57,633 nucleotides of DNA from Alphaproteobacteria bacterium (lineage in GTDB: Bacteria; Pseudomonadota; Alphaproteobacteria; RF32; CAG-239), in contig JAFSWL010000048.1 in assembly GCA_017444525.1 (NCBI GenBank), positions 1-57,633 of the forward strand. Direction: 5' to 3'. The first letter of the stretch is position 1; each line of letters starts with the position of its first letter. The translations under genes were made by a program, and so were the position numbers. A model generated the notes under the pieces. That model made no database searches. It had not been told where the DNA came from and saw only the letters and a program-made list of their open reading frames with translations. Below, one piece after another: positions 1 through 57,633 of the stretch.

Positions 1-243
1 AGTTTCAGGCACACTGCGGCTGATACGGCTTAATTCGCTGGTGATTAAAATATCATTCGGTTGGAGTTTATCCAATAATTCACCGAGTTTTCGTTTGTGT
101 AGCGGTTTGCGAGAAGATATTGTTTCCTCAATCCATTCATCTATTTTCATATTATTTTTAGCAGCGTATTCGCTGATTTCATACTCCATATGCTGATAAG
201 ATTGTTTTTCGGTACTGACCCGAATATATCCGTATGTTGTCAT
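1..243 (-). CDS. Serine site-specific recombinase, N-terminal part (runs off window edge)
   Basis: The minus strand reads from an ATG at 243 for 81 codons to the window edge with no stop. The product starts MTTYGYIRVSTEKQ, the resolvase/invertase N-terminal motif with the catalytic serine at residue 10 and the conserved Arg8. Further on it has KRKLGELLDKL and SELSRISRS, typical of the catalytic domain. The stretch DEWIEETISSRK resembles the Bacteroides master DNA invertase (Mpi) type, as far as I recall that family. The C-terminal DNA-binding part lies outside the window, so whether it inverts or resolves DNA cannot be seen. It is divergent from the adhesin locus. Confidence 0.85.
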   Translation of the reverse strand, partial: MTTYGYIRVSTEKQSYQHMEYEISEYAAKNNMKIDEWIEETISSRKPLHKRKLGELLDKLQPNDILITSELSRISRSVPET

Positions 244-536
244 AATATTTCCTTCATCTTTCTACACTTTTATTTATTGATTTAACTGAATTTTCATATC
301 AAAAAGTTCCTCAAATTAAAGGGGCGTTTAAATCAACTAAAATCTTGGCTTAATTAACCGGATTCTTTTAAGTCATATAGAGAGCATAAAATATAATTGT
401 AAGCCATATATTTACGGCATTTCAGCACTTTTAAGTAATTTCAAACAATAATACAAACAGATATACTGTATCAATTCAACAAAAACGCCCATTTATGTTA
501 AATCCGATTTAGGTCTAATTTTATGGAGTTAATATA
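244..536. other. Intergenic region between recombinase and adhesin locus
   Basis: About 290 AT-rich bases carrying the divergent control regions of the left-edge recombinase and the adhesin locus. A TATAAT hexamer lies at 392-397 with no convincing -35. An 8-bp inverted pair, GGGCGTTT at 322-329 and AAACGCCC at 483-490, encloses about 153 bp. It stands out as GC-rich in an AT-rich stretch but is short enough to be chance. No coding region or RNA gene is recognised. Confidence 0.4.
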
Positions 537-884
537 ATGAGTAATCAAGTAAAAGATTTATGTGATGTTTTATTAGATAATATACAAAATGAGTTTAATA
601 CATTGCTTGAACAAAAATTTGAAAATGCTGGTGGTGGCATAGATATGAATGAATTATATCTTCTAAAATATGATGGTGTAAAAGATGTTATTAGTGAATT
701 ACCAAGTGATATACAGGAAGAATATAACACCTTAAAGAATAAAGTAATTGAGGATTATATTTGGGATGGAAATCTTAATGATGAGGATAAAAATACTCCA
801 AGTAATTATGAACAGTATTATCCTTTTCATAAAAAATTAGAAAAGACATTAAGAGATTATCTTTCTGACAAACATAATGTGTAA
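537..884 (+). CDS. Small acidic hypothetical protein upstream of the adhesin
   Basis: 115 residues, not recognised. The ATG at 537 follows GGAG with 8 bases between, a good ribosome binding site. The product is rich in Asp, Glu and Asn, has no signal peptide or membrane segment, and looks soluble and largely helical. It ends 25 bases before the best adhesin start, so the two are probably cotranscribed. Its place at the head of an adhesin cassette allows a regulatory or accessory role, but nothing in the sequence shows one. Confidence 0.65.
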   Translation: MSNQVKDLCDVLLDNIQNEFNTLLEQKFENAGGGIDMNELYLLKYDGVKDVISELPSDIQEEYNTLKNKVIEDYIWDGNLNDEDKNTPSNYEQYYPFHKKLEKTLRDYLSDKHNV

Positions 885-909
885 AATTAATTGCTTTATG
901 GAGAATAAA

Positions 910-3900
910 ATGTTTATCAATGTGAATAAAAAAAATATATTAAGAAACTGCTTATTATTAAGCACAGTTTGTGCTGGATTATTGTTTAGTGAAAATGCAA
1001 GAGCGGAACTGGGTTTAGGATGGGCTGGAAATGGTACTGGTTCATCAACACAATATCTGGTTAAAACATATGGTACTCCAGTAGTTTTTCTTGCTGAAAC
1101 AAATAAAACAAACACATTTACAGGAAGACAAACATTTAGTGAATTGACATTTTCTACCGAAGGTTCAGCGATTGCTAATACTATTGCGACCAGTATTTCA
1201 TCTTCATCAACTGATAATGAATTGATAACAGCAAAAGGTGTTTATGATTATTTAGATAATGCTGGTATCGCTGATATGTCAGTTTATGCCAAAACAGCAG
1301 ATGTGTATGATAATGTATACACCAAATCGCAGACAGATGATAAGTTTGCTACAAAAGAGTCTCTCGGAAGTTATGTTACATCAGAAAGTTTAGGAACAAC
1401 ACTCGGTGGATATATAACAACCGGTGGATTAAATACGGCATTGACACCGTATGCCAAGTCATCTGATGTGGCAGATACATATGCCACAAAAGAGGTATTG
1501 ACCACAGGTTTAGGTAATAAAGTAGATACATCTGTATTTAACGAATATAAGACAGAAGTAGGCAATACATACGCCACAAAAGAAGCATTAGGTAGTTACG
1601 CAAAATCATCTGATATTAGTGATATGTTAACAAAGACAGAAGCAGGAACAACTTACGCTACAAAAAATGAGTTAGACAGTTATGCTAAGTCATCTGATGT
1701 GGCAGATATATATGCCACCAAAGAAGCATTGACGACTGGTTTAGGCAATAAAGTAGATACATCTGTATTTAACGAATATAAAACTTCTGTTAGTGATACT
1801 TATGCTACCAAAGAATCTCTCGGCAATTATGTAACTTCTGAAAGTTTGGGAACAACGCTTGGCGGATATGTTACGACTGGTGGATTGACTTCAGCATTAA
1901 CACCGTACGCTAAATCATCTGATGTTGCGGAAACTTATGCCACAAAAGATTCTATTACTGATATGCTAACTAAAACTGAAGCAAATAGCACTTATGCCAA
2001 AACAGGTGATTCATATACCAAAAGCGAATCTGATGCTAGATATGCTACACAAACAGCAATCAGTGATATGCTGACAAAAACTGAAGCAGGAACAACTTAC
2101 GCTACAAAAAATGAGTTAGGCAGTTATGCCAAGTCATCTGATGTGGCAGATACATACGCTACCAAAGAAGCATTAACTACCGGATTGGGCAACAAAGTGG
2201 ATACATCTGCGTTTAATGAATACAAAACTTCTGTTAGTGATACCTATGCCACCAAAGAATCTCTCGGCAATTATGTAACTTCTGAAAGTTTGGGAACAAC
2301 GCTTGGCGGATATGCCACAAAAGATAGTGTTTATACCAAAGATGAAATCAACACAACTCTCGGAAGTTATGTAAAAATATCAGAAGTAGGTGATTATGTT
2401 GATTTAACGGATTATGCCAAAACTGCTGATGTTTATACACAAACACAGGCGGACGATAAATTTGCGACTAAAACATCGCTAAATGACTATGTTAAATCTG
2501 ATGATTTAAGCGCAACGTTAAATGATTATGCCAAATCAACAGATTTAGATGCTTATGCTAAAACATCAGATATAGCATCTACCTACGCAACAAAAGATTC
2601 GTTGAATGAATACGCAAAATCTGGTGATGTATATTCAAAAAATGATATTGATACAAAATTGGGCGGTTATGTAACATCTGATAATTTAGATACGAAACTC
2701 GGAAGTTATGTTAAATCTGATGACCTTACAACGACTCTCGGTAGTTATGCTAAAACATCAGATTTAGATGCTTATGCCAAGACATCAGATATAGCGGAAA
2801 CATACGCAACAAAAGCATCTCTAAATGATTATGTAAAGTCTGATGCTTTGGATAGTAAATTATCCGGTTATGCTAAAACTGATGATGTGTATTCTAAAAA
2901 TGATATGGATACAAAACTTAATGAATATGTAAAGTCTGACACATTAGACAGCACAATAAATTCAAAACTAACCGGATATGCTAAAACAGAAGATATCGCA
3001 AATACTTATGCCACGAAAACAGAATTAGACGGCAAAGTAGATACTTCTGCGTTTAATACCTATAAGACAGAAGTCGGAAATACTTATGCCACGAAAGATG
3101 AGTTGAACAATAAAGCAGATGCTTCTACCGTTACCGCACTTCAAACAACGGTATCTAATTTAAGTGATACAGTAGATAGCAAAGCAAATCAGTCTGATTT
3201 AGAAGCATTACAAACGACTGTTGCCAGCAAAGCAAATTCGGCTGATGTTTATACCAAAGATGAAGCAGACAGTAAATATGCTACGCAAACAGCCATTAGT
3301 GATATGCTTACCAAGACAGAAGCAGGCAATACTTATGCGACACAATCAGCATTAAGTTCTTATCAAACTTCCAATGATAATGCCGTATCAGCTTTAACAG
3401 GTAAAATGACACAAGCGGAAACAGATATTTCGGACATCAAAGGTTCAGCGGTTATGTCTTCCGGTATTACGGCAGCAAAAGTTGCCGCATACGAAGGATA
3501 TGCCGCATTGATTGATGCCAAGCAAGATGCTTTATCAACCGAACAAATGGCGGTCTTGAACAGTGGAATAACTGCTGCCGACATAGCAACCGTTCAAACA
3601 GCAAATGCTCGTTTGGATGCTATGGATACAACAGTTGCTGATTTAAGTGCTGATTTTGGTGATGTTGCGGACTTTTCGGGTTCAACAACAGGTAACTTGA
3701 AGAATGATATTCCGTCATCGTCAAAACAAAATGCTTCAACCGTTACAAAGGCGATTGCCAATATGGATGCGACAATCGGTCAAATTCACGGACTTGCCGC
3801 AAAAGTCGGTGTTGAAAACGGTGGAGCAAACCTTGGTCAAAACACAACTGTTGAAGAACACGTAACTGCTTTGGCAGGTGCTATCGGAAACAGAACACAT

Positions 3901-4290
3901 TACACACAGCAGAATTATATTAAAAATAATCAAACGGTAGCACAATCGTTGGATAATTTGGATATTGCTGTCGGTAGTATTAAGCGTGATTTTACTTCGG
4001 CACAAATTGCCAATGAAGCAAGATTTAACGATATAGAACACAATATCAATCACTTGGAAAATAAAATGGAAAAAGGTTTGGCAGCAAATAACGCTTTGGC
4101 GGCATTAAAACCATTAAGTTCTACCTACCAAACACAATTAAGTGCGGCAATGGGCGGTTATGAGAACAACCAAGCATTTGCTATCGGTGGTTTCCATTAT
4201 GTTACGGAGAAGGTGTTATTGAATACTGGTGTTGCTTATGGCGGTAACAACAGTATGTCATATAATGTCGGTGTAACATTCGGGTTTTAA
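910..4290 (+). CDS. Trimeric autotransporter adhesin (YadA-like)
   Basis: A surface adhesin of about 1126 residues. I choose the ATG at 910 because GGAG at 900-903 sits 6 bases before it; upstream ATGs at 877 and 898 lack such a site. The first ~33 residues form a signal peptide ending near ENARA. Residues ~60-800 are built of short repeats of the type YAKSSDVADTYATKEAL, probably a trimeric stalk; similar YxK/YAT repeats occur in phage tail fibres. The region ~800-1050 is low-complexity coiled coil. The last ~70 residues (LAANNALAALKPL to a terminal GVTFGF) are a classic YadA anchor that forms a trimeric 12-strand barrel, with terminal aromatic Phe. An OmpH/Skp-like gene follows 56 bases later. 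The receptor cannot be inferred. Confidence 0.9.
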   Translation: MFINVNKKNILRNCLLLSTVCAGLLFSENARAELGLGWAGNGTGSSTQYLVKTYGTPVVFLAETNKTNTFTGRQTFSELTFSTEGSAIANTIATSISSSSTDNELITAKGVYDYLDNAGIADMSVYAKTADVYDNVYTKSQTDDKFATKESLGSYVTSESLGTTLGGYITTGGLNTALTPYAKSSDVADTYATKEVLTTGLGNKVDTSVFNEYKTEVGNTYATKEALGSYAKSSDISDMLTKTEAGTTYATKNELDSYAKSSDVADIYATKEALTTGLGNKVDTSVFNEYKTSVSDTYATKESLGNYVTSESLGTTLGGYVTTGGLTSALTPYAKSSDVAETYATKDSITDMLTKTEANSTYAKTGDSYTKSESDARYATQTAISDMLTKTEAGTTYATKNELGSYAKSSDVADTYATKEALTTGLGNKVDTSAFNEYKTSVSDTYATKESLGNYVTSESLGTTLGGYATKDSVYTKDEINTTLGSYVKISEVGDYVDLTDYAKTADVYTQTQADDKFATKTSLNDYVKSDDLSATLNDYAKSTDLDAYAKTSDIASTYATKDSLNEYAKSGDVYSKNDIDTKLGGYVTSDNLDTKLGSYVKSDDLTTTLGSYAKTSDLDAYAKTSDIAETYATKASLNDYVKSDALDSKLSGYAKTDDVYSKNDMDTKLNEYVKSDTLDSTINSKLTGYAKTEDIANTYATKTELDGKVDTSAFNTYKTEVGNTYATKDELNNKADASTVTALQTTVSNLSDTVDSKANQSDLEALQTTVASKANSADVYTKDEADSKYATQTAISDMLTKTEAGNTYATQSALSSYQTSNDNAVSALTGKMTQAETDISDIKGSAVMSSGITAAKVAAYEGYAALIDAKQDALSTEQMAVLNSGITAADIATVQTANARLDAMDTTVADLSADFGDVADFSGSTTGNLKNDIPSSSKQNASTVTKAIANMDATIGQIHGLAAKVGVENGGANLGQNTTVEEHVTALAGAIGNRTHYTQQNYIKNNQTVAQSLDNLDIAVGSIKRDFTSAQIANEARFNDIEHNINHLENKMEKGLAANNALAALKPLSSTYQTQLSAAMGGYENNQAFAIGGFHYVTEKVLLNTGVAYGGNNSMSYNVGVTFGF
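1621..2314 (+). repeat. Long direct duplication inside the adhesin gene (two ~250-bp copies, period 444 bp)
   Basis: Bases 1621-1870 and 2065-2314 are the same sequence shifted by exactly 444 bp (148 codons). The last 91 bases (1780-1870 against 2224-2314) differ at only two positions, both silent (ACT/ACC and GCT/GCC). Earlier parts diverge mostly at third positions. A weaker related copy starts near 1360. Homologous exchange between copies would change stalk length in frame. Confidence 0.85.
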
Positions 4291-4302
4291 TTACGGATAA
4301 TC

Positions 4303-4325
4303 GGGGAGATTATAATAATCTCCCC
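4303..4325 (+). other. Hairpin between adhesin and OmpH-like gene
   Basis: GGGGAGATTAT (4303-4313) and ATAATCTCCCC (4315-4325) are perfect inverted arms 13 bases after the adhesin stop. No run of T follows, so it is more likely an mRNA-stabilising or partial-termination hairpin than a full terminator. Confidence 0.6.
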
Positions 4326-4346
4326 ATATTCTAAACAGAGAATAAG

Positions 4347-4808
4347 ATGATACAAATTAAATTAAAACACTTTTTTATTTTGGTCGCATTATTGGCAGCA
4401 TTTGCTTGCGGTGTTTATGTTAAATCAATTTTTACACCATCAATCGCTGTGGTTAATTTGGAGCAAGTTTTAGAGCAATCACCGAAATTAAATGCCATTC
4501 GCAAGGATAATGAAGTAAAACTAAATGAACTTACGCAATGGATAGATGAGGTTAATAAAGAGATTGATGCCGAAACAGATGCGGTAAAACATCAAAAATT
4601 AGCAAATCAGTATCGTAAATTAACCAGCGAAAAAGAAAAGGTTATTAAGCAGGAATACAATAATCGTCTTAAAGAAGTTGATGCTGAAATCACAGCACTT
4701 ATTGACCGAGTAGCCAAACAGCACGGATGTAATTTTGTATTTGCCAATACATCTATGGTAACAGGCGGAAAAGACATTACAAACGATGTAATTAAGGAAT
4801 TAAAATAA
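4347..4808 (+). CDS. OmpH/Skp-like periplasmic protein
   Basis: 153 residues. Residues ~8-28 are hydrophobic (signal anchor or signal peptide; a cysteine at 21 lies in a poor lipobox context). Residues ~30-40 read SIAVVNLEQVLEQSP, the usual first strand of OmpH/Skp proteins. A long charged coiled coil follows (~50-115), then a C-terminal strand region with FVFANTSMVTGG. Skp family chaperones hold unfolded outer-membrane proteins in the periplasm. Here the gene sits just behind the adhesin and ahead of a terminator, so a dedicated role in adhesin export or folding is a reasonable inference. The core bamA-lpxD junction in this window lacks the skp gene found there in E. coli. Confidence 0.75.
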   Translation: MIQIKLKHFFILVALLAAFACGVYVKSIFTPSIAVVNLEQVLEQSPKLNAIRKDNEVKLNELTQWIDEVNKEIDAETDAVKHQKLANQYRKLTSEKEKVIKQEYNNRLKEVDAEITALIDRVAKQHGCNFVFANTSMVTGGKDITNDVIKELK

Positions 4809-4918
4809 TATTAAGCAAGAATTGGAACAGGACATAGATATAAGTTTATTAACTCCATTTATGACTGATATAATGTTCTGTTCCATAGGCACTAATGTTT
4901 ATTCCAAAAAATGTGCCG

Positions 4919-4950
4919 AATGGGAAGTTATCGCCATACTTCCCATTTTT
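4919..4950 (+). terminator. Rho-independent terminator after the adhesin/OmpH-like genes
   Basis: AATGGGAAG (4919-4927) and CTTCCCATT (4939-4947) form a 9-bp stem with an 11-base loop, followed by TTTTATTTT. It lies between converging genes and closes the adhesin transcript. Confidence 0.75.
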
Positions 4951-4964
4951 TATTTTCTAACTGA

Positions 4965-5531
4965 TTATTTTTTCTCAATGTCTTTCAAATATCCATATAA
5001 TGTCGGTCGGCTTATATGTAATTCTTTTGCTATTTTAGTCAGTGAGTAGCGTTTGGCATACATATCTTTAACAATTTCTATCTGTTCATCTGACAGTTTT
5101 TTATTTCTGCCTTTATATTTTCCTTCAGATTTCGCTAAAGCAACTCCTTCACGCACACGAGATGCGATTAACTCTCTTTCCATTTCAGCAACAGCACCGA
5201 GCATCGTCAGCATCAATTTTTGTATTGGGTCATTTGTGTCGCTACTGAATGTCAAATTCTCTTTCTTAAAATGAATTGTAGCACCTTTTTTAGTAATTGT
5301 ATCAACCAACTCCAATAAATCACGAGTATTGCGTGCTAATCTTGACATTTCATGAACTTCTATTCTGTCATTTGGTCTGATAATATCAAGCATTAACTGT
5401 AATTGTGGTCTGTCTGTATTTTTACCAGATAATTTATCCTCAAATATTCTATCATAATCATTGTCAACAAGTTGCCGAGCATCATTTTGATGTGTGGTAG
5501 AAGTTCTTACATAAAGCATTTTCATTTTCAT
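4965..5531 (-). CDS. Serine recombinase (resolvase/invertase family)
   Basis: 188 residues, complete and of usual size for a small resolvase or invertase. The N-terminus reads MLYVRTSTTHQND with Arg9 and the probable nucleophile Ser11. EMSRLARN and the long helix with MLGAVAEMERELIASR are typical of the catalytic domain. Residues ~145-185 hold a Hin-like helix-turn-helix (SLTKIAKELHISRPTLYGYL). ATG codons at 5531, 5525 and 5519 are all in frame; AAGGA upstream fits 5525 slightly better by spacing (8 bases), so the true start may be two codons shorter. Its promoter carries an operator-like palindrome. It could act on the adhesin repeats, the island, or a distant site; no target is visible. Confidence 0.9.
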   Translation of the reverse strand: MKMKMLYVRTSTTHQNDARQLVDNDYDRIFEDKLSGKNTDRPQLQLMLDIIRPNDRIEVHEMSRLARNTRDLLELVDTITKKGATIHFKKENLTFSSDTNDPIQKLMLTMLGAVAEMERELIASRVREGVALAKSEGKYKGRNKKLSDEQIEIVKDMYAKRYSLTKIAKELHISRPTLYGYLKDIEKK

Positions 5532-5539
5532 ATTCCTTA

Positions 5540-5587
5540 AATTTGTAAAGTTTATTATGTTATACTTTACAAATTGTAAAATGTCAA
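5540..5587 (-). promoter_or_regulatory. Promoter with built-in palindromic operator for the serine recombinase
   Basis: Read on the minus strand: TTGACA (5587-5582), a 17-base spacer, and TATAAC (5564-5559), a near-perfect sigma-70 promoter. The spacer contains TTTACAATTTGTAAA (5580-5566), a perfect palindrome around one central base. A third half-site, CTTTACAAAT, lies between -10 and the start codon, so 5540-5551 and 5564-5575 are perfect 12-bp inverted arms. This suits repression, perhaps by the recombinase itself, or a resolution site. Confidence 0.75.
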
Positions 5588-5860
5588 TACTTTTATATGT
5601 AATTTTTACAATTTTTATATGTTATCTTTACACCTTGAAAGTATTATGTATGACTGTAGTCTATTTTTACATACATCAGCATCATTTTTTTATATAAATT
5701 TTATAATCTGATATAAAAAATATTTTCAAATGAAACAAATACATAATCAATAGTTATAATTTTAAATCATTTCGTCTGTGAAAAAGTATATAAAATTAAC
5801 ATCTTTTTAATTGTATTGAATAAAAATGCTGCTCGGAATAAACATTAAATATACTTAAAT

Positions 5861-5877
5861 TATACAATTTTTGTATA
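5861..5877. promoter_or_regulatory. Palindromic operator-like site upstream of the 5906 gene
   Basis: TATACAA-TTT-TTGTATA is a perfect 17-base palindrome 28 bases before the start codon of the next gene. In addition ATTTGTAAAG at 5886-5895 repeats a 10-mer of the recombinase leader (5541-5550). The remaining stretch 5588-5860 is very AT-rich and shows no gene. Confidence 0.5.
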
Positions 5878-5905
5878 TCAACTCTATTTGTAAAGGATTA
5901 AAAAA

Positions 5906-6397
5906 ATGGCGAATAATCAAGAAAATAGCACGAAGAAAACTATTACTTATGAAGGATGGAGCGATAAAGTTGCTTCTGATGTATTAAATAATTCTAAAAT
6001 GGAAAAAGTTAAAGCAAGCATTAAAAATAATATTGCGATGAATATAAATTATTATCAGCACAATATTGATAATGCTATGAAATTATCTCCGACCGTTAGA
6101 ATTTTGAAGGATATGGAAGATTATACAACAGTTATTCTGCGTTGCGGCACATTCCCGATTTGGAAAAATACTGTTAAAAAAGGTGCATTTAAACCTGTTG
6201 AAATTCTTGAAGATTTGAAGGCAAAAGTTGATGCTGACTTCTTTAAGAAAGAAATTCTCTCATATTTGGATAAGAAAAAGGCAAGTTCTTCAAACACTAA
6301 CGATGGTAACAGTAATGGGAAAAAGTCTGGTAAAGGTAAATCAAGCAGCAAAGCATCCGCTTCTAAAAGCAAAAAAGAAACAACCTCTGCCGAATAA
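5906..6397 (+). CDS. Hypothetical protein with Lys/Ser-rich tail
   Basis: 163 residues, not recognised. The start has AAAGGA eight bases upstream. Residues ~1-125 look globular (TYEGWSDKVASDVL near the start, VILRCGTFPIWKN in the middle). Residues ~126-163 are low complexity, rich in Ser, Lys, Gly and Asn, and probably disordered and basic. No signal peptide or membrane segment. It lies between the recombinase and the island integrase, so a mobile-element origin is likely. A nucleic-acid-binding role would suit the basic tail but is only a guess. Confidence 0.65.
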   Translation: MANNQENSTKKTITYEGWSDKVASDVLNNSKMEKVKASIKNNIAMNINYYQHNIDNAMKLSPTVRILKDMEDYTTVILRCGTFPIWKNTVKKGAFKPVEILEDLKAKVDADFFKKEILSYLDKKKASSSNTNDGNSNGKKSGKGKSSSKASASKSKKETTSAE

Positions 6398-6411
6398 TGT
6401 ATAATTTGATA

Positions 6412-6440
6412 TAAAGGGGGATGATTTTTCATCCCCTTTA
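6412..6440. terminator. Bidirectional terminator between the 5906 gene and the integrase
   Basis: TAAAGGGGGATGA (6412-6424) pairs with TCATCCCCTTTA (6429-6440) apart from one bulged G, loop TTTT. The genes converge here and the right arm overlaps the integrase stop codon. Confidence 0.7.
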
Positions 6441-8222
6441 TTCATTCATCTCCTTTATTAACTTCAAATTTTGTTCCAAAAACGGATACTTCAACTTTGA
6501 AATTTCTTTATACAAATTCTCTAATTTGAATGCTCCGCCATATACTTCTTCACCTGTATCTCTCGCTAACCATCCACATAAAGCATTTTGATATTCCTGT
6601 GGTACACCGCAATCACGCAAGAATGGTTTGACTGTATGCCTTAAACTATGAAATGTGTAATTGAAACCACTTAATCCTATCTTATCCAAATATCTGCCGA
6701 ACCAATGTGATACTTGTGAGCGATAATATTTTGTCTCATGATACTTCAATTTAGGAAACAATCGCTCTTGTTTCGCATTTCGCATAGATTTAACAAAGTC
6801 AATAAATCCCATCTCCTTCAACTTCGGATGAACAGGGATGATTCGCATTGATTGCCGTGTTTTAAGGTGCTGGTCTTCTCGCTCATCGGTCAGTTGGAAG
6901 TACCATATTTTGTTGTCATACTTGATGTCCGCAACATATAACTGGGCTATTTCGTTCAGGCGGCATCCTGTGTAAAGTGCTATCAGCGGTATCCAATAGT
7001 TATGGTAGTTCCGCAAGTCCTTTTTCCGTGGGTACGTTAAAGGGTTAAATATCAACTTCAACTCATTTTCGCCAAACCCATCTATTTTCTTTTCCTGCTC
7101 TTTTTTCGGAATATCTACATCGTCATCTAAACTTTCAATGATATAACGCCTCCTTTTTGCAAAGCGGAGCAACTCTTTGAACTGGCGCAGGTACTTGATT
7201 GCGTTCGTTTTAGACACGGTTGGGTATCCCTTTTCAAACAGAGCCTTGAAATCACTGGCTTTTAAATTTTCGGGATTTTTCACTATTGTGTGTAGCCTTA
7301 CAGGCAGTTTAAAAATTATGTCGCTGATACGCTGGCAGTCTTTGTACGTAATATCCTCAATATATTTTTTACCGATAATTCCAAAAATTATTTGTAGCCT
7401 TTTAAAACTTTGCTCTAAACTGTAGTTGGTAATGTTACTGATATTTTTTTTGCGCTCCTTCAGTTCATTAAAAATATCTTGCCACTTGGTTTGTGATTTT
7501 TGCGATTTTAAAACTTCTTCCGTGCGCTGCTTATCAACAGCAATTAAGCAGTGCCGAACTCGTGGATGTAAATTTGAACTTAACGGAGTGTCATTTTGTA
7601 AACTGGTAATTTTGCTATCCACAAATTTATCAACACCACGCATTGCCGATAACAACATCATCTGCGGTTTTTCAATTTCGTTAGCATTACTGATAAGAGG
7701 TATATCTTCATCAATAATTCGGTTAAATTGTTTTGCTATGCTCGGATTTGGTCTGCTGTCAATTACATCTTTCACATAACCTTGGAAATATTCTTCGGCT
7801 TTTTCTATTTCGTAATATTTTTCAGTCGTATCAGGATGTAATTTCTTTTCTTCTTCAAATTCTTTTTCAGGAAACATTTTAACAGCATCAGCATCAAATG
7901 TATCTTCCATTATGCTGTCATACTTAATTTCAAAAACTTCATCCAGTTGTTTTAATTTATGGACTATGATTCTATCAACATCCGCCAAGTCCATTTTGAT
8001 TTTGCCATCTTTTATCAGCATCGCCATTTGCCTCAATAAGTTGAACTTCAGGTCTATTCTATAACTCTCTTTACGCAGCAACGCAAGTGCTTCCCAATAG
8101 TTATTCGTATGTAAAGTGTATTTGAACTCACGCCTGCCAGCAAGAATTTGTAGCGAATCGGGAACTTTAGCCCTGATGTAATAAGTGTGGTTGCGTCTCA
8201 CCAGACGATTGAACCCGAACAT
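6438..8222 (-). CDS. Tyrosine site-specific integrase (phage/island type)
   Basis: About 594 residues from the ATG at 8222, chosen because GAGGTGA lies 5 bases upstream; the frame is open to 8291 but that extension is made of tandem repeat DNA. The N-terminus (RLVRRNHTYYIRAKVP) matches the arm-binding start of large phage integrases. The catalytic domain shows the first arginine in TGCRLNEIAQL, the HSLRH box, and the nucleophile tyrosine in GWLARDTGEEVYGG, with Trp in place of the second His as in many family members. It lies directly beyond the 3' end of tRNA-Gly and is oriented away from it, the standard layout of an integrated island. It should catalyse insertion and excision at the tRNA. 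Confidence 0.92.
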   Translation of the reverse strand: MFGFNRLVRRNHTYYIRAKVPDSLQILAGRREFKYTLHTNNYWEALALLRKESYRIDLKFNLLRQMAMLIKDGKIKMDLADVDRIIVHKLKQLDEVFEIKYDSIMEDTFDADAVKMFPEKEFEEEKKLHPDTTEKYYEIEKAEEYFQGYVKDVIDSRPNPSIAKQFNRIIDEDIPLISNANEIEKPQMMLLSAMRGVDKFVDSKITSLQNDTPLSSNLHPRVRHCLIAVDKQRTEEVLKSQKSQTKWQDIFNELKERKKNISNITNYSLEQSFKRLQIIFGIIGKKYIEDITYKDCQRISDIIFKLPVRLHTIVKNPENLKASDFKALFEKGYPTVSKTNAIKYLRQFKELLRFAKRRRYIIESLDDDVDIPKKEQEKKIDGFGENELKLIFNPLTYPRKKDLRNYHNYWIPLIALYTGCRLNEIAQLYVADIKYDNKIWYFQLTDEREDQHLKTRQSMRIIPVHPKLKEMGFIDFVKSMRNAKQERLFPKLKYHETKYYRSQVSHWFGRYLDKIGLSGFNYTFHSLRHTVKPFLRDCGVPQEYQNALCGWLARDTGEEVYGGAFKLENLYKEISKLKYPFLEQNLKLIKEMNE

Positions 8223-8249
8223 TGATGTCACCTCTCTTTTGGCGTTATC

Positions 8250-8288
8250 GGTGTAGCACGTTGGTGTATCACCTCGGTGTATCACCCC
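8250..8288. repeat. Three tandem 13-bp repeats upstream of the integrase
   Basis: Copies begin at 8250, 8263 and 8276: GGTGTAGCACGTT, GGTGTATCACCTC, GGTGTATCACCCC. The last two share a perfect 11-bp core GGTG-TAT-CACC that is itself palindromic. They sit 28-66 bases from the integrase start and just inside the tRNA-proximal island end, fitting integrase arm sites or a repressor/excisionase operator. Confidence 0.75.
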
Positions 8289-8311
8289 CAAAAAAACACC
8301 TCTGCTCGGAT

Positions 8312-8351
8312 ATTTTGTAAAAAAAATGACGTAAGAACAACATCTTACGTC
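8312..8351 (-). terminator. Terminator downstream of tRNA-Gly
   Basis: GACGTAAGA (8328-8336) and TCTTACGTC (8343-8351) are perfect 9-bp arms with a 6-base loop. On the minus strand the stem is followed by a long run of T (8327 down to ~8319). It ends the tRNA transcript. Confidence 0.75.
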
Positions 8352-8356
8352 TTAAT

Positions 8357-8431
8357 TGGAGCGGGCAATGGGATTCGGACCCACGACATCAACCTTGGCA
8401 AGGTTGCGCTCTACCCCTGAGCTATACCCGC
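8357..8431 (-). tRNA. tRNA-Gly (GCC)
   Basis: Read on the minus strand: acceptor GCGGGTA pairs with TGCCCGC; D-arm GCTCAGGGGTAGAGC; anticodon loop TTGCCAA, anticodon GCC; T-arm with GGGTCCGAATCCC. Discriminator T and an encoded CCA end at 8357; 75 bases in all. Intact despite the adjacent integrase, so the island has restored its 3' end. Confidence 0.95.
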
Positions 8432-8899
8432 ACTATATGCGAACAGGTTATTTAATATCATATAAAAAATAAAATGCAAGAACTTTTTTTATTTTTTTTT
8501 GCATTTTTTGCAAAATATTTATTAAGAGCCCATAAATTATGTATATAAAGGACTTTAACTATAAAATTAAGCTGTATTAAATAATTTTGTTAAAAAATAT
8601 CAAAGTCATCCTTTTTTGCGTCAGCAAAAAATAATGGAATATTCCAATTCTTATCTTAATATAACAATACCTGACAGTTCCTTACGGAATCGAGGCGTAA
8701 CAGCAATAGCATTGAGACATTTACTTGCAGCTCAGTGCGGCATAACCGCAATATTATATACTGCGCATGTTGAGTAATGACTGTGGTTTTATATATCTTA
8801 TGCAGCAGCTCTTAGCAAACTTTTTACATTTCAATTTCATTAACATATTGACACCTTAAGATTGGTATGATAGCTAAAAAGAAAGAAAAGAGAGTTTTT
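8432..8899. other. Long intergenic region upstream of the AMMECR1-fusion gene
   Basis: Mostly AT-rich. It contains TTTTTTGC-GTCA-GCAAAAAA at 8612-8631, a perfect 8-bp hairpin, and a TTGACA at 8848-8853 with no well-spaced -10. An open frame of 47 codons runs 8634-8777 (start MEYSNSYLNITIPDS) but has no ribosome binding site and I do not call it. No known RNA is recognised. Confidence 0.4.
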
Positions 8900-10636
8900 A
8901 TGAAAAAATACATATTTGCCGTTGCTGTTATTTTAACTATTGTTTTTTCTGCAGTAGTTGTGTGCTTTTATTTTCCGAAGCATAAGATATCAGTTAATAC
9001 TGATGCACCTAAACAGGCTGATATCACCGATAACGGCAAAATAATGAATCGGGCAGACCGTAAGTTGATTTCTGAGTTAATCAAACAAACAATCCAAGAT
9101 GTATTGGACGGTAAGAAAATCAAGTATCCGGATTTAAGGAATTATCCGGCTAAATGGAGTGCAAACAAAGTTGTTTATACCACCCTCAATATCGGCAATA
9201 CACTGCGAGGCTGTCAAGGAAACTTTAATAACCCGAAACCTCTGTTGTATGCCATTATAGATGCCGCTCACAATGCTGCTTTTAATGATCCGCGCTTTCC
9301 CAAACTGACGCAGCAAGAATTTGATAATCCAGACTTTAATTTTTATATTACTATTCTCAATGAACCTAAACCTCTGTTATTTCGCACCGAACAAGATATC
9401 GTGCATAAATTAAAACCTTTTCAGCATGGTCTTTATTTAACATATGAGGATGATAATAACATAAAAAAAAGAGGATTGTTTTTACCGAGTGTGTGGAAAA
9501 AAAATCCTGCACCGTGGCAATTCTGGTTGAGATTAAAGAAAAAAGCTCATATCAGAGAAAACTTTTTTTCGGATCGATTTAAAGTTTATTATCTTCCGGC
9601 TGAAACCATAAGAGATTTCAGATTTATGATAAAACAAGATGAAAAACGCATACAGCAAGCTCTCTCTGCATTTAAGAAATTATTTCAACCTGATGGACAT
9701 ATTACTTATAAGATAGACTTTGGAAAAGGAATATCTTCTGCAAAAAATAATATTGTGCGTGAAATGGGATCCGGATATGGTTTAGCGTATGCATATTACG
9801 TTACACACGACGCATCTTTGCAGCCGCTTATCAAAAACTTTCTGAAATATGCACAATCTGCGACAGTTTCTTATCAGAACGGTAAATTAATTGCTGATAA
9901 TCAGCATAAAATATCTTCAGGTGCTACGGCTTTGGCCCTCTTGGCTGTTTTATATTATGAGCAAGAAACAAAAAGTGATGACTTTGAGTCATTCCGGATA
10001 GATCTCAAAAATGCATTAGTTTCTTTATTTAATCCCGACATCGGAGTATACCGGTCTCCATACGATAAAACAACATCTCCTTATTATGACGGCGAAACAT
10101 GGCTGGCACTTACAATGTATAACATTTTTCATCCGGATGATGAGGCGATATCGAATTTAATTCCGCAATTAAATAAAACCATGTACGACAAATACAGCGA
10201 TTCTTATTTAGGCAACTTTTTCCATTGGGGAACGCAAGTGGCCGCACATCAATACGCACACTACCAAGACCCGTTAATGTATGATTATCTCAAAAAGCAA
10301 CTTAATATTTATATTGATAACATAATGTTCCATCTGAGCGCAGGCAGCTGTTCGTATGTAGAAGGTTTAAGCGAGGCTGCATTAGCCCTTCAAAATAAAG
10401 ACCATGAATTATATAATAAGATTCTGTTACGCATGGAAAATCAATTGGATACCGTGCGATTACTACAGGAAATCCCTTTCAGAGAAAATGCCAGAGGTCA
10501 AGTAGTTCATGAAATGAAACCTCTTTTAGGACTGTTTCTCAATGATTATAAAAGTTTGATAACAAGAAGTGATGCTACGCAACATTGTCTATCTGCATTA
10601 CTTAAAGCACAGATGGTCTTTCATGATGCACCATAA
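8900..10636 (+). CDS. Membrane-anchored AMMECR1-domain protein fused to a helical toroid domain
   Basis: About 578 residues from the ATG at 8900, preferred over 8867 because AGAG lies five bases upstream and the product then starts MKKYIFAVAV. Residues ~4-24 are a membrane anchor. Residues ~50-230 are an AMMECR1 domain: LRGCQG, then AFNDPRFP, then HGLYLTYED and RGLFLPSV. From ~245 on the protein is helical with SGATALALLAVLYYE and YYDGETWLALTMYN, a pattern like alpha/alpha-toroid glycosidases or epimerases. AMMECR1 proteins usually sit in the cytoplasm beside MEMO and radical-SAM partners; none is nearby and this copy appears to face the periplasm. Substrate unknown. Confidence 0.8.
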   Translation: MKKYIFAVAVILTIVFSAVVVCFYFPKHKISVNTDAPKQADITDNGKIMNRADRKLISELIKQTIQDVLDGKKIKYPDLRNYPAKWSANKVVYTTLNIGNTLRGCQGNFNNPKPLLYAIIDAAHNAAFNDPRFPKLTQQEFDNPDFNFYITILNEPKPLLFRTEQDIVHKLKPFQHGLYLTYEDDNNIKKRGLFLPSVWKKNPAPWQFWLRLKKKAHIRENFFSDRFKVYYLPAETIRDFRFMIKQDEKRIQQALSAFKKLFQPDGHITYKIDFGKGISSAKNNIVREMGSGYGLAYAYYVTHDASLQPLIKNFLKYAQSATVSYQNGKLIADNQHKISSGATALALLAVLYYEQETKSDDFESFRIDLKNALVSLFNPDIGVYRSPYDKTTSPYYDGETWLALTMYNIFHPDDEAISNLIPQLNKTMYDKYSDSYLGNFFHWGTQVAAHQYAHYQDPLMYDYLKKQLNIYIDNIMFHLSAGSCSYVEGLSEAALALQNKDHELYNKILLRMENQLDTVRLLQEIPFRENARGQVVHEMKPLLGLFLNDYKSLITRSDATQHCLSALLKAQMVFHDAP

Positions 10637-10769
10637 ATGCAATGTTATATCTTATATTGAGTCCTAGTATCGCTTATAATATTCTGTTTACTAAACATTG
10701 ACATTGCTTGCAAATTTTTAAGCGTGCATATATGCTGTATTTATCAATCATATAATCAGGAGCTATTAG

Positions 10770-10913
10770 ATGCCTCAGCAAAAATCTCAACAACAGATTC
10801 GTTTCGAAGAAGAAGCAAAAGCTTTGCAGAAAAATATTGCCAAGCGCAAGAAACAACAAGCTGAACTCAGTAAAAAGAAAAAAGCAAAGGAGAACCAACG
10901 TGGACAAGATTAA
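10770..10913 (+). CDS. 47-residue basic protein translationally overlapping murA
   Basis: The ATG at 10770 follows AGGAG (10758-10762) by 7 bases. The product starts MPQQKSQQQIRFEEEA and ends KKKKAKENQRGQD: a short, highly charged helix rich in Lys and Gln. Its last 14 bases overlap murA, whose own AAGGAG and GTG start lie inside it, so the two are probably translationally coupled. Function not recognised. Confidence 0.65.
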   Translation: MPQQKSQQQIRFEEEAKALQKNIAKRKKQQAELSKKKKAKENQRGQD

Positions 10914-12192
10914 AATTATAGGCGGGAAACCGCTGTTTGGAAAAGTATTTATCAGTGGTGCCAAAAATACTGCCCTACCGATTATCTGCGCCAGTTTACT
11001 GACCGATGAGCCTGTAACGATTCAAAATATTCCGTTTCTTTCCGACATCAAATCGTTGAATGCATTGTTACTGCAGCTCGGCACAAAAATTGAAGAAAAA
11101 TCCGAAGAGCGTAACGGACACTTAACTCAGACCATTACTTATCATACACCGCAACCGACAAGTTTGGTGGCACCTTATGATTATGTGCGCAAAATGCGTG
11201 CTTCTTACTATGTATTAGGGCCGCTTTTAACTAAATATCGCCATGTTGAACTCTCGCTGCCGGGGGGATGCGCCATCGGAGCACGTCCGATGGATATTCA
11301 CTTATCCTCTCTTGAGCAAATGGGAGCCCATATAGAAATCAAAAACGGCTATGTGATTGCCGATGTTGACGGTAAATTGCAAGGTGCGCACGTTGCCTTC
11401 CATTCGGCATCGGTCGGGGCTACCTGCAATATTTTGATGGCCGCCGCTTTGGCCGATGGCACAACTGTTATCGAAAATGCCGCTAAAGAGCCGGAAATCG
11501 CCGATTTAATTGATATTTTGAATAAGATGGGTGCACAAATCGAAGGGGCAAATACCTCTACCCTGACCATTCACGGCGTAGAAAAACTGCACGGTGTTAC
11601 CCATGAAATCATCAATGATCGCATCGAAGCAGGTTCTTATGCTGTAGCAGCAGCTATAACACATGGACGTTTAGAGTTAGTTAATGCACCGGCGCAATTT
11701 TTGCAAACTCCACTGAACATTTTGCGCAAAGTCGGAGTGCAAATAGAAATGACTGACACCGGATTTATTGTTGACGCTCAAAAGGCCAAACTGGCGGGAC
11801 AGGATGTGTTTACCGACTATTACCCTGGATTTCCGACCGATTTACAAGCGCAGTTTATGGCTTTAATGTGTGTTTCCGAAGGAGCTGCGATGATTACCGA
11901 AAGTATTTGGGAGAATCGTTTTATGCATGTTCCGGAGCTGATGCGTATGGGCGCAAACATAAATGTTCATGGACACGCTTCGGCAATCGTTCGCGGAGTA
12001 GAAAAATTGTCGGCGGCACCGGTGATGTCAACCGATTTACGCGCCTCGTTTGCCTTGATTTTAGCCGGTTTGGTGGCAGAAGGCGAAACCATCGTAAATC
12101 GCGTTTATCACTTGGACCGCGGCTATGAACATTTGGAAGAAAAATTTAAAGCAATAGGAGCTGACATTGAGCGCATTAAAATACCTGATTAA
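10900..12192 (+). CDS. murA: UDP-N-acetylglucosamine 1-carboxyvinyltransferase
   Basis: Catalyses the first committed step of peptidoglycan synthesis, transferring enolpyruvate from PEP to UDP-GlcNAc. 430 residues, normal for MurA. I take GTG at 10900 as start: AAGGAG lies 7 bases upstream and the product starts with DKIKIIGGKPLFGKV, the usual N-terminus. Visible motifs are SGAKNTALPI, the active-site loop LPGGCAIGARP with catalytic cysteine near residue 124 (PEP and fosfomycin target), and the C-terminal DLRASFALILAGL and HLDRGYEHL. It overlaps the small ORF upstream by 14 bases and the next gene by 26. Confidence 0.97.
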   Translation: MDKIKIIGGKPLFGKVFISGAKNTALPIICASLLTDEPVTIQNIPFLSDIKSLNALLLQLGTKIEEKSEERNGHLTQTITYHTPQPTSLVAPYDYVRKMRASYYVLGPLLTKYRHVELSLPGGCAIGARPMDIHLSSLEQMGAHIEIKNGYVIADVDGKLQGAHVAFHSASVGATCNILMAAALADGTTVIENAAKEPEIADLIDILNKMGAQIEGANTSTLTIHGVEKLHGVTHEIINDRIEAGSYAVAAAITHGRLELVNAPAQFLQTPLNILRKVGVQIEMTDTGFIVDAQKAKLAGQDVFTDYYPGFPTDLQAQFMALMCVSEGAAMITESIWENRFMHVPELMRMGANINVHGHASAIVRGVEKLSAAPVMSTDLRASFALILAGLVAEGETIVNRVYHLDRGYEHLEEKFKAIGADIERIKIPD

Positions 12193-13021
12193 GATGATGC
12201 TTGTGTTGTCTGCCGTACTGTGTTTTAAATCGGCGCAGGCGCAGATTCTCTCAATTAATGTAGAAGTAGATAAGTTCACTTTGCCCGACGGATTTTTGAC
12301 AAGTCTTGAAAACTGTGTTCCGTTTCATAAAGAAAGGCCTTTAAGACGTAAGGATGTTGTTGTCAACACTATATACACGATTGACGGTTTAAAGGGGGAT
12401 TATTGCAGTTTGCACATTACGGGCATTACCAATTCTTCGGTAGAAATACATCAAGACTGTGAACTTCCGGCTGATGTCGCAAAAACATACTCACATGCTC
12501 TACATCGTTTTCAAAATAAAGGTTATTCACCGCGTTGGGACGAGCGTTATATAGCCAGAGATCCTGATTACAAGGCTGCACTCAAAATTATGTCCGATCC
12601 GAAATATTGCCGTTTTTATCGCGAAGAAATTGATAATACACAAAACATTCGCCGCAATCTGGCTGCCTGTATGCCGACAGAGCAAAAAGAAATCGCTTCG
12701 GGACTGGAGTTTTCTCGTGAAATAATCGGGATTAAGGGGGATTCCTGTATTTATAAATTTACGGTGCAAAAAACCGATAAAATCGACCATATTTTACTCA
12801 AAAACATTCCTCCGGCCGAATCAAGTTATTTCTCTGAATCTATGTTTTTGGAATATACTTGCGCATTTTCGGAAAAACAGGCGGAACAATATCTGCATAT
12901 TTTGGAATCGGAAGTCATACCGGCAGAAGAAGACTTTGATTATGCTGCCGTCTGGCACGTTGCGCCGTTGGAAGAGCTGGAATTTTTGCGAGATAACTGC
13001 TCGGCGGAAATCCGAAAATAA
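12167..13021 (+). CDS. Secreted hypothetical protein with two cysteine-containing repeats
   Basis: 284 residues. The TTG at 12167 is supported by AGGAG with 6 bases between; an alternative ATG lies at 12194. Residues ~5-25 are a signal peptide ending in AQA. The mature part seems to be two related halves, each with a leading cysteine, a core like IDGLKGDYCSLHI or IIGIKGDSCIYKF, a basic/acidic helix and a further cysteine. Paired cysteines suggest disulfides in the periplasm. It overlaps murA by 26 bases. A similar GD motif appears in the small protein at 29532. No known family recognised. Confidence 0.75.
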   Translation: MSALKYLIKMMLVLSAVLCFKSAQAQILSINVEVDKFTLPDGFLTSLENCVPFHKERPLRRKDVVVNTIYTIDGLKGDYCSLHITGITNSSVEIHQDCELPADVAKTYSHALHRFQNKGYSPRWDERYIARDPDYKAALKIMSDPKYCRFYREEIDNTQNIRRNLAACMPTEQKEIASGLEFSREIIGIKGDSCIYKFTVQKTDKIDHILLKNIPPAESSYFSESMFLEYTCAFSEKQAEQYLHILESEVIPAEEDFDYAAVWHVAPLEELEFLRDNCSAEIRK

Positions 13022-13105
13022 AACTAATAAAAAATTTACCCAACATCTTGCGAACGCAAAAAATTACTCCCATATAAATAACAGTTGATATATGGGAGAT
13101 TTTTT

Positions 13106-14953
13106 ATGAGCAAACAAAAATTCAAAACCGAAGTAACAAAACTTCTCGATATTGTTATTAATTCGCTGTATTCGGAAAAATACATCTTTTTACGCGAACT
13201 TATTTCCAACGCCAGCGACGCCTGCGATAAACTGCGTTATTATTCGCTGACCAATCCGGGAATCGTTAAAAATAACGGCGAGTTTAAAATCACGATTACG
13301 CCGAATGCCGAAGAAAATACGCTGACGATCAGCGATAACGGTATCGGTATGAATAAAGACGATTTGGTACATCATTTGGGCACAATCGCCAAATCGGGTA
13401 CCGCGGAATTTGTGAATAATGCCAAAGATAACGGCTCGATTGTTGATCTAATCGGCAAGTTCGGTGTCGGTTTCTATTCGGCATTTATGGCGGCCTCAAA
13501 AGTTGAAGTAACCACGCGCCGCGCCGGCGAAGAGCAGGCTTGGCTGTGGACTTCTGACGGTGTTGACGGCTTTGAAATTACCGAAGCCAAACGCGATAAA
13601 GTCGGTACAGATATCAAACTTTATCTCAAAGATGACGCCAAAGATTATGTGGATACGATTTATTTACGCCACATTATCCGCACCTATTCCGACCACATCA
13701 ATTATCCGATTGTGCTCGATTTAGGTAAGGCCGGCGAAGAAACCGTGAATACCGGCTCAGCTTTGTGGACCAAAAACAAGGCGGATATTACCGACGAGCA
13801 ATATAACGAATTTTATCATCATATTTCGCGCAATTTTGATACACCGTGGCTCAGATTGCACTTTAAGGCCGAAGGCAACATCGAATATACCGGACTTTTA
13901 TACATTCCGTCGGAGGCTCCGTATGATTTGTTTCAGCCTGACCGCCAACAAAGTTTAAAGCTGTATGTAAATCGCGTGTTTATCTCCGACAAGGTAGAAG
14001 GATTGATGCCGGCATATTTGCGCTTTGTCAAAGGTATTATCGACAGTGCAGATTTGCCGCTGAATATTTCGCGTGAAATGTTGCAGCAAAATGCGCTGAT
14101 TGCCAAGATTAAAAACGGCACGGTCGGACGTATTTTGAAGGAGCTGAAAACCCGTTCGGAAGATTATGACGACTATATGAAATTCTGGAAAATTTTCGGT
14201 ATTGCCTTTAAGGAAGGTATTTACGAAGATGTGGCAAATCGTGAGATGGTGGCCTCACTGTCGCGCTTTTATTCTACCAACGACAACGAGCATCTGACTT
14301 CGCTTGATGAATACATATCACGGGTAAATGAAGGGCAAACCAACATTTATTACATTACCGGTGACGATGTGCCGACACTCCGCAACAACCCGCAGCTTGA
14401 GGCTTTCAAAGCTAAAGGAGTTGAAGTTTTGTTATTAACTGACCCAATTGATGAATTTTGGGTTCAAGTACTCACAAACTATAAGGGATATCCGATTAAG
14501 CACGTTTCGCAGGCCGACATGGATTTGAAAATGGAGCGCGATACACCGCGTGCCGACGAGGGTAGTCTGAAAAAGCTCACTGATTTTATGAGTGAGCTGT
14601 TTAAAGACGAAGTCGGCAAGGTTGTGGCTACTGAAAAATTAACCTCCAGTCCGGTAAGCCTAACTGTGGAAAGTGGACAAATGAGTATTCACCTCGAGCG
14701 CTTGATGCGTAATCATCAACAGCAGACAGCTTTCGCCAGCTCGCGCATTTTAGAAGTCAATCCGTATCATCCGCTGATTATCAAACTGGCTGACAGTATG
14801 TTTGACGAGGGTCAGAGACAGACGGTGGAAGAAGTGTCGCGTTTGCTTCTGGACCAAGCTAAAATTGCCGAAGGCGAAGCCATTAGCGATAGTTCATTTT
14901 TCAGCGAAAAATTAAGTGATTACATTCTGCGCGGTTGGCAAAAGAGCGCTTAA
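13106..14953 (+). CDS. htpG: Chaperone HtpG (Hsp90)
   Basis: ATP-dependent cytosolic chaperone. 615 residues from the ATG at 13106 (GGGAG seven bases upstream); an in-frame ATG at 13085 would add seven residues. The N-terminal GHKL ATPase shows YSEKYIFLRELISNASDA, DNGIGM, LGTIAKSGT and GKFGVGFYSAF. The middle domain carries the LPLNISREMLQQ segment, and the C-terminal dimerisation region follows. Length matches E. coli HtpG closely. It stands alone, bounded by a terminator, as expected of a separately controlled heat-shock gene, though no clear heat-shock promoter is visible. Confidence 0.97.
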   Translation: MSKQKFKTEVTKLLDIVINSLYSEKYIFLRELISNASDACDKLRYYSLTNPGIVKNNGEFKITITPNAEENTLTISDNGIGMNKDDLVHHLGTIAKSGTAEFVNNAKDNGSIVDLIGKFGVGFYSAFMAASKVEVTTRRAGEEQAWLWTSDGVDGFEITEAKRDKVGTDIKLYLKDDAKDYVDTIYLRHIIRTYSDHINYPIVLDLGKAGEETVNTGSALWTKNKADITDEQYNEFYHHISRNFDTPWLRLHFKAEGNIEYTGLLYIPSEAPYDLFQPDRQQSLKLYVNRVFISDKVEGLMPAYLRFVKGIIDSADLPLNISREMLQQNALIAKIKNGTVGRILKELKTRSEDYDDYMKFWKIFGIAFKEGIYEDVANREMVASLSRFYSTNDNEHLTSLDEYISRVNEGQTNIYYITGDDVPTLRNNPQLEAFKAKGVEVLLLTDPIDEFWVQVLTNYKGYPIKHVSQADMDLKMERDTPRADEGSLKKLTDFMSELFKDEVGKVVATEKLTSSPVSLTVESGQMSIHLERLMRNHQQQTAFASSRILEVNPYHPLIIKLADSMFDEGQRQTVEEVSRLLLDQAKIAEGEAISDSSFFSEKLSDYILRGWQKSA

Positions 14954-15000
14954 TTATTAGCAATAATCATTAAATTTATTGTTATCTTTTAAAATATAAA

Positions 15001-15034
15001 AAGCCCTGAAACACCCAAGTTTCAAGGCTTTTTA
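15001..15034. terminator. Bidirectional terminator after htpG
   Basis: AAGCCCTGAAAC (15001-15012) pairs with GTTTCAAGGCTT (15019-15030) with one mismatch, loop ACCCAA. A-run before and T-run after allow it to serve both htpG and the converging gene at 15040. Confidence 0.8.
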
Positions 15035-15039
15035 TCAAT

Positions 15040-15363
15040 TCAGCGCAGAGCCTCATGAAGTACTCCGACGGCTTTGCCGATGTCATTGCTGCCGACCAGA
15101 ACCAAGTTAAGCGGATTCAGCCTATGCAGATACTTGGCACACCCAGTATCTAGTATCACATTGGCAAACAAGCTCCAATCAGAAACAGCCCTTTCTGCCT
15201 CTTTGATGTTACCGGTCGTCAAAACGAACAACTTCTTGTACATTTCCGACTGAACATGAGGGATCGTGGTCACTTCATCAATGTTGATGTCGTCATTCTC
15301 TAGCGGCACTGAGTACCATATTCCGGCATTCTCAAGCGCTCTTTTTACGTTGTTTATATTCAT
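15040..15363 (-). CDS. Hypothetical protein
   Basis: 107 residues, not recognised. The start is at 15363. It looks like a small soluble alpha/beta protein: MNINNVKRALENAGIWYSV at the start, KLFVLTTGNIKEAE in the middle, LVLVGSNDIGKAVGVL at the end. No signal peptide. It is alone on the minus strand between htpG and fabZ, with its 3' end in the shared terminator. Possibly a cargo-like gene; its composition is less AT-rich than its flanks. Confidence 0.6.
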   Translation of the reverse strand: MNINNVKRALENAGIWYSVPLENDDINIDEVTTIPHVQSEMYKKLFVLTTGNIKEAERAVSDWSLFANVILDTGCAKYLHRLNPLNLVLVGSNDIGKAVGVLHEALR

Positions 15364-15509
15364 ATCTCAATAATGATTGGTTGTTTTTAATGTATCACTT
15401 TTGTATGTTTTGTCAATAAAGTTTTTTATAATTTATATAAAAGTATCGACCGGAAAGCGTGTGTATTGCACTAAATCCGGTCGAATAAAAAGAACTTATT
15501 AACTATTCT

Positions 15510-15956
15510 TTATATAATCATTGCGGTCAATTCAGCTTCCGAAACTATTTCGTCATCAACTTTAGAAACACCTCTAAAAACGAAAATATTGCGACGTGCT
15601 TTTACTTTTTCCAAATGCATCCGCAACTGGTCGCCAGGACGAACCGGTTTACGGAATTTTACGCCCTCGACAGACATAAATAAAACACTGCGTTGCTTTT
15701 CCGTATAATTACCTTCCGCCGCCATCACAATACATCCGGCAGTCTGTGCCATTGCCTCTATCTGCAATACTCCCGGCATAATTGGATTTCCCGGAAAATG
15801 TCCTTGGAAAAACAGCTCGTTCATAGTTAAATTTTTGATACCGACACCACGTTCACCCGGTTCTTCGACAATCAGTCTATCCACCAACAAAAACGGATAG
15901 CGGTGCGGTAACATTTTCATAATCTCATCGATATTATATATTTTTTTTTCTGACAT
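15510..15956 (-). CDS. fabZ: 3-hydroxyacyl-[ACP] dehydratase FabZ
   Basis: Dehydrates 3-hydroxyacyl-ACP in fatty acid elongation. 148 residues, a single hot-dog fold. PHRYPFLLVDR and GHFPGNPIMPGVLQIEAMAQ show the catalytic His and Glu of the family. It is the last gene of the minus-strand envelope operon, 8 bases behind lpxD, linking acyl supply to lipid A. In most proteobacteria lpxA and lpxB follow; here they do not. Confidence 0.96.
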   Translation of the reverse strand: MSEKKIYNIDEIMKMLPHRYPFLLVDRLIVEEPGERGVGIKNLTMNELFFQGHFPGNPIMPGVLQIEAMAQTAGCIVMAAEGNYTEKQRSVLFMSVEGVKFRKPVRPGDQLRMHLEKVKARRNIFVFRGVSKVDDEIVSEAELTAMII

Positions 15957-15964
15957 TTTATCCT

Positions 15965-16978
15965 CTATTTTTTCGAATTTTTTTGTAAAAATGATACCTG
16001 ACGCATGTAGTCTTTAAACGGAACGCACGGACTGCCCATTACCACCGCGCCGGCATCAATATCACGCATAGCACCGGACTGAGCCGCAACTTGAGCTCCG
16101 CTCCCGATATTCAGGTGGTCAGCCAATCCTACCTGACCTCCCAAAACCACATAATCGCCAAGCGTGCAGCTGCCCGCTATTCCAACTTGCGAAACAATTA
16201 TGCAGCCGCGGCCAAGTTTGTCATTGTGAGCAATTTGCACCAAATTATCAATGCGAGTACCATCACCAATAACGGTATCGTCCAGTGCACCGCGATCAAT
16301 ACAGGTGTTGGCACCGACTTCAACGTCATTACCGATAATAACGCGCCCTAATTGCGGAATGCGGTGATGCTGTCCACTAATCAACTGAAAGCCAAAACCG
16401 TCTTGACCTATACGCGCGCCTGCGTAAATGTAGCAATTATCTCCGATGATACTATAAGCTATAGAAGCATTATTACCGATACGGCAGTTATCACCGATTT
16501 TGCACCCTGCGGATATTACCACATTCGGTTCTATTGTACAGTTTGCACCGATTTCAACATTGTCGGCAACAACAACATTTGCACCGATACAGCAATTATC
16601 GCCTATTTTGGCAGTTGCCGCGATTTTAGCGCTTGCATCTATGCCGGATAGCGATGTTTTTTCACTATACATAAACTCATTTAATTTGATAAAGGCAACT
16701 TTCGGGGCTTCACTTATCAAAACAATCACATTCTCCGGCAAAAATTGCTGCAAATCCTCTGTGGTAAGACAAGCCTTTGCTTTAAGTACTGCAGCCTTAT
16801 CCCTACCCTTTCTGTCGTAGAAAAAGCAAATATCGTCAGCCCCTGCACTGCTCATTGTTGCTATGTCTTTTATTTTTTCGGCAGCTTTCGACGCATCGGT
16901 CAAAATAGCCGACGTAACCTCGGCAACTTGGGCCAAGGTTACGTTGTCTCTGACGTTGTAAAAATGCTTATCAATCAT
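15965..16978 (-). CDS. lpxD: UDP-3-O-(3-hydroxyacyl)glucosamine N-acyltransferase
   Basis: Adds the second acyl chain in lipid A synthesis. 337 residues. An N-terminal uridine-binding domain (~1-100) is followed by left-handed beta-helix hexapeptide repeats (~105-300: [20 protein letters not shown] and many more). The catalytic histidine is in [12 protein letters not shown] short C-terminal helix follows. It starts 8 bases after bamA ends. The skp/ompH gene that separates bamA and lpxD in E. coli is absent here. Confidence 0.96.
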
Positions 16979-16986
16979 TGTTTTTC

Positions 16987-19245
16987 CTATAAGCTGGTAC
17001 CAAAGTTCAAACGGAACACTTCCTTCTCATCATAATCCATTCTGGTAATAGGGAAACCGAAATCAAGATTGACTTTTCCCATCGGTGACAGCCAGTCAAA
17101 GCCAAAACCGATTGATTGTCTTAATTTTGCACTGTAGTCAATTTTATCTTTATTGAAGTTATCCGGTTTTCCTAAAGTACCCATATCGTAGAACAGGCGG
17201 CCTTTAACGCCAAGTTCATCTAAGCCAATCGGGAATGTCAACTCAGCCCCAGAATAAAACATCCAGTTACCGCCAAGTGCATCTCTGGTTCGTTTGTCGC
17301 GTGCACCGATACCGGCAAACTCAAAGCCACGCATATTAGATCCGCCCAGATAATATCTGTCTGACATACGGACTTTCTTTCCGCCGTAACCATCAATGTA
17401 TCCACCGTTAGCAAAAAATCTGAATGTATAGTAATCAGCAATGGTGTAATATTTATTGACTTTAACATCTACACGGTTATATTTGGTATCTCCTCCTAAA
17501 CCGGCAATATCATGACCAAACGATAAATAATACCCTTCTTTTGGATTGAATGCACTATCGCGGCGATCGTAAACAAAAGTTTCGCCAACCGATGAGGTTA
17601 CTGCTTTACCTGCCTCGGCTTTAACATATTCAGAAGCGTTACTCTTTACGTTTTTAATATCATTTTGGCTCAAATTATAGCGAGCATAGTGGAAGAAACG
17701 ATCGGTATAACGCCAGCCGAAACGGGCACGGGTTCCGTATGTGCGGGTATCGTATGAAGCTTCATCTTCATAGTCCTGATCTTCCAAGAACAGGTCAACA
17801 CCTGCACTCAGTCTGCGGCCTAAGAAATACGGTTCGGTAAAACTGATGTTGTAATCTTTGGTTCTTTGTGAAACACCCGCATTAAGAGACACTTCTTGTC
17901 CTTTTCCACGGAAGTTATTTTCAGTTATACCGCCGCGAACCAAAAAACCATTAGTAGTTGAATAACCGACACCAATATTGAAATATCCGGTTGATTTTTC
18001 TTCAACTTTTACATCTATATCAGCCTTACTGTCAGATACAGCATTAGTCTGCATATCAACTTTGCTGAAGTAGTTAAGATTTTCAATGTTGCGGCGGGAA
18101 TCACGAAGTTTAGATATGTTGAACGCATCTCCTTCTGCCAAACGAAATTCGCGGCGGATAACTTCATCCATAGTGCGGCTGTTTCCGGTAATATTGATGC
18201 GATTAACAAAAATTCTTTCACTTTCGTTAATCGTAAATGTCAAATTAACTTTACCGTTTGCTGCATCACGTTCCAAATCAGGTTCGATTTCGACAAATGC
18301 AAACCCCTTTTTACCCAAGGTATCGGTCATTTCACTAACTGACTTTTCTATGTCTTCAATGTTGTACCAGTCGCCCTTAGAAACTTCCAGATCTTTATAT
18401 AAACGATCAATATCAACTTCCGGAATATTGGAAATTATGGTAATATTATCTACTTTATAGCGTGGACCTTCATCCATTGTAAATGTAAGAATAAACGACT
18501 TATTATCATCGCTCAATTCGGCAATGGCTGAAGTAACACTGAAATCTGCATAGCCGCGTTTGGTATAAAAGCGGCGTAACATTTCTTTATCATAATCCAG
18601 TTTTTCGGCATCATATTCATCAGCCGAACTGAAAAATCTGTACCAACGGCTCTCCTTGCTGGCAATTGCTTCCTGCAAATCAGCATTACTGTAGTGAGTA
18701 TTTCCTAAAAAGTTGATTTTATCAATGGTGGCTGCTTTTCCCTCATCGATTTCATAAATCAAATCTACACGATTTTCTTCGTGTTCGATAATCTTTGGCT
18801 CAACCGTTACTGAATAGCGTCCGGTTTTGCGGTATACATCAAGAATACGCTGGACATCCTGTTGTACTTTGGCTTTATCATACACCGAGCGCGGTCCGAG
18901 TTGCACCTCTTTTTCCAGTACTTTATCGCTGATTTTATCATTACCGTCAAATGCGCGCTGACCGATAATCGGATTTTCTTTTACATTGATTTTCAATACA
19001 TTTTTGGATGAAATATCAAAATCGATATCACTAAACAATCCCGTGTTATATAAACTCTTAAAAGAAGCATCCAGCTCTTCTTGCGAAACATTTTTATTGC
19101 TGCTAAGATTCAAATATGATAGAACCGTCTCCCTTTCAACACGCTCCAACCCGCTCACTTCTATATTTTTAATATAGTAACCGGCAGCGTTAGCCTGAAA
19201 CGCTATCAAACTTGTAAATAATCCGGCATAAATTAATTTTTTCAT
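16987..19245 (-). CDS. bamA: Outer membrane protein assembly factor BamA
   Basis: Core of the machinery that inserts beta-barrel proteins, presumably including the YadA-type adhesin of this window. 752 residues. Signal peptide ~1-20 ending ANA; five POTRA domains (~22-420; for example [20 protein letters not shown] and [21 protein letters not shown]); then a 16-strand barrel with the VRGF-type loop-6 motif appearing as NMRGFEFAG. It ends with alternating hydrophobic residues, [10 protein letters not shown]. Start has AAGGA upstream. Confidence 0.96.
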
Positions 19246-19260
19246 TTTACATTTCCTTTG

Positions 19261-20652
19261 TTAATAAAACCAACGACTAATCAAATGACTAATGTCATTC
19301 CATGTGGCCAGCACCATGATAGCCAAAAGAACGCATAGACCGAACTTAAAAATATAGTCTTTAACTTCGGGCTTAAGCTCACGGCGAATAACCGTTTCAA
19401 TAAGATAAATAACCAAATTTCCGCCATCCAAAACCGGAATAGGAAACAGATTAATCAATCCGAGGTTGACGGAAATCAGTCCCATAAAATAGATAAAGCC
19501 TGATAAACCACCTTGTTTGCTTGCATCTCCGGACATTTCGGCGATGCGAATTATTCCTCCTATGTCTTTGCCGCCGCGACGACCGGTAAGCATTTGCCAA
19601 ACCCCGCGTAATGTCATTACCGTAATGTCATATGTTTCTTTCACGCCTGCCTGCAACGCATTAGCAAATTCCAACTTTTCAGCATAATTATAATCAGATG
19701 AGGATCGCACTCCGAGCATACGGCGTTTTATGCCTCCGGCAACTTCCTCACTTATGCTGTCATTTAAATTAGCGCTATAAGTCATTTGCCGACGATAACT
19801 TATTTCATAATCTTTTTCCGGATTTGCAGTAATATAGCGAGTAAAATCATCAAACGATGTTACTGCCACTCCATTTACCGCGTCCAAAATATCACCGTCA
19901 ATCAACCCTGCTTTATGCGCCGGACTATCGGCAACAACTCTGATTGCTACTGTTTGCTCTACAGACTTTTCATTGATTTCTGTTTCGGCAAACGATATAC
20001 CGAAGGTGCCTGCATCCAAATAATCAGACATATCTGCCGCAGATAATTTCACACTGCCTTTACGCTCAATTTTGACAGCAACCGGATCGACGGTTGCCAT
20101 ATCCGTCTCTTTAATTAGAGTCAGGAAGTCAGGTGTAGGATTACCGTTGAGAGACACAATACGATCACCGGCCTGAATACCAGCTTTTTCCGCAGCGCTG
20201 TTCGGCATGACCTCTCCCACATACGATAGTACTCCAACACGGCCATAACCCCAAAATAAGGCAAAAAACAACAATACTGCCAATAAATAGTTAAACAGCG
20301 GACCGGCAACTACAATAAAAATTTTCTTCCAAGTACTCTGCAATGCAAAAGCCTGTTTTTTCTCAGTCTTTGTCAATTTTTTGAGAGCTTTGTCTGTGGT
20401 TGAAGATGAAGCATCACCATCTCCCAAAAATTGACAATATCCGCCCAAAGGTATTGCTGAGATTTTCCATTCAGTCCCCTTTTTATCGGTGCGGCTCCAT
20501 AGTTCTTTACCGAAACCGATAGAAAATGCCACTACTTTAACTCCAAGCATTCTGGCCACAATAAAGTGTCCGAACTCGTGCACAAACACCAAAATCCCCA
20601 AGAGGATAATAAATGGCAGTATATAGTATAAGATATTTGAAATCATTACCAT
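19261..20652 (-). CDS. rseP: Site-2 zinc metalloprotease RseP
   Basis: Intramembrane protease that, in relatives, cleaves anti-sigma factors in the envelope stress response. 463 residues, longer than many (~380-450). HEFGH in the first membrane helix (residues ~25-29) supplies zinc ligands and the catalytic Glu; the third ligand is in NLFPIPVLDGG near the C-terminus. Two PDZ domains lie between: VMPNSAAEKAGIQAGDRI and VADSPAHKAGLIDGDIL. The protein also has a lysine-rich cytoplasmic insert near residues 80-100. It lies 15 bases before bamA in the operon; dxr, which precedes rseP in many bacteria, is absent. Confidence 0.95.
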   Translation of the reverse strand: MVMISNILYYILPFIILLGILVFVHEFGHFIVARMLGVKVVAFSIGFGKELWSRTDKKGTEWKISAIPLGGYCQFLGDGDASSSTTDKALKKLTKTEKKQAFALQSTWKKIFIVVAGPLFNYLLAVLLFFALFWGYGRVGVLSYVGEVMPNSAAEKAGIQAGDRIVSLNGNPTPDFLTLIKETDMATVDPVAVKIERKGSVKLSAADMSDYLDAGTFGISFAETEINEKSVEQTVAIRVVADSPAHKAGLIDGDILDAVNGVAVTSFDDFTRYITANPEKDYEISYRRQMTYSANLNDSISEEVAGGIKRRMLGVRSSSDYNYAEKLEFANALQAGVKETYDITVMTLRGVWQMLTGRRGGKDIGGIIRIAEMSGDASKQGGLSGFIYFMGLISVNLGLINLFPIPVLDGGNLVIYLIETVIRRELKPEVKDYIFKFGLCVLLAIMVLATWNDISHLISRWFY

Positions 20653-20663
20653 TGTTTACGCCT

Positions 20664-21572
20664 TTATAGAATATACATAAAAAACAGATACATGAACGCA
20701 GAAGCAAGAATCAGTCCGTCGATACGATCAAAAATCCCGCCATGTCCAGGTATAAGGCGAGAAGAATCTTTCACACCTGCCATACGCTTAATTGCAGATT
20801 CTATTAAGTCACCGACTTGAGCAAGCAACGCTATAATAACCGCCAACACAGCATAAAACATCTGATTATCAATATTCCATTCATACTGCATTTGCAAAGG
20901 CTTATATGAAAAAGAAATATAGCGAAACTTACTAAAATCGTAGAAAGGTATTTCCATGATTTCCGTGCAGAAATACATAAATATAATACTAACAGATACA
21001 GCCAACAAAATACCGCCGATCAATCCTGACCAAGTTTTGTTCGGACTAATTTTCGGAGCTAATTTAGGACCGCGTAGGTTACAGCCGACAACTAATCCTC
21101 CGATATCCATACTCCATACCATCAGGAAGAACCAAGCCATCATAATAAAACTGTAATTAAAACGCGGATCAAAATTGCCTTCACTCGGATCAAATGAACG
21201 ATACATCCAAATAAGCGATGCCACCCCGACAGAGATATAAGATACACCCAAAGTTAACAGCTTGCGGAACTTTTCTTTGTCAGCCAGTTCCCAAACAATA
21301 AGTGATATAATAAATATCATCGGCAGAATAACTTCAAAGTTGTAAGTCCAAATAGCCGTTGCCAAACTCATCATATAAGCAGTAACATAATGAGAAGTCT
21401 TGTCATTTGAGGCCAACATATTTGCCCATTCCCATGCCAGTAAACCACCGACTGTTATAGCCAAAACCTCAACGTACGGACTACCAATATACAACGTCAC
21501 GATAGCAATCGGAATCATAACAATTGCCGCCAACACCCGCTTAATCATTGCACCCGTTTTACGACTTACCAT
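20664..21572 (-). CDS. cdsA: Phosphatidate cytidylyltransferase
   Basis: Makes CDP-diacylglycerol from phosphatidate and CTP, the branch point to all phospholipids. 302 residues from the ATG at 21572, supported by GGGAG seven bases upstream; an in-frame ATG at 21602 is less likely. About eight membrane segments. The C-terminal signature SAIKRMAGVKDSSRLIPGHG followed by GGIFDRIDG is diagnostic. It overlaps the end of uppS by 14 bases, which suggests translational coupling. Confidence 0.95.
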   Translation of the reverse strand: MVSRKTGAMIKRVLAAIVMIPIAIVTLYIGSPYVEVLAITVGGLLAWEWANMLASNDKTSHYVTAYMMSLATAIWTYNFEVILPMIFIISLIVWELADKEKFRKLLTLGVSYISVGVASLIWMYRSFDPSEGNFDPRFNYSFIMMAWFFLMVWSMDIGGLVVGCNLRGPKLAPKISPNKTWSGLIGGILLAVSVSIIFMYFCTEIMEIPFYDFSKFRYISFSYKPLQMQYEWNIDNQMFYAVLAVIIALLAQVGDLIESAIKRMAGVKDSSRLIPGHGGIFDRIDGLILASAFMYLFFMYIL

Positions 21573-22257
21573 ATCTTCTCTCCCTCTTAGTATAGTCATC
21601 AATTATTTGCGACAATTCGGCCGCATCAAAATCCGGCCAAAGCGTTTTAGAAAAATATAATTCACTGTATGAAAGTTGCCACAGCAAATAATTACTGATG
21701 CGCATTTCTCCACCTGTTCTAATCATTAAATCAGGATCAGGAATACCGGCCGTATATAAATTTCCAGCAAACATATCAACGTTGATATCATCCACGGATA
21801 TTTTTTGTGCTGTAACCAGTCCGGCAATATTTTTAGCAGCTGATACTATTTCCTGTCTACCGCCGTAGCTGAGAGCCACACATAACGTTACATCCGTGTT
21901 ATTTGCAGTTTCCTGTTCTATTTTTTCGATTCTTTCAACAATATCGGCCGCCAGCATATTTCTTTCACCGATAAACAATATACGAGCATTTTCCTTCTTA
22001 AGCTTATCAAAACCGTCATTCAAATACTGTCGCAACAAATCCATAATTTGCGCAACCTCCGTTTCGGAACGCTGCCAATTTTCGGTTGAAAAGGCATACA
22101 CCGTCATATATTTTATACCGTAATTACGCACATTTTTCGCAATTTCAACCAGCGTATCCGCACCTTTTTTGTGTCCGTTCAATGCAGGTAATCCGCGCTG
22201 TTTTGCCCAGCGGCGATTACCATCCATTATAAATGCTATATGTCGTAAATCGTTCAA
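21559..22257 (-). CDS. uppS: Undecaprenyl diphosphate synthase
   Basis: Makes the C55 lipid carrier for peptidoglycan and LPS by cis-prenyl transfer. 232 residues. The start codon is TTG at 22257, with GGAG 7 bases upstream. IAFIMDGNRRWAKQRG near the start contains the catalytic Asp; DLMIRTGGEMRISN and YSELYFSKTLWPDF near the end are signature segments. It lies 14 bases after frr. Confidence 0.96.
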   Translation of the reverse strand: MNDLRHIAFIMDGNRRWAKQRGLPALNGHKKGADTLVEIAKNVRNYGIKYMTVYAFSTENWQRSETEVAQIMDLLRQYLNDGFDKLKKENARILFIGERNMLAADIVERIEKIEQETANNTDVTLCVALSYGGRQEIVSAAKNIAGLVTAQKISVDDINVDMFAGNLYTAGIPDPDLMIRTGGEMRISNYLLWQLSYSELYFSKTLWPDFDAAELSQIIDDYTKRERRYGKS

Positions 22258-22271
22258 AACCGCACTCCACC

Positions 22272-22835
22272 TTATACCTGCAAAATATCATTTTCCTTTG
22301 AGGCATATTGCTCATCAATTTTCTTAACAGCATCATCCGTCCACTTCTGAATATCATTATTATATTTTTTTTCTTCATCCTCAGAAATCAGTGAATCCTT
22401 TTTCAGCTTTTTAACTTCATCCATAGCATCACGACGGATATTACGCACAGCAATTTTAGCCTGTTCTGCATATTTTCCGGCAATTTTTACCAACTCCTTA
22501 CGACGTTCTTCACTAAGCGGAGGAATAGGAATACGAATAAGCTGTCCATCGCTCATCGGGTTTAATCCCAAGTCACTTTCTCTCAATGCTTTTTCCACAT
22601 TCTTAGCCAAACTCTTATCCCATACACTGACTGAAAGCGTTCGAGCATCAGGAACACTGACAGTTCCTAACTGACTTATCGGAGACATATTACCATAAGC
22701 CTCGACCAAAATACCGTCAAGAAGACTGACATGAGCACGACCGGCACGTAATCCGCCAAAATCGCTGCGCAAAGATTCCAGCGTTTTTTCCATCCGTTCC
22801 ATTGTATCGTTTTTCAAAGAATTATAATCTGTCAT
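22272..22835 (-). CDS. frr: Ribosome recycling factor
   Basis: Splits post-termination ribosomes together with EF-G. 187 residues, typical. LRAGRAHVSLLDGILVEAYG near the start and IRIPIPPLSEERRKELVK are signature segments; a long helical hairpin makes up the rest. It starts 11 bases after pyrH, with GAGGG four bases before the ATG. Confidence 0.97.
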   Translation of the reverse strand: MTDYNSLKNDTMERMEKTLESLRSDFGGLRAGRAHVSLLDGILVEAYGNMSPISQLGTVSVPDARTLSVSVWDKSLAKNVEKALRESDLGLNPMSDGQLIRIPIPPLSEERRKELVKIAGKYAEQAKIAVRNIRRDAMDEVKKLKKDSLISEDEEKKYNNDIQKWTDDAVKKIDEQYASKENDILQV

Positions 22836-22846
22836 TTTACCCTCTT

Positions 22847-23557
22847 TTATTTAATAATTGTATGTTTGACCTGTCCGTATACCGCTTTTAATATAGCATT
22901 TTCTTCCGCCTGTGCAAAAATCATTATCGGGATTTTTACATCACGCAGCATTGTCAAAGCTGTCATATCCATCACATTTAAGCGTTTTTTCAGCACCTCA
23001 TCATAACTCAGGCTGTCATATCTTTTTGCTTTTGGATTATAACGAGGATCGGCATCATACACACCATCAACCTGCGTTGCTTTCATTAAAACATCGCAAT
23101 GCATTTCGGCCGCCCGCAATGCTGCTCCGGTATCAGTGGTAAAATATGGACTGCCAGTACCACCGGAAAAAATAACCACTTTACCTTTTTCAAGTGAATA
23201 CATAGCATTACGAAAACTGTAAGTATCACAAACCTGCGGAATACTCAAACCGGAATAAATAACTGCAGGACACTCCATTGCATCCAAAGCTGATTTCATA
23301 GCCAACGCGTTCATAATTGTCGCCATCATTCCAATTTGATCGGCAACGCTTCTATCCATTATTCCATCGGCATTTTTTGCACCCCGAAAAAAATTACCAC
23401 CACCGATAACAAGACACACCTGCGTTCCAAGTTCTTTAATTTTTTTGATTTCAATCGCAAGACGAGATACTACGGCCGAATCGATGCCAATTTTTTCAGC
23501 ACCGGCACAACCTTCTCCCGAAAGTTTTAATAATATCCTTTTGTAAATCGGTTTCAT
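22847..23557 (-). CDS. pyrH: UMP kinase
   Basis: Phosphorylates UMP to UDP. 236 residues, amino-acid kinase fold: ILLKLSGEG at the start, VIGGGNFFRG, then FSGGTGSPYFTTDTGAALRA. It heads the minus-strand operon pyrH-frr-uppS-cdsA-rseP-bamA-lpxD-fabZ. The rpsB-tsf pair that often precedes it is absent; instead plsY diverges 174 bases upstream. Confidence 0.97.
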   Translation of the reverse strand: MKPIYKRILLKLSGEGCAGAEKIGIDSAVVSRLAIEIKKIKELGTQVCLVIGGGNFFRGAKNADGIMDRSVADQIGMMATIMNALAMKSALDAMECPAVIYSGLSIPQVCDTYSFRNAMYSLEKGKVVIFSGGTGSPYFTTDTGAALRAAEMHCDVLMKATQVDGVYDADPRYNPKAKRYDSLSYDEVLKKRLNVMDMTALTMLRDVKIPIMIFAQAEENAILKAVYGQVKHTIIK

Positions 23558-23731
23558 TTTCTTCTTGTATCAATTAAAACTATTTGTATGTTAATCATTT
23601 TATTTGTGTTGTCATTATTATTTTACACGATTTCAACAGGGTTTTTATATTTTGCAAAAAAATTGAGAATATGGTTGAAATCTTTTCTAAATCAGCGTAA
23701 TAATCTTATAATACTTTATGGAGGCAACATG

Positions 23732-24367
23732 ATGATAACACTTATACTCTGCGCAATTTGCGGTTATTTAGCCGGTTCCATCCCTTTCGGACTGGTGTTA
23801 TGTTATATAGCAGGATACGGAGATATCCGCAAAATTGGTTCTCATAACATTGGGGCTACCAATGTTTTGCGCACCGGAAACAAATGGTTAGCTTTTCTGA
23901 CTGTGGTATTGGACGCACTTAAAGCCGGTTTAGCAGCATTGATTGCTTATAAAATTTTACCGCAAACACCGATTATGCACTTGTGGGGGGCAAATGTTCC
24001 ATTCAACATAATTGGGTCATTGCTGGCCGGTACATTCGGAGTTCTGGGGCATAATTTTCCGGTATGGCTTAAATTCAAAGGCGGTAAAGGGGTTGCCTCG
24101 GCTTTCGGTTTTATTTTGATGACGCAGCCTTATATAGCACTTATTGCTTTCGGTATTTGGCTAATAATGGCTTTTGCATTCCGTTATTCATCTCTGGCAG
24201 CACTGACTGCCGCAGCAGCTATGCCGGTTATAGCTTATTTTATGTGCCCAGCGATTTATGCTGTTTTTTACAGTGCATTGTCTTTATTGGTCATAATAAG
24301 ACACCATGCAAATATTGCTCGTTTAATTAAGGGTGAAGAAAGTAAAATAAGTTTTAAAAAGAGATGA
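23732..24367 (+). CDS. plsY: Glycerol-3-phosphate acyltransferase PlsY
   Basis: Acylates glycerol 3-phosphate from acyl-phosphate, first step of phospholipid synthesis. About 211 residues from the ATG at 23732 (GGAGG seven bases upstream; 23729 is also possible). The frame is open to 23588 but that extension has no homology that I recognise. Five membrane segments. Signature loops are GSIPFGLVL, IGSHNIGATNVLRTG, and HNFPVWLKFKGGKGVA. Overlaps dprA by four bases. Confidence 0.95.
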   Translation: MITLILCAICGYLAGSIPFGLVLCYIAGYGDIRKIGSHNIGATNVLRTGNKWLAFLTVVLDALKAGLAALIAYKILPQTPIMHLWGANVPFNIIGSLLAGTFGVLGHNFPVWLKFKGGKGVASAFGFILMTQPYIALIAFGIWLIMAFAFRYSSLAALTAAAAMPVIAYFMCPAIYAVFYSALSLLVIIRHHANIARLIKGEESKISFKKR

Positions 24368-25500
24368 TAATACCTAACGAAGAATTAATTGATATCTTGC
24401 AGCTGCTATGTACCGACGGCATAGGACCTGTAACGTTTTATAATTATATCCGCAAAGCCGGCAATGTTAAAAATGCGTTAGCACTTGCCGCACAAAAAAG
24501 AAGTTTATGTCCCCGTAAGACAGCTGAGGCGGAAATTGATAAAGCAAAAAAATACGGTGCAGAGATTATTGCTTATACCGACAGTAGGTATCCGCAAAAT
24601 TTGTTGGAATTAAATGATGCCCCTCCTATTTTATATGTCATTGGACGTACGGATTTATTAAACTATCCGGTTTCTGTGGCAATTGTCGGCGCGCGCAATG
24701 CCTCTATCGGCGGTCGAAAAATTGCTTCGCGAATCGCTTATAATTTAACCGAAAACGATGTTTTGGTCGTTTCCGGTATGGCCAGAGGTATTGACGGGGC
24801 CGCTCATAAGGGTTCTCTTTATGCTAAAAACCAAACAGGTGCAACCGTAGCGGTAATGGGAACAGGTGTTGATGTGCCTTATCCGGCGGAAAATACCGAA
24901 CTTTATTTTAATATTCGGGATAACGGTTTGCTTATTTCCGAATTGCCTTTAGGTACGCAAGCTCAGATTTCTAACTTTCCGCGCAGAAATCGCCTTATTG
25001 CCGGTCTCACAGAGTCCACTTTGGTTGTTGAAGCAAGTGTTCATTCCGGCTCATTAATTACAGCAAAACTGGCATTGGAACAGGGTAAAGAAATATTTGC
25101 GGTTCCCGGTTCGCCCCTGGAAAGCCGTTCAGCCGGTCCCAATCAATTAATCAAAGAAGGAGCGTTATTAACAGAGAGTGCCGATGATATACTTAATACT
25201 TTAAGTATGAGGTACAACAAAACCATCAAAGAACAAAAAACTTTAGCACTTCCTCTTGACAAACCTAAAAATCAAGTAAATATTTCTGCACATGAAAAGA
25301 TATCAGTTCCGCTTGAGAATAAAAAAACAGAAAATATAGATTTACTGGATTTAATTTCGTACGACGGAGTGGATATCGATGATTTGTTGCGAAACTGCGG
25401 CTTATCGCAAAGCGATTTCTTCACGCAAATACTTGACTTAGAATTTGCAGGTAAAATCGAACGGCACTCCGGCAACAAAGTCGCAAAAATTAGAGGATAA
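24364..25500 (+). CDS. dprA: DNA processing protein DprA
   Basis: Loads RecA on incoming single-stranded DNA during transformation. 378 residues. An N-terminal helical domain (~1-75) is followed by the Rossmann-like core with VAIVGARNAS, VSGMARGIDGAAH, AVMGTGVDVPYP, NFPRRNRLIAGL and the VVEASVHSGSLITA segment. A C-terminal winged-helix segment (~325-378) is present. It overlaps plsY by four bases and is followed closely by topA, a common alphaproteobacterial order. Confidence 0.95.
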   Translation: MIIPNEELIDILQLLCTDGIGPVTFYNYIRKAGNVKNALALAAQKRSLCPRKTAEAEIDKAKKYGAEIIAYTDSRYPQNLLELNDAPPILYVIGRTDLLNYPVSVAIVGARNASIGGRKIASRIAYNLTENDVLVVSGMARGIDGAAHKGSLYAKNQTGATVAVMGTGVDVPYPAENTELYFNIRDNGLLISELPLGTQAQISNFPRRNRLIAGLTESTLVVEASVHSGSLITAKLALEQGKEIFAVPGSPLESRSAGPNQLIKEGALLTESADDILNTLSMRYNKTIKEQKTLALPLDKPKNQVNISAHEKISVPLENKKTENIDLLDLISYDGVDIDDLLRNCGLSQSDFFTQILDLEFAGKIERHSGNKVAKIRG

Positions 25501-25504
25501 AAAA

Positions 25505-27973
25505 ATGAAATTAGTCGTTGTGGAATCTCCAGCAAAAGCCAAAACAATTAATAAATATCTGGGTTCTGATTATAAAGTTCTCGCCAGCTATGGGCATATC
25601 CGCGATTTACCAAGCAAAGACGGTTCAGTTGATCCGGAACATGATTTTGCAATGCAATGGGAATTCAGCGCTGCCGGACGCAAGCATCTCAACGATATTA
25701 TTGCCGCACTCAAAGATTGTGATACACTTATTCTTGCATCCGATCCGGATAGGGAAGGAGAAGCAATTGCATGGCATATTCTGGAAGAATTAAAGGAAAA
25801 GAAAAAGCTCGCCGGCAAAAAAATCGAGCGGGTGGTATTTCATGAAATTACTAAATCAGCAGTAAAAGAAGGAATAGAAAATCCGCGCGAAATCGATCAG
25901 GATTTGGTCAGCGCTTATATGGCTCGGCGTGCGCTTGATTATTTGGTGGGTTTTACGCTCTCGCCGGTATTATGGCGTAAACTTCCGGGCTCAAAATCGG
26001 CAGGCCGCGTGCAATCGGTAGCGTTGCGTCTGATTTGCGAGCGTGAAAACGAAATTGAAAAATTTAAACCCGAAGAATATTGGACGGTCGATGTAAATTT
26101 GATTACGCAAAACAATGCCAATATGCTGACGCATTTGGTCAATCTCGACGGCAAAAAATTGGCAAAGTTTACCCTCAATACTGCTGAAAAGGCCGCAGAT
26201 GCCAAAGCCAAAATCGAAGCTCAGGATTTTCATATAGCTAATGTAGAACGCAAAAAGGCCAGCCGCTATCCGGCTCCGCCGTTTACAACCTCTACTTTGC
26301 AGCAGGAAGCTGCGCGCAAATTACGCTTTTCCGCCAAAAAAACCATGCAGGTGGCGCAAAAACTCTATGAAGATGGTTTCATTACCTATATGCGTACCGA
26401 TGCCGTTAACCTTTCCAAAGATGCCATAAAGGCATGCCGTGAGGCGATTGAAAAGTATTTCGGGGCATCATATCTGCCGAAAACCGCCAAAGAGTACAAA
26501 AACAAAACTAAGAATGCACAAGAGGCGCACGAGGCTATTCGTCCGTCCGACGTGATGAACACACCGAAGAAAATGGAGCTAAAACTCGACAGCGATGCTC
26601 ATAAACTCTATGAATTGATTTGGAAACGCACCGTTGCCTGCCAGATGAATCCGGCCATTCTGGATAAGGTTGTGGTAGATGCGACATCAGCCGATGATAA
26701 GATATTGCTGCGCGCTACCGGTCAGGTTATTCAATTTGACGGATTTTTAAAGTTATATCAGGAAAGCAAGGACGATGCTGATGAAGATGACGATAACGTA
26801 ATTTTACCTAATGTCGAATCCGGTGAAAAAGTTACCAAAGGCGACATTAAACCGACACAGCATTTTACTACACCGCCGCCGCGCTTTACCGAAGCCAGTC
26901 TGGTTAAAAAGCTTGAGGAGCTCGGTATCGGCCGTCCTTCGACTTATGCTAATATTATTGCGGTTTTACAAGAGCGTAAATATGTTAAAGTTGAAAAACT
27001 GCGCTTTATTCCGGAAGACCGTGGCCGCATTGTTACCGTGTTTTTGGAAAACTTCTTCAAAAAATACGTGGAATACGATTTTACGGCTCAATTGGAAGAA
27101 TATCTTGATGATGTTTCCGCCGGTAATATGGAATGGAAAAAATTGCTCGGCGGATTTTGGGCTAAGTTCATCAAAACAGTAGAGAGCGTACAGCCGCTGC
27201 AACTGACCGAAGTTATCAATCGCATAGATGAAACATTGTCAGCGCATCTGTTTCCACCGCGCGAAGACGGTTCTGATCCGCGTAGCTGTCCGCAATGTCA
27301 CGACGGCCGATTGAGCATAAAATTCGGCAAATACGGTGCGTTCCTGGGTTGTTCACATTACCCGGAATGCTCTTATACCAAACCGCTTACCGATACTAAA
27401 GAAGAAGAACAAAAAGATGCCAGTGATACGGCTATACGTTCCCAACAAAATGAAAATAAGCTGATGTGCCGACACAACGATATGAATGTGTATCTTAAAA
27501 AAGGTCCGTACGGTTTTTATATTCAGCTCGGCGAAGATGCCACTGCCACTACCGAAAAACCGAAACGGATAGCTTTGCCAAAATTTGTTAAAGCCGAGGA
27601 ACTGACACCTGAACAAGCAGAAATTTTGATTTCGCTGCCACGTGATTTAGGAGACGGAATTGAAGTTAATATTGGAAAATTCGGTCAATATGTGAAACAG
27701 GGAACAAAGTCAAAGTCTTTAACAGGCAATGACAATATTTTTAATATAACAGCTGAACGTGCCGCAGAAATTCTGCAACATGCAATAGCCAAACCTGAAC
27801 CGAAAGTTTTAGGCAAGCATCCGCAGACTAACGAAGATATTGTTTTGAGCAAAGGACGCTACGGAATGTATCTCAAATGCGGCCGCAATAATTTTGCCAT
27901 TCCTAAAGGATATGCCCCAAGTGAACTAACTGAAGCAGAGGCAATTAAAATTGTTACCTCAGCTAAAAAATAG
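25505..27973 (+). CDS. topA: DNA topoisomerase I
   Basis: Relaxes negative supercoils by single-strand passage. 822 residues from the ATG at 25505 (GAGGA seven bases upstream). The Toprim domain has VVESPAKAKTINKYLG and SDPDREGEAIAWH; the catalytic tyrosine is in GFITYMRTDAV, about residue 295. LEELGIGRPSTYA follows. Near 600 there is one four-cysteine zinc ribbon (CPQC ... CSHYPEC). The last ~200 residues hold topoisomerase C-terminal repeats without zinc ligands (KFGQYVKQG, KGRYGMYLKCG). It starts four bases after dprA. Confidence 0.97.
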   Translation: MKLVVVESPAKAKTINKYLGSDYKVLASYGHIRDLPSKDGSVDPEHDFAMQWEFSAAGRKHLNDIIAALKDCDTLILASDPDREGEAIAWHILEELKEKKKLAGKKIERVVFHEITKSAVKEGIENPREIDQDLVSAYMARRALDYLVGFTLSPVLWRKLPGSKSAGRVQSVALRLICERENEIEKFKPEEYWTVDVNLITQNNANMLTHLVNLDGKKLAKFTLNTAEKAADAKAKIEAQDFHIANVERKKASRYPAPPFTTSTLQQEAARKLRFSAKKTMQVAQKLYEDGFITYMRTDAVNLSKDAIKACREAIEKYFGASYLPKTAKEYKNKTKNAQEAHEAIRPSDVMNTPKKMELKLDSDAHKLYELIWKRTVACQMNPAILDKVVVDATSADDKILLRATGQVIQFDGFLKLYQESKDDADEDDDNVILPNVESGEKVTKGDIKPTQHFTTPPPRFTEASLVKKLEELGIGRPSTYANIIAVLQERKYVKVEKLRFIPEDRGRIVTVFLENFFKKYVEYDFTAQLEEYLDDVSAGNMEWKKLLGGFWAKFIKTVESVQPLQLTEVINRIDETLSAHLFPPREDGSDPRSCPQCHDGRLSIKFGKYGAFLGCSHYPECSYTKPLTDTKEEEQKDASDTAIRSQQNENKLMCRHNDMNVYLKKGPYGFYIQLGEDATATTEKPKRIALPKFVKAEELTPEQAEILISLPRDLGDGIEVNIGKFGQYVKQGTKSKSLTGNDNIFNITAERAAEILQHAIAKPEPKVLGKHPQTNEDIVLSKGRYGMYLKCGRNNFAIPKGYAPSELTEAEAIKIVTSAKK

Positions 27974-28056
27974 TATGTATTTTTAATAAATTGCTTGCAA
28001 ATTATAATTTATACGTTTATACCAAAATCAAATTTGAATAAATTTGAGGTTTTTGT

Positions 28057-28281
28057 ATGAGTAAAGAAGAATTAATAGAACTAACCGGTGAGGTTATTGA
28101 AAAGTTACCAAATGCCATGTTTCGGGTAAAGCTTGAAAACGGAGTGGAAATTTTGGCGCATACTGCCGGTAAAATGCGTAAATTCCGCATTCGTGTTATG
28201 GTCGGCGACAAGGTGGATATTGAAATGACGCCGTATGATTTAACTAAAGGGCGTATAACTTTTCGTCATAAAGATGCCTAA
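28057..28281 (+). CDS. infA: Translation initiation factor IF-1
   Basis: Binds the ribosomal A site during initiation. 74 residues, one S1-like OB fold: [34 protein letters not shown] and KGRITFRHK are signature segments. Start at 28057 with TGAGG upstream. Stands alone; no tandem terminator of strong form is seen in the 188 bases that follow. Confidence 0.97.
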
Positions 28282-28469
28282 AAACGGTAGCAAGCACTAC
28301 AAATAGCAATATCGAACAGACAAACATTCTTAAACCGATAATTGTGGTAATATTTCCAGTAACGGATTATGTGGTGGAAATGCCGTAGATAATGCAATTA
28401 GGAACACTGTCGATACGATTTCGATACCGAACTCATCTTCATACTTATCTCAAATTTAAACTGTCTAAG

Positions 28470-29396
28470 TTATAGTCCCTTGATAGCATTGATAGCAGCT
28501 TTGGCACCGCAACCGGCAGCAATTATAGCCTGTCTGTATGGATTGCACACATCTCCCGCAGCAAAAACCCCTTTGATATCGGTAGTACAACCATCTTCTT
28601 TGGTTTTGATATATCCGGTGGAGCTCATTTTGAGATACTTACGGAATAAATCGGTATTCGGATGATGACCGATGGCTATAAACACTCCTGACACATTGAT
28701 ATATTTAACCGTATCGGTTTTAACGTTGCGCACTTTCAAACCGGTCACCTCCAACGGATTTTCACGCCCCATAACTTCATCTACCACACTATTCCACATG
28801 ATTATAACTTTGCGATTTTCATGCAAACGCTGTTGCAGCACATATTCGGCATTAAATGAATGGCGACGATGAATTAAATATACTTTATCCACAAAATTGG
28901 TCAGATAAAGCGCTTCTTCCAACGCCGTATTACCGCCGCCGACCACTGCAACCTCTTTATTCTTATAAAAATAACCGTCGCAAGTGGCGCAAGACGAAAC
29001 ACCGTGTCCGATATATTTTTGTTCACTGGGAAGCCCTAACCATTTTACCGATGCACCGGTAGCAATGATAATGGCACGTGAGACATACGAATTACCGGCA
29101 GCAGAACTGCAACAAAACGGATGATCAAAAAAATCAACTTCGGTAATTTCATCATCTATAACACGTACTCCCTGATTTTCCGCCTGCTTTTGCATACGCT
29201 CCATTAAATCGGCTCCGCTTAATGCCACATCAAAACCGGGATAATTTTCAACTTCGTGAGTCATCATTAACTGGCCGCCGCGTTGCGAACCTGAAACCAC
29301 CAATGCGCTGATTCCGGCACGTGCGGCATAAATTCCAGCAGTATATCCGGCTGGTCCTGAACCTAAAATAAGCAAGTCCGTTCTATATTCTGCCAT
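28470..29396 (-). CDS. trxB: Thioredoxin-disulfide reductase
   Basis: NADPH-dependent flavoenzyme that reduces thioredoxin. 308 residues. FAD-binding GSGPAGYTAGIYAARAG at the start, the redox centre CATCDGYFYK, the NADPH-binding GGGNTALEEALYL, and GVFAAGDVCNPYRQAI near the end. Single gene, minus strand. Possible further role: electron supply to the redox proteins of an anaerobe. Confidence 0.97.
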   Translation of the reverse strand: MAEYRTDLLILGSGPAGYTAGIYAARAGISALVVSGSQRGGQLMMTHEVENYPGFDVALSGADLMERMQKQAENQGVRVIDDEITEVDFFDHPFCCSSAAGNSYVSRAIIIATGASVKWLGLPSEQKYIGHGVSSCATCDGYFYKNKEVAVVGGGNTALEEALYLTNFVDKVYLIHRRHSFNAEYVLQQRLHENRKVIIMWNSVVDEVMGRENPLEVTGLKVRNVKTDTVKYINVSGVFIAIGHHPNTDLFRKYLKMSSTGYIKTKEDGCTTDIKGVFAAGDVCNPYRQAIIAAGCGAKAAINAIKGL

Positions 29397-29531
29397 TATT
29401 TTTTCCTATCAAATGTTTGTCATATATTTTGCAAATAATGTCGGTTATCTGCATTTCAATAACATTAATGAAAAATACTTGATTTTGATGAAAAAAAGCA
29501 GCATTATAACTCTGTTAAAATTAATTTTTAT

Positions 29532-29894
29532 ATGAGATTATTATTTTTTATTTGCGTGCTGTTTTTCTGCAATCAGATTTCAGCACAAGGTTGTTGTTCG
29601 GCCGACAGTATTTTTGTGGAAAAAGAACAGATGACATCATCGGTACGGGATGTGCCGATTCCGAGTCATTTATTTTTTGAGCTTTGCGTAGATTCTATTG
29701 AAGGTGATTATGACATTGTTTACAGATGCTTTTATCCGCGATATATTTTGGCGTCGCTTGGAGAAAAGTATTTGTTGGTTGATGTATTCACCGGAGGTGA
29801 AATTGTTGTTCTATACAACAACGATGAAGAATGTTATGGGCTGCAAGATGCATTGAAAAAAGTCAAGCCATTAATTGCAAAGTTAACTCAATAA
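29532..29894 (+). CDS. Small secreted hypothetical protein
   Basis: 120 residues. Residues 1-18 are a signal peptide (MRLLFFICVLFFCNQISAQ), giving a mature ~100-residue periplasmic protein with a CC pair near its N-terminus and further cysteines. LCVDSIEGDYDIVYRCFYP recalls the GD motif of the secreted protein at 12167, so the two may be relatives. Ribosome binding site is weak. A strong hairpin follows the stop. Confidence 0.6.
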   Translation: MRLLFFICVLFFCNQISAQGCCSADSIFVEKEQMTSSVRDVPIPSHLFFELCVDSIEGDYDIVYRCFYPRYILASLGEKYLLVDVFTGGEIVVLYNNDEECYGLQDALKKVKPLIAKLTQ

Positions 29895-29897
29895 TGT

Positions 29898-29940
29898 AAT
29901 AAGAGCATCGGAATAAGATATATCCGATGCTCTTATTTAT
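29898..29940. terminator. Bidirectional terminator
   Basis: AATAAGAGCATCGGA (29898-29912) and TCCGATGCTCTTATT (29923-29937) are perfect 15-bp arms with a 10-base loop, between converging genes. Confidence 0.8.
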
Positions 29941-29965
29941 GTTAGGCTGTATTAAAATATTGCAA

Positions 29966-31195
29966 TCAATCTTTTTTAGAACACTTATAGCAGTCCGCTC
30001 CGGTTGCGGAGGTTCCTGCTTTTTCAGCCTCATATCCGGAATCGCAACTCTGCCCAAATTGAGTCGACACCGGACAAGAATCCTTTTCGACAGTCACCGA
30101 AACGGTTAACTCGTTAACTGTAACCTCATCAAGTTTGGTCTGAGTAATTTTAAATGAATATACCTTATCACTGCTTTGACTATAATTTGCCGGACAAGAT
30201 ACAGTCAGCACGCCCGTTCCCGATTTAGAGATTGAACAATCACCTACATTAGATGGTGTTGAATAATCATGATAAACTGTTTCGTTACCGGTTCTGGTTG
30301 ATATTATCGGAATATTTACGGTGCCTCCGCTTGCCGAAATTACCATACTTGAACTGCCGAGTTCAAACGCATATTCATAATCGCGACATTTGCAAATATC
30401 CTTACCCTTAAATGTCTCTACTGCACGATATTGATCCTGCGGACATTCTTTCTCTATATGTTTATAGCACAAACCACCGTCTGCCGCACGTTTGCTCTTA
30501 TGATCATAACAAGAGCTGTCGTACCGAGAATTATACACGGTTTCCGTAACATATCCGCCTGACATTTCACGGCATTTGTAGCATGCAATCCCACCATTGC
30601 CTGTTGTCTTTACTTTTTCGCAAGTATAGCAGCCGAACGGAATTTGAGAAACTAATCCGTTACCACAACCTAATGCGGAATTTTCTATACACTCACCGCA
30701 TTTTTCTTTACCACTGTATCCGGCATTATCTACCACACGAAATGTCTGAGTTTCCGTGCACGCATTACGTGTTACATAAGGCTGCTGACAAGTACTTGGC
30801 GTACATTTCCAAAAATATTTACCAAGATGCAGACAAGATTCGCAAGCCCAAGAATTTCTGTCGTAACCCGCCGGCCAGCTGTTTTTATTTGTTGTTCCTT
30901 TAAGTTTGTAACCGTTTTCTTCGCACCCCGTTACCGTACATTCATACATGTCCGGACATTGCGGAATATTGGCATCAATACAAACCATACCCATCTGGAT
31001 TCCTCTATAATATCTTCCTGTATTGATATAAGTTTCGCAGCCTACCAAATCCGTATTCGGTCTTTTGGTTAAAACCGCTTGTTCACACTCACCTGTCGGA
31101 AGAAAACAAATATCTGCAAAAGAGGGAGATACACTCACAGTGCAATAAAAAGCACATAGTATCAACCCATATTTTAAAATCCCTGTTACATGCAT
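29966..31195 (-). CDS. Secreted cysteine-rich protein with C-terminal beta-sandwich segment
   Basis: 409 residues, not recognised as a named family. A signal peptide ends near SPSFA (~27). Residues ~28-265 hold about 30 cysteines in repeated small units such as CYTCEKV, CYKCREM, CESCLHLGKYFWKC and CGECIENSALGCG, giving a knotted, disulfide-rich stretch. Residues ~275-365 lack cysteine except one pair and look like an Ig/BACON-type sandwich (SASGGTVNIPIISTRTG, YSFKITQTKLDEVTVNEL). A final CxxC-rich tail (CPVST ... CYKCSKKD) follows. Probably a surface or periplasmic protein. Starts from ATG at 31195 with GGAGG about eight bases upstream. Confidence 0.75.
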   Translation of the reverse strand: MHVTGILKYGLILCAFYCTVSVSPSFADICFLPTGECEQAVLTKRPNTDLVGCETYINTGRYYRGIQMGMVCIDANIPQCPDMYECTVTGCEENGYKLKGTTNKNSWPAGYDRNSWACESCLHLGKYFWKCTPSTCQQPYVTRNACTETQTFRVVDNAGYSGKEKCGECIENSALGCGNGLVSQIPFGCYTCEKVKTTGNGGIACYKCREMSGGYVTETVYNSRYDSSCYDHKSKRAADGGLCYKHIEKECPQDQYRAVETFKGKDICKCRDYEYAFELGSSSMVISASGGTVNIPIISTRTGNETVYHDYSTPSNVGDCSISKSGTGVLTVSCPANYSQSSDKVYSFKITQTKLDEVTVNELTVSVTVEKDSCPVSTQFGQSCDSGYEAEKAGTSATGADCYKCSKKD

Positions 31196-31418
31196 AGGCT
31201 GCCTCCTTTATTTCTGAAACAATGTCAATACAATACACTACTTTTTACTGTGTGTATATATTTTTTTTGTTAAATTTTTGATAAAATATTCCACAATTTG
31301 ACATTTACCCGCATATTTACGCACATAATTTCATTATTAAAAAAACTTCTTGATTTTCTGATTAAATCGGATAAACTGCGCCATATCGTAAACATAAACT
31401 ATTTAAAGGAGATAAAAA

Positions 31419-31658
31419 ATGCCTTCAGTAATTAACGATTCTTGTATTAAATGCGGTACATGTGCTTCTATTTGTCCGGTAAGTGCCATGCATGATGCCG
31501 GTTCTCAGTTGGTTATTGATCCGGATACTTGCATTGATTGCGGTGCTTGTATTGCCGAATGTCCGCAAAGCGCCATCTGCAATGATGCCGAAGCTACTGC
31601 AGAAGCAATTAAGTTTAATGCCGAGCAAGCTGCTGTAAGCCCTGCCGTAGGCGATTAA
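31419..31658 (+). CDS. 2[4Fe-4S] ferredoxin
   Basis: 79 residues. Two clostridial-type cluster motifs: CIKCGTCASICPVSAM and CIDCGACIAECPQSAI, each CxxCxxCxxxCP. A low-potential electron carrier for cytoplasmic redox enzymes; a link to the NrdG radical-SAM activase is possible but not shown. AAAGGAG lies five to eight bases before the ATG. A terminator follows, so it is monocistronic. Confidence 0.95.
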   Translation: MPSVINDSCIKCGTCASICPVSAMHDAGSQLVIDPDTCIDCGACIAECPQSAICNDAEATAEAIKFNAEQAAVSPAVGD

Positions 31659-31677
31659 CCTATAGATTGTAAAAAGG

Positions 31678-31703
31678 CTCAGGATAATGTCCTGAGTTTT
31701 TTT
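31678..31703 (+). terminator. Terminator after ferredoxin
   Basis: CTCAGGA-TAATG-TCCTGAG (31678-31696) followed by seven T: a textbook rho-independent terminator. Confidence 0.9.
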
Positions 31704-31716
31704 ATATGGAGGAAAT

Positions 31717-32475
31717 ATGACAATTGCATATACCGAAGACTATTTGTTGGATAAGCAAGTGAAAATATTGCAACCCGTCAACGGTTATCGAGCTTCAAGT
31801 GATGCCGTATTGTTGGCGGCAATGATAAGCCATGTTGAAAACGATACTAAAATCCTTGATGTAGGTTCAGGAACGGGGGCCGTTTCACTCTGCTTGGCGC
31901 AGCGATTATTAGATAAAGATATAAATATAGAGGGATTTGAATTGCAGCCAGAGTTGGTGGAGTTATCTAATTTGAGTGCTGTTGCCAATGGTTTCGATTT
32001 TTTGCATTTTCGCCAGATAGATATTCGGCAAAAACTTAGTTTTTCTGATGTAAAGCCCTGCTCTTTTGATGTTGTTATATCCAATCCTCCCTACAGTGAA
32101 CATGATATGCCTTCACCTAATAGCAGTAAAGCTGCTGCACACAATCATCAGAACTTTGGATTAACGCAATGGTTGGATTTTTGCTTAAAAATGGCAAAAC
32201 CATTCGGCAGAATCTGTTTGGTGCACCGAGCAGAAGCACTCCCGCAAATATGTACAGCACTGCAGCATAAAGCCGGAGAAATTACTGTCTTGCCGCTTTA
32301 TTCTAAAATAGGGCAAAATGCTAAACGTATTATTGTTTCTGCTAAAAAAGACTCTAAGGCTGTGTGCCGAATATTGCCTCCGTTTATTATGCATGATATC
32401 GACGGTAAATATACACAGCAAGCCGAAAAGATTCTGCGCAAAGGTTTAACTTTTGAGGATATTTTTTCTGTTTAA
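31717..32475 (+). CDS. trmN6: tRNA1(Val) adenine-37 N6-methyltransferase-like protein
   Basis: 252 residues. N-terminus with LQPVNGYRASSDAVLLAAM is typical of the YfiC/TrmN6 group; SAM-binding motif ILDVGSGTGAVSLCLA; catalytic SNPPYSEHDM (NPPY of N6-adenine methyltransferases) near residue 120. The best guess is methylation of A37 in tRNA; relatives with other substrates share these motifs. It has its own GGAGG ribosome binding site behind the ferredoxin terminator. Confidence 0.85.
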   Translation: MTIAYTEDYLLDKQVKILQPVNGYRASSDAVLLAAMISHVENDTKILDVGSGTGAVSLCLAQRLLDKDINIEGFELQPELVELSNLSAVANGFDFLHFRQIDIRQKLSFSDVKPCSFDVVISNPPYSEHDMPSPNSSKAAAHNHQNFGLTQWLDFCLKMAKPFGRICLVHRAEALPQICTALQHKAGEITVLPLYSKIGQNAKRIIVSAKKDSKAVCRILPPFIMHDIDGKYTQQAEKILRKGLTFEDIFSV

Positions 32476-32531
32476 TGGTATATTTACCTTTTAAGTATTA
32501 GTCTCTATCAAAGATTAAAAGCGGGGTTTAC

Positions 32532-33590
32532 ATGAAAAAATATGTTTTTTGGGCAGCATTATTGAGTATTTTCTTAGGTACGAAATCGGCTATGGCAGAT
32601 ATGCCGATGTACGATGATGACGAAGAATTCAAACATTGTACAAAAGTTACCGGCGATTGGGATAACTGCACACGAGAATCAACACTACGCGCACTCGATG
32701 ATGTTAAACGCGGATACCGTTCTATTTTGGGCAACAAGGCTATTTTGGAATGGCAGAAAACACCGCAAAAAAATGCTGAAACACTTCGGGATATGTTTGA
32801 AAGTTGGACAGCTTTTCGCAATCGTTTGTGTTCTCTTTCTTATAAGGCAAGCATATATATTGAACCGCTGGTTGATGAAAGATATTCATGCAGTCTTTAT
32901 TATACATTGCACCACAAAGACCATATAGACAGTATTGTGCAACTTCTCGAGAAAAAAGCACCAAAAAAGCGCGCCGATTTTCATTTTCTGGATTTAACAT
33001 CACACGATGAACAATATGACAACTGCGCCATCAGTTCCGATAACGACGAATGTATAAAAGAAGAATTGAGTCGTTCTTCTCAAACTATCAAAGACCTTTA
33101 CAAGTCGTTCATTAACGATGAGTTTGTCGGTAAGTGGAATAACGGCCCGAGTTTACAACAAGGAAATTATCGCGATATGTATGACAGCTGGATAGCTTAT
33201 CGTAACAGAATTTGTTCACTGGCAATCTGGGCATATCAGCGAGAATACGGCCCTGAGGCACCATCACTTGAACAATGTTTACAGTTTTATAATCGAGAAA
33301 AATTGGAAACTATGGAAAATCTGTTGGTTGTTGCCCACTCATCTCTGGATCAGGGAATGGAAGAAGACGAGGAAGAGGGAGAAGGCTTAGGCGGCAGCAG
33401 TTCCGTACCTGAAATTGTCGATGACGGAGGAGAAGCTGTCGGTAAAACCATTCCCCCGCTGCAAAAACGTATATCTTCCGGCAGCAGCCCGATTGATGAC
33501 GAATTGGTTAAAACATATAATCGCAGTGCCGACAAAAATGAAGCGCAAGATGTTACTTCTCAACACAAAGTTCCGGCATGGGCACGCTGA
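32532..33590 (+). CDS. Secreted protein with two LprI-like (DUF1311) domains
   Basis: 352 residues. Signal peptide ~1-22 ending in SAMA. Two related domains follow, ~30-140 and ~155-265. Each has an opening C-x(8-9)-C pair, a Y-x-L helix, and the hallmark LRDMFESWTAFRNRLC or YRDMYDSWIAYRNRIC with the W-x-x-R-x-x-C pattern of LprI lysozyme-inhibitor-like proteins. The rest is acidic and low in complexity (EEDEEEGEGLGGSSS) with a basic tail. Likely periplasmic. A role in defence against host lysozyme is possible by family but unproven. Confidence 0.75.
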   Translation: MKKYVFWAALLSIFLGTKSAMADMPMYDDDEEFKHCTKVTGDWDNCTRESTLRALDDVKRGYRSILGNKAILEWQKTPQKNAETLRDMFESWTAFRNRLCSLSYKASIYIEPLVDERYSCSLYYTLHHKDHIDSIVQLLEKKAPKKRADFHFLDLTSHDEQYDNCAISSDNDECIKEELSRSSQTIKDLYKSFINDEFVGKWNNGPSLQQGNYRDMYDSWIAYRNRICSLAIWAYQREYGPEAPSLEQCLQFYNREKLETMENLLVVAHSSLDQGMEEDEEEGEGLGGSSSVPEIVDDGGEAVGKTIPPLQKRISSGSSPIDDELVKTYNRSADKNEAQDVTSQHKVPAWAR

Positions 33591-33600
33591 AGCAAATATA

Positions 33601-33667
33601 TATACCTATAAGTATAAAAAATATGTTGCATTTTTGTTTTTTCGTTTTATACATACGCTTAAGTATA
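33601..33667. promoter_or_regulatory. Pair of palindromic operator-like sites upstream of the tetR-RND operon
   Basis: TATACCTATAAGTATA (33601-33616) and CATACGCTTAAGTATA (33652-33667) share ATAC-N6-GTAT, including AAGTAT, 51 bp apart. The second lies 19 bases before the regulator's start. Such short palindromes suit a TetR dimer and autoregulation. Confidence 0.55.
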
Positions 33668-33686
33668 AATAATCTGGAGTAAGGCC

Positions 33687-34316
33687 ATGCGCAGAACAAA
33701 AGAAGATGCCGAACAGACGAGGCTGGCTATTTTAGCATCAGCAATGGATATTTTTTATGAAAAAGGTTATTCTAAAACAACATTTGATGAAATTGCAAAA
33801 CGCATCAATTTGACCAAAGGGGCCGTTTATTGGTACTTCAGAAACAAACCCGATATTGTGGCAGCCTTAATCAACGATTTTGCCAAAAGATATATCGACT
33901 TGTTAAATATTTTTATGGATCAACACCAAGAAGTTTGTTTTGAGCGCATTATTCAAATGCAGCTTTTTATCAATAAGAAAATTCGCGAAGATATATTATT
34001 GTACAAGTTTTTGTTTTTCATAACATGTCAGATGGAATGGAGTGAAGCTATCATCAGCAAAATCCAACCTTCTATTGAACAGACCAAACAAGTTACGCGG
34101 CGATTGTTTTTAGATGCTTTAGAGACATTGCAACAAAAAAAGCAAATAAAAGCAGATGTTGATGTCTCAATGATTTGCGAAATTTTGATGACAATGTACG
34201 GCGGTTTGCTTGAGGCTTCATTTACGCACAGACTTTCAAAAGACTTCGATGAAACACTTACAACAGGTTTCAATTTAATTTTTAACAGTATAAGGACTGA
34301 GAGTAAAAAATCATGA
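33687..34316 (+). CDS. TetR/AcrR family transcriptional regulator
   Basis: 209 residues. N-terminal helix-turn-helix (~10-56): ILASAMDIFYEKGYSKTTF, DEIAKRINLTKGAVYWYF, as in AcrR/TtgR-type efflux regulators. The C-terminal ligand-binding helices are divergent. It overlaps the adaptor gene by four bases and heads an RND efflux operon, so it almost surely represses the pump in response to a toxic ligand. Start with GGAG seven bases upstream. Confidence 0.94.
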   Translation: MRRTKEDAEQTRLAILASAMDIFYEKGYSKTTFDEIAKRINLTKGAVYWYFRNKPDIVAALINDFAKRYIDLLNIFMDQHQEVCFERIIQMQLFINKKIREDILLYKFLFFITCQMEWSEAIISKIQPSIEQTKQVTRRLFLDALETLQQKKQIKADVDVSMICEILMTMYGGLLEASFTHRLSKDFDETLTTGFNLIFNSIRTESKKS

Positions 34317-35491
34317 AAATAAAATATCCCGACTTAAAATTTATTGTAAAAAGAATCTTAATTTGCCTGCTGCTGATTTCGGTTGGTTGGTATCTGAAAG
34401 GACGACTATCTCCATCCGGCGGAATGGGTATGTATGGTATGGGAGAAGTTTATATTTTGGCGCAAAAAGCCCAAAATAAAGATATTGCCGCATTCAATAA
34501 TAAAATCTCCTACATTGAGGCAATCAATGAAGTAAATTTATTGCCACAAATTTCCGGTACAGTAGAGAACATTTTGTTTGATGAGGGCAGCATTGTAAAA
34601 GAAGGAGATGTTTTGTTTGAGATTGATCCATCAAAATATCATGCCGCATACGATTTGGCAAAGGCCAAATTAGACAGTGCAAAAGCCAATTTGGTTAAAG
34701 CCGAGCGTGACTATAATCGTCAGTTAAAATTAAGCGACGAGAAATTTTCTTCCAAAGCTACTTTTGACACGGCTGAAAGTGTTTATTTTCAGGCGAAAGC
34801 CGCGGTAGAAGAAGCCAAAGCCAATTTGGATTTGGCGACCATTGATTTAGATAATACTCAAGTACGTGCTCCAATCAGCGGTAAAATCGGTAAGGCATTG
34901 GTGACAAAGGGCAATTACGTGGTTACTTCACAAGTAACTTTAGCGAAAATCGTGCAAATGAATCCGGTTCGCATAAGTTTTTCATTGACCGATAAAGAAT
35001 ATGCCGCCGTCAAAATTCGTAATTATAAAAAAGATAATCTGACAGCTCGTATAACTTTGGCCAATGGAGATATCATAACCGAAAAAGTGGTTGGAATGTT
35101 CCTAGATAATTCCATTAATACCAACACTGCCACACTCTCGGTTTATGCCGATGTTGCCAACGAAGAAAACAATCTTATTCCGGGAAATTATGTTCAATCG
35201 GCAATATCCGATGATAAACCGATTTATGCAGTAGTAGTTCCACAAACGGCTATTAACTATGATAAAGACGGAGCATTTGTGTACATTGCGAAAATTAATC
35301 CGGAAAAAAGCTCGGAAAATGATATCCACGGTGTAGCTGAGCAGAGACGCGTGATTTTAGGCGAAACTATAGATTCGGAACAAGTGGTAATTAACGGGCT
35401 CTCTGAGGGAGAAATGGTAATTGTTCAGGGAAATATTAAAATACAGAACAATTCGCAAATTAAAATAGGTATATTGGAAAAACAGCCATAA
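34313..35491 (+). CDS. RND efflux periplasmic adaptor subunit (AcrA/MexA family)
   Basis: 392 residues. N-terminal membrane anchor (~12-30). Split biotinyl-lipoyl halves (LLPQISGTVENILFDEGSIV and NTQVRAPISGKIGKALV) flank a coiled-coil hairpin (~100-165: AKLDSAKANLVKAERDYNRQ). Beta-barrel and membrane-proximal domains follow (FSLTDKEYAAVK, VVPQTAINYDKDGAFVY). It joins the inner-membrane pump to an outer-membrane TolC-type channel; no tolC gene is present in this window. Confidence 0.95.
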   Translation: MKIKYPDLKFIVKRILICLLLISVGWYLKGRLSPSGGMGMYGMGEVYILAQKAQNKDIAAFNNKISYIEAINEVNLLPQISGTVENILFDEGSIVKEGDVLFEIDPSKYHAAYDLAKAKLDSAKANLVKAERDYNRQLKLSDEKFSSKATFDTAESVYFQAKAAVEEAKANLDLATIDLDNTQVRAPISGKIGKALVTKGNYVVTSQVTLAKIVQMNPVRISFSLTDKEYAAVKIRNYKKDNLTARITLANGDIITEKVVGMFLDNSINTNTATLSVYADVANEENNLIPGNYVQSAISDDKPIYAVVVPQTAINYDKDGAFVYIAKINPEKSSENDIHGVAEQRRVILGETIDSEQVVINGLSEGEMVIVQGNIKIQNNSQIKIGILEKQP

Positions 35492-35503
35492 GGATTAGAT
35501 AAA

Positions 35504-38500
35504 ATGTTTTCAAAGTTTTTTATTGAAAGACCTCGTTTTGCCGTTGTAATCGCGATTATTATGGCTTTAGCCGGATTGGCCTCGGTATTTTCCATGCCAA
35601 TCGGTATGTATCCAGAAATTGCGCCACCGGAAATTATGGTTTCCACTAACTATCCGGGAGCGAGTGCCGAAACAGTGGCAAATAATGTCGGAATTCCGTT
35701 AGAAAAGGCAATTAACGGCATAGAAGATATGCTGTATATGTCTTCTAACTCATATAACTCCGGTTCATATCAACTTTCTATTGCCTTTGAAACCGGTACC
35801 GATCCGGATTTGGATCAGGTTAAAGTACAAAACCGCATTCAGCAAGTTGTCAGTACACTGCCACAAGAGGTTCAAAGCATTGGCGTAACGGTGCGCCGTC
35901 GCTCTTCCGATATTTTGGCATTCTTGCAGGTTACATCGCCAAACGGCACTTATGACAGCAACTATTTGAACAATTATGTAGAAAACAACATTAAGATTGC
36001 GTTGAGCCGTGCTTACGGTGTCGGCGAAGTTAATATTATGGGAGCGGCAACCAGTATGCGCGTGTGGGTTGATGCCGATAAAACAACCGCACTCAATATT
36101 CCGATTGAAACCATAAAAGCTGCCATTCGCAGTCAAAATGTGCAGCCATCTCTCGGTTCGGTAGGTTCAGCACCGGGTGACGGGCATCAAGTGCTTGTTT
36201 ATTCTTTGGAAACCAAAGGACGATTGAATAACCCTAAGGATTTCGAAAATATCATTGTACGCACCGCAGAAGAAGGCGGACTTGTACGTTTAAAGGATAT
36301 TGCACGGGTTGAACTGGGTTCGGAAAGTTATTTGTTTGATTCTCGAGTTGACGGCAAACCTGCAGTGGCAATCATCATCAATAAGTCCTCTGGAGCTAAT
36401 GCTGTTAATGCCATGAAAGCCGTACGAGCCGAATTAAAGAAGCTCGAGCGTTTTTATCCGGAAGATCTGCAAGTTGAAATATTCGTAGACACTACTGACT
36501 TCATTATTTCTTCAATAGAAGAAGTATTTTTCACGTTATTTTTGACATTTGCTTTGGTTGTGCTTGTTTGCTATGTATTTTTGCAAGATTGGCGAGCGAC
36601 ATTGGTGCCGTCAATTGCAATTCCAGTATCAATTCTGGCGACGTTTGCCGTTATGAAGGCTTTAGGCTTCAATCTGAACATTTTAACGTTATTCGGATTG
36701 GTTTTAGCCATCGGATTGGTAGTGGATGATGCAATTGTGGTGGTCGAACGCACTTTATATTTGATGCAAACGGAAAGACTAAGCTCCAAACAGGCTGCCA
36801 TTAAAGCTATGGAACAGGTATCAAGTGCTGTCGTAGCAACAACTTTGGTGCTATTGGCAATTTTTGTACCGATTGCTTTTATGGGTGGAATTACCGGCAA
36901 AATTTACCAACAATTTGCCATTACCATCAGCTTTGCCGTAACTTTTTCTTCGGTTAATGCCTTAACCTTATCTCCGGCTTTGGCCGCTACCTTTCTGCGC
37001 CCGTTTGAAATTAAAAAGACAGGTTATCTCGGTTGGTTTAACCGCTTTATAACCGGTGCAACCAATAAATACTTGATAGTTATCGGTTATCTCGGCAGAA
37101 AAATCAGTATTATTGCCTTTATTTTGGGAATTTTATTCCTACTGATTGCAGCATTTTTTAAAATGACTGCGACATCATTTCTGCCGGATGAAGATCAAGG
37201 CGTTATAATGGTAAACGTACAACTACCGGAGGGAGCGTCAAGTGTACGCACCAAAGAAGTAAACAATAAGATTTTGGCAGCAGTACAAACCGAACCGGAT
37301 GTAAAATCGGTTATCAATCTTGAAGGCTTCAGCATTATGGCCGGTCAGGGCGAGAACGTCGGTTTTGGTGTATTATCCTTAAAAAATTGGAGTGAACGCA
37401 AACGCGAAGATCAATACTCGACTAATATCAAAAATCGACTCTCAGCAATTGTCGGAGCTTTTTCCGAAGCAAAGATACAATTGTTTGAAATGCCGGCTAT
37501 TCCTGGATTAGGTTCGACCAACGCTATGGATTTTAAAATTCAATCTGTTGAATCTACTGATATGAACGAATTGGAGAAAGTGGTGAATAACTTTACAATG
37601 CAAGCAATGCAGTTACCACAAATTATGATGGCATATTCTACGTTTAATGCGCAAACGCCACATGCTTATATCGAAATCGATCGTGAAAAAGCAGAATCAT
37701 TAGGCGTTGCCATCGGTTCCATTTATTCATCGCTGCAAACCTATATTGGCTCGAGCTACATTAATGATATTAACATCGGAACTCAAGTAAACAAAGTTAA
37801 GGTGCAAGCCGACTGGAAATATCGTAAAGATCTGAGCAGCTTGAATAAAATATATATCCACTCCGAGAAGGGGCAGATGGTACCTTTAGGTAGTCTTATA
37901 CATATCAAAACCGTGTTATTGCCGCGAGGTATCAGCCGCTATAACCAATATCCTAGCGCAACCATAAATGCCATGGCCGCCTCCGGTTTTAGTTCGGGTG
38001 AGGCTATGCAAGCACTTGAGGATTTGGCTACCAGTACGCTACCGAAAGGATACAACTACGCTTGGTCCGGTTCCAGTTTGCAAGAAAAGAACAATCAGGG
38101 GCAAATTTACTATATTATTGCTTTTGCTTGTTTATTTGCTTATTTGTTTATGGTGGCACAATACGAAAGTTGGATGATTCCGCTGGCAGTTATGCTATCG
38201 GTAACGGCAGCAACTCTCGGTGCGTTGTTCGGCTTGTTTGTTACTAAAATGTCTCTGAGTATTTATGCACAGCTGGGTTTGGTTCTCTTGGTCGGTCTGG
38301 CCGCAAAAAATGCTATTTTGATTGTAGAATTTGCCCGTGATGCGCATAACGAAGGTGTACCGATTTTGAAGGCTGCGCTGTATGGTACGCGTGAACGTTT
38401 TCGTGCTGTGTTGATGACGGCAATGACCTTTATCTTAGGTGTTGCTCCATTGGTGTGGGCAAGCGGGGCATCGGCCGGAAGCCGTGTCGCGGTAGGAGTT

Positions 38501-38638
38501 CCGGTATTTTCAGGAATGATTATAGGTACCGTTGCCGGTTTGCTTCTGATTCCGTTGATGTATGTTTTGGTGCAAACAGTTACCGAATATAAATTCAAGA
38601 AAGTACAAAATGGCGAATCCACGTCTGAGCAGCGCTAA
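35504..38638 (+). CDS. RND multidrug efflux transporter, inner-membrane pump (AcrB/HAE1 family)
   Basis: 1044 residues, the usual size. Twelve membrane helices with two large periplasmic loops. The N-terminus is FFIERPRFAVVIAIIM; the proton-relay helix has GLVLAIGLVVDDAIVVVE with the paired Asp; later GLVLLVGLAAKNAILIVEFA carries the key Lys. Starts 12 bases after the adaptor. Proton-driven export of hydrophobic compounds. The last 29 bases overlap the rsmB-like gene. Confidence 0.96.
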   Translation: MFSKFFIERPRFAVVIAIIMALAGLASVFSMPIGMYPEIAPPEIMVSTNYPGASAETVANNVGIPLEKAINGIEDMLYMSSNSYNSGSYQLSIAFETGTDPDLDQVKVQNRIQQVVSTLPQEVQSIGVTVRRRSSDILAFLQVTSPNGTYDSNYLNNYVENNIKIALSRAYGVGEVNIMGAATSMRVWVDADKTTALNIPIETIKAAIRSQNVQPSLGSVGSAPGDGHQVLVYSLETKGRLNNPKDFENIIVRTAEEGGLVRLKDIARVELGSESYLFDSRVDGKPAVAIIINKSSGANAVNAMKAVRAELKKLERFYPEDLQVEIFVDTTDFIISSIEEVFFTLFLTFALVVLVCYVFLQDWRATLVPSIAIPVSILATFAVMKALGFNLNILTLFGLVLAIGLVVDDAIVVVERTLYLMQTERLSSKQAAIKAMEQVSSAVVATTLVLLAIFVPIAFMGGITGKIYQQFAITISFAVTFSSVNALTLSPALAATFLRPFEIKKTGYLGWFNRFITGATNKYLIVIGYLGRKISIIAFILGILFLLIAAFFKMTATSFLPDEDQGVIMVNVQLPEGASSVRTKEVNNKILAAVQTEPDVKSVINLEGFSIMAGQGENVGFGVLSLKNWSERKREDQYSTNIKNRLSAIVGAFSEAKIQLFEMPAIPGLGSTNAMDFKIQSVESTDMNELEKVVNNFTMQAMQLPQIMMAYSTFNAQTPHAYIEIDREKAESLGVAIGSIYSSLQTYIGSSYINDINIGTQVNKVKVQADWKYRKDLSSLNKIYIHSEKGQMVPLGSLIHIKTVLLPRGISRYNQYPSATINAMAASGFSSGEAMQALEDLATSTLPKGYNYAWSGSSLQEKNNQGQIYYIIAFACLFAYLFMVAQYESWMIPLAVMLSVTAATLGALFGLFVTKMSLSIYAQLGLVLLVGLAAKNAILIVEFARDAHNEGVPILKAALYGTRERFRAVLMTAMTFILGVAPLVWASGASAGSRVAVGVPVFSGMIIGTVAGLLLIPLMYVLVQTVTEYKFKKVQNGESTSEQR

Positions 38639-39881
38639 AATAATTCAGAAAATTTTAGAAGATAAAGTCTTTTTCAGTGATTTAAAAAAACAAATTTCTG
38701 AAAATGACTTGCCATTCTGCAATATGTTGATATTAACGGTGTTACGGCATTTAACTGCATTGCAGCAAATTTTGGGTAGTTATCTTGCTAAGAAAATACC
38801 TAATAAACATAGAATTGCACAATATCTTTTATGGGCTGCCATTGCCGAAATTTTATATATGGAAACCGCTGAATATGCAGTGATTAACGAGACAGTCAAA
38901 AATATTCGCGACTCCAGCGATAAATTTTTTGGGGGGCTTGCCAATGCAATACTGCGGAAAGTATGCGCTCAAAAAAATATTTTACGCGATACAGCAGATA
39001 AAATTTCTCCCCTGCCCGATACTTTTCTATCGATTCTTGAAGAATATGACTCCGAACAGATAAGGCAAATAAATAAGGCTGTCTTTGCAGTTCCGGCATT
39101 GGATATTACAACAAAAGAAAATCCGCGGGAATTAGCAGAAAAAATGAATGCTCAGTTACTGCCGAACGGTAGTCTCCGAATCCGCAACGCGTCTAAAGTT
39201 CAAACACTTCCCGAATATACTTCCGGACAATGGTGGGTACAAGATGTAGCGGCAGCGCTACCGGTTGCCGTAATGGGAGAAATCCGCGGTAAGAAAGTTG
39301 CGGATTTATGTGCGGCTCCGGGTGGCAAAACTGCTCAACTCGCTGCAAAAGGAGCCAAAGTAACCGCTTTTGATATTTCTGCCGAACGCATGAATACACT
39401 CAGACAGAATATGCTGCGACTCGGATTTCAAAATATTAAGACATACATAACTGATGCCATTGAATATTTACACGATGCCTCCGAGCAATTTGATGCTGTA
39501 CTGCTAGATGCTCCGTGTTCTGCTACCGGAACTTTTCGTCGACACCCCGAGATTCTACACATAAAAAATCGACAAGATGCTATAGAACAAGCCGAATTAC
39601 AAAAATCTCTGCTCGAATTATGTGCCAATATCCTGAAAATCAACGGAATTTTGGTTTACAGTGTTTGTTCTATCTGTAAACTTGAAGGTGAAAGACAAAT
39701 TGATTCTTTTTTGCACAATAATCCCCGTTTCAAATTGCTACCGATTACGGAAAATGAAATATCCGCGTACGGAAAATGGCAGAATTGTCTGATTTTACCA
39801 AACGGCACCATTCGTACATTACCTTATTACCAAAACGGCATGGACTCTTTCTTTATTTGTAAAATGCAAAGAATAATTTAA
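38610..39881 (+). CDS. rsmB: 16S rRNA (cytosine-967-C5)-methyltransferase RsmB-like
   Basis: 423 residues from the ATG at 38610, inside the end of the pump gene. An N-terminal NusB-like helical domain (~1-130; AAIAEILYMETAEYAVINETV) precedes a Rossmann methyltransferase domain: KVADLCAAPGGKTAQLA for SAM, VLLDAPCSATGTFRRHPEI with the PC cysteine, and VYSVCSICKLEGE with the second catalytic cysteine region. Both domains together identify RsmB rather than RsmF. The overlap suggests cotranscription with the efflux genes although functions are unrelated. Confidence 0.92.
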   Translation: MANPRLSSAKIIQKILEDKVFFSDLKKQISENDLPFCNMLILTVLRHLTALQQILGSYLAKKIPNKHRIAQYLLWAAIAEILYMETAEYAVINETVKNIRDSSDKFFGGLANAILRKVCAQKNILRDTADKISPLPDTFLSILEEYDSEQIRQINKAVFAVPALDITTKENPRELAEKMNAQLLPNGSLRIRNASKVQTLPEYTSGQWWVQDVAAALPVAVMGEIRGKKVADLCAAPGGKTAQLAAKGAKVTAFDISAERMNTLRQNMLRLGFQNIKTYITDAIEYLHDASEQFDAVLLDAPCSATGTFRRHPEILHIKNRQDAIEQAELQKSLLELCANILKINGILVYSVCSICKLEGERQIDSFLHNNPRFKLLPITENEISAYGKWQNCLILPNGTIRTLPYYQNGMDSFFICKMQRII

Positions 39882-39922
39882 TAATTTGCTTTTATATTAT
39901 ACAGTAAATTGGAGAGAATTAT

Positions 39923-40999
39923 ATGTTATTGTATACGTTTTTATATATTATAACTTTTGCATTGTTCGGTTTTATTTCCATGTATTTTATATATAAACCG
40001 GCGGTAAACAAATATATGCAAACACTCGAACTTAATGTATCTTCATTGGCTTTTCCATACATATTTGCAATTTATGCGCTTTGTACAACAGTTATTTATT
40101 TAACAGTGGATAAAGATGATTTTATTGAACCGCTGACAGCAGTAAGAGTTTTTGTTCCATTGATTTTAGCCGCAGCTATCTATGCTTCCACGCTGGTGTT
40201 TTCGAAAAAAGTTATTTACGCTGTTATTTTGTTTGCGGTTGCCATAACAGCTTTTTTGCAGCCTATCGGGATTGGTAATTCGTTTCCGTTGGCACCGATT
40301 GGGCTGCGACTGCTTGTGTTTGGTTTTGCCTCCGTATTTTGTTTTGGTTCGCGAATCTTAAATATTTTACCGCACACGTTTATTATGCCTAATATTGTGA
40401 TTTTGTGCGGTTTGATCTTGTTTGCGATAATCGGGGCAATGCCTCTGTATATCGCGGTATGCGCCGCAGTTTTAATAGGCACAAGCGCCGCTTATTTGAA
40501 TATTAATTATTATGATGTAAAAATCGATTTGGACGACGGAGCTTGTGTTGCATTGAGCTATCTGATATGCAATCTGTTGTTGATGAATTTGGGGGAATTT
40601 TGTTTCCCGTCATGCATTATCATTACTCTTATTTTCTGGGAAGAAATGGCTGCTGCCGTGTACAATCGCTTATTGATAACGCATCTTGGAATGATGAGTG
40701 AAAACACAAATTATTTTTTTGCTGCCCAAAAATATCCTTTACAGGTCTTAACCACCGCCATTTTTAAAGTAGGAGTGATATTATTGTTTTTATCTTGGTT
40801 CCAACTGTTTTCAGTAAATCCATATTCTTTAATAATCGTAGGACTTCTGATTGTATTTTGGCTTAACGGTGCTCTCGGACAACATGAAAGTACTCCTTCA
40901 ACACTGGTAGACATTAATCGCAAATTTGTCAGCGATGTTAAGCAGAATTTGCAGGAGGTAAAAGAAATTTTTAACACCGAACGGAAAGGCAAAAAATAA
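39923..40999 (+). CDS. Integral membrane hypothetical protein (~11 helices)
   Basis: 358 residues, not recognised. About eleven hydrophobic segments between residues 2 and 325, joined by very short loops; the only polar motif in a loop is DVKIDLDDG near 195-205, and SFPLAPIGLRLL near 115. A soluble tail of about 35 residues ends the protein. The stop TAA overlaps the start of the next gene by one base (TAATG), so the two are coupled. Could be a lipid- or sugar-handling transferase or a flippase; nothing decides it. GGAGAG lies upstream of the start. Confidence 0.7.
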   Translation: MLLYTFLYIITFALFGFISMYFIYKPAVNKYMQTLELNVSSLAFPYIFAIYALCTTVIYLTVDKDDFIEPLTAVRVFVPLILAAAIYASTLVFSKKVIYAVILFAVAITAFLQPIGIGNSFPLAPIGLRLLVFGFASVFCFGSRILNILPHTFIMPNIVILCGLILFAIIGAMPLYIAVCAAVLIGTSAAYLNINYYDVKIDLDDGACVALSYLICNLLLMNLGEFCFPSCIIITLIFWEEMAAAVYNRLLITHLGMMSENTNYFFAAQKYPLQVLTTAIFKVGVILLFLSWFQLFSVNPYSLIIVGLLIVFWLNGALGQHESTPSTLVDINRKFVSDVKQNLQEVKEIFNTERKGKK

Positions 41000-42336
41000 T
41001 GCCGTTGAATAATTGTATGGAAAATATCCGCCGCTTTTTATTTGCCGATAAAAAAGAATCGGCACAGGCTCTGTATCGCATTACCGTTGTGGCTTTTGAA
41101 GATAAGTGCAATCTTAATTGTGGTCGAAGATTTGCCGACATATTGCAAAAAAATCCTTTGTTTGATGTAAACTTTTTTTCGGAGACTTTTCCTAAAGGAT
41201 TTCTTAATTTGCAGGGACGCAATTTTTTTGATTTTATTGATCGCGGTAATCAGATTTTAAGCTCTACTCATTCGGATATTTTGATTTGGGGATATGAGGA
41301 TAACGCCAAGATTCGCCTCAATTTTCAGATTTCTGATCAATACAATATCGGTGAAGGATTGTCATATTCGCTCTTGGATAGTTTGTATGTACCGCTTAAT
41401 TTTTTCACCTCGCCGGAAACTTTTTCCGAATCGCTTTTATTGCTAATTTGCGCCATTATTATAGCGACAATTCCGCCGGTTACCAATGATCAAAAAAATC
41501 ATCGCGATGCAATCTTATGCGATATCATTAAACTTTTGGCAGCCGATACCTCTCCTAAGGAGATTTCACGAGAATTTATGCCGTATATTATGAATATGCT
41601 CGGAAAAATCTATTTGAGTAAGGCGCAAAAAAATTTAAACGACAATGATATCGAGATTATCAGCAATTTATTTGAAGGAGCACTTAAAAATAAGCAGTTT
41701 ATGCGGATGCCGATTTATTATGGCTGTATTTACAATAATTTGGCACAATTGTATGAAACAGCTTATAGACAAACGCAAATTGATGGATCTATTTATTTGC
41801 GCGAAGCTATTTCTTTTTATCAGGAAGCTCACAAATATCTAAATAAAAATTATCCGTATGATTACGGTTTAACTGCTTATCGATTGGCTTTGCTTTATTT
41901 TGATTTTTGGAAATACACCACGGATTTGCAAGCCTTACGAGATGCGGTAACTCAGTTGCGTGAAGCGGAAAAAGTATATTCGTACGCTCAATTTCCACAG
42001 TCTTGGTGTCGGGTACAGGGCTTACTCGGATATTATTTGACCTCTTTGGGAATGACTACATCCAGTAATGAAATCATGCAATTAGCCATCAACAGTTATC
42101 ACAATCAGCAAAAAATATTGGAGCAGCGGATTTATCCGATTGAATGGTCAGAAATTCAAGAAGAAATCGGTAATATATATTATTTGCTGGGCAAGCTGAA
42201 CGATGATGATAATTTTATGATAGAAGCGCGCAATTACTTTAATTCCGCACTTGAAGTTTATCAGCAGCTTAAGGCCAAAGATAAAGTCTCAGAAACAAAG
42301 AGACGCTTGGATAAGGTTCATAATTATATCGACTGA
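40999..42336 (+). CDS. TPR-repeat protein coupled to the membrane protein
   Basis: 445 residues. Residues ~1-150 are an alpha/beta domain (YRITVVAFEDKCNLNCGRRF, SDILIWGYEDNAKIRL) of a kind seen before TPR arrays in alphaproteobacterial proteins. Residues ~190-440 are helical repeats of the tetratricopeptide type, for example YLREAISFYQEAHKYL and LQALRDAVTQLREAEKVY. No signal peptide: cytoplasmic. One-base overlap with the membrane-protein gene points to a joint complex, perhaps a scaffold for it. Start is ATG immediately at the upstream stop. Confidence 0.75.
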   Translation: MPLNNCMENIRRFLFADKKESAQALYRITVVAFEDKCNLNCGRRFADILQKNPLFDVNFFSETFPKGFLNLQGRNFFDFIDRGNQILSSTHSDILIWGYEDNAKIRLNFQISDQYNIGEGLSYSLLDSLYVPLNFFTSPETFSESLLLLICAIIIATIPPVTNDQKNHRDAILCDIIKLLAADTSPKEISREFMPYIMNMLGKIYLSKAQKNLNDNDIEIISNLFEGALKNKQFMRMPIYYGCIYNNLAQLYETAYRQTQIDGSIYLREAISFYQEAHKYLNKNYPYDYGLTAYRLALLYFDFWKYTTDLQALRDAVTQLREAEKVYSYAQFPQSWCRVQGLLGYYLTSLGMTTSSNEIMQLAINSYHNQQKILEQRIYPIEWSEIQEEIGNIYYLLGKLNDDDNFMIEARNYFNSALEVYQQLKAKDKVSETKRRLDKVHNYID

Positions 42337-42388
42337 GCTTGAAAATCGATGACGCATCACTATTTTATTAAACATACGGAGAAAAATT

Positions 42389-42988
42389 ATGCGTTGCATC
42401 GAACAAGACAGTTTAAATCGCCGACGTTCTGTTTATGACTTAAGCGGAGTATTGCCTATTTCAGAAAATTGTTTTATTGAAACAATCGAATCGTGTATAT
42501 TAAATTGCCCGACACCGTTTAACATTCAATCGGCACGGGTGGTGGTGCTATTTGGTAAAAAACATTTACAAATCTGGAATAAAATATGGGAAGAATTATT
42601 TAACTTAATAACCGATAAACAGACAGCCGGCGTAAAGAAGAAAATCGATGCCTTTATGCGTGCTTACGGAACAATTCTGTTTTTTGAAGATCGTAATTCA
42701 TTAATGCGTTTGAAAAAGCAATTTCCTCAATATGCCAAGAATATGCGCGTTTGGACTGAACAAGCCAATGGGATGCTACAATACATGATTTGGCAGGCAC
42801 TTTCCGATAATGAAGTGGGAGCATCGCTGCAACATTATAACGAATTGATTGATAAGACCGTCAATAAGATGTTTAACTTACCGAAAACTTGGAAAATTGT
42901 GGCACAAATGCCATTTGGAAGCATTGCCACTGAGCCGTCAGAGAAAACTTTTTTGCCGATTGAAGAACGCTTAAAAATCTTGCGATAA
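42389..42988 (+). CDS. Nitroreductase family protein (Frm2/Hbn1-like)
   Basis: 199 residues. The N-terminus has the RRSVYDLSG segment; CPTPFNIQSARVVVLFG is the FMN-phosphate-binding region; the middle YGTILFFED and WTEQANGMLQYMIWQAL, then GASLQHYNELID and WKIVAQMPFG, match the short nitroreductase-like group that includes fungal Frm2/Hbn1. An NAD(P)H-FMN oxidoreductase, physiological substrate unknown. GGAG lies 8 bases before the ATG. Converges with pth with one base between the stop codons. Confidence 0.9.
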   Translation: MRCIEQDSLNRRRSVYDLSGVLPISENCFIETIESCILNCPTPFNIQSARVVVLFGKKHLQIWNKIWEELFNLITDKQTAGVKKKIDAFMRAYGTILFFEDRNSLMRLKKQFPQYAKNMRVWTEQANGMLQYMIWQALSDNEVGASLQHYNELIDKTVNKMFNLPKTWKIVAQMPFGSIATEPSEKTFLPIEERLKILR

Positions 42989-42989
42989 T

Positions 42990-43568
42990 TTACCTTTTTG
43001 CCAACCTCATACCGAGCTGATTGGAGAACTCAGCAACCCCCTTTTGCAGCAATATCGGTAATAAATCTGCCGTCAATTTAATATTGATTTCAACATTATC
43101 TTTATCCATTTTAGAAAAAACGGAAAGCACATAATTGACAATGCTTTCTTCGTTTTTACCGACAGGATGTCCGATACCGAGACGAATCCGATTATAATTC
43201 GGCGTAATACACGAATCGATGCTTTTTATTCCATTATGTCCGCCGGAACCTCCGCCAAGTTTGGCTTTTATTTTATCTGTCGGTAAGTCCATATCGTCAT
43301 GAATAACCACTATATTCTGTGGCAGAATTTTATAAAAATTTGCAACTTGCACCACACTGTTGCCGGAAAGATTCATATATGTCTGCGGTTTTAAGAGATA
43401 GACCTTCTCACCCTCAATATTGCCCTCAGCAATAAGACCGCTGAATTTGGAGCGAAAAGGTGAAAAATTATAGCGGCGATGAATCTCATCTGCCGCCATA
43501 AATCCGACGTTATGGCGGGTAGCCGCATATTCCGCTCCCGGATTGCCGAGACCAACCACCAAAAACAT
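42990..43568 (-). CDS. pth: Peptidyl-tRNA hydrolase
   Basis: Recycles peptidyl-tRNAs released prematurely. 192 residues. VGLGNPGAEYAATRHNVGF holds the catalytic His (near 20); LLKPQTYMNLSG and VIHDDMDLP with the catalytic Asp, then GGGSGGHNGIKSID and RIRLGIGHP. Directly follows rplY (nine bases), the usual arrangement. Confidence 0.97.
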   Translation of the reverse strand: MFLVVGLGNPGAEYAATRHNVGFMAADEIHRRYNFSPFRSKFSGLIAEGNIEGEKVYLLKPQTYMNLSGNSVVQVANFYKILPQNIVVIHDDMDLPTDKIKAKLGGGSGGHNGIKSIDSCITPNYNRIRLGIGHPVGKNEESIVNYVLSVFSKMDKDNVEINIKLTADLLPILLQKGVAEFSNQLGMRLAKR

Positions 43569-43577
43569 ATTTGCCTC

Positions 43578-43868
43578 TTATTTACGCATAAAATCAACGT
43601 GAATTGGTTGATCGGAAACAGGGTGGAATTGAACATCCTGACAAACAACCTTTGTCTTTTTACCGTCAAGGTCAATTGTAATTTCTGACTGGTACAAATC
43701 TGCCAAATCCAAAGCTTTTGCAACTTCTACCGGATCAAGACTGATTAACACCACGTCTTTTTTGCCACCGTAAATCACTGCAGGAATACGGCCCTCACGA
43801 CGACAAGCACGAGCTGCCCCCTTACCTGCTTTTTCACGCTTTTTAGCATTAAAAGTATATTCTGTCAT
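43578..43868 (-). CDS. rplY: 50S ribosomal protein bL25, short form
   Basis: 96 residues binding 5S rRNA. REKAGKGAARACRREGRIPAVIYGG and IHVDFMRK-type ending are the bL25 core. Most alphaproteobacterial proteins are the ~200-residue CTC form with a second domain; this one stops right after the core, like E. coli RplY. The stop is clean with no continued frame. Cotranscribed with pth. Confidence 0.93.
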   Translation of the reverse strand: MTEYTFNAKKREKAGKGAARACRREGRIPAVIYGGKKDVVLISLDPVEVAKALDLADLYQSEITIDLDGKKTKVVCQDVQFHPVSDQPIHVDFMRK

Positions 43869-44024
43869 TTTATTTTCCTTTTTATAATCAACACGCTTTC
43901 AGCCTCCAGGGGTGCCGAAAGTAAATGCGTTGTACAACAAAAATATTTGATATGCAAGTGTTTTTTAATAAAATATTATCACTTATAGATTAAATTCTAG
44001 ACCATGAAGCTAGGAGAAAACATC

Positions 44025-44732
44025 ATGCTGTACATTTTTTGCGGATTTTTATTCGGTTTAGTGATTCCTTATTTGGCGCGGCGAATCGGCAAACTGATGC
44101 CGGCAACAATGGGTTATATTTTACTCAGACTTTTTGTGCCGTCGCATTCGGTCGGTTACAGCAAGCTTGAAAATAATCTAAAGTATATGAATCTCTTTCG
44201 GCGTTATGTTATGCGCAGTGTCGGTTGGGGCATATTTACCGCTGCTGCGACTTATTTATTTGCCACCGATTTCGGAACCGGTTATGAATGGTGGTACATA
44301 ACGTTTTTATGGATTTTGCTGTTGCTCGTAGAAATAGACAAGCGTTTTGAGCTGTTGCCGGACATTTTAACTTTACCGCTTTTGATTTTAGGATTCGCTT
44401 TTGCCGCACAAAAGGGTCCGTGGTTGGCAACGGTTGATATCAACTTTTTAAGCTATACTCAAAACAGTGTACTGGGGGCGATTATGGGGTATGTAATGCC
44501 GGTTATTGCCAGTATGTTTATTGTGTGGAAATACCCTGATGCGTTTGGCGGCGGAGATATTAAGTTACTGTGCTCTATCGGTGCATGGGTAGGTATGGAA
44601 ATTATTGCCTACATCATACTGTTTTCATGTATTATCTTCGGATTTTCCTGCTTGATTAATCGTATGCGCGCCGGTCCGTTTGGTCCGTCGATTGTGTATG
44701 CAACCTTAATTTTGTGTTTGCTGCTGTTTTAA
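44025..44732 (+). CDS. Prepilin peptidase-like (A24) membrane protein
   Basis: 235 residues from the ATG at 44025 (AGGAG eight bases upstream; ATG 44004 is weaker). Seven or so membrane segments. Two aspartate motifs of type IV prepilin peptidases are visible: EIDKRFELLPDILTLPL and FGGGDIKLLCSIGAW (GxGD). The N-terminal cytoplasmic loop lacks the cysteine-rich methyltransferase part of PilD. No pilus or secretion genes are in the window, so the substrate is unknown. It may act on a Tad/Flp pilus or type II pseudopilus encoded elsewhere. Confidence 0.8.
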   Translation: MLYIFCGFLFGLVIPYLARRIGKLMPATMGYILLRLFVPSHSVGYSKLENNLKYMNLFRRYVMRSVGWGIFTAAATYLFATDFGTGYEWWYITFLWILLLLVEIDKRFELLPDILTLPLLILGFAFAAQKGPWLATVDINFLSYTQNSVLGAIMGYVMPVIASMFIVWKYPDAFGGGDIKLLCSIGAWVGMEIIAYIILFSCIIFGFSCLINRMRAGPFGPSIVYATLILCLLLF

Positions 44733-44786
44733 TATTGAACTAGATTTACCGAAAAACTTTTTTCTTAAAAATTTTTCTGCTCCTTA

Positions 44787-44815
44787 TTGACTTTGCAAAT
44801 TTGCAACACTAACTA
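44787..44815 (+). promoter_or_regulatory. Candidate groES-groEL promoter with palindrome
   Basis: TTGACT at 44787-44792 and, 17 bases on, a weak TAACTA at 44810-44815. Immediately after the -35 lies TTGCAAATTTGCAA (44793-44806), a perfect 14-bp palindrome. There is no CIRCE element (TTAGCACTC repeats), so HrcA control is unlikely here. Confidence 0.45.
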
Positions 44816-44858
44816 AAATATCAGTTAACTTAAAACTTTTATTTTAGGAGTGATTGTT

Positions 44859-45146
44859 ATGAATATTAAACCTTTACACGACAAAGTGTTGGTTAAGCGT
44901 GTAGATGAAGAAACCAAAACCGCCGGCGGAATCATTATTCCGGATACGGCAAAGGAAAAACCGTCTGAAGGTATTGTCGAAGCAGTCGGTAACGGGTTCA
45001 GAACCGAAGACGGTAAAATATTACCGATGAGTGTTAAAGTAGGTGATCGTGTGTTGTTCGCAAAATGGGGCGGCACCGAAATTAAACTGGGTGGTGAAAC
45101 CCGTTTGATTATTAAAGAATCCGATATTTTAGCAGTAGTTGAATAA
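44859..45146 (+). CDS. groES: Co-chaperonin GroES
   Basis: 95 residues from the ATG at 44859 (AGGAG eight bases upstream; an in-frame GTG at 44850 overlaps that site). [18 protein letters not shown], then [16 protein letters not shown] is the mobile loop that contacts GroEL. Lid of the folding chamber. First gene of the groE operon. Confidence 0.98.
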
Positions 45147-45153
45147 TTGTTGA

Positions 45154-46806
<1,653 letters not shown>

Positions 46807-46856
46807 ACTTTTTATAATCTGCTCGGCTACCATAAGCTCAGAGTGTAATATACTAG

Positions 46857-46886
46857 AACCTCTGCCAATTGGCAGAGGTTTTTTTT
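46857..46886 (+). terminator. groE terminator
   Basis: AACCTCTGCC-AATT-GGCAGAGGTT (46857-46880), a perfect stem, followed by six further T. Confidence 0.92.
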
Positions 46887-46961
46887 ACAGTATATCTATT
46901 TTCTATTTTTAATTGACTTTTACATAATTTAATATTAATAGATTGCGGTGGGAGAATACCT

Positions 46962-47126
46962 ATGTTTGCACTGCAATGCCTTCTTATGTGGCTTGAATTC
47001 ATCCGCCAGGGCATAAAAATACATATCGGAAAAAAATCTTTTCTTATTATCAAAGGGCAGCGGCTTTATTATGTTTATAAGCGCTATACAGATTCCATTG
47101 TGCTAATAGAAAATATAAAATGCTGA
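46962..47126 (+). CDS. Possible 54-residue protein
   Basis: The ATG at 46962 follows GGGAG (46950-46954) by 7 bases, a strong site in an otherwise empty 370-bp gap. The product starts MFALQCLLMWLEFIRQG and continues with a basic, aromatic stretch containing GQRLYYVYKRYTD. It resembles a small membrane-associated or carbon-storage-like strand protein only loosely; not recognised. The rest of the gap (46887-46961, 47127-47178) shows nothing else. Confidence 0.5.
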   Translation: MFALQCLLMWLEFIRQGIKIHIGKKSFLIIKGQRLYYVYKRYTDSIVLIENIKC

Positions 47127-47178
47127 TTTTGCAATCAAAGTTTACAAATTTGACTTATCATGATATTAAACAAATTCC

Positions 47179-48258
47179 TTAATTGGCAGAGCTTTCGATA
47201 ATCCCGCCCCCGAGAACAATATTGTTTTGATATAAGACAACAGATTGGCCGGCTGCAATTGCTTTCTGCCTATTAAAGAACTTGACTTCCATTTTGCCTT
47301 CAGGCAAAGGAATCACTCGAACTGGCGTAGGCTGTTGTGATGAGCGAATTTTTGCCTCGCATTCCAACTCTTTATCCAAACCATTGATTGCCGACCAACA
47401 CCATTCTCCAGCAATCAGACCAGAACGTTCACACTCTTCCTCAAACCCCACGACAACCTCATTTTTATCCTTATTGAAGCCTAAAACATACAGCGGGCGT
47501 TCGGCAGCAATTCCCATGCCTCGGCGCTGTCCCACAGTATAATTCCATATTCCTTTATGTTGTCCCAAAACTCGCCCGTCGGTAGTTACAAAATTCCCGA
47601 TTTGCGGTTCATTTTGCAAAATATCGTTAATATCGCCCGAATAAAAATCCTGACTATCCGGTTTATCAGAAACTGCTAAACCATATCCGGCAGCAATTTT
47701 ACGAACTTCTGCTTTGGTATAAGCTCCGAGTGGCATAATCACCTGTGAGAGCTGCTCTTGATTCAGGCGATACAGAAAATATGACTGATCCTTGGTATTA
47801 TCAACACCACGCATAATTTCATAGCGACCGGTTATCTCATTATGACGAATTTGCGCATAATGTCCGGTGGCAAACTTATCAAATTCTATTCCTTGAGCGC
47901 GCGCCTCTTCCGGCAGAGCGTGAAATTTAATGTACGAATTGCATATCACACACGGATTAGGGGTACGACCTGCCTTATACTCACTTTTGAAGTTATCTAA
48001 AACCATCTGTTTATATCGTGCCGAGCAATCAACCACATAATAAGGTATGTCGAGTTGTTTACAGATTGCTTTGGCGGTTTCCACATCTTCTGCCTCATGT
48101 GGAGAAAAGCACGAATCAGCTTTAATATCTCCGCTGAATTTAGTATTTTTATCCCATATCGACATAGTGGCACCGATAACTTCGTGTCCTTGTTCTTTCA
48201 GCATACAAGCTACGGTAGAAGAATCTACCCCGCCGCTCATTCCTATTAAAATTCTCAT
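47179..48258 (-). CDS. mnmA: tRNA-specific 2-thiouridylase MnmA
   Basis: Thiolates uridine 34 of Lys, Glu and Gln tRNAs. 359 residues. PP-loop GMSGGVDSSTVACML at the start; GRTPNPCVICNSYIKF gives Cys103 and Cys106 in a CxxC; KDQSYFLYRLNQEQL follows; then SDKPDSQDFYSGDIND at the place where E. coli-type enzymes have a second catalytic cysteine (ICF); here the residues are FY. The C-terminal domain is intact (NYTVGQRRGMGIA). The CxxC variant may use an iron-sulfur mechanism. Confidence 0.95.
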   Translation of the reverse strand: MRILIGMSGGVDSSTVACMLKEQGHEVIGATMSIWDKNTKFSGDIKADSCFSPHEAEDVETAKAICKQLDIPYYVVDCSARYKQMVLDNFKSEYKAGRTPNPCVICNSYIKFHALPEEARAQGIEFDKFATGHYAQIRHNEITGRYEIMRGVDNTKDQSYFLYRLNQEQLSQVIMPLGAYTKAEVRKIAAGYGLAVSDKPDSQDFYSGDINDILQNEPQIGNFVTTDGRVLGQHKGIWNYTVGQRRGMGIAAERPLYVLGFNKDKNEVVVGFEEECERSGLIAGEWCWSAINGLDKELECEAKIRSSQQPTPVRVIPLPEGKMEVKFFNRQKAIAAGQSVVLYQNNIVLGGGIIESSAN

Positions 48259-48272
48259 TCACTTATCCTTAC

Positions 48273-48306
48273 AAAAAAACTTCGGTCAGTGTAACCGAAG
48301 TTTTTA
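48273..48306. terminator. Terminator behind ssb
   Basis: ACTTCGGT (48279-48286) and ACCGAAGT (48294-48301), loop of 7; on the minus strand seven T follow. It separates ssb from mnmA. Confidence 0.8.
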
Positions 48307-48330
48307 TAAAAAGCAATATGTTGTGTATTT

Positions 48331-48807
48331 TTAGAACGGAATATCGTCGTCCAAATCTGACGGAGTTGTCGCCGCGCTGTTATCCCAACCGGAATTTCCG
48401 GCAGGAGCAGCAAATACATCTCCGGCATCACCTGCCGGCATTCCTTCTCCGCTACCGCGGCCGTCAAGCATAATCATGGTACCTCCAAAGCGTTGCAAAA
48501 CAACTTCGGTAGTGTATCTGTCTTGTCCGTTATTATCTTTCCAAGTTCTGGTCTGCAACTGGCCTTCCAAATATACTTTAGAACCTTTGCGCAGATATCT
48601 TTCTGCTGTGTCTGCCAGCTGTTTATTGAATATTACCACACGATGCCACTCGGTACGCTCTTTACGCTCGCCGGTTGTCTTATCATTCCACGAATCTGAG
48701 GTTGCTACTCGCAGATTAACCACTTTATCACCCGAAGTCATAGTGCTAACAGTTGGGTCAGCACCCAAATTACCAACCAAAATCACTTTATTTATGCTCA
48801 TAGCCAT
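48331..48807 (-). CDS. ssb: Single-stranded DNA-binding protein
   Basis: 158 residues. OB fold ~3-110 ([51 protein letters not shown]), then a Gly/Ala/Asp-rich linker and the acidic tip DLDDDIPF that recruits repair proteins. Start at 48807 (AAAGGA upstream) or three codons later. Own terminator. Confidence 0.97.
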
Positions 48808-48895
48808 TGTTATTTATCCTTTAATTATCAAAACTATTTTTACCATACTTCATTTTTATAAATGCGCAACATATAAAATATATGCTCCACACTTT

Positions 48896-51082
48896 TTATG
48901 CTGCATTAGCCATCGGGGAACAAAGCTCTTCCATCACCTCTTTTTTGAGCGTTACGTTATCCGATTTTCCGGTAGCAAATACCGGTAATTTTTCATGATA
49001 TAAAATCACTCGTGGCAGATAGAGTTCGGACATTCCGTTTGCTTTGACATAGTCATGTAGCATAGCCGACGTAACCGATTTATTGTTGGTTACCAGCACA
49101 ATCTGTTCGCCTTTACTTTCATGAGGAATGGCTACCACGCCGTAATTATATTCGCCCAGCATCTCTTTGGTTGCATCAATAACCATATCCTGAACCGCAT
49201 TCAATGACACCATTTCTCCGCCGATTTTGGCAAAGCGCTTAATCCTGTCCTTTATGGTAAAGAAGCCTATCTCATCTATATCCACCACATCGCCGGTATG
49301 ATACCATCCGTTCTGCGGCGGCACCAAAACTCCGGGGTCGGACGGCATATAATAGCCAAGCATCACATTCGGCCCTTTAACACAAAGCTCACCACCGGTT
49401 TCAATTCCGTCAACCGGTTCAATACGATATTGCATACCGGGCAAAAGCTTACCGATGGAGCCGAATTTATTGAAAATACCGTTATTGGCAGTCATAACCG
49501 GAGAACATTCGGTTGAGCCGTAAGCCTCCATCATGCGGATACCGGAATGTTCCATCCACATGCTGCGGGTATCAGGCTTAGCTGCTTCTCCACCGGAATA
49601 CATTAAACGAACGGTATGGAAGTCATAAGGGTGGGCAATTTTGGCATAGCCTCGTAAAAATGTGTCAGTACCGATCATCAATGTTGCCCCCAGTTCATAA
49701 ACCAGCTCTGCCACAACGCGATAGTGGAGCGGAGACGGATAAAGGAATAATTTGGCACCGTTAAACAACGGAAACAGCATACCAACCATTAAGCCGAAAC
49801 TATGGAACATCGGCAAGGCATTAAATAACAAATCTTTGTAAGTTACGGTTTGAATTGCTGCCAGTTGATTAACATTGGCAATCAAATTGGCATGACTCAA
49901 AATAACCGCTTTCGGTGCGCCCTCAGATCCTGATGTAAACACAATAACCGCCTTTTTGTTACCGCCTTTTTTGTGAGGGATGCGTTTCACTTTATAGCTG
50001 ACAAAGGCATTGATTTTAGTCCACAGCGACATTTTCTTTGCCAGTTCTTCCAAATAAACAATTTTCACCCCTGCCTTTTCCAGCTCTTCTACTGCGGCTT
50101 CCAATTTGCCTTTAATGATGAATGCTTTTGAGGTAATAACCGTTTTTACAAGCGCAGTATGACACATAGATACCATGTTTTTGGCACCGACAGAAAAGTT
50201 AATCATAACCGGTGTGCGTTCAAATGCCGATAGTCCGAAGAAAGTGCAAACCGTGGCGATGGCATTCGGTAGCAAGACACCGACATTTTCGTCGTGAATC
50301 GTAAACTTTTTGAAAGTTCTGCCCAGAGCAAAAGACGCAACGATAATATCCTTGAACGATTTTTGCTTGCGATTAATATCTTCAATTATACGAGGGCGTT
50401 TGGAAAACCATCCGGTTCGCGAATATACTTTAGCGGTTTTCATCAGCTGCGCAAACAAAGAAATATCTTTGTTATAGTTTATTTCAAAGCACATCTCTCG
50501 CAAAATCATGTATACTTCGTTGCTGATATGGTCGCGTTGACGGCGCAGCTCGTCTTTCAGTTTAAAGCTGCGAGGTTTGCCCACATAAATACGCATTTTA
50601 GGCAATGGGCGATGCGGCAAATGACCTTTAGTTTTAGAAAAATAGCCATACTGCGGACCATCAATCCAAACAGGAATCAACGGTGCTTTAGATTTGTCCG
50701 CCACCAGCCCCGGAGCTTCGTAAATTTTCATCAAGCCACCGTCTTCGGTTATTCGTCCCTCGGCAAAAATTACCACTAATCTTCCTTCATCCACTTTAGC
50801 AATAAGTTTCTTGATATCTCCCGGTTCAATCGGATTAAACGGAATAACATCGGCCTTACTCATAAAAAAGCTTATCCAATGACGGCGATATAAGTGTCCG
50901 TTGAGTGCAAAAACCGGATCTCCAGGAAGAAACGCAAACAGCATAATTGGATCCAAATATGAAACGTGATTTACAACATAGACACCTTTTTTAGGTAACT
51001 TATCAATATCGAAGTTTAAAATACACTTTGTTTTCATCAATCGCAGAATGAATTTCAAGCAAAATCTTACAAATTCTTTCAC
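48896..51082 (-). CDS. aas: Bifunctional acyltransferase / acyl-ACP synthetase (Aas-like)
   Basis: 728 residues, close to E. coli Aas (719). Residues ~1-200 are a PlsC-type acyltransferase with NHVSYLD and FAEGRITEDGGLMK. Residues ~230-720 are an AMP-binding ligase: VIVFTSGSEGAPKAVILSH, EAYGSTECSPVM, WYHTGDVVDIDEIGFF and the final FATGKSDNVTLKK. It activates free fatty acids and reacylates lysophospholipids at the inner membrane. The start is GTG at 51082 with AAGGA seven bases upstream. Divergent from fadL, so together they fit uptake and use of outside fatty acids. Confidence 0.93.
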   Translation of the reverse strand: MKEFVRFCLKFILRLMKTKCILNFDIDKLPKKGVYVVNHVSYLDPIMLFAFLPGDPVFALNGHLYRRHWISFFMSKADVIPFNPIEPGDIKKLIAKVDEGRLVVIFAEGRITEDGGLMKIYEAPGLVADKSKAPLIPVWIDGPQYGYFSKTKGHLPHRPLPKMRIYVGKPRSFKLKDELRRQRDHISNEVYMILREMCFEINYNKDISLFAQLMKTAKVYSRTGWFSKRPRIIEDINRKQKSFKDIIVASFALGRTFKKFTIHDENVGVLLPNAIATVCTFFGLSAFERTPVMINFSVGAKNMVSMCHTALVKTVITSKAFIIKGKLEAAVEELEKAGVKIVYLEELAKKMSLWTKINAFVSYKVKRIPHKKGGNKKAVIVFTSGSEGAPKAVILSHANLIANVNQLAAIQTVTYKDLLFNALPMFHSFGLMVGMLFPLFNGAKLFLYPSPLHYRVVAELVYELGATLMIGTDTFLRGYAKIAHPYDFHTVRLMYSGGEAAKPDTRSMWMEHSGIRMMEAYGSTECSPVMTANNGIFNKFGSIGKLLPGMQYRIEPVDGIETGGELCVKGPNVMLGYYMPSDPGVLVPPQNGWYHTGDVVDIDEIGFFTIKDRIKRFAKIGGEMVSLNAVQDMVIDATKEMLGEYNYGVVAIPHESKGEQIVLVTNNKSVTSAMLHDYVKANGMSELYLPRVILYHEKLPVFATGKSDNVTLKKEVMEELCSPMANAA

Positions 51083-51253
51083 TGGTAGTTCCTTTCCGTA
51101 GTTACTTCAAAGATACTTTGTTTATACCATAGTGAGCGGTATTGTAAAGAAAAAGACAGCATTAATCAACAAGCGCCGCCTGTATATAAGTACAGATTAC
51201 CGCAAAAAAACGGCTTATTCATTCAGTCATTGTTATAAAAAGATAAAAAAATC

Positions 51254-51298
51254 TTGCCAATATAAAAAAAATATGTTTTATGGTTTCCTTGAGGAAAC
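51254..51298 (+). promoter_or_regulatory. Candidate fadL promoter with inverted repeat
   Basis: TTGCCA at 51254-51259 and an AT-rich -10 region near 51277-51282 are followed at once by GTTTCC-TTGA-GGAAAC (51283-51298), a perfect 6-bp inverted repeat. Placed between the divergent aas and fadL genes it could be an operator. The rest of 51083-51342 is AT-rich without a gene. Confidence 0.4.
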
Positions 51299-51342
51299 TA
51301 TAGTAAAAGTTTTCACTGTTTCAACAACATAATAGGACTATA

Positions 51343-52638
51343 ATGAAAAAAATTTTAACCTTAACGACGGCACTAAGCGTAATTTTGCTTGCAACAAATG
51401 CAATGGCCGCCGGCTTTCACCTGAGAGAACAATCCGCAGCAGCGCAAGGTAATGCGTTTGCAGGTGCGACAGCAGGTGCGGAAGATAACTCTTATACATA
51501 TTACAACGTTGCCGGTTTAACCCGTCAGAAAGGTACACAGGTTACTTTAGGTGCTACATATATTGCTCCGAAGGCAACCGCTAAAAATGTGCGCGGACAA
51601 AACGGCGAGCGCGATGCCGATGTTGAAAACGTGGTTCACGCTGCAGTCGCTCCTAATTTCACAATTTCGCATCAAATTAACGACAAATGGTTTATCGGTT
51701 TAGCAGGTAACAGCCCGTTCGGTATGATTACGAAATATGATCATGACTGGGTTGGTGGCGACCATGGTATCACATCAGATGTCAAAACTGCCACCTTTAC
51801 CCCGATGACGGCATATAGAGTAACAGACGGTTTATCACTTGGCGCAGGTTTGCAATTTCAGTATCTTTGGGCTCATTTAACCAGCAGCCATTCCGCCAGC
51901 AGAACCGGTATTGTTTCCGAAGACGGCCATAGTTGGGCCGCAGGTTATCAGCTCGGTGCTTTGTATGAGTTTAATCAAAACACTCGCGTCGGTATGGGAT
52001 ATCGCAGTGAAATCAAACATAAAATCAAAGGTAAGATGAAGTCTTCCGGCAGTGAACTTACTTCATCGGATAATCCGTATGCGGCCGGTCAGGGGGCATT
52101 TATTGATAATTTGCTTAACCAAAGTATTAAGGTTGATTTGGATACACCTGCTATGCTTTCGTTCGGCGCATATCATGATATCAACGAGCATTGGGCGATT
52201 ATGGCGGAATATCAACGCGTATTTTGGAGCTCGTTTAAAGATTTAACTTTCAGAAGCAGAGACGGCAACAACAAGCCGGGGTACGATTATATTGCCAGAG
52301 TTAACGAAAGTTGGCGCGATACCAACTTTTATGCCATAGGTACCAGCATTAAGCTTGATGAACAATGGAAATTGCGTCTGGGTTTTGCTTACGATCAAAG
52401 TGCGGTACGTTTGCAACATCGCACTCCGCGCATTCCTGATACCGACCGCTATTGGATGACAGCAGGCTTAGGATATCAATATAACGAACACTTGAGCTTT
52501 AACCTAGCTTACACCTATATTAATGCTCGTAAGGCGCAATTGGATACAAGTTTGACTGGTAATGACGGTTATAACGTTACGGCTGATTATCATAACTCGA
52601 TTCAGGCATTTGCCTTCGGCTTGTCATACAAGTTCTAA
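51343..52638 (+). CDS. FadL/OmpP1 family outer-membrane long-chain fatty acid transporter
   Basis: 431 residues. Signal peptide ~1-22 ending AMA, mature start AGFHLREQSAAAQGNAFAGA, the family's N-terminal plug with NP/NVAG-type segment (YYNVAGLTRQKGTQV). FIGLAGNSPFGM and VTDGLSLGAGLQFQYLW show barrel strands; it ends in FAFGLSYKF with a terminal Phe as in outer-membrane barrels. Pulls hydrophobic molecules through the outer membrane. Pairs with aas. AGGA lies before the ATG. Confidence 0.94.
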   Translation: MKKILTLTTALSVILLATNAMAAGFHLREQSAAAQGNAFAGATAGAEDNSYTYYNVAGLTRQKGTQVTLGATYIAPKATAKNVRGQNGERDADVENVVHAAVAPNFTISHQINDKWFIGLAGNSPFGMITKYDHDWVGGDHGITSDVKTATFTPMTAYRVTDGLSLGAGLQFQYLWAHLTSSHSASRTGIVSEDGHSWAAGYQLGALYEFNQNTRVGMGYRSEIKHKIKGKMKSSGSELTSSDNPYAAGQGAFIDNLLNQSIKVDLDTPAMLSFGAYHDINEHWAIMAEYQRVFWSSFKDLTFRSRDGNNKPGYDYIARVNESWRDTNFYAIGTSIKLDEQWKLRLGFAYDQSAVRLQHRTPRIPDTDRYWMTAGLGYQYNEHLSFNLAYTYINARKAQLDTSLTGNDGYNVTADYHNSIQAFAFGLSYKF

Positions 52639-52657
52639 ATCCGTGAGATTTAATATG

Positions 52658-52690
52658 AAACGCCTTTAACGGGCGCTTTTTTTATTTTTT
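52658..52690 (+). terminator. Terminator after fadL
   Basis: CGCC (52661-52664) pairs with GGCG (52672-52675), extended by AA/TT pairs, and is followed by a run of T to 52683. A modest stem. A second weak stem GTCC-GATGCT-GGAC at 52774-52787 with A-run to its left may end the minus-strand chromate genes. Confidence 0.5.
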
Positions 52691-52819
52691 CACAATTATT
52701 TAACGAATAATTTTCAATATGTTGCCAGAAAGAGAATAAAGCGCAAGATGATATTTATGATAATAAAAAAAGCGTCCGATGCTGGACATTTTATATATTT
52801 TTGGGCGTTTGTGCCTCAC

Positions 52820-53338
52820 TTATAAATCAAAGATAATGCCGACCGCTGCACCGATAACAATATAAACAAACGGCGATTTTTTTATTATAAAGCTTAAAAC
52901 CAAAAGAATAAGCGATAAAAGTTGTGTTTTCCATTCGGTCAGCGACAGTTTGGCAATTACCCAGCCTGCATACAAAATCAGAGCAATTGCTGCCGGTCGT
53001 ATGCCGAATAAAACACTTTGAAACAGCGGATTTTCTTTGTATCTAAAGATAAATTTGCTGAAAAAAAGCAAAATCAAAAATGCCGGTAAGGCTAAACCTA
53101 AGGTGGCAATTATTCCACCCAAAGAACCGCCGGTTTTAAAGCCGGCAAAAGTTGCCATATTTATACCGATAGTACCCGGAGTTATTTCCGAAACAGCAAT
53201 CATATCAGTCAGTTCATCCAAAGAATACCAGCCGTATTTATCGCTCAATTCGGCCAAGAACGGTATGGTTACCAAACCGCCGCCGACAGCCACCAAGCCG
53301 ATAGTGAAAAATTCATAAAATAACCGCCAATATATCAT
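52820..53338 (-). CDS. Chromate transporter family protein, half-size (second)
   Basis: 172 residues, five to six membrane segments. FFTIGLVAVGGGLVTIPFL, then SEITPGTIGINMATFAGFK and a typical hydrophobic end. One of two half-length ChrA proteins; the pair together makes the antiparallel unit found fused in long ChrA. Overlaps the preceding half by four bases. The physiological anion may be sulfate or another rather than chromate. Confidence 0.9.
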   Translation of the reverse strand: MIYWRLFYEFFTIGLVAVGGGLVTIPFLAELSDKYGWYSLDELTDMIAVSEITPGTIGINMATFAGFKTGGSLGGIIATLGLALPAFLILLFFSKFIFRYKENPLFQSVLFGIRPAAIALILYAGWVIAKLSLTEWKTQLLSLILLVLSFIIKKSPFVYIVIGAAVGIIFDL

Positions 53339-53886
53339 GTTTTATCCTTTTTATGAGAAAACAATTTTTGCGAAGACAAACCGGCAATACAGCCGAAAAT
53401 AACCATAACAACCGGAGACAGAGTAAACAGCAGCAACAGCAAAAAACTCAAGGCAAATATTGTTTTGCCGGCTATATCTTTTACATTGTTAAGCAACATA
53501 TTGACGGCAACATTGGTAATAATGGCAACAACTGCGGCTCTTATTCCATTGAAAGCGTGTCTGATGACTTCATTTTCCGTAATATTCGGCAATACCGAAG
53601 CCAGCAGTGAGATAATTATAATTGACGGCAAGATGACCGCAATGGTGGCAGTTGCGGCTCCGGATTTTTTGTGTACGGCATAGCCGACCATAGTGGCGAC
53701 ATTGATGGCAATAATCCCCGGGGTACATTGAGCAATCGCGTAAAGATCAAGAAAATCGGTGTCACTCAGCCATTTCTTTTTATGTACCAATTCTTCTTGA
53801 ATCCACGCAATCATCACACCACCGCCGCCAAAAGTCAGCAGGCCTATCTTAAAAAAAATAGCAAATATTTCGGCTAAGCTCGGCAT
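53335..53886 (-). CDS. Chromate transporter family protein, half-size (first)
   Basis: 183 residues. FFKIGLLTFGGGGVMIAWIQ near the start and AQCTPGIIAINVATMVGYA are the family's paired motifs. Starts three bases after nrdG stops, so it is in the same transcript. Forms a heteromer with the following half in other bacteria. Confidence 0.9.
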   Translation of the reverse strand: MPSLAEIFAIFFKIGLLTFGGGGVMIAWIQEELVHKKKWLSDTDFLDLYAIAQCTPGIIAINVATMVGYAVHKKSGAATATIAVILPSIIIISLLASVLPNITENEVIRHAFNGIRAAVVAIITNVAVNMLLNNVKDIAGKTIFALSFLLLLLFTLSPVVMVIFGCIAGLSSQKLFSHKKDKT

Positions 53887-53889
53887 ATA

Positions 53890-54597
53890 TCATTTTCTCG
53901 CATCAAAAGTCGTAAATTTAGAGCGTAGGTAAGTAAGCAATTTTTCATCCTTAAAGAACTTTTCGCAATCGCTTTCGGAGGTTGTTATATCGCTCGGAAT
54001 CGGGCGGTATTTTTGAATATAATACTCTTTAATGCCGAGTGCGGACAACTCATCGGCAATCGTATAAATATCGGCAATATCCAGCAGACGCGGATCACAA
54101 GTGGTACGGCACTCAAAGTGTTTACCGCTTTTTATCAATATGTCGAGGCTTTGTTTTATTCTTTCCACGTCGCCCGCTCCGCCGGTAGCGCGCTTATAAT
54201 GTTCGGAATTGAGCGGAGCCTTAATATCAAAACCTACCCAAATTACTTTATCTATAACTTTGGCAAAGGCTTCCGGATTATAACCGCCGGTGTGCAGACC
54301 GATTTCAAATCCCATGGCTTTTACCTCATCCATAGCTTGCGGCAAATTGTTTTGCAACAACGGCTCTCCGCCGGAAAAGACAACAGCGTCAACCATTCCT
54401 CTGCGGTGTTCTAATAAGTGCAATAAATGTTCCCATTTGGCGTCAGTTTCGCCATTCGGGTTTTGCAACGATTGATTGTAACAAAACGGACAGCGCCACG
54501 GACAGCCCTGCATAAATATAACAACGGCTATTTTGGATGGCATATCAACCAAACTGAATTTTTCGATATCACCGATTCTGATCAAATCTTGTTCCAT
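53890..54597 (-). CDS. nrdG: Anaerobic ribonucleotide reductase activating protein NrdG
   Basis: Radical-SAM activase that installs the glycyl radical on NrdD. 235 residues, longer than E. coli NrdG (154) and of the group with a full radical-SAM barrel. MQGCPWRCPFCYNQSL contains the CxxxCxxC cluster motif near residue 31; VVFSGGEPLLQ binds SAM; LHTGGYNP and VGFDIKAPL follow. Lies downstream of nrdD and the small glycyl-radical gene, behind an intervening terminator-like hairpin. Confidence 0.93.
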   Translation of the reverse strand: MEQDLIRIGDIEKFSLVDMPSKIAVVIFMQGCPWRCPFCYNQSLQNPNGETDAKWEHLLHLLEHRRGMVDAVVFSGGEPLLQNNLPQAMDEVKAMGFEIGLHTGGYNPEAFAKVIDKVIWVGFDIKAPLNSEHYKRATGGAGDVERIKQSLDILIKSGKHFECRTTCDPRLLDIADIYTIADELSALGIKEYYIQKYRPIPSDITTSESDCEKFFKDEKLLTYLRSKFTTFDARK

Positions 54598-54611
54598 TTA
54601 TTTATCCTTTC

Positions 54612-54643
54612 AAAAAAGGGAGAATTATAGTAATTCTCCCTTT
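54612..54643 (-). terminator. Terminator/attenuator between the small nrd gene and nrdG
   Basis: AAAGGGAGAATTA (54615-54627) and TAATTCTCCCTTT (54631-54643) are perfect 13-bp arms with a 3-base loop. On the minus strand six T follow. nrdG lies just beyond, so read-through would set its level below that of nrdD. Confidence 0.8.
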
Positions 54644-54663
54644 ATCTCAAACCGAAACGAAAA

Positions 54664-54882
54664 TTATTCGGCGGCCATCTGGCAGCCGCACGGTTCTTCC
54701 AAACTCAGGTGCATAACCGCCTTTTCTTCCACAAAACACTTACGAGAATAGTATTCGGATTTTTTACCCTTGTTGAACTCGGAAACCGGACGGTGATATC
54801 CCATCACACGGGTCCAAACTTCGCACGGTTGTCTTTCGGCGTCGGTTAAAGCTATGTCTTCAAATTTAATTGTGTTTGTCAT
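54664..54882 (-). CDS. Separate glycyl-radical domain of class III ribonucleotide reductase
   Basis: 72 residues. CEVWTRVMGYHRPVSEFNKG holds RVMGY, the equivalent of RVCGY in class III reductases, with the radical glycine at residue 28; the NKGKKSEYYSRK tail is the usual end of NrdD. It has its own AGGAG 7 bases before the ATG and lies 51 bases behind the nrdD stop. The large chain ends before this motif. So it probably docks onto NrdD to complete the active site, in the way GrcA can for pyruvate formate-lyase. Two extra cysteines (CGC) are near its C-terminus. Confidence 0.85.
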   Translation of the reverse strand: MTNTIKFEDIALTDAERQPCEVWTRVMGYHRPVSEFNKGKKSEYYSRKCFVEEKAVMHLSLEEPCGCQMAAE

Positions 54883-54933
54883 TTGTATTCTCCTAAGTGT
54901 TTTTTATGTTTCTGTTATTGGTTCTTGCGGCTT

Positions 54934-57033
54934 TTAAGCAACATTGCTTGCTTTAAATGCCTTCATTTTTGCGGCCTTCTTTTCTTCGTCACATTTCGGG
55001 CAGAATTTATGCTCGCCGGCAAGATAGCCGTGTTTCGGACAAATTGAGAAAGTCGGAGTTATAGTAATATATGGCAGACGATAATTGGTCAGAACTTTTT
55101 TAATCAGCTCGCCGCAAACCTTTGCCGAAGAAATTCTTTGGCTCATATAGAGGTGCAACACGGTACCGCCGGTGTACTTGGATTGCAAGGTTGCCTGCAA
55201 ATCAAGTGCTTCAAACGGATCATCGGTGTAACCGACCGGTAATTGAGAAGAATTGGTATAATACGGATTTTCTTCAGTGCCGGCTTGAATGATGCCAGGA
55301 AAACGTTTTTTATCTTCACGTGCAAAACGATAGGTAGCGCTTTCGGCCGGAGTGGCTTCGAGGTTATACATATGACCGGTTTCTTCTTGAATTTTAATCA
55401 ATTTAGCACGAATGTAATCTAAGAATTTTTCGGCAAATGCTTTACCCCACTCGTCGGCAATATGGTGTTCGTCGTTGGTAAAGTTGCGAATCATTTCGTT
55501 GATGCCGTTAACGCCGATGGTTGAGAAGTGATTGCGCAGTGTGCCCAGATAGCGTTTGGTATACGGATACAGACCGTTATCAATCAGGCGCTGAATGGTT
55601 TTACGCTTAATTTCAAGCGAAGTGCGCGCAATATTTAAAAGTTCATCAACACGTCCGAATAAACCGGCTTCATTTCCTTTATAAACATATCCCAAACGTG
55701 CGCAGTTGAAAGTTACAACGCCGATGGAACCTGTTTGCTCAGCCGAACCGAACAAGCCGTTGCCACGCGCCAAAAGCTCACGCAAGTCAAGTTGCAAACG
55801 GCAGCACATCGAGCGAATCTGCCCCGGTTTTAAGACGGAATTGATAAAGTTTTGAAAATAAGGCATACCGTATTTGGCAGTCATTTCAAACAACAACTGC
55901 GATTTTTCGTCATCCCACGGAAAATCCGGTGTCATATTATATGTCGGAATCGGGAATGTGAACGGACGATCCATAACATCGCCTTCCATCATTACTTCAA
56001 TATAGGCGCGGTTAATCATATCCATTTCTTTTTGCAATTCACCATATGTGAAAGGCATTTCTTCCTGACCTTCGATAATCGGCATAAAGTTTTCGTCGTG
56101 GCCGGCAATATGACCGCCGATGTACGGATGTTGGTCACGTAAATCTTCCGGACACACCCAGTCAAACGTAAAGTTGGTAAACGGTGTCTGCGACCCCCAA
56201 CGAGACGGTACGTTCAGATTGTAAATGAGTTCTTGCATGCACTGCTTAACTTCTTCATACGAAAGGTTATCTTTTCTGATGTATGGAGCAAGGTAAGTAT
56301 CAACCGAAGAAAACGCCTGTGCACCGGCCCATTCGTTTTGTAGTGTACCCATAAAGTTTACCATTTGACCGGTTGCTGCCGACAAGTGCTTAGGTGGATT
56401 GGCTTCAGCTTTGCCGCGAACGCCGTTGAAACCTTCTTTCAAAAGGTTTTTCAATGACCAACCGGCACAATATGCGGCAAGCATATCCAAATCGTGAATA
56501 TGAATATCGCCGTTACGATGTGCTTCGCCTACTTCCGACGGATAAACATGGCTCAACCAGTAGTTAGCCGTAACCTTACCGGAAACGTTCAAAATCAAAC
56601 CGCCGTTGGAATATCCCTGATTAGCATTGGCATTAACACGCCAGTCAAGTTTTTCCAAATACTCATTAATGGAGCTTTCCACATCAACCATAACCTTATG
56701 GTCGGTACGAGCGCGAGTACGTTGATCACGATATAAAATATAGGCCTTTGCGGTTGCCGTGTAGTTTGAAGAAATCAGGGCTTGTTCGACAATGTCCTGA
56801 ATTTGTTCAATACTTGGTACCGATTCGGCAAACTTGTAATTGGCAACTTTCATCACCTGAGCGGTCAAAAGCCAAGCATCGGCTTCGCCGAACTCACCGG
56901 TGGTGGTGCCCGCTTTCAAAATAGCATTATAAATCTTGCTGCCGTCAAAATCTGCCAGCGTTCCGTCACGTTTGGTAACGTGTTTAATGTTAGTGTGTAT
57001 ATTATTCGTGTTCATTTCGTACACTTCGGCCAT
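54934..57033 (-). CDS. nrdD: Anaerobic ribonucleoside-triphosphate reductase, large chain without glycyl-radical motif
   Basis: 699 residues. An ATP-cone (~15-105; VTKRDGTLADFDGSKIYNAI) senses ATP/dATP. The ten-stranded barrel domain includes DIHIHDLDMLAAYCAGW and IRSMCCRLQLDL with Cys410/Cys411, the place of the thiyl cysteine. The C-terminus has the zinc site CPKHGYLAGEHKFCPKC and then stops after KASNVA; the RVxGY glycyl motif is missing and is encoded by the next gene. Start at 57033 with GGGAG upstream; ATG 57015 is possible. Makes dNTPs without oxygen. Probably NrdR-controlled. Confidence 0.93.
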   Translation of the reverse strand: MAEVYEMNTNNIHTNIKHVTKRDGTLADFDGSKIYNAILKAGTTTGEFGEADAWLLTAQVMKVANYKFAESVPSIEQIQDIVEQALISSNYTATAKAYILYRDQRTRARTDHKVMVDVESSINEYLEKLDWRVNANANQGYSNGGLILNVSGKVTANYWLSHVYPSEVGEAHRNGDIHIHDLDMLAAYCAGWSLKNLLKEGFNGVRGKAEANPPKHLSAATGQMVNFMGTLQNEWAGAQAFSSVDTYLAPYIRKDNLSYEEVKQCMQELIYNLNVPSRWGSQTPFTNFTFDWVCPEDLRDQHPYIGGHIAGHDENFMPIIEGQEEMPFTYGELQKEMDMINRAYIEVMMEGDVMDRPFTFPIPTYNMTPDFPWDDEKSQLLFEMTAKYGMPYFQNFINSVLKPGQIRSMCCRLQLDLRELLARGNGLFGSAEQTGSIGVVTFNCARLGYVYKGNEAGLFGRVDELLNIARTSLEIKRKTIQRLIDNGLYPYTKRYLGTLRNHFSTIGVNGINEMIRNFTNDEHHIADEWGKAFAEKFLDYIRAKLIKIQEETGHMYNLEATPAESATYRFAREDKKRFPGIIQAGTEENPYYTNSSQLPVGYTDDPFEALDLQATLQSKYTGGTVLHLYMSQRISSAKVCGELIKKVLTNYRLPYITITPTFSICPKHGYLAGEHKFCPKCDEEKKAAKMKAFKASNVA

Positions 57034-57075
57034 TTTTTTTATTCTCCCTAAGTCAGTTATTTAACTTTTCGCAGA

Positions 57076-57121
57076 CTACTATATATAGTTTAATTAAAAG
57101 TTAAATAACAATATATTGTGT
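57076..57121. promoter_or_regulatory. Two NrdR boxes upstream of nrdD
   Basis: ACTATATATAGT (57078-57089) and ACAATATATTGT (57108-57119) are perfect palindromes whose centres are 30 bp apart, about three helical turns. Both fit the NrdR consensus acaCwAtATaTwGtgt at every core position. NrdR is the ATP/dATP-responsive repressor of ribonucleotide reductase operons. Confidence 0.85.
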
Positions 57122-57500
57122 TATAGTTGGATTTTTTTAGAGCAATATTGCTGCAACTATCATGAGAAAGATTTTGCAAAAAATAAAATTATGTAACAAG
57201 AATTTTTTTTTATCAAATTTCGCTCAAAGAGGGAAAATTGATGGTAACTACCTATATTTGCGTAATAAAAAAAAAATATATTATTTTATGCACAAGTGGA
57301 TAAAGTTATTAACAAATAAAAAAGTCAGAAAGTCAATTTCTTATATGTAATAACAATGAGTTAACAATATCACTATGATTTTATTGTTTAAAAAAATTAA
57401 TTAATATTAATAAAACCAAGCGTTATGTAAGAAACCTAAAAATAAAATGTGATTTTTCTTAAACAAAACGATTCTGTGCGATTCTATTCAAGATGAAACT
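57122..57500. other. AT-rich intergenic region
   Basis: About 380 bases, very rich in A and T, with no supported gene. AGTGGATAA (57295-57303) is one mismatch from a DnaA box read in reverse, and TTATTAACA follows at 57307-57315. An open frame of 62 codons (57162-57350) is of low complexity and lacks a ribosome binding site, so I do not call it. Confidence 0.4.
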
Positions 57501-57520
57501 CCACCGGCTTACGCCGGTGG
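57501..57520. mobile_element. IS200/IS605 terminal hairpin
   Basis: CCACCGGC-TTAC-GCCGGTGG, perfect 8-bp arms, two bases beyond the stop codon of a TnpA. Single-strand hairpins at the ends are the recognition sites of IS200/IS605 transposases. Much more GC-rich than its surroundings. Confidence 0.75.
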
Positions 57521-57522
57521 TA

Positions 57523-57633
57523 TCATTTTAGGTCAAGCCAAGCTTGTCCTAAATCTTCGCGTCCCTGATATTCTATATAGCGTTGTATCACTGCCTCATT
57601 AACCCCTACGGTACTGACAAAATACCCATCTGA
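57523..57633 (-). CDS. tnpA: IS200/IS605 family transposase TnpA, C-terminal end (runs off window edge)
   Basis: The last 36 codons on the minus strand: SDGYFVSTVGVNEAVIQRYI then EYQGREDLGQAWLDLK and stop TGA. GYFVSTVG and the Y-x3-Q helix (RYIEYQ) match Y1 HUH transposases, with the nucleophile tyrosine and a metal-binding Gln four residues on. The HUH histidines lie outside the window. About three quarters of the usual ~150 residues is missing because of the edge. Confidence 0.85.
   Translation of the reverse strand, partial: SDGYFVSTVGVNEAVIQRYIEYQGREDLGQAWLDLK

Follow-up and report, generated by a model that had tools for sequence, protein, structure and literature searches.

The class III ribonucleotide reductase (RNR) encoded in the window, by which is meant the whole 57,633-nucleotide stretch of DNA analysed here, appears to be a two-chain enzyme in which a radical subunit of approximately 50-75 amino acids is separate from the large NrdD chain. 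Sequence comparison gives this reading a probability of roughly 0.85. The two-chain enzyme had been proposed in a preliminary description of the locus and is now strongly supported: the gene is split at 138 of the 139 nrdD loci compared in the order to which the source genome belongs, and no other RNR was detected in 115 of the 154 genomes of the order. Since NrdD is the sole RNR detected in those 115 genomes, the split enzyme is predicted, almost certainly, to be functional. Functional exchange among copies of the radical subunit, including those of phages, is a separate proposal with about an even chance of being correct.

The nrdD locus and the separate radical-glycine protein

The genes nrdD, the small open reading frame (ORF) and nrdG follow each other in this order on the minus strand (Table 1). 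The large chain contained an ATP-cone (PF03477, E = 1.4e-21) and matched both PF13597 (596 bits, gathering threshold 26.2, positions 2-532 of 562) and NF006126 (1113 bits, cut-off 548, positions 3-653 of the 684 of the profile). Its adjacent cysteines 410 and 411, in the motif SMCCR, correspond to the MCCR class of the two finger-loop motif classes, MGCR and MCCR, given for class III RNR in an extract of PMC9669993. The zinc knuckle, CPKHGY...CPKC, is followed by the end of the chain at ...KASNVA. The ATP-cone, Cys410/411, the zinc site and the stop after KASNVA had all been correctly recognised in the preliminary description. RVxGY, and with it the radical glycine that class III RNR carries on the same chain, was absent from the 699 amino acids.

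Table 1 Features of the nrdD locus in the window
Feature	Positions	Strand	Remarks
nrdD large chain, 699 aa	54934..57033	minus	ATP-cone, barrel, SMCCR finger loop (Cys410/411), zinc knuckle
Putative radical subunit of 72 aa containing ERQPCEVWTRVMGYHRPVSEFNKGKK, with Gly28 as radical glycine	54664..54882	minus	PF13597 end segment
nrdD/small-ORF junction, 51 nt = 17 codons	54883..54933	minus	AGGAG at 54890-54894
nrdG, 235 aa, radical-SAM activase	53890..54597	minus	NrdG2 family, TIGR02495
NrdR box, one of the pair upstream of nrdD	57076..57091		
NrdR box, second of the nrdD pair	57106..57121		14-bp spacer

The motif was found instead, as RVMGY with Gly28, on the separate 72-residue ORF, which, as first reported, begins 51 bases further on and has its own AGGAG; this is located 7 nt 5' of the ATG. 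The small protein matched PF13597 at positions 530-562 of 562 (E = 4.5e-8, 32.6 bits, gathering threshold 26.2). This was its only Pfam match up to E = 1, and the PFL-type (pyruvate formate-lyase-type) glycyl radical domain, which we take to be PF01228, was thus not detected in it. It nonetheless resembles GrcA/YfiD in being small, standing alone and having a radical-glycine motif. Because the radical glycine is located on this protein, the pair, rather than the large chain alone, is read as the class III RNR. An activase is encoded nearby, as shown by the match of NrdG to TIGR02495 (193.3 bits, cut-off 131.15).

The large chain aligned with the NrdD of T. maritima up to residue 613 (E = 3.5e-28), and residues 21-53 of the small protein aligned with residues 614-646 of the same enzyme, Gly28 falling on Gly621, in an alignment (E = 0.58) that is informative for register only. 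Gly621 is the radical site of T. maritima NrdD (PMC4493059, in part). With the one alignment ending at residue 613 and the other starting at 614, the two proteins of the window together tile one ordinary NrdD.

The preliminary description was mistaken in stating that the two ORFs share no frame. Since the gap of 51 nt equals 17 codons, the small ORF is in the frame of nrdD, and two in-frame TAA codons, one of them inside the junction, lie between. Its statement that the split is neither a fresh frameshift nor an assembly slip held, now on the evidence of the order, in which each of the three possible frames with respect to nrdD was used by the small ORF (at 36, 65 and 37 of 138 loci). Read-through, frameshifting and assembly slips were ruled out by this variation in frame. 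The common frame and the 17-codon gap in the window are what might suggest that a fused NrdD is still produced by stop read-through or frameshifting; this is extremely improbable, considering the frames at the other loci, the two TAA codons in the window, the location of the small gene on another contig than nrdD in three genomes of a class-wide sample, and the orphan and most viral copies described below, which have no nrdD ahead of them.

The source genome, a draft which is 86 % complete, contained one NrdD and two small genes. A second full-length nrdD, which could have been the real enzyme, was looked for in this 86 %-complete draft and none was found, and the class I/II RNR barrel PF02867, which would be expected for NrdJab, had no match in it. 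The nearest named row to the window NrdD in the tree of large chains described below was that of an uncultured Rhodospirillaceae metagenome-assembled genome (MAG), with 93 % identity.

Distribution of the split nrdD

The small protein was found in at least 146 of the 154 genomes of the order, no listed match being in an open frame longer than 150 amino acids, and with such a distribution the small ORF cannot be regarded as a chance ORF. NrdD was found in 147 genomes, of which 139 were included in a census of nrdD 3' ends, with one locus per genome, most of the genomes being drafts in many contigs; eight were left out (G066, G078, G081, G095, G100, G108, G139 and G140, the first six with partial genes). 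The small gene was located downstream of nrdD on the same strand at 138 of the 139 loci. A fused nrdD was found at none of the 139, the one remaining locus running off its contig. The gap between the two genes was 25-283 nt with a median of 34 nt over the 138 loci, when the start of the small gene was picked by the best SD; gap lengths depend on this choice of start and the frames given above are independent of it.

Class I/II RNR (PF02867) was present in 32 of the 154 genomes, none of them from the genus of the window, and all 32 also carried NrdD, leaving NrdD as the only RNR detected in the 115 genomes mentioned above. These 32 genomes, together with a stop inside one nrdD (in the draft genome G112, whose gene at 998-3097 of locus L036 contains one internal TAA), are the observations that would favour regarding the large chain as a decaying remnant in cells served by another RNR. 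With no PF02867 found in 122 of the 154 genomes, including that of the window, and with NrdD kept in 147, such decay is very hard to credit.

Seven genomes of the order had no NrdD match, and a looser search of those seven revealed no chain either. Neither NrdD nor PF02867 was found in G032, G061 (approximately 100 % complete) and G122 (98 % complete), the last of which retained an orphan small gene with NrdR boxes. Either missing sequence or an unrecognised source of dNTP could account for these three genomes.

The split enzyme was also found outside the order. In a sample of 385 genomes of the class, 46 had a match to PF13597, of which 32 were split and 12 fused; of the other two, one was cut by a contig end (G502) and one had the small gene only (G526). 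The small gene was on a different contig from nrdD in G423, G255 and G449 of this sample. Among 398 genomes sampled from the phylum, 58 had a PF13597 match, above the cut-off in 56 of them, and ten further genomes were split as judged by the ranges of the PF13597 matches. Of the best 80 contig loci by similarity to a fused relative, a ranking which favours relatives of the query, 73 were split, 4 were fused and 3 had no small gene in the locus. Splits were seen in Pseudomonas fluvialis, P. brassicacearum, P. chlororaphis, Stutzerimonas stutzeri and Thiobacillus thioparus, in Hydrogenophaga, Undibacterium and Parasutterella, and in MAGs labelled Omnitrophota, Acidobacteria, Actinobacteria, Elusimicrobia and Zipacnadia.

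Matches were obtained in 29 plasmid records, and the nine examined included splits in Paracoccus, Bradyrhizobium, Shinella and Cupriavidus necator H16, among others. The NrdD of C. necator H16 (676 amino acids) lacks the radical-glycine motif, which is on a neighbouring protein of 66 amino acids. The abstract of a study of this NrdD reportedly gives 76.2 kDa for the protein, a mass that would fit the large chain alone. In C. metallidurans, nrdD and nrdG are Rmet_5137 and Rmet_5139, with one number between them (PMC2864759, in part). On the plasmid pS11L-3 of Bradyrhizobium japonicum (L214, 459-3945) an IS3-like transposase gene separates two pieces of the large nrdD, and the small gene and nrdG are still present.

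The preliminary description had left it undecided whether short proteins of this kind are already described in relatives. They are present in annotation, a small ORF of 59-66 amino acids being named nrdD in six RefSeq plasmid records, four of which label the large chain 'ribonucleoside triphosphate reductase', and being 'hypothetical' in a GenBank record of a Paracoccus plasmid. The searchable, open-access literature yielded no account of an NrdD radical subunit encoded on its own; an earlier mention may exist elsewhere.

A quick tree was made from 109 large chains, some of them on long branches. Split rows occupied most of it and the 15 fused rows required five changes, which could represent either several fusions or repeated splits. 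The state can evidently change, since one fork closely joins fused and split rows (L234 and L341). A distantly related NrdD, scoring approximately 90 bits against the window chain, was split as well in G310 and G859, two genomes of the same class assembled in 1-2 contigs each (L063 at 3399-3594 and L268 at 3399-3594). In these, a NrdD of 682 amino acids is followed after 12 nt by an ORF of 60 amino acids containing RRITGY (PF13597 positions 533-562), in the same frame and after one stop, and the next ORF has a radical-SAM-like motif.

The gene order nrdD-small gene, kept at 138 of 139 loci, and the split rows in most of the tree would both also be expected if the gene had been divided long ago and the small chain were a permanent partner which is not exchanged, extra copies serving only for dosage. 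We consider such a permanent partnership a serious alternative, with somewhat less than an even chance of being correct; the observations that speak against it are the displaced small genes of G423, G255 and G449 and the copies described in the next section.

Stand-alone copies in cells and phages

At least 21 of the 27 genomes of the window's genus had two or more small genes. In the source genome the second, orphan copy is on contig C48, where it follows atpC and stands alone. The letters used in scoring NrdR boxes were those which we take to be the box consensus. Paired NrdR boxes were present approximately 80-100 nt before the start of the orphan in all 22 loci tested (20 from the window's genus and 2 from another genus), scoring 26-29 of 32, and none of 200 mononucleotide shuffles scored as well. 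This test covered neither locus L102, with only 44 nt 5' of the gene, nor the additional second copies of other genera, for example those of G012, G063, G067 and G101. With the threshold set at 25 of 32, the 57.6-kb window contained a single pair, before nrdD, and the 16-kb stretch of C48 likewise a single pair, before the orphan. At nrdD loci L033-L061 the pair reached the threshold in 23 of 29 and was below it in 6. The source genome encodes NrdR. In the published geometry NrdR binds a pair of 16-bp palindromes whose spacing is mostly 15-16 bp, spacings of 14-17 bp being bound (PMC12051234, in part). In a 40-codon core, pN/pS was 0.118 among 20 orphans and 0.093 among 26 operon entries, which include one genome twice; silent sites were near saturation in this comparison.

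Seven further copies of the small gene, in five genomes of the order, were located among phage genes (L112-L115 and L117-L119), the neighbours including genes for integrase, endolysin, tail proteins, reverse transcriptase and DNA polymerase; prophage status was assigned to L113 and L119 through shared neighbours and to L118 through weak tail matches. None of the seven had NrdR boxes. On the 80-kb contig C42 of G105, the segments L112 and L113 are approximately 42 kb apart, have matching gene order and each contain the same stand-alone small gene, from duplication or as an effect of assembly.

When IMG/VR was scanned with the small protein of the window and the best 80 of 151 matched stretches were kept, a ranking which favours relatives of the query, 77 of the 80 contained the small ORF and one (L153) contained an NrdD chain. 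The sequences included near-copies, 64 of 76 trimmed sequences being distinct. Of 50 whole records from the best 80, PF13597 matched the radical segment only in 48 (one of which, G913, has a second weak match), also NrdD in one and nothing in one; viral records of this type may be fragments. Phage genes were nearby at the six viral loci examined (integrase, tape measure, terminase and portal, or DNA polymerase and primase), and all ten viral small proteins tested matched phrog_4132, a family of 'unknown function'. The radical glycine was kept in 77 of 77 viral copies, which is weak evidence, since the copies were found by similarity and partly via the motif itself. A tblastn search of 50,697 GenBank phage records with three small proteins revealed no stand-alone small gene; only two records were found, ANMV-1, with an NrdD as judged by annotation, and MT835493.1, with a fused NrdD.

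Some of these stretches had further unusual features. The viral split NrdD of L153 (7389-9815) is interrupted, precisely between its finger-loop cysteines, by an intein-like insertion, which matched the Pfam domain Intein_splicing with E = 0.0022, below the cut-off. In the gut phage MT835493.1 (L221, 4033-6441) the NrdD radical domain is followed on the same chain by a glutaredoxin/thioredoxin domain. Reverse transcriptase genes occurred in two small-gene phage stretches (L115, 1759-2871; L132, 6823-8055, the latter beside a tail-fibre match), which is suggestive of a diversity-generating retroelement.

The NrdR-boxed orphans, the viral copies without NrdD and the displaced small genes of G423, G255 and G449 indicate that, at a minimum, the radical subunit is provided in trans, and they speak against the permanent-partner explanation. 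Together, the NrdR-boxed orphans and the prophage and viral copies provide indirect support for an exchangeable subunit.

Predicted mechanism and comparison with known systems

In the proposed enzyme, the large NrdD chain would provide nucleotide binding, the reactive cysteines and the zinc knuckle, and the 72-residue chain, judging by homology to fused enzymes, would dock into the mouth of the barrel, in the place taken by the C-terminal loop of ordinary NrdD. NrdG would form the glycyl radical on Gly28 of the small chain, and this radical would start catalysis via Cys410 or Cys411. Operon, NrdR-boxed orphan and phage copies of the small chain may be interchangeable in trans.

Exposure of class III RNR to oxygen leads to cleavage at its glycyl radical (PMC3019208, in part), and the damaged part would therefore be the small chain. 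A cleaved subunit of approximately 8 kDa could presumably be replaced without remaking the large chain of approximately 79 kDa, and a swap of this type after oxygen damage would be analogous to what GrcA does for PFL. The stand-alone subunits of phages might likewise plug into the split NrdD of the host in the course of an infection, giving fresh radicals and more dNTP, with the cells keeping an NrdR-controlled spare; they would then be for class III RNR what YfiD and Y06I are for PFL. The chances for and against this phage scenario seem to us about equal.

A stricter analogy with GrcA would have the small protein mainly repairing oxygen-cleaved enzyme. Glycyl radical enzymes are damaged by oxygen at their radical site and YfiD rescues PFL that has been cleaved, according to the portion of PMC8683613 available, and the orphan and phage copies are arranged like YfiD of E. 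coli and Y06I of T4. The small chain would, however, be needed from the start, because a radical domain is missing from the large chain (none of the 139 loci being fused), and no free-standing copy was detected with Pfam in genomes of the class and phylum samples with a fused NrdD. Repair of a cleaved fused NrdD is thus without support in these samples, although copies may be missed, since PF13597 scores only approximately 24-43 bits on such short proteins. A role confined mainly to repair is accordingly possible but rather doubtful.

If the two-chain reading is correct, NrdD and NrdG alone from organisms with the split gene should give an inactive enzyme, radical exchange in an essential enzyme would become directly testable, and a function would be suggested for the phage family PHROG 4132. 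The protein of approximately 50-75 amino acids concerned is at present annotated as 'nrdD' or 'hypothetical', including in C. necator H16 and several Pseudomonas. In published accounts, as far as the portions available extend, the glycyl radical belongs to the NrdD chain itself, and here a broad clade has a separate protein for it.

The canonical NrdD of E. coli, phage T4, T. maritima and P. copri has in common with the enzyme described here the barrel, the ATP-cone (in most), the finger-loop cysteines, the zinc knuckle, the radical-glycine motif and NrdG, and differs from it in that the radical glycine is here on a separate polypeptide. The split class II RNR NrdJa/NrdJb of Pseudomonas aeruginosa is likewise in two chains, cut near the C-terminus, but NrdJab is a B12 enzyme. 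Phage nrdD genes split by introns or inteins are also in pieces; in the available part of PMC3653736 these are ascribed to the introns or inteins, with no free radical subunit. YfiD/GrcA and T4 Y06I, the spare parts for PFL, are also small stand-alone glycyl-radical proteins activated for a larger partner and have both cellular and phage forms. According to PMC8683613, in the portion available, validation extends to YfiD and Y06I alone, and proteins of this type serving other glycyl radical enzymes are a possibility and a matter of speculation. Unlike these, the small protein described here is of the NrdD type rather than the PFL type, and it is paired with a large chain that lacks a radical domain.
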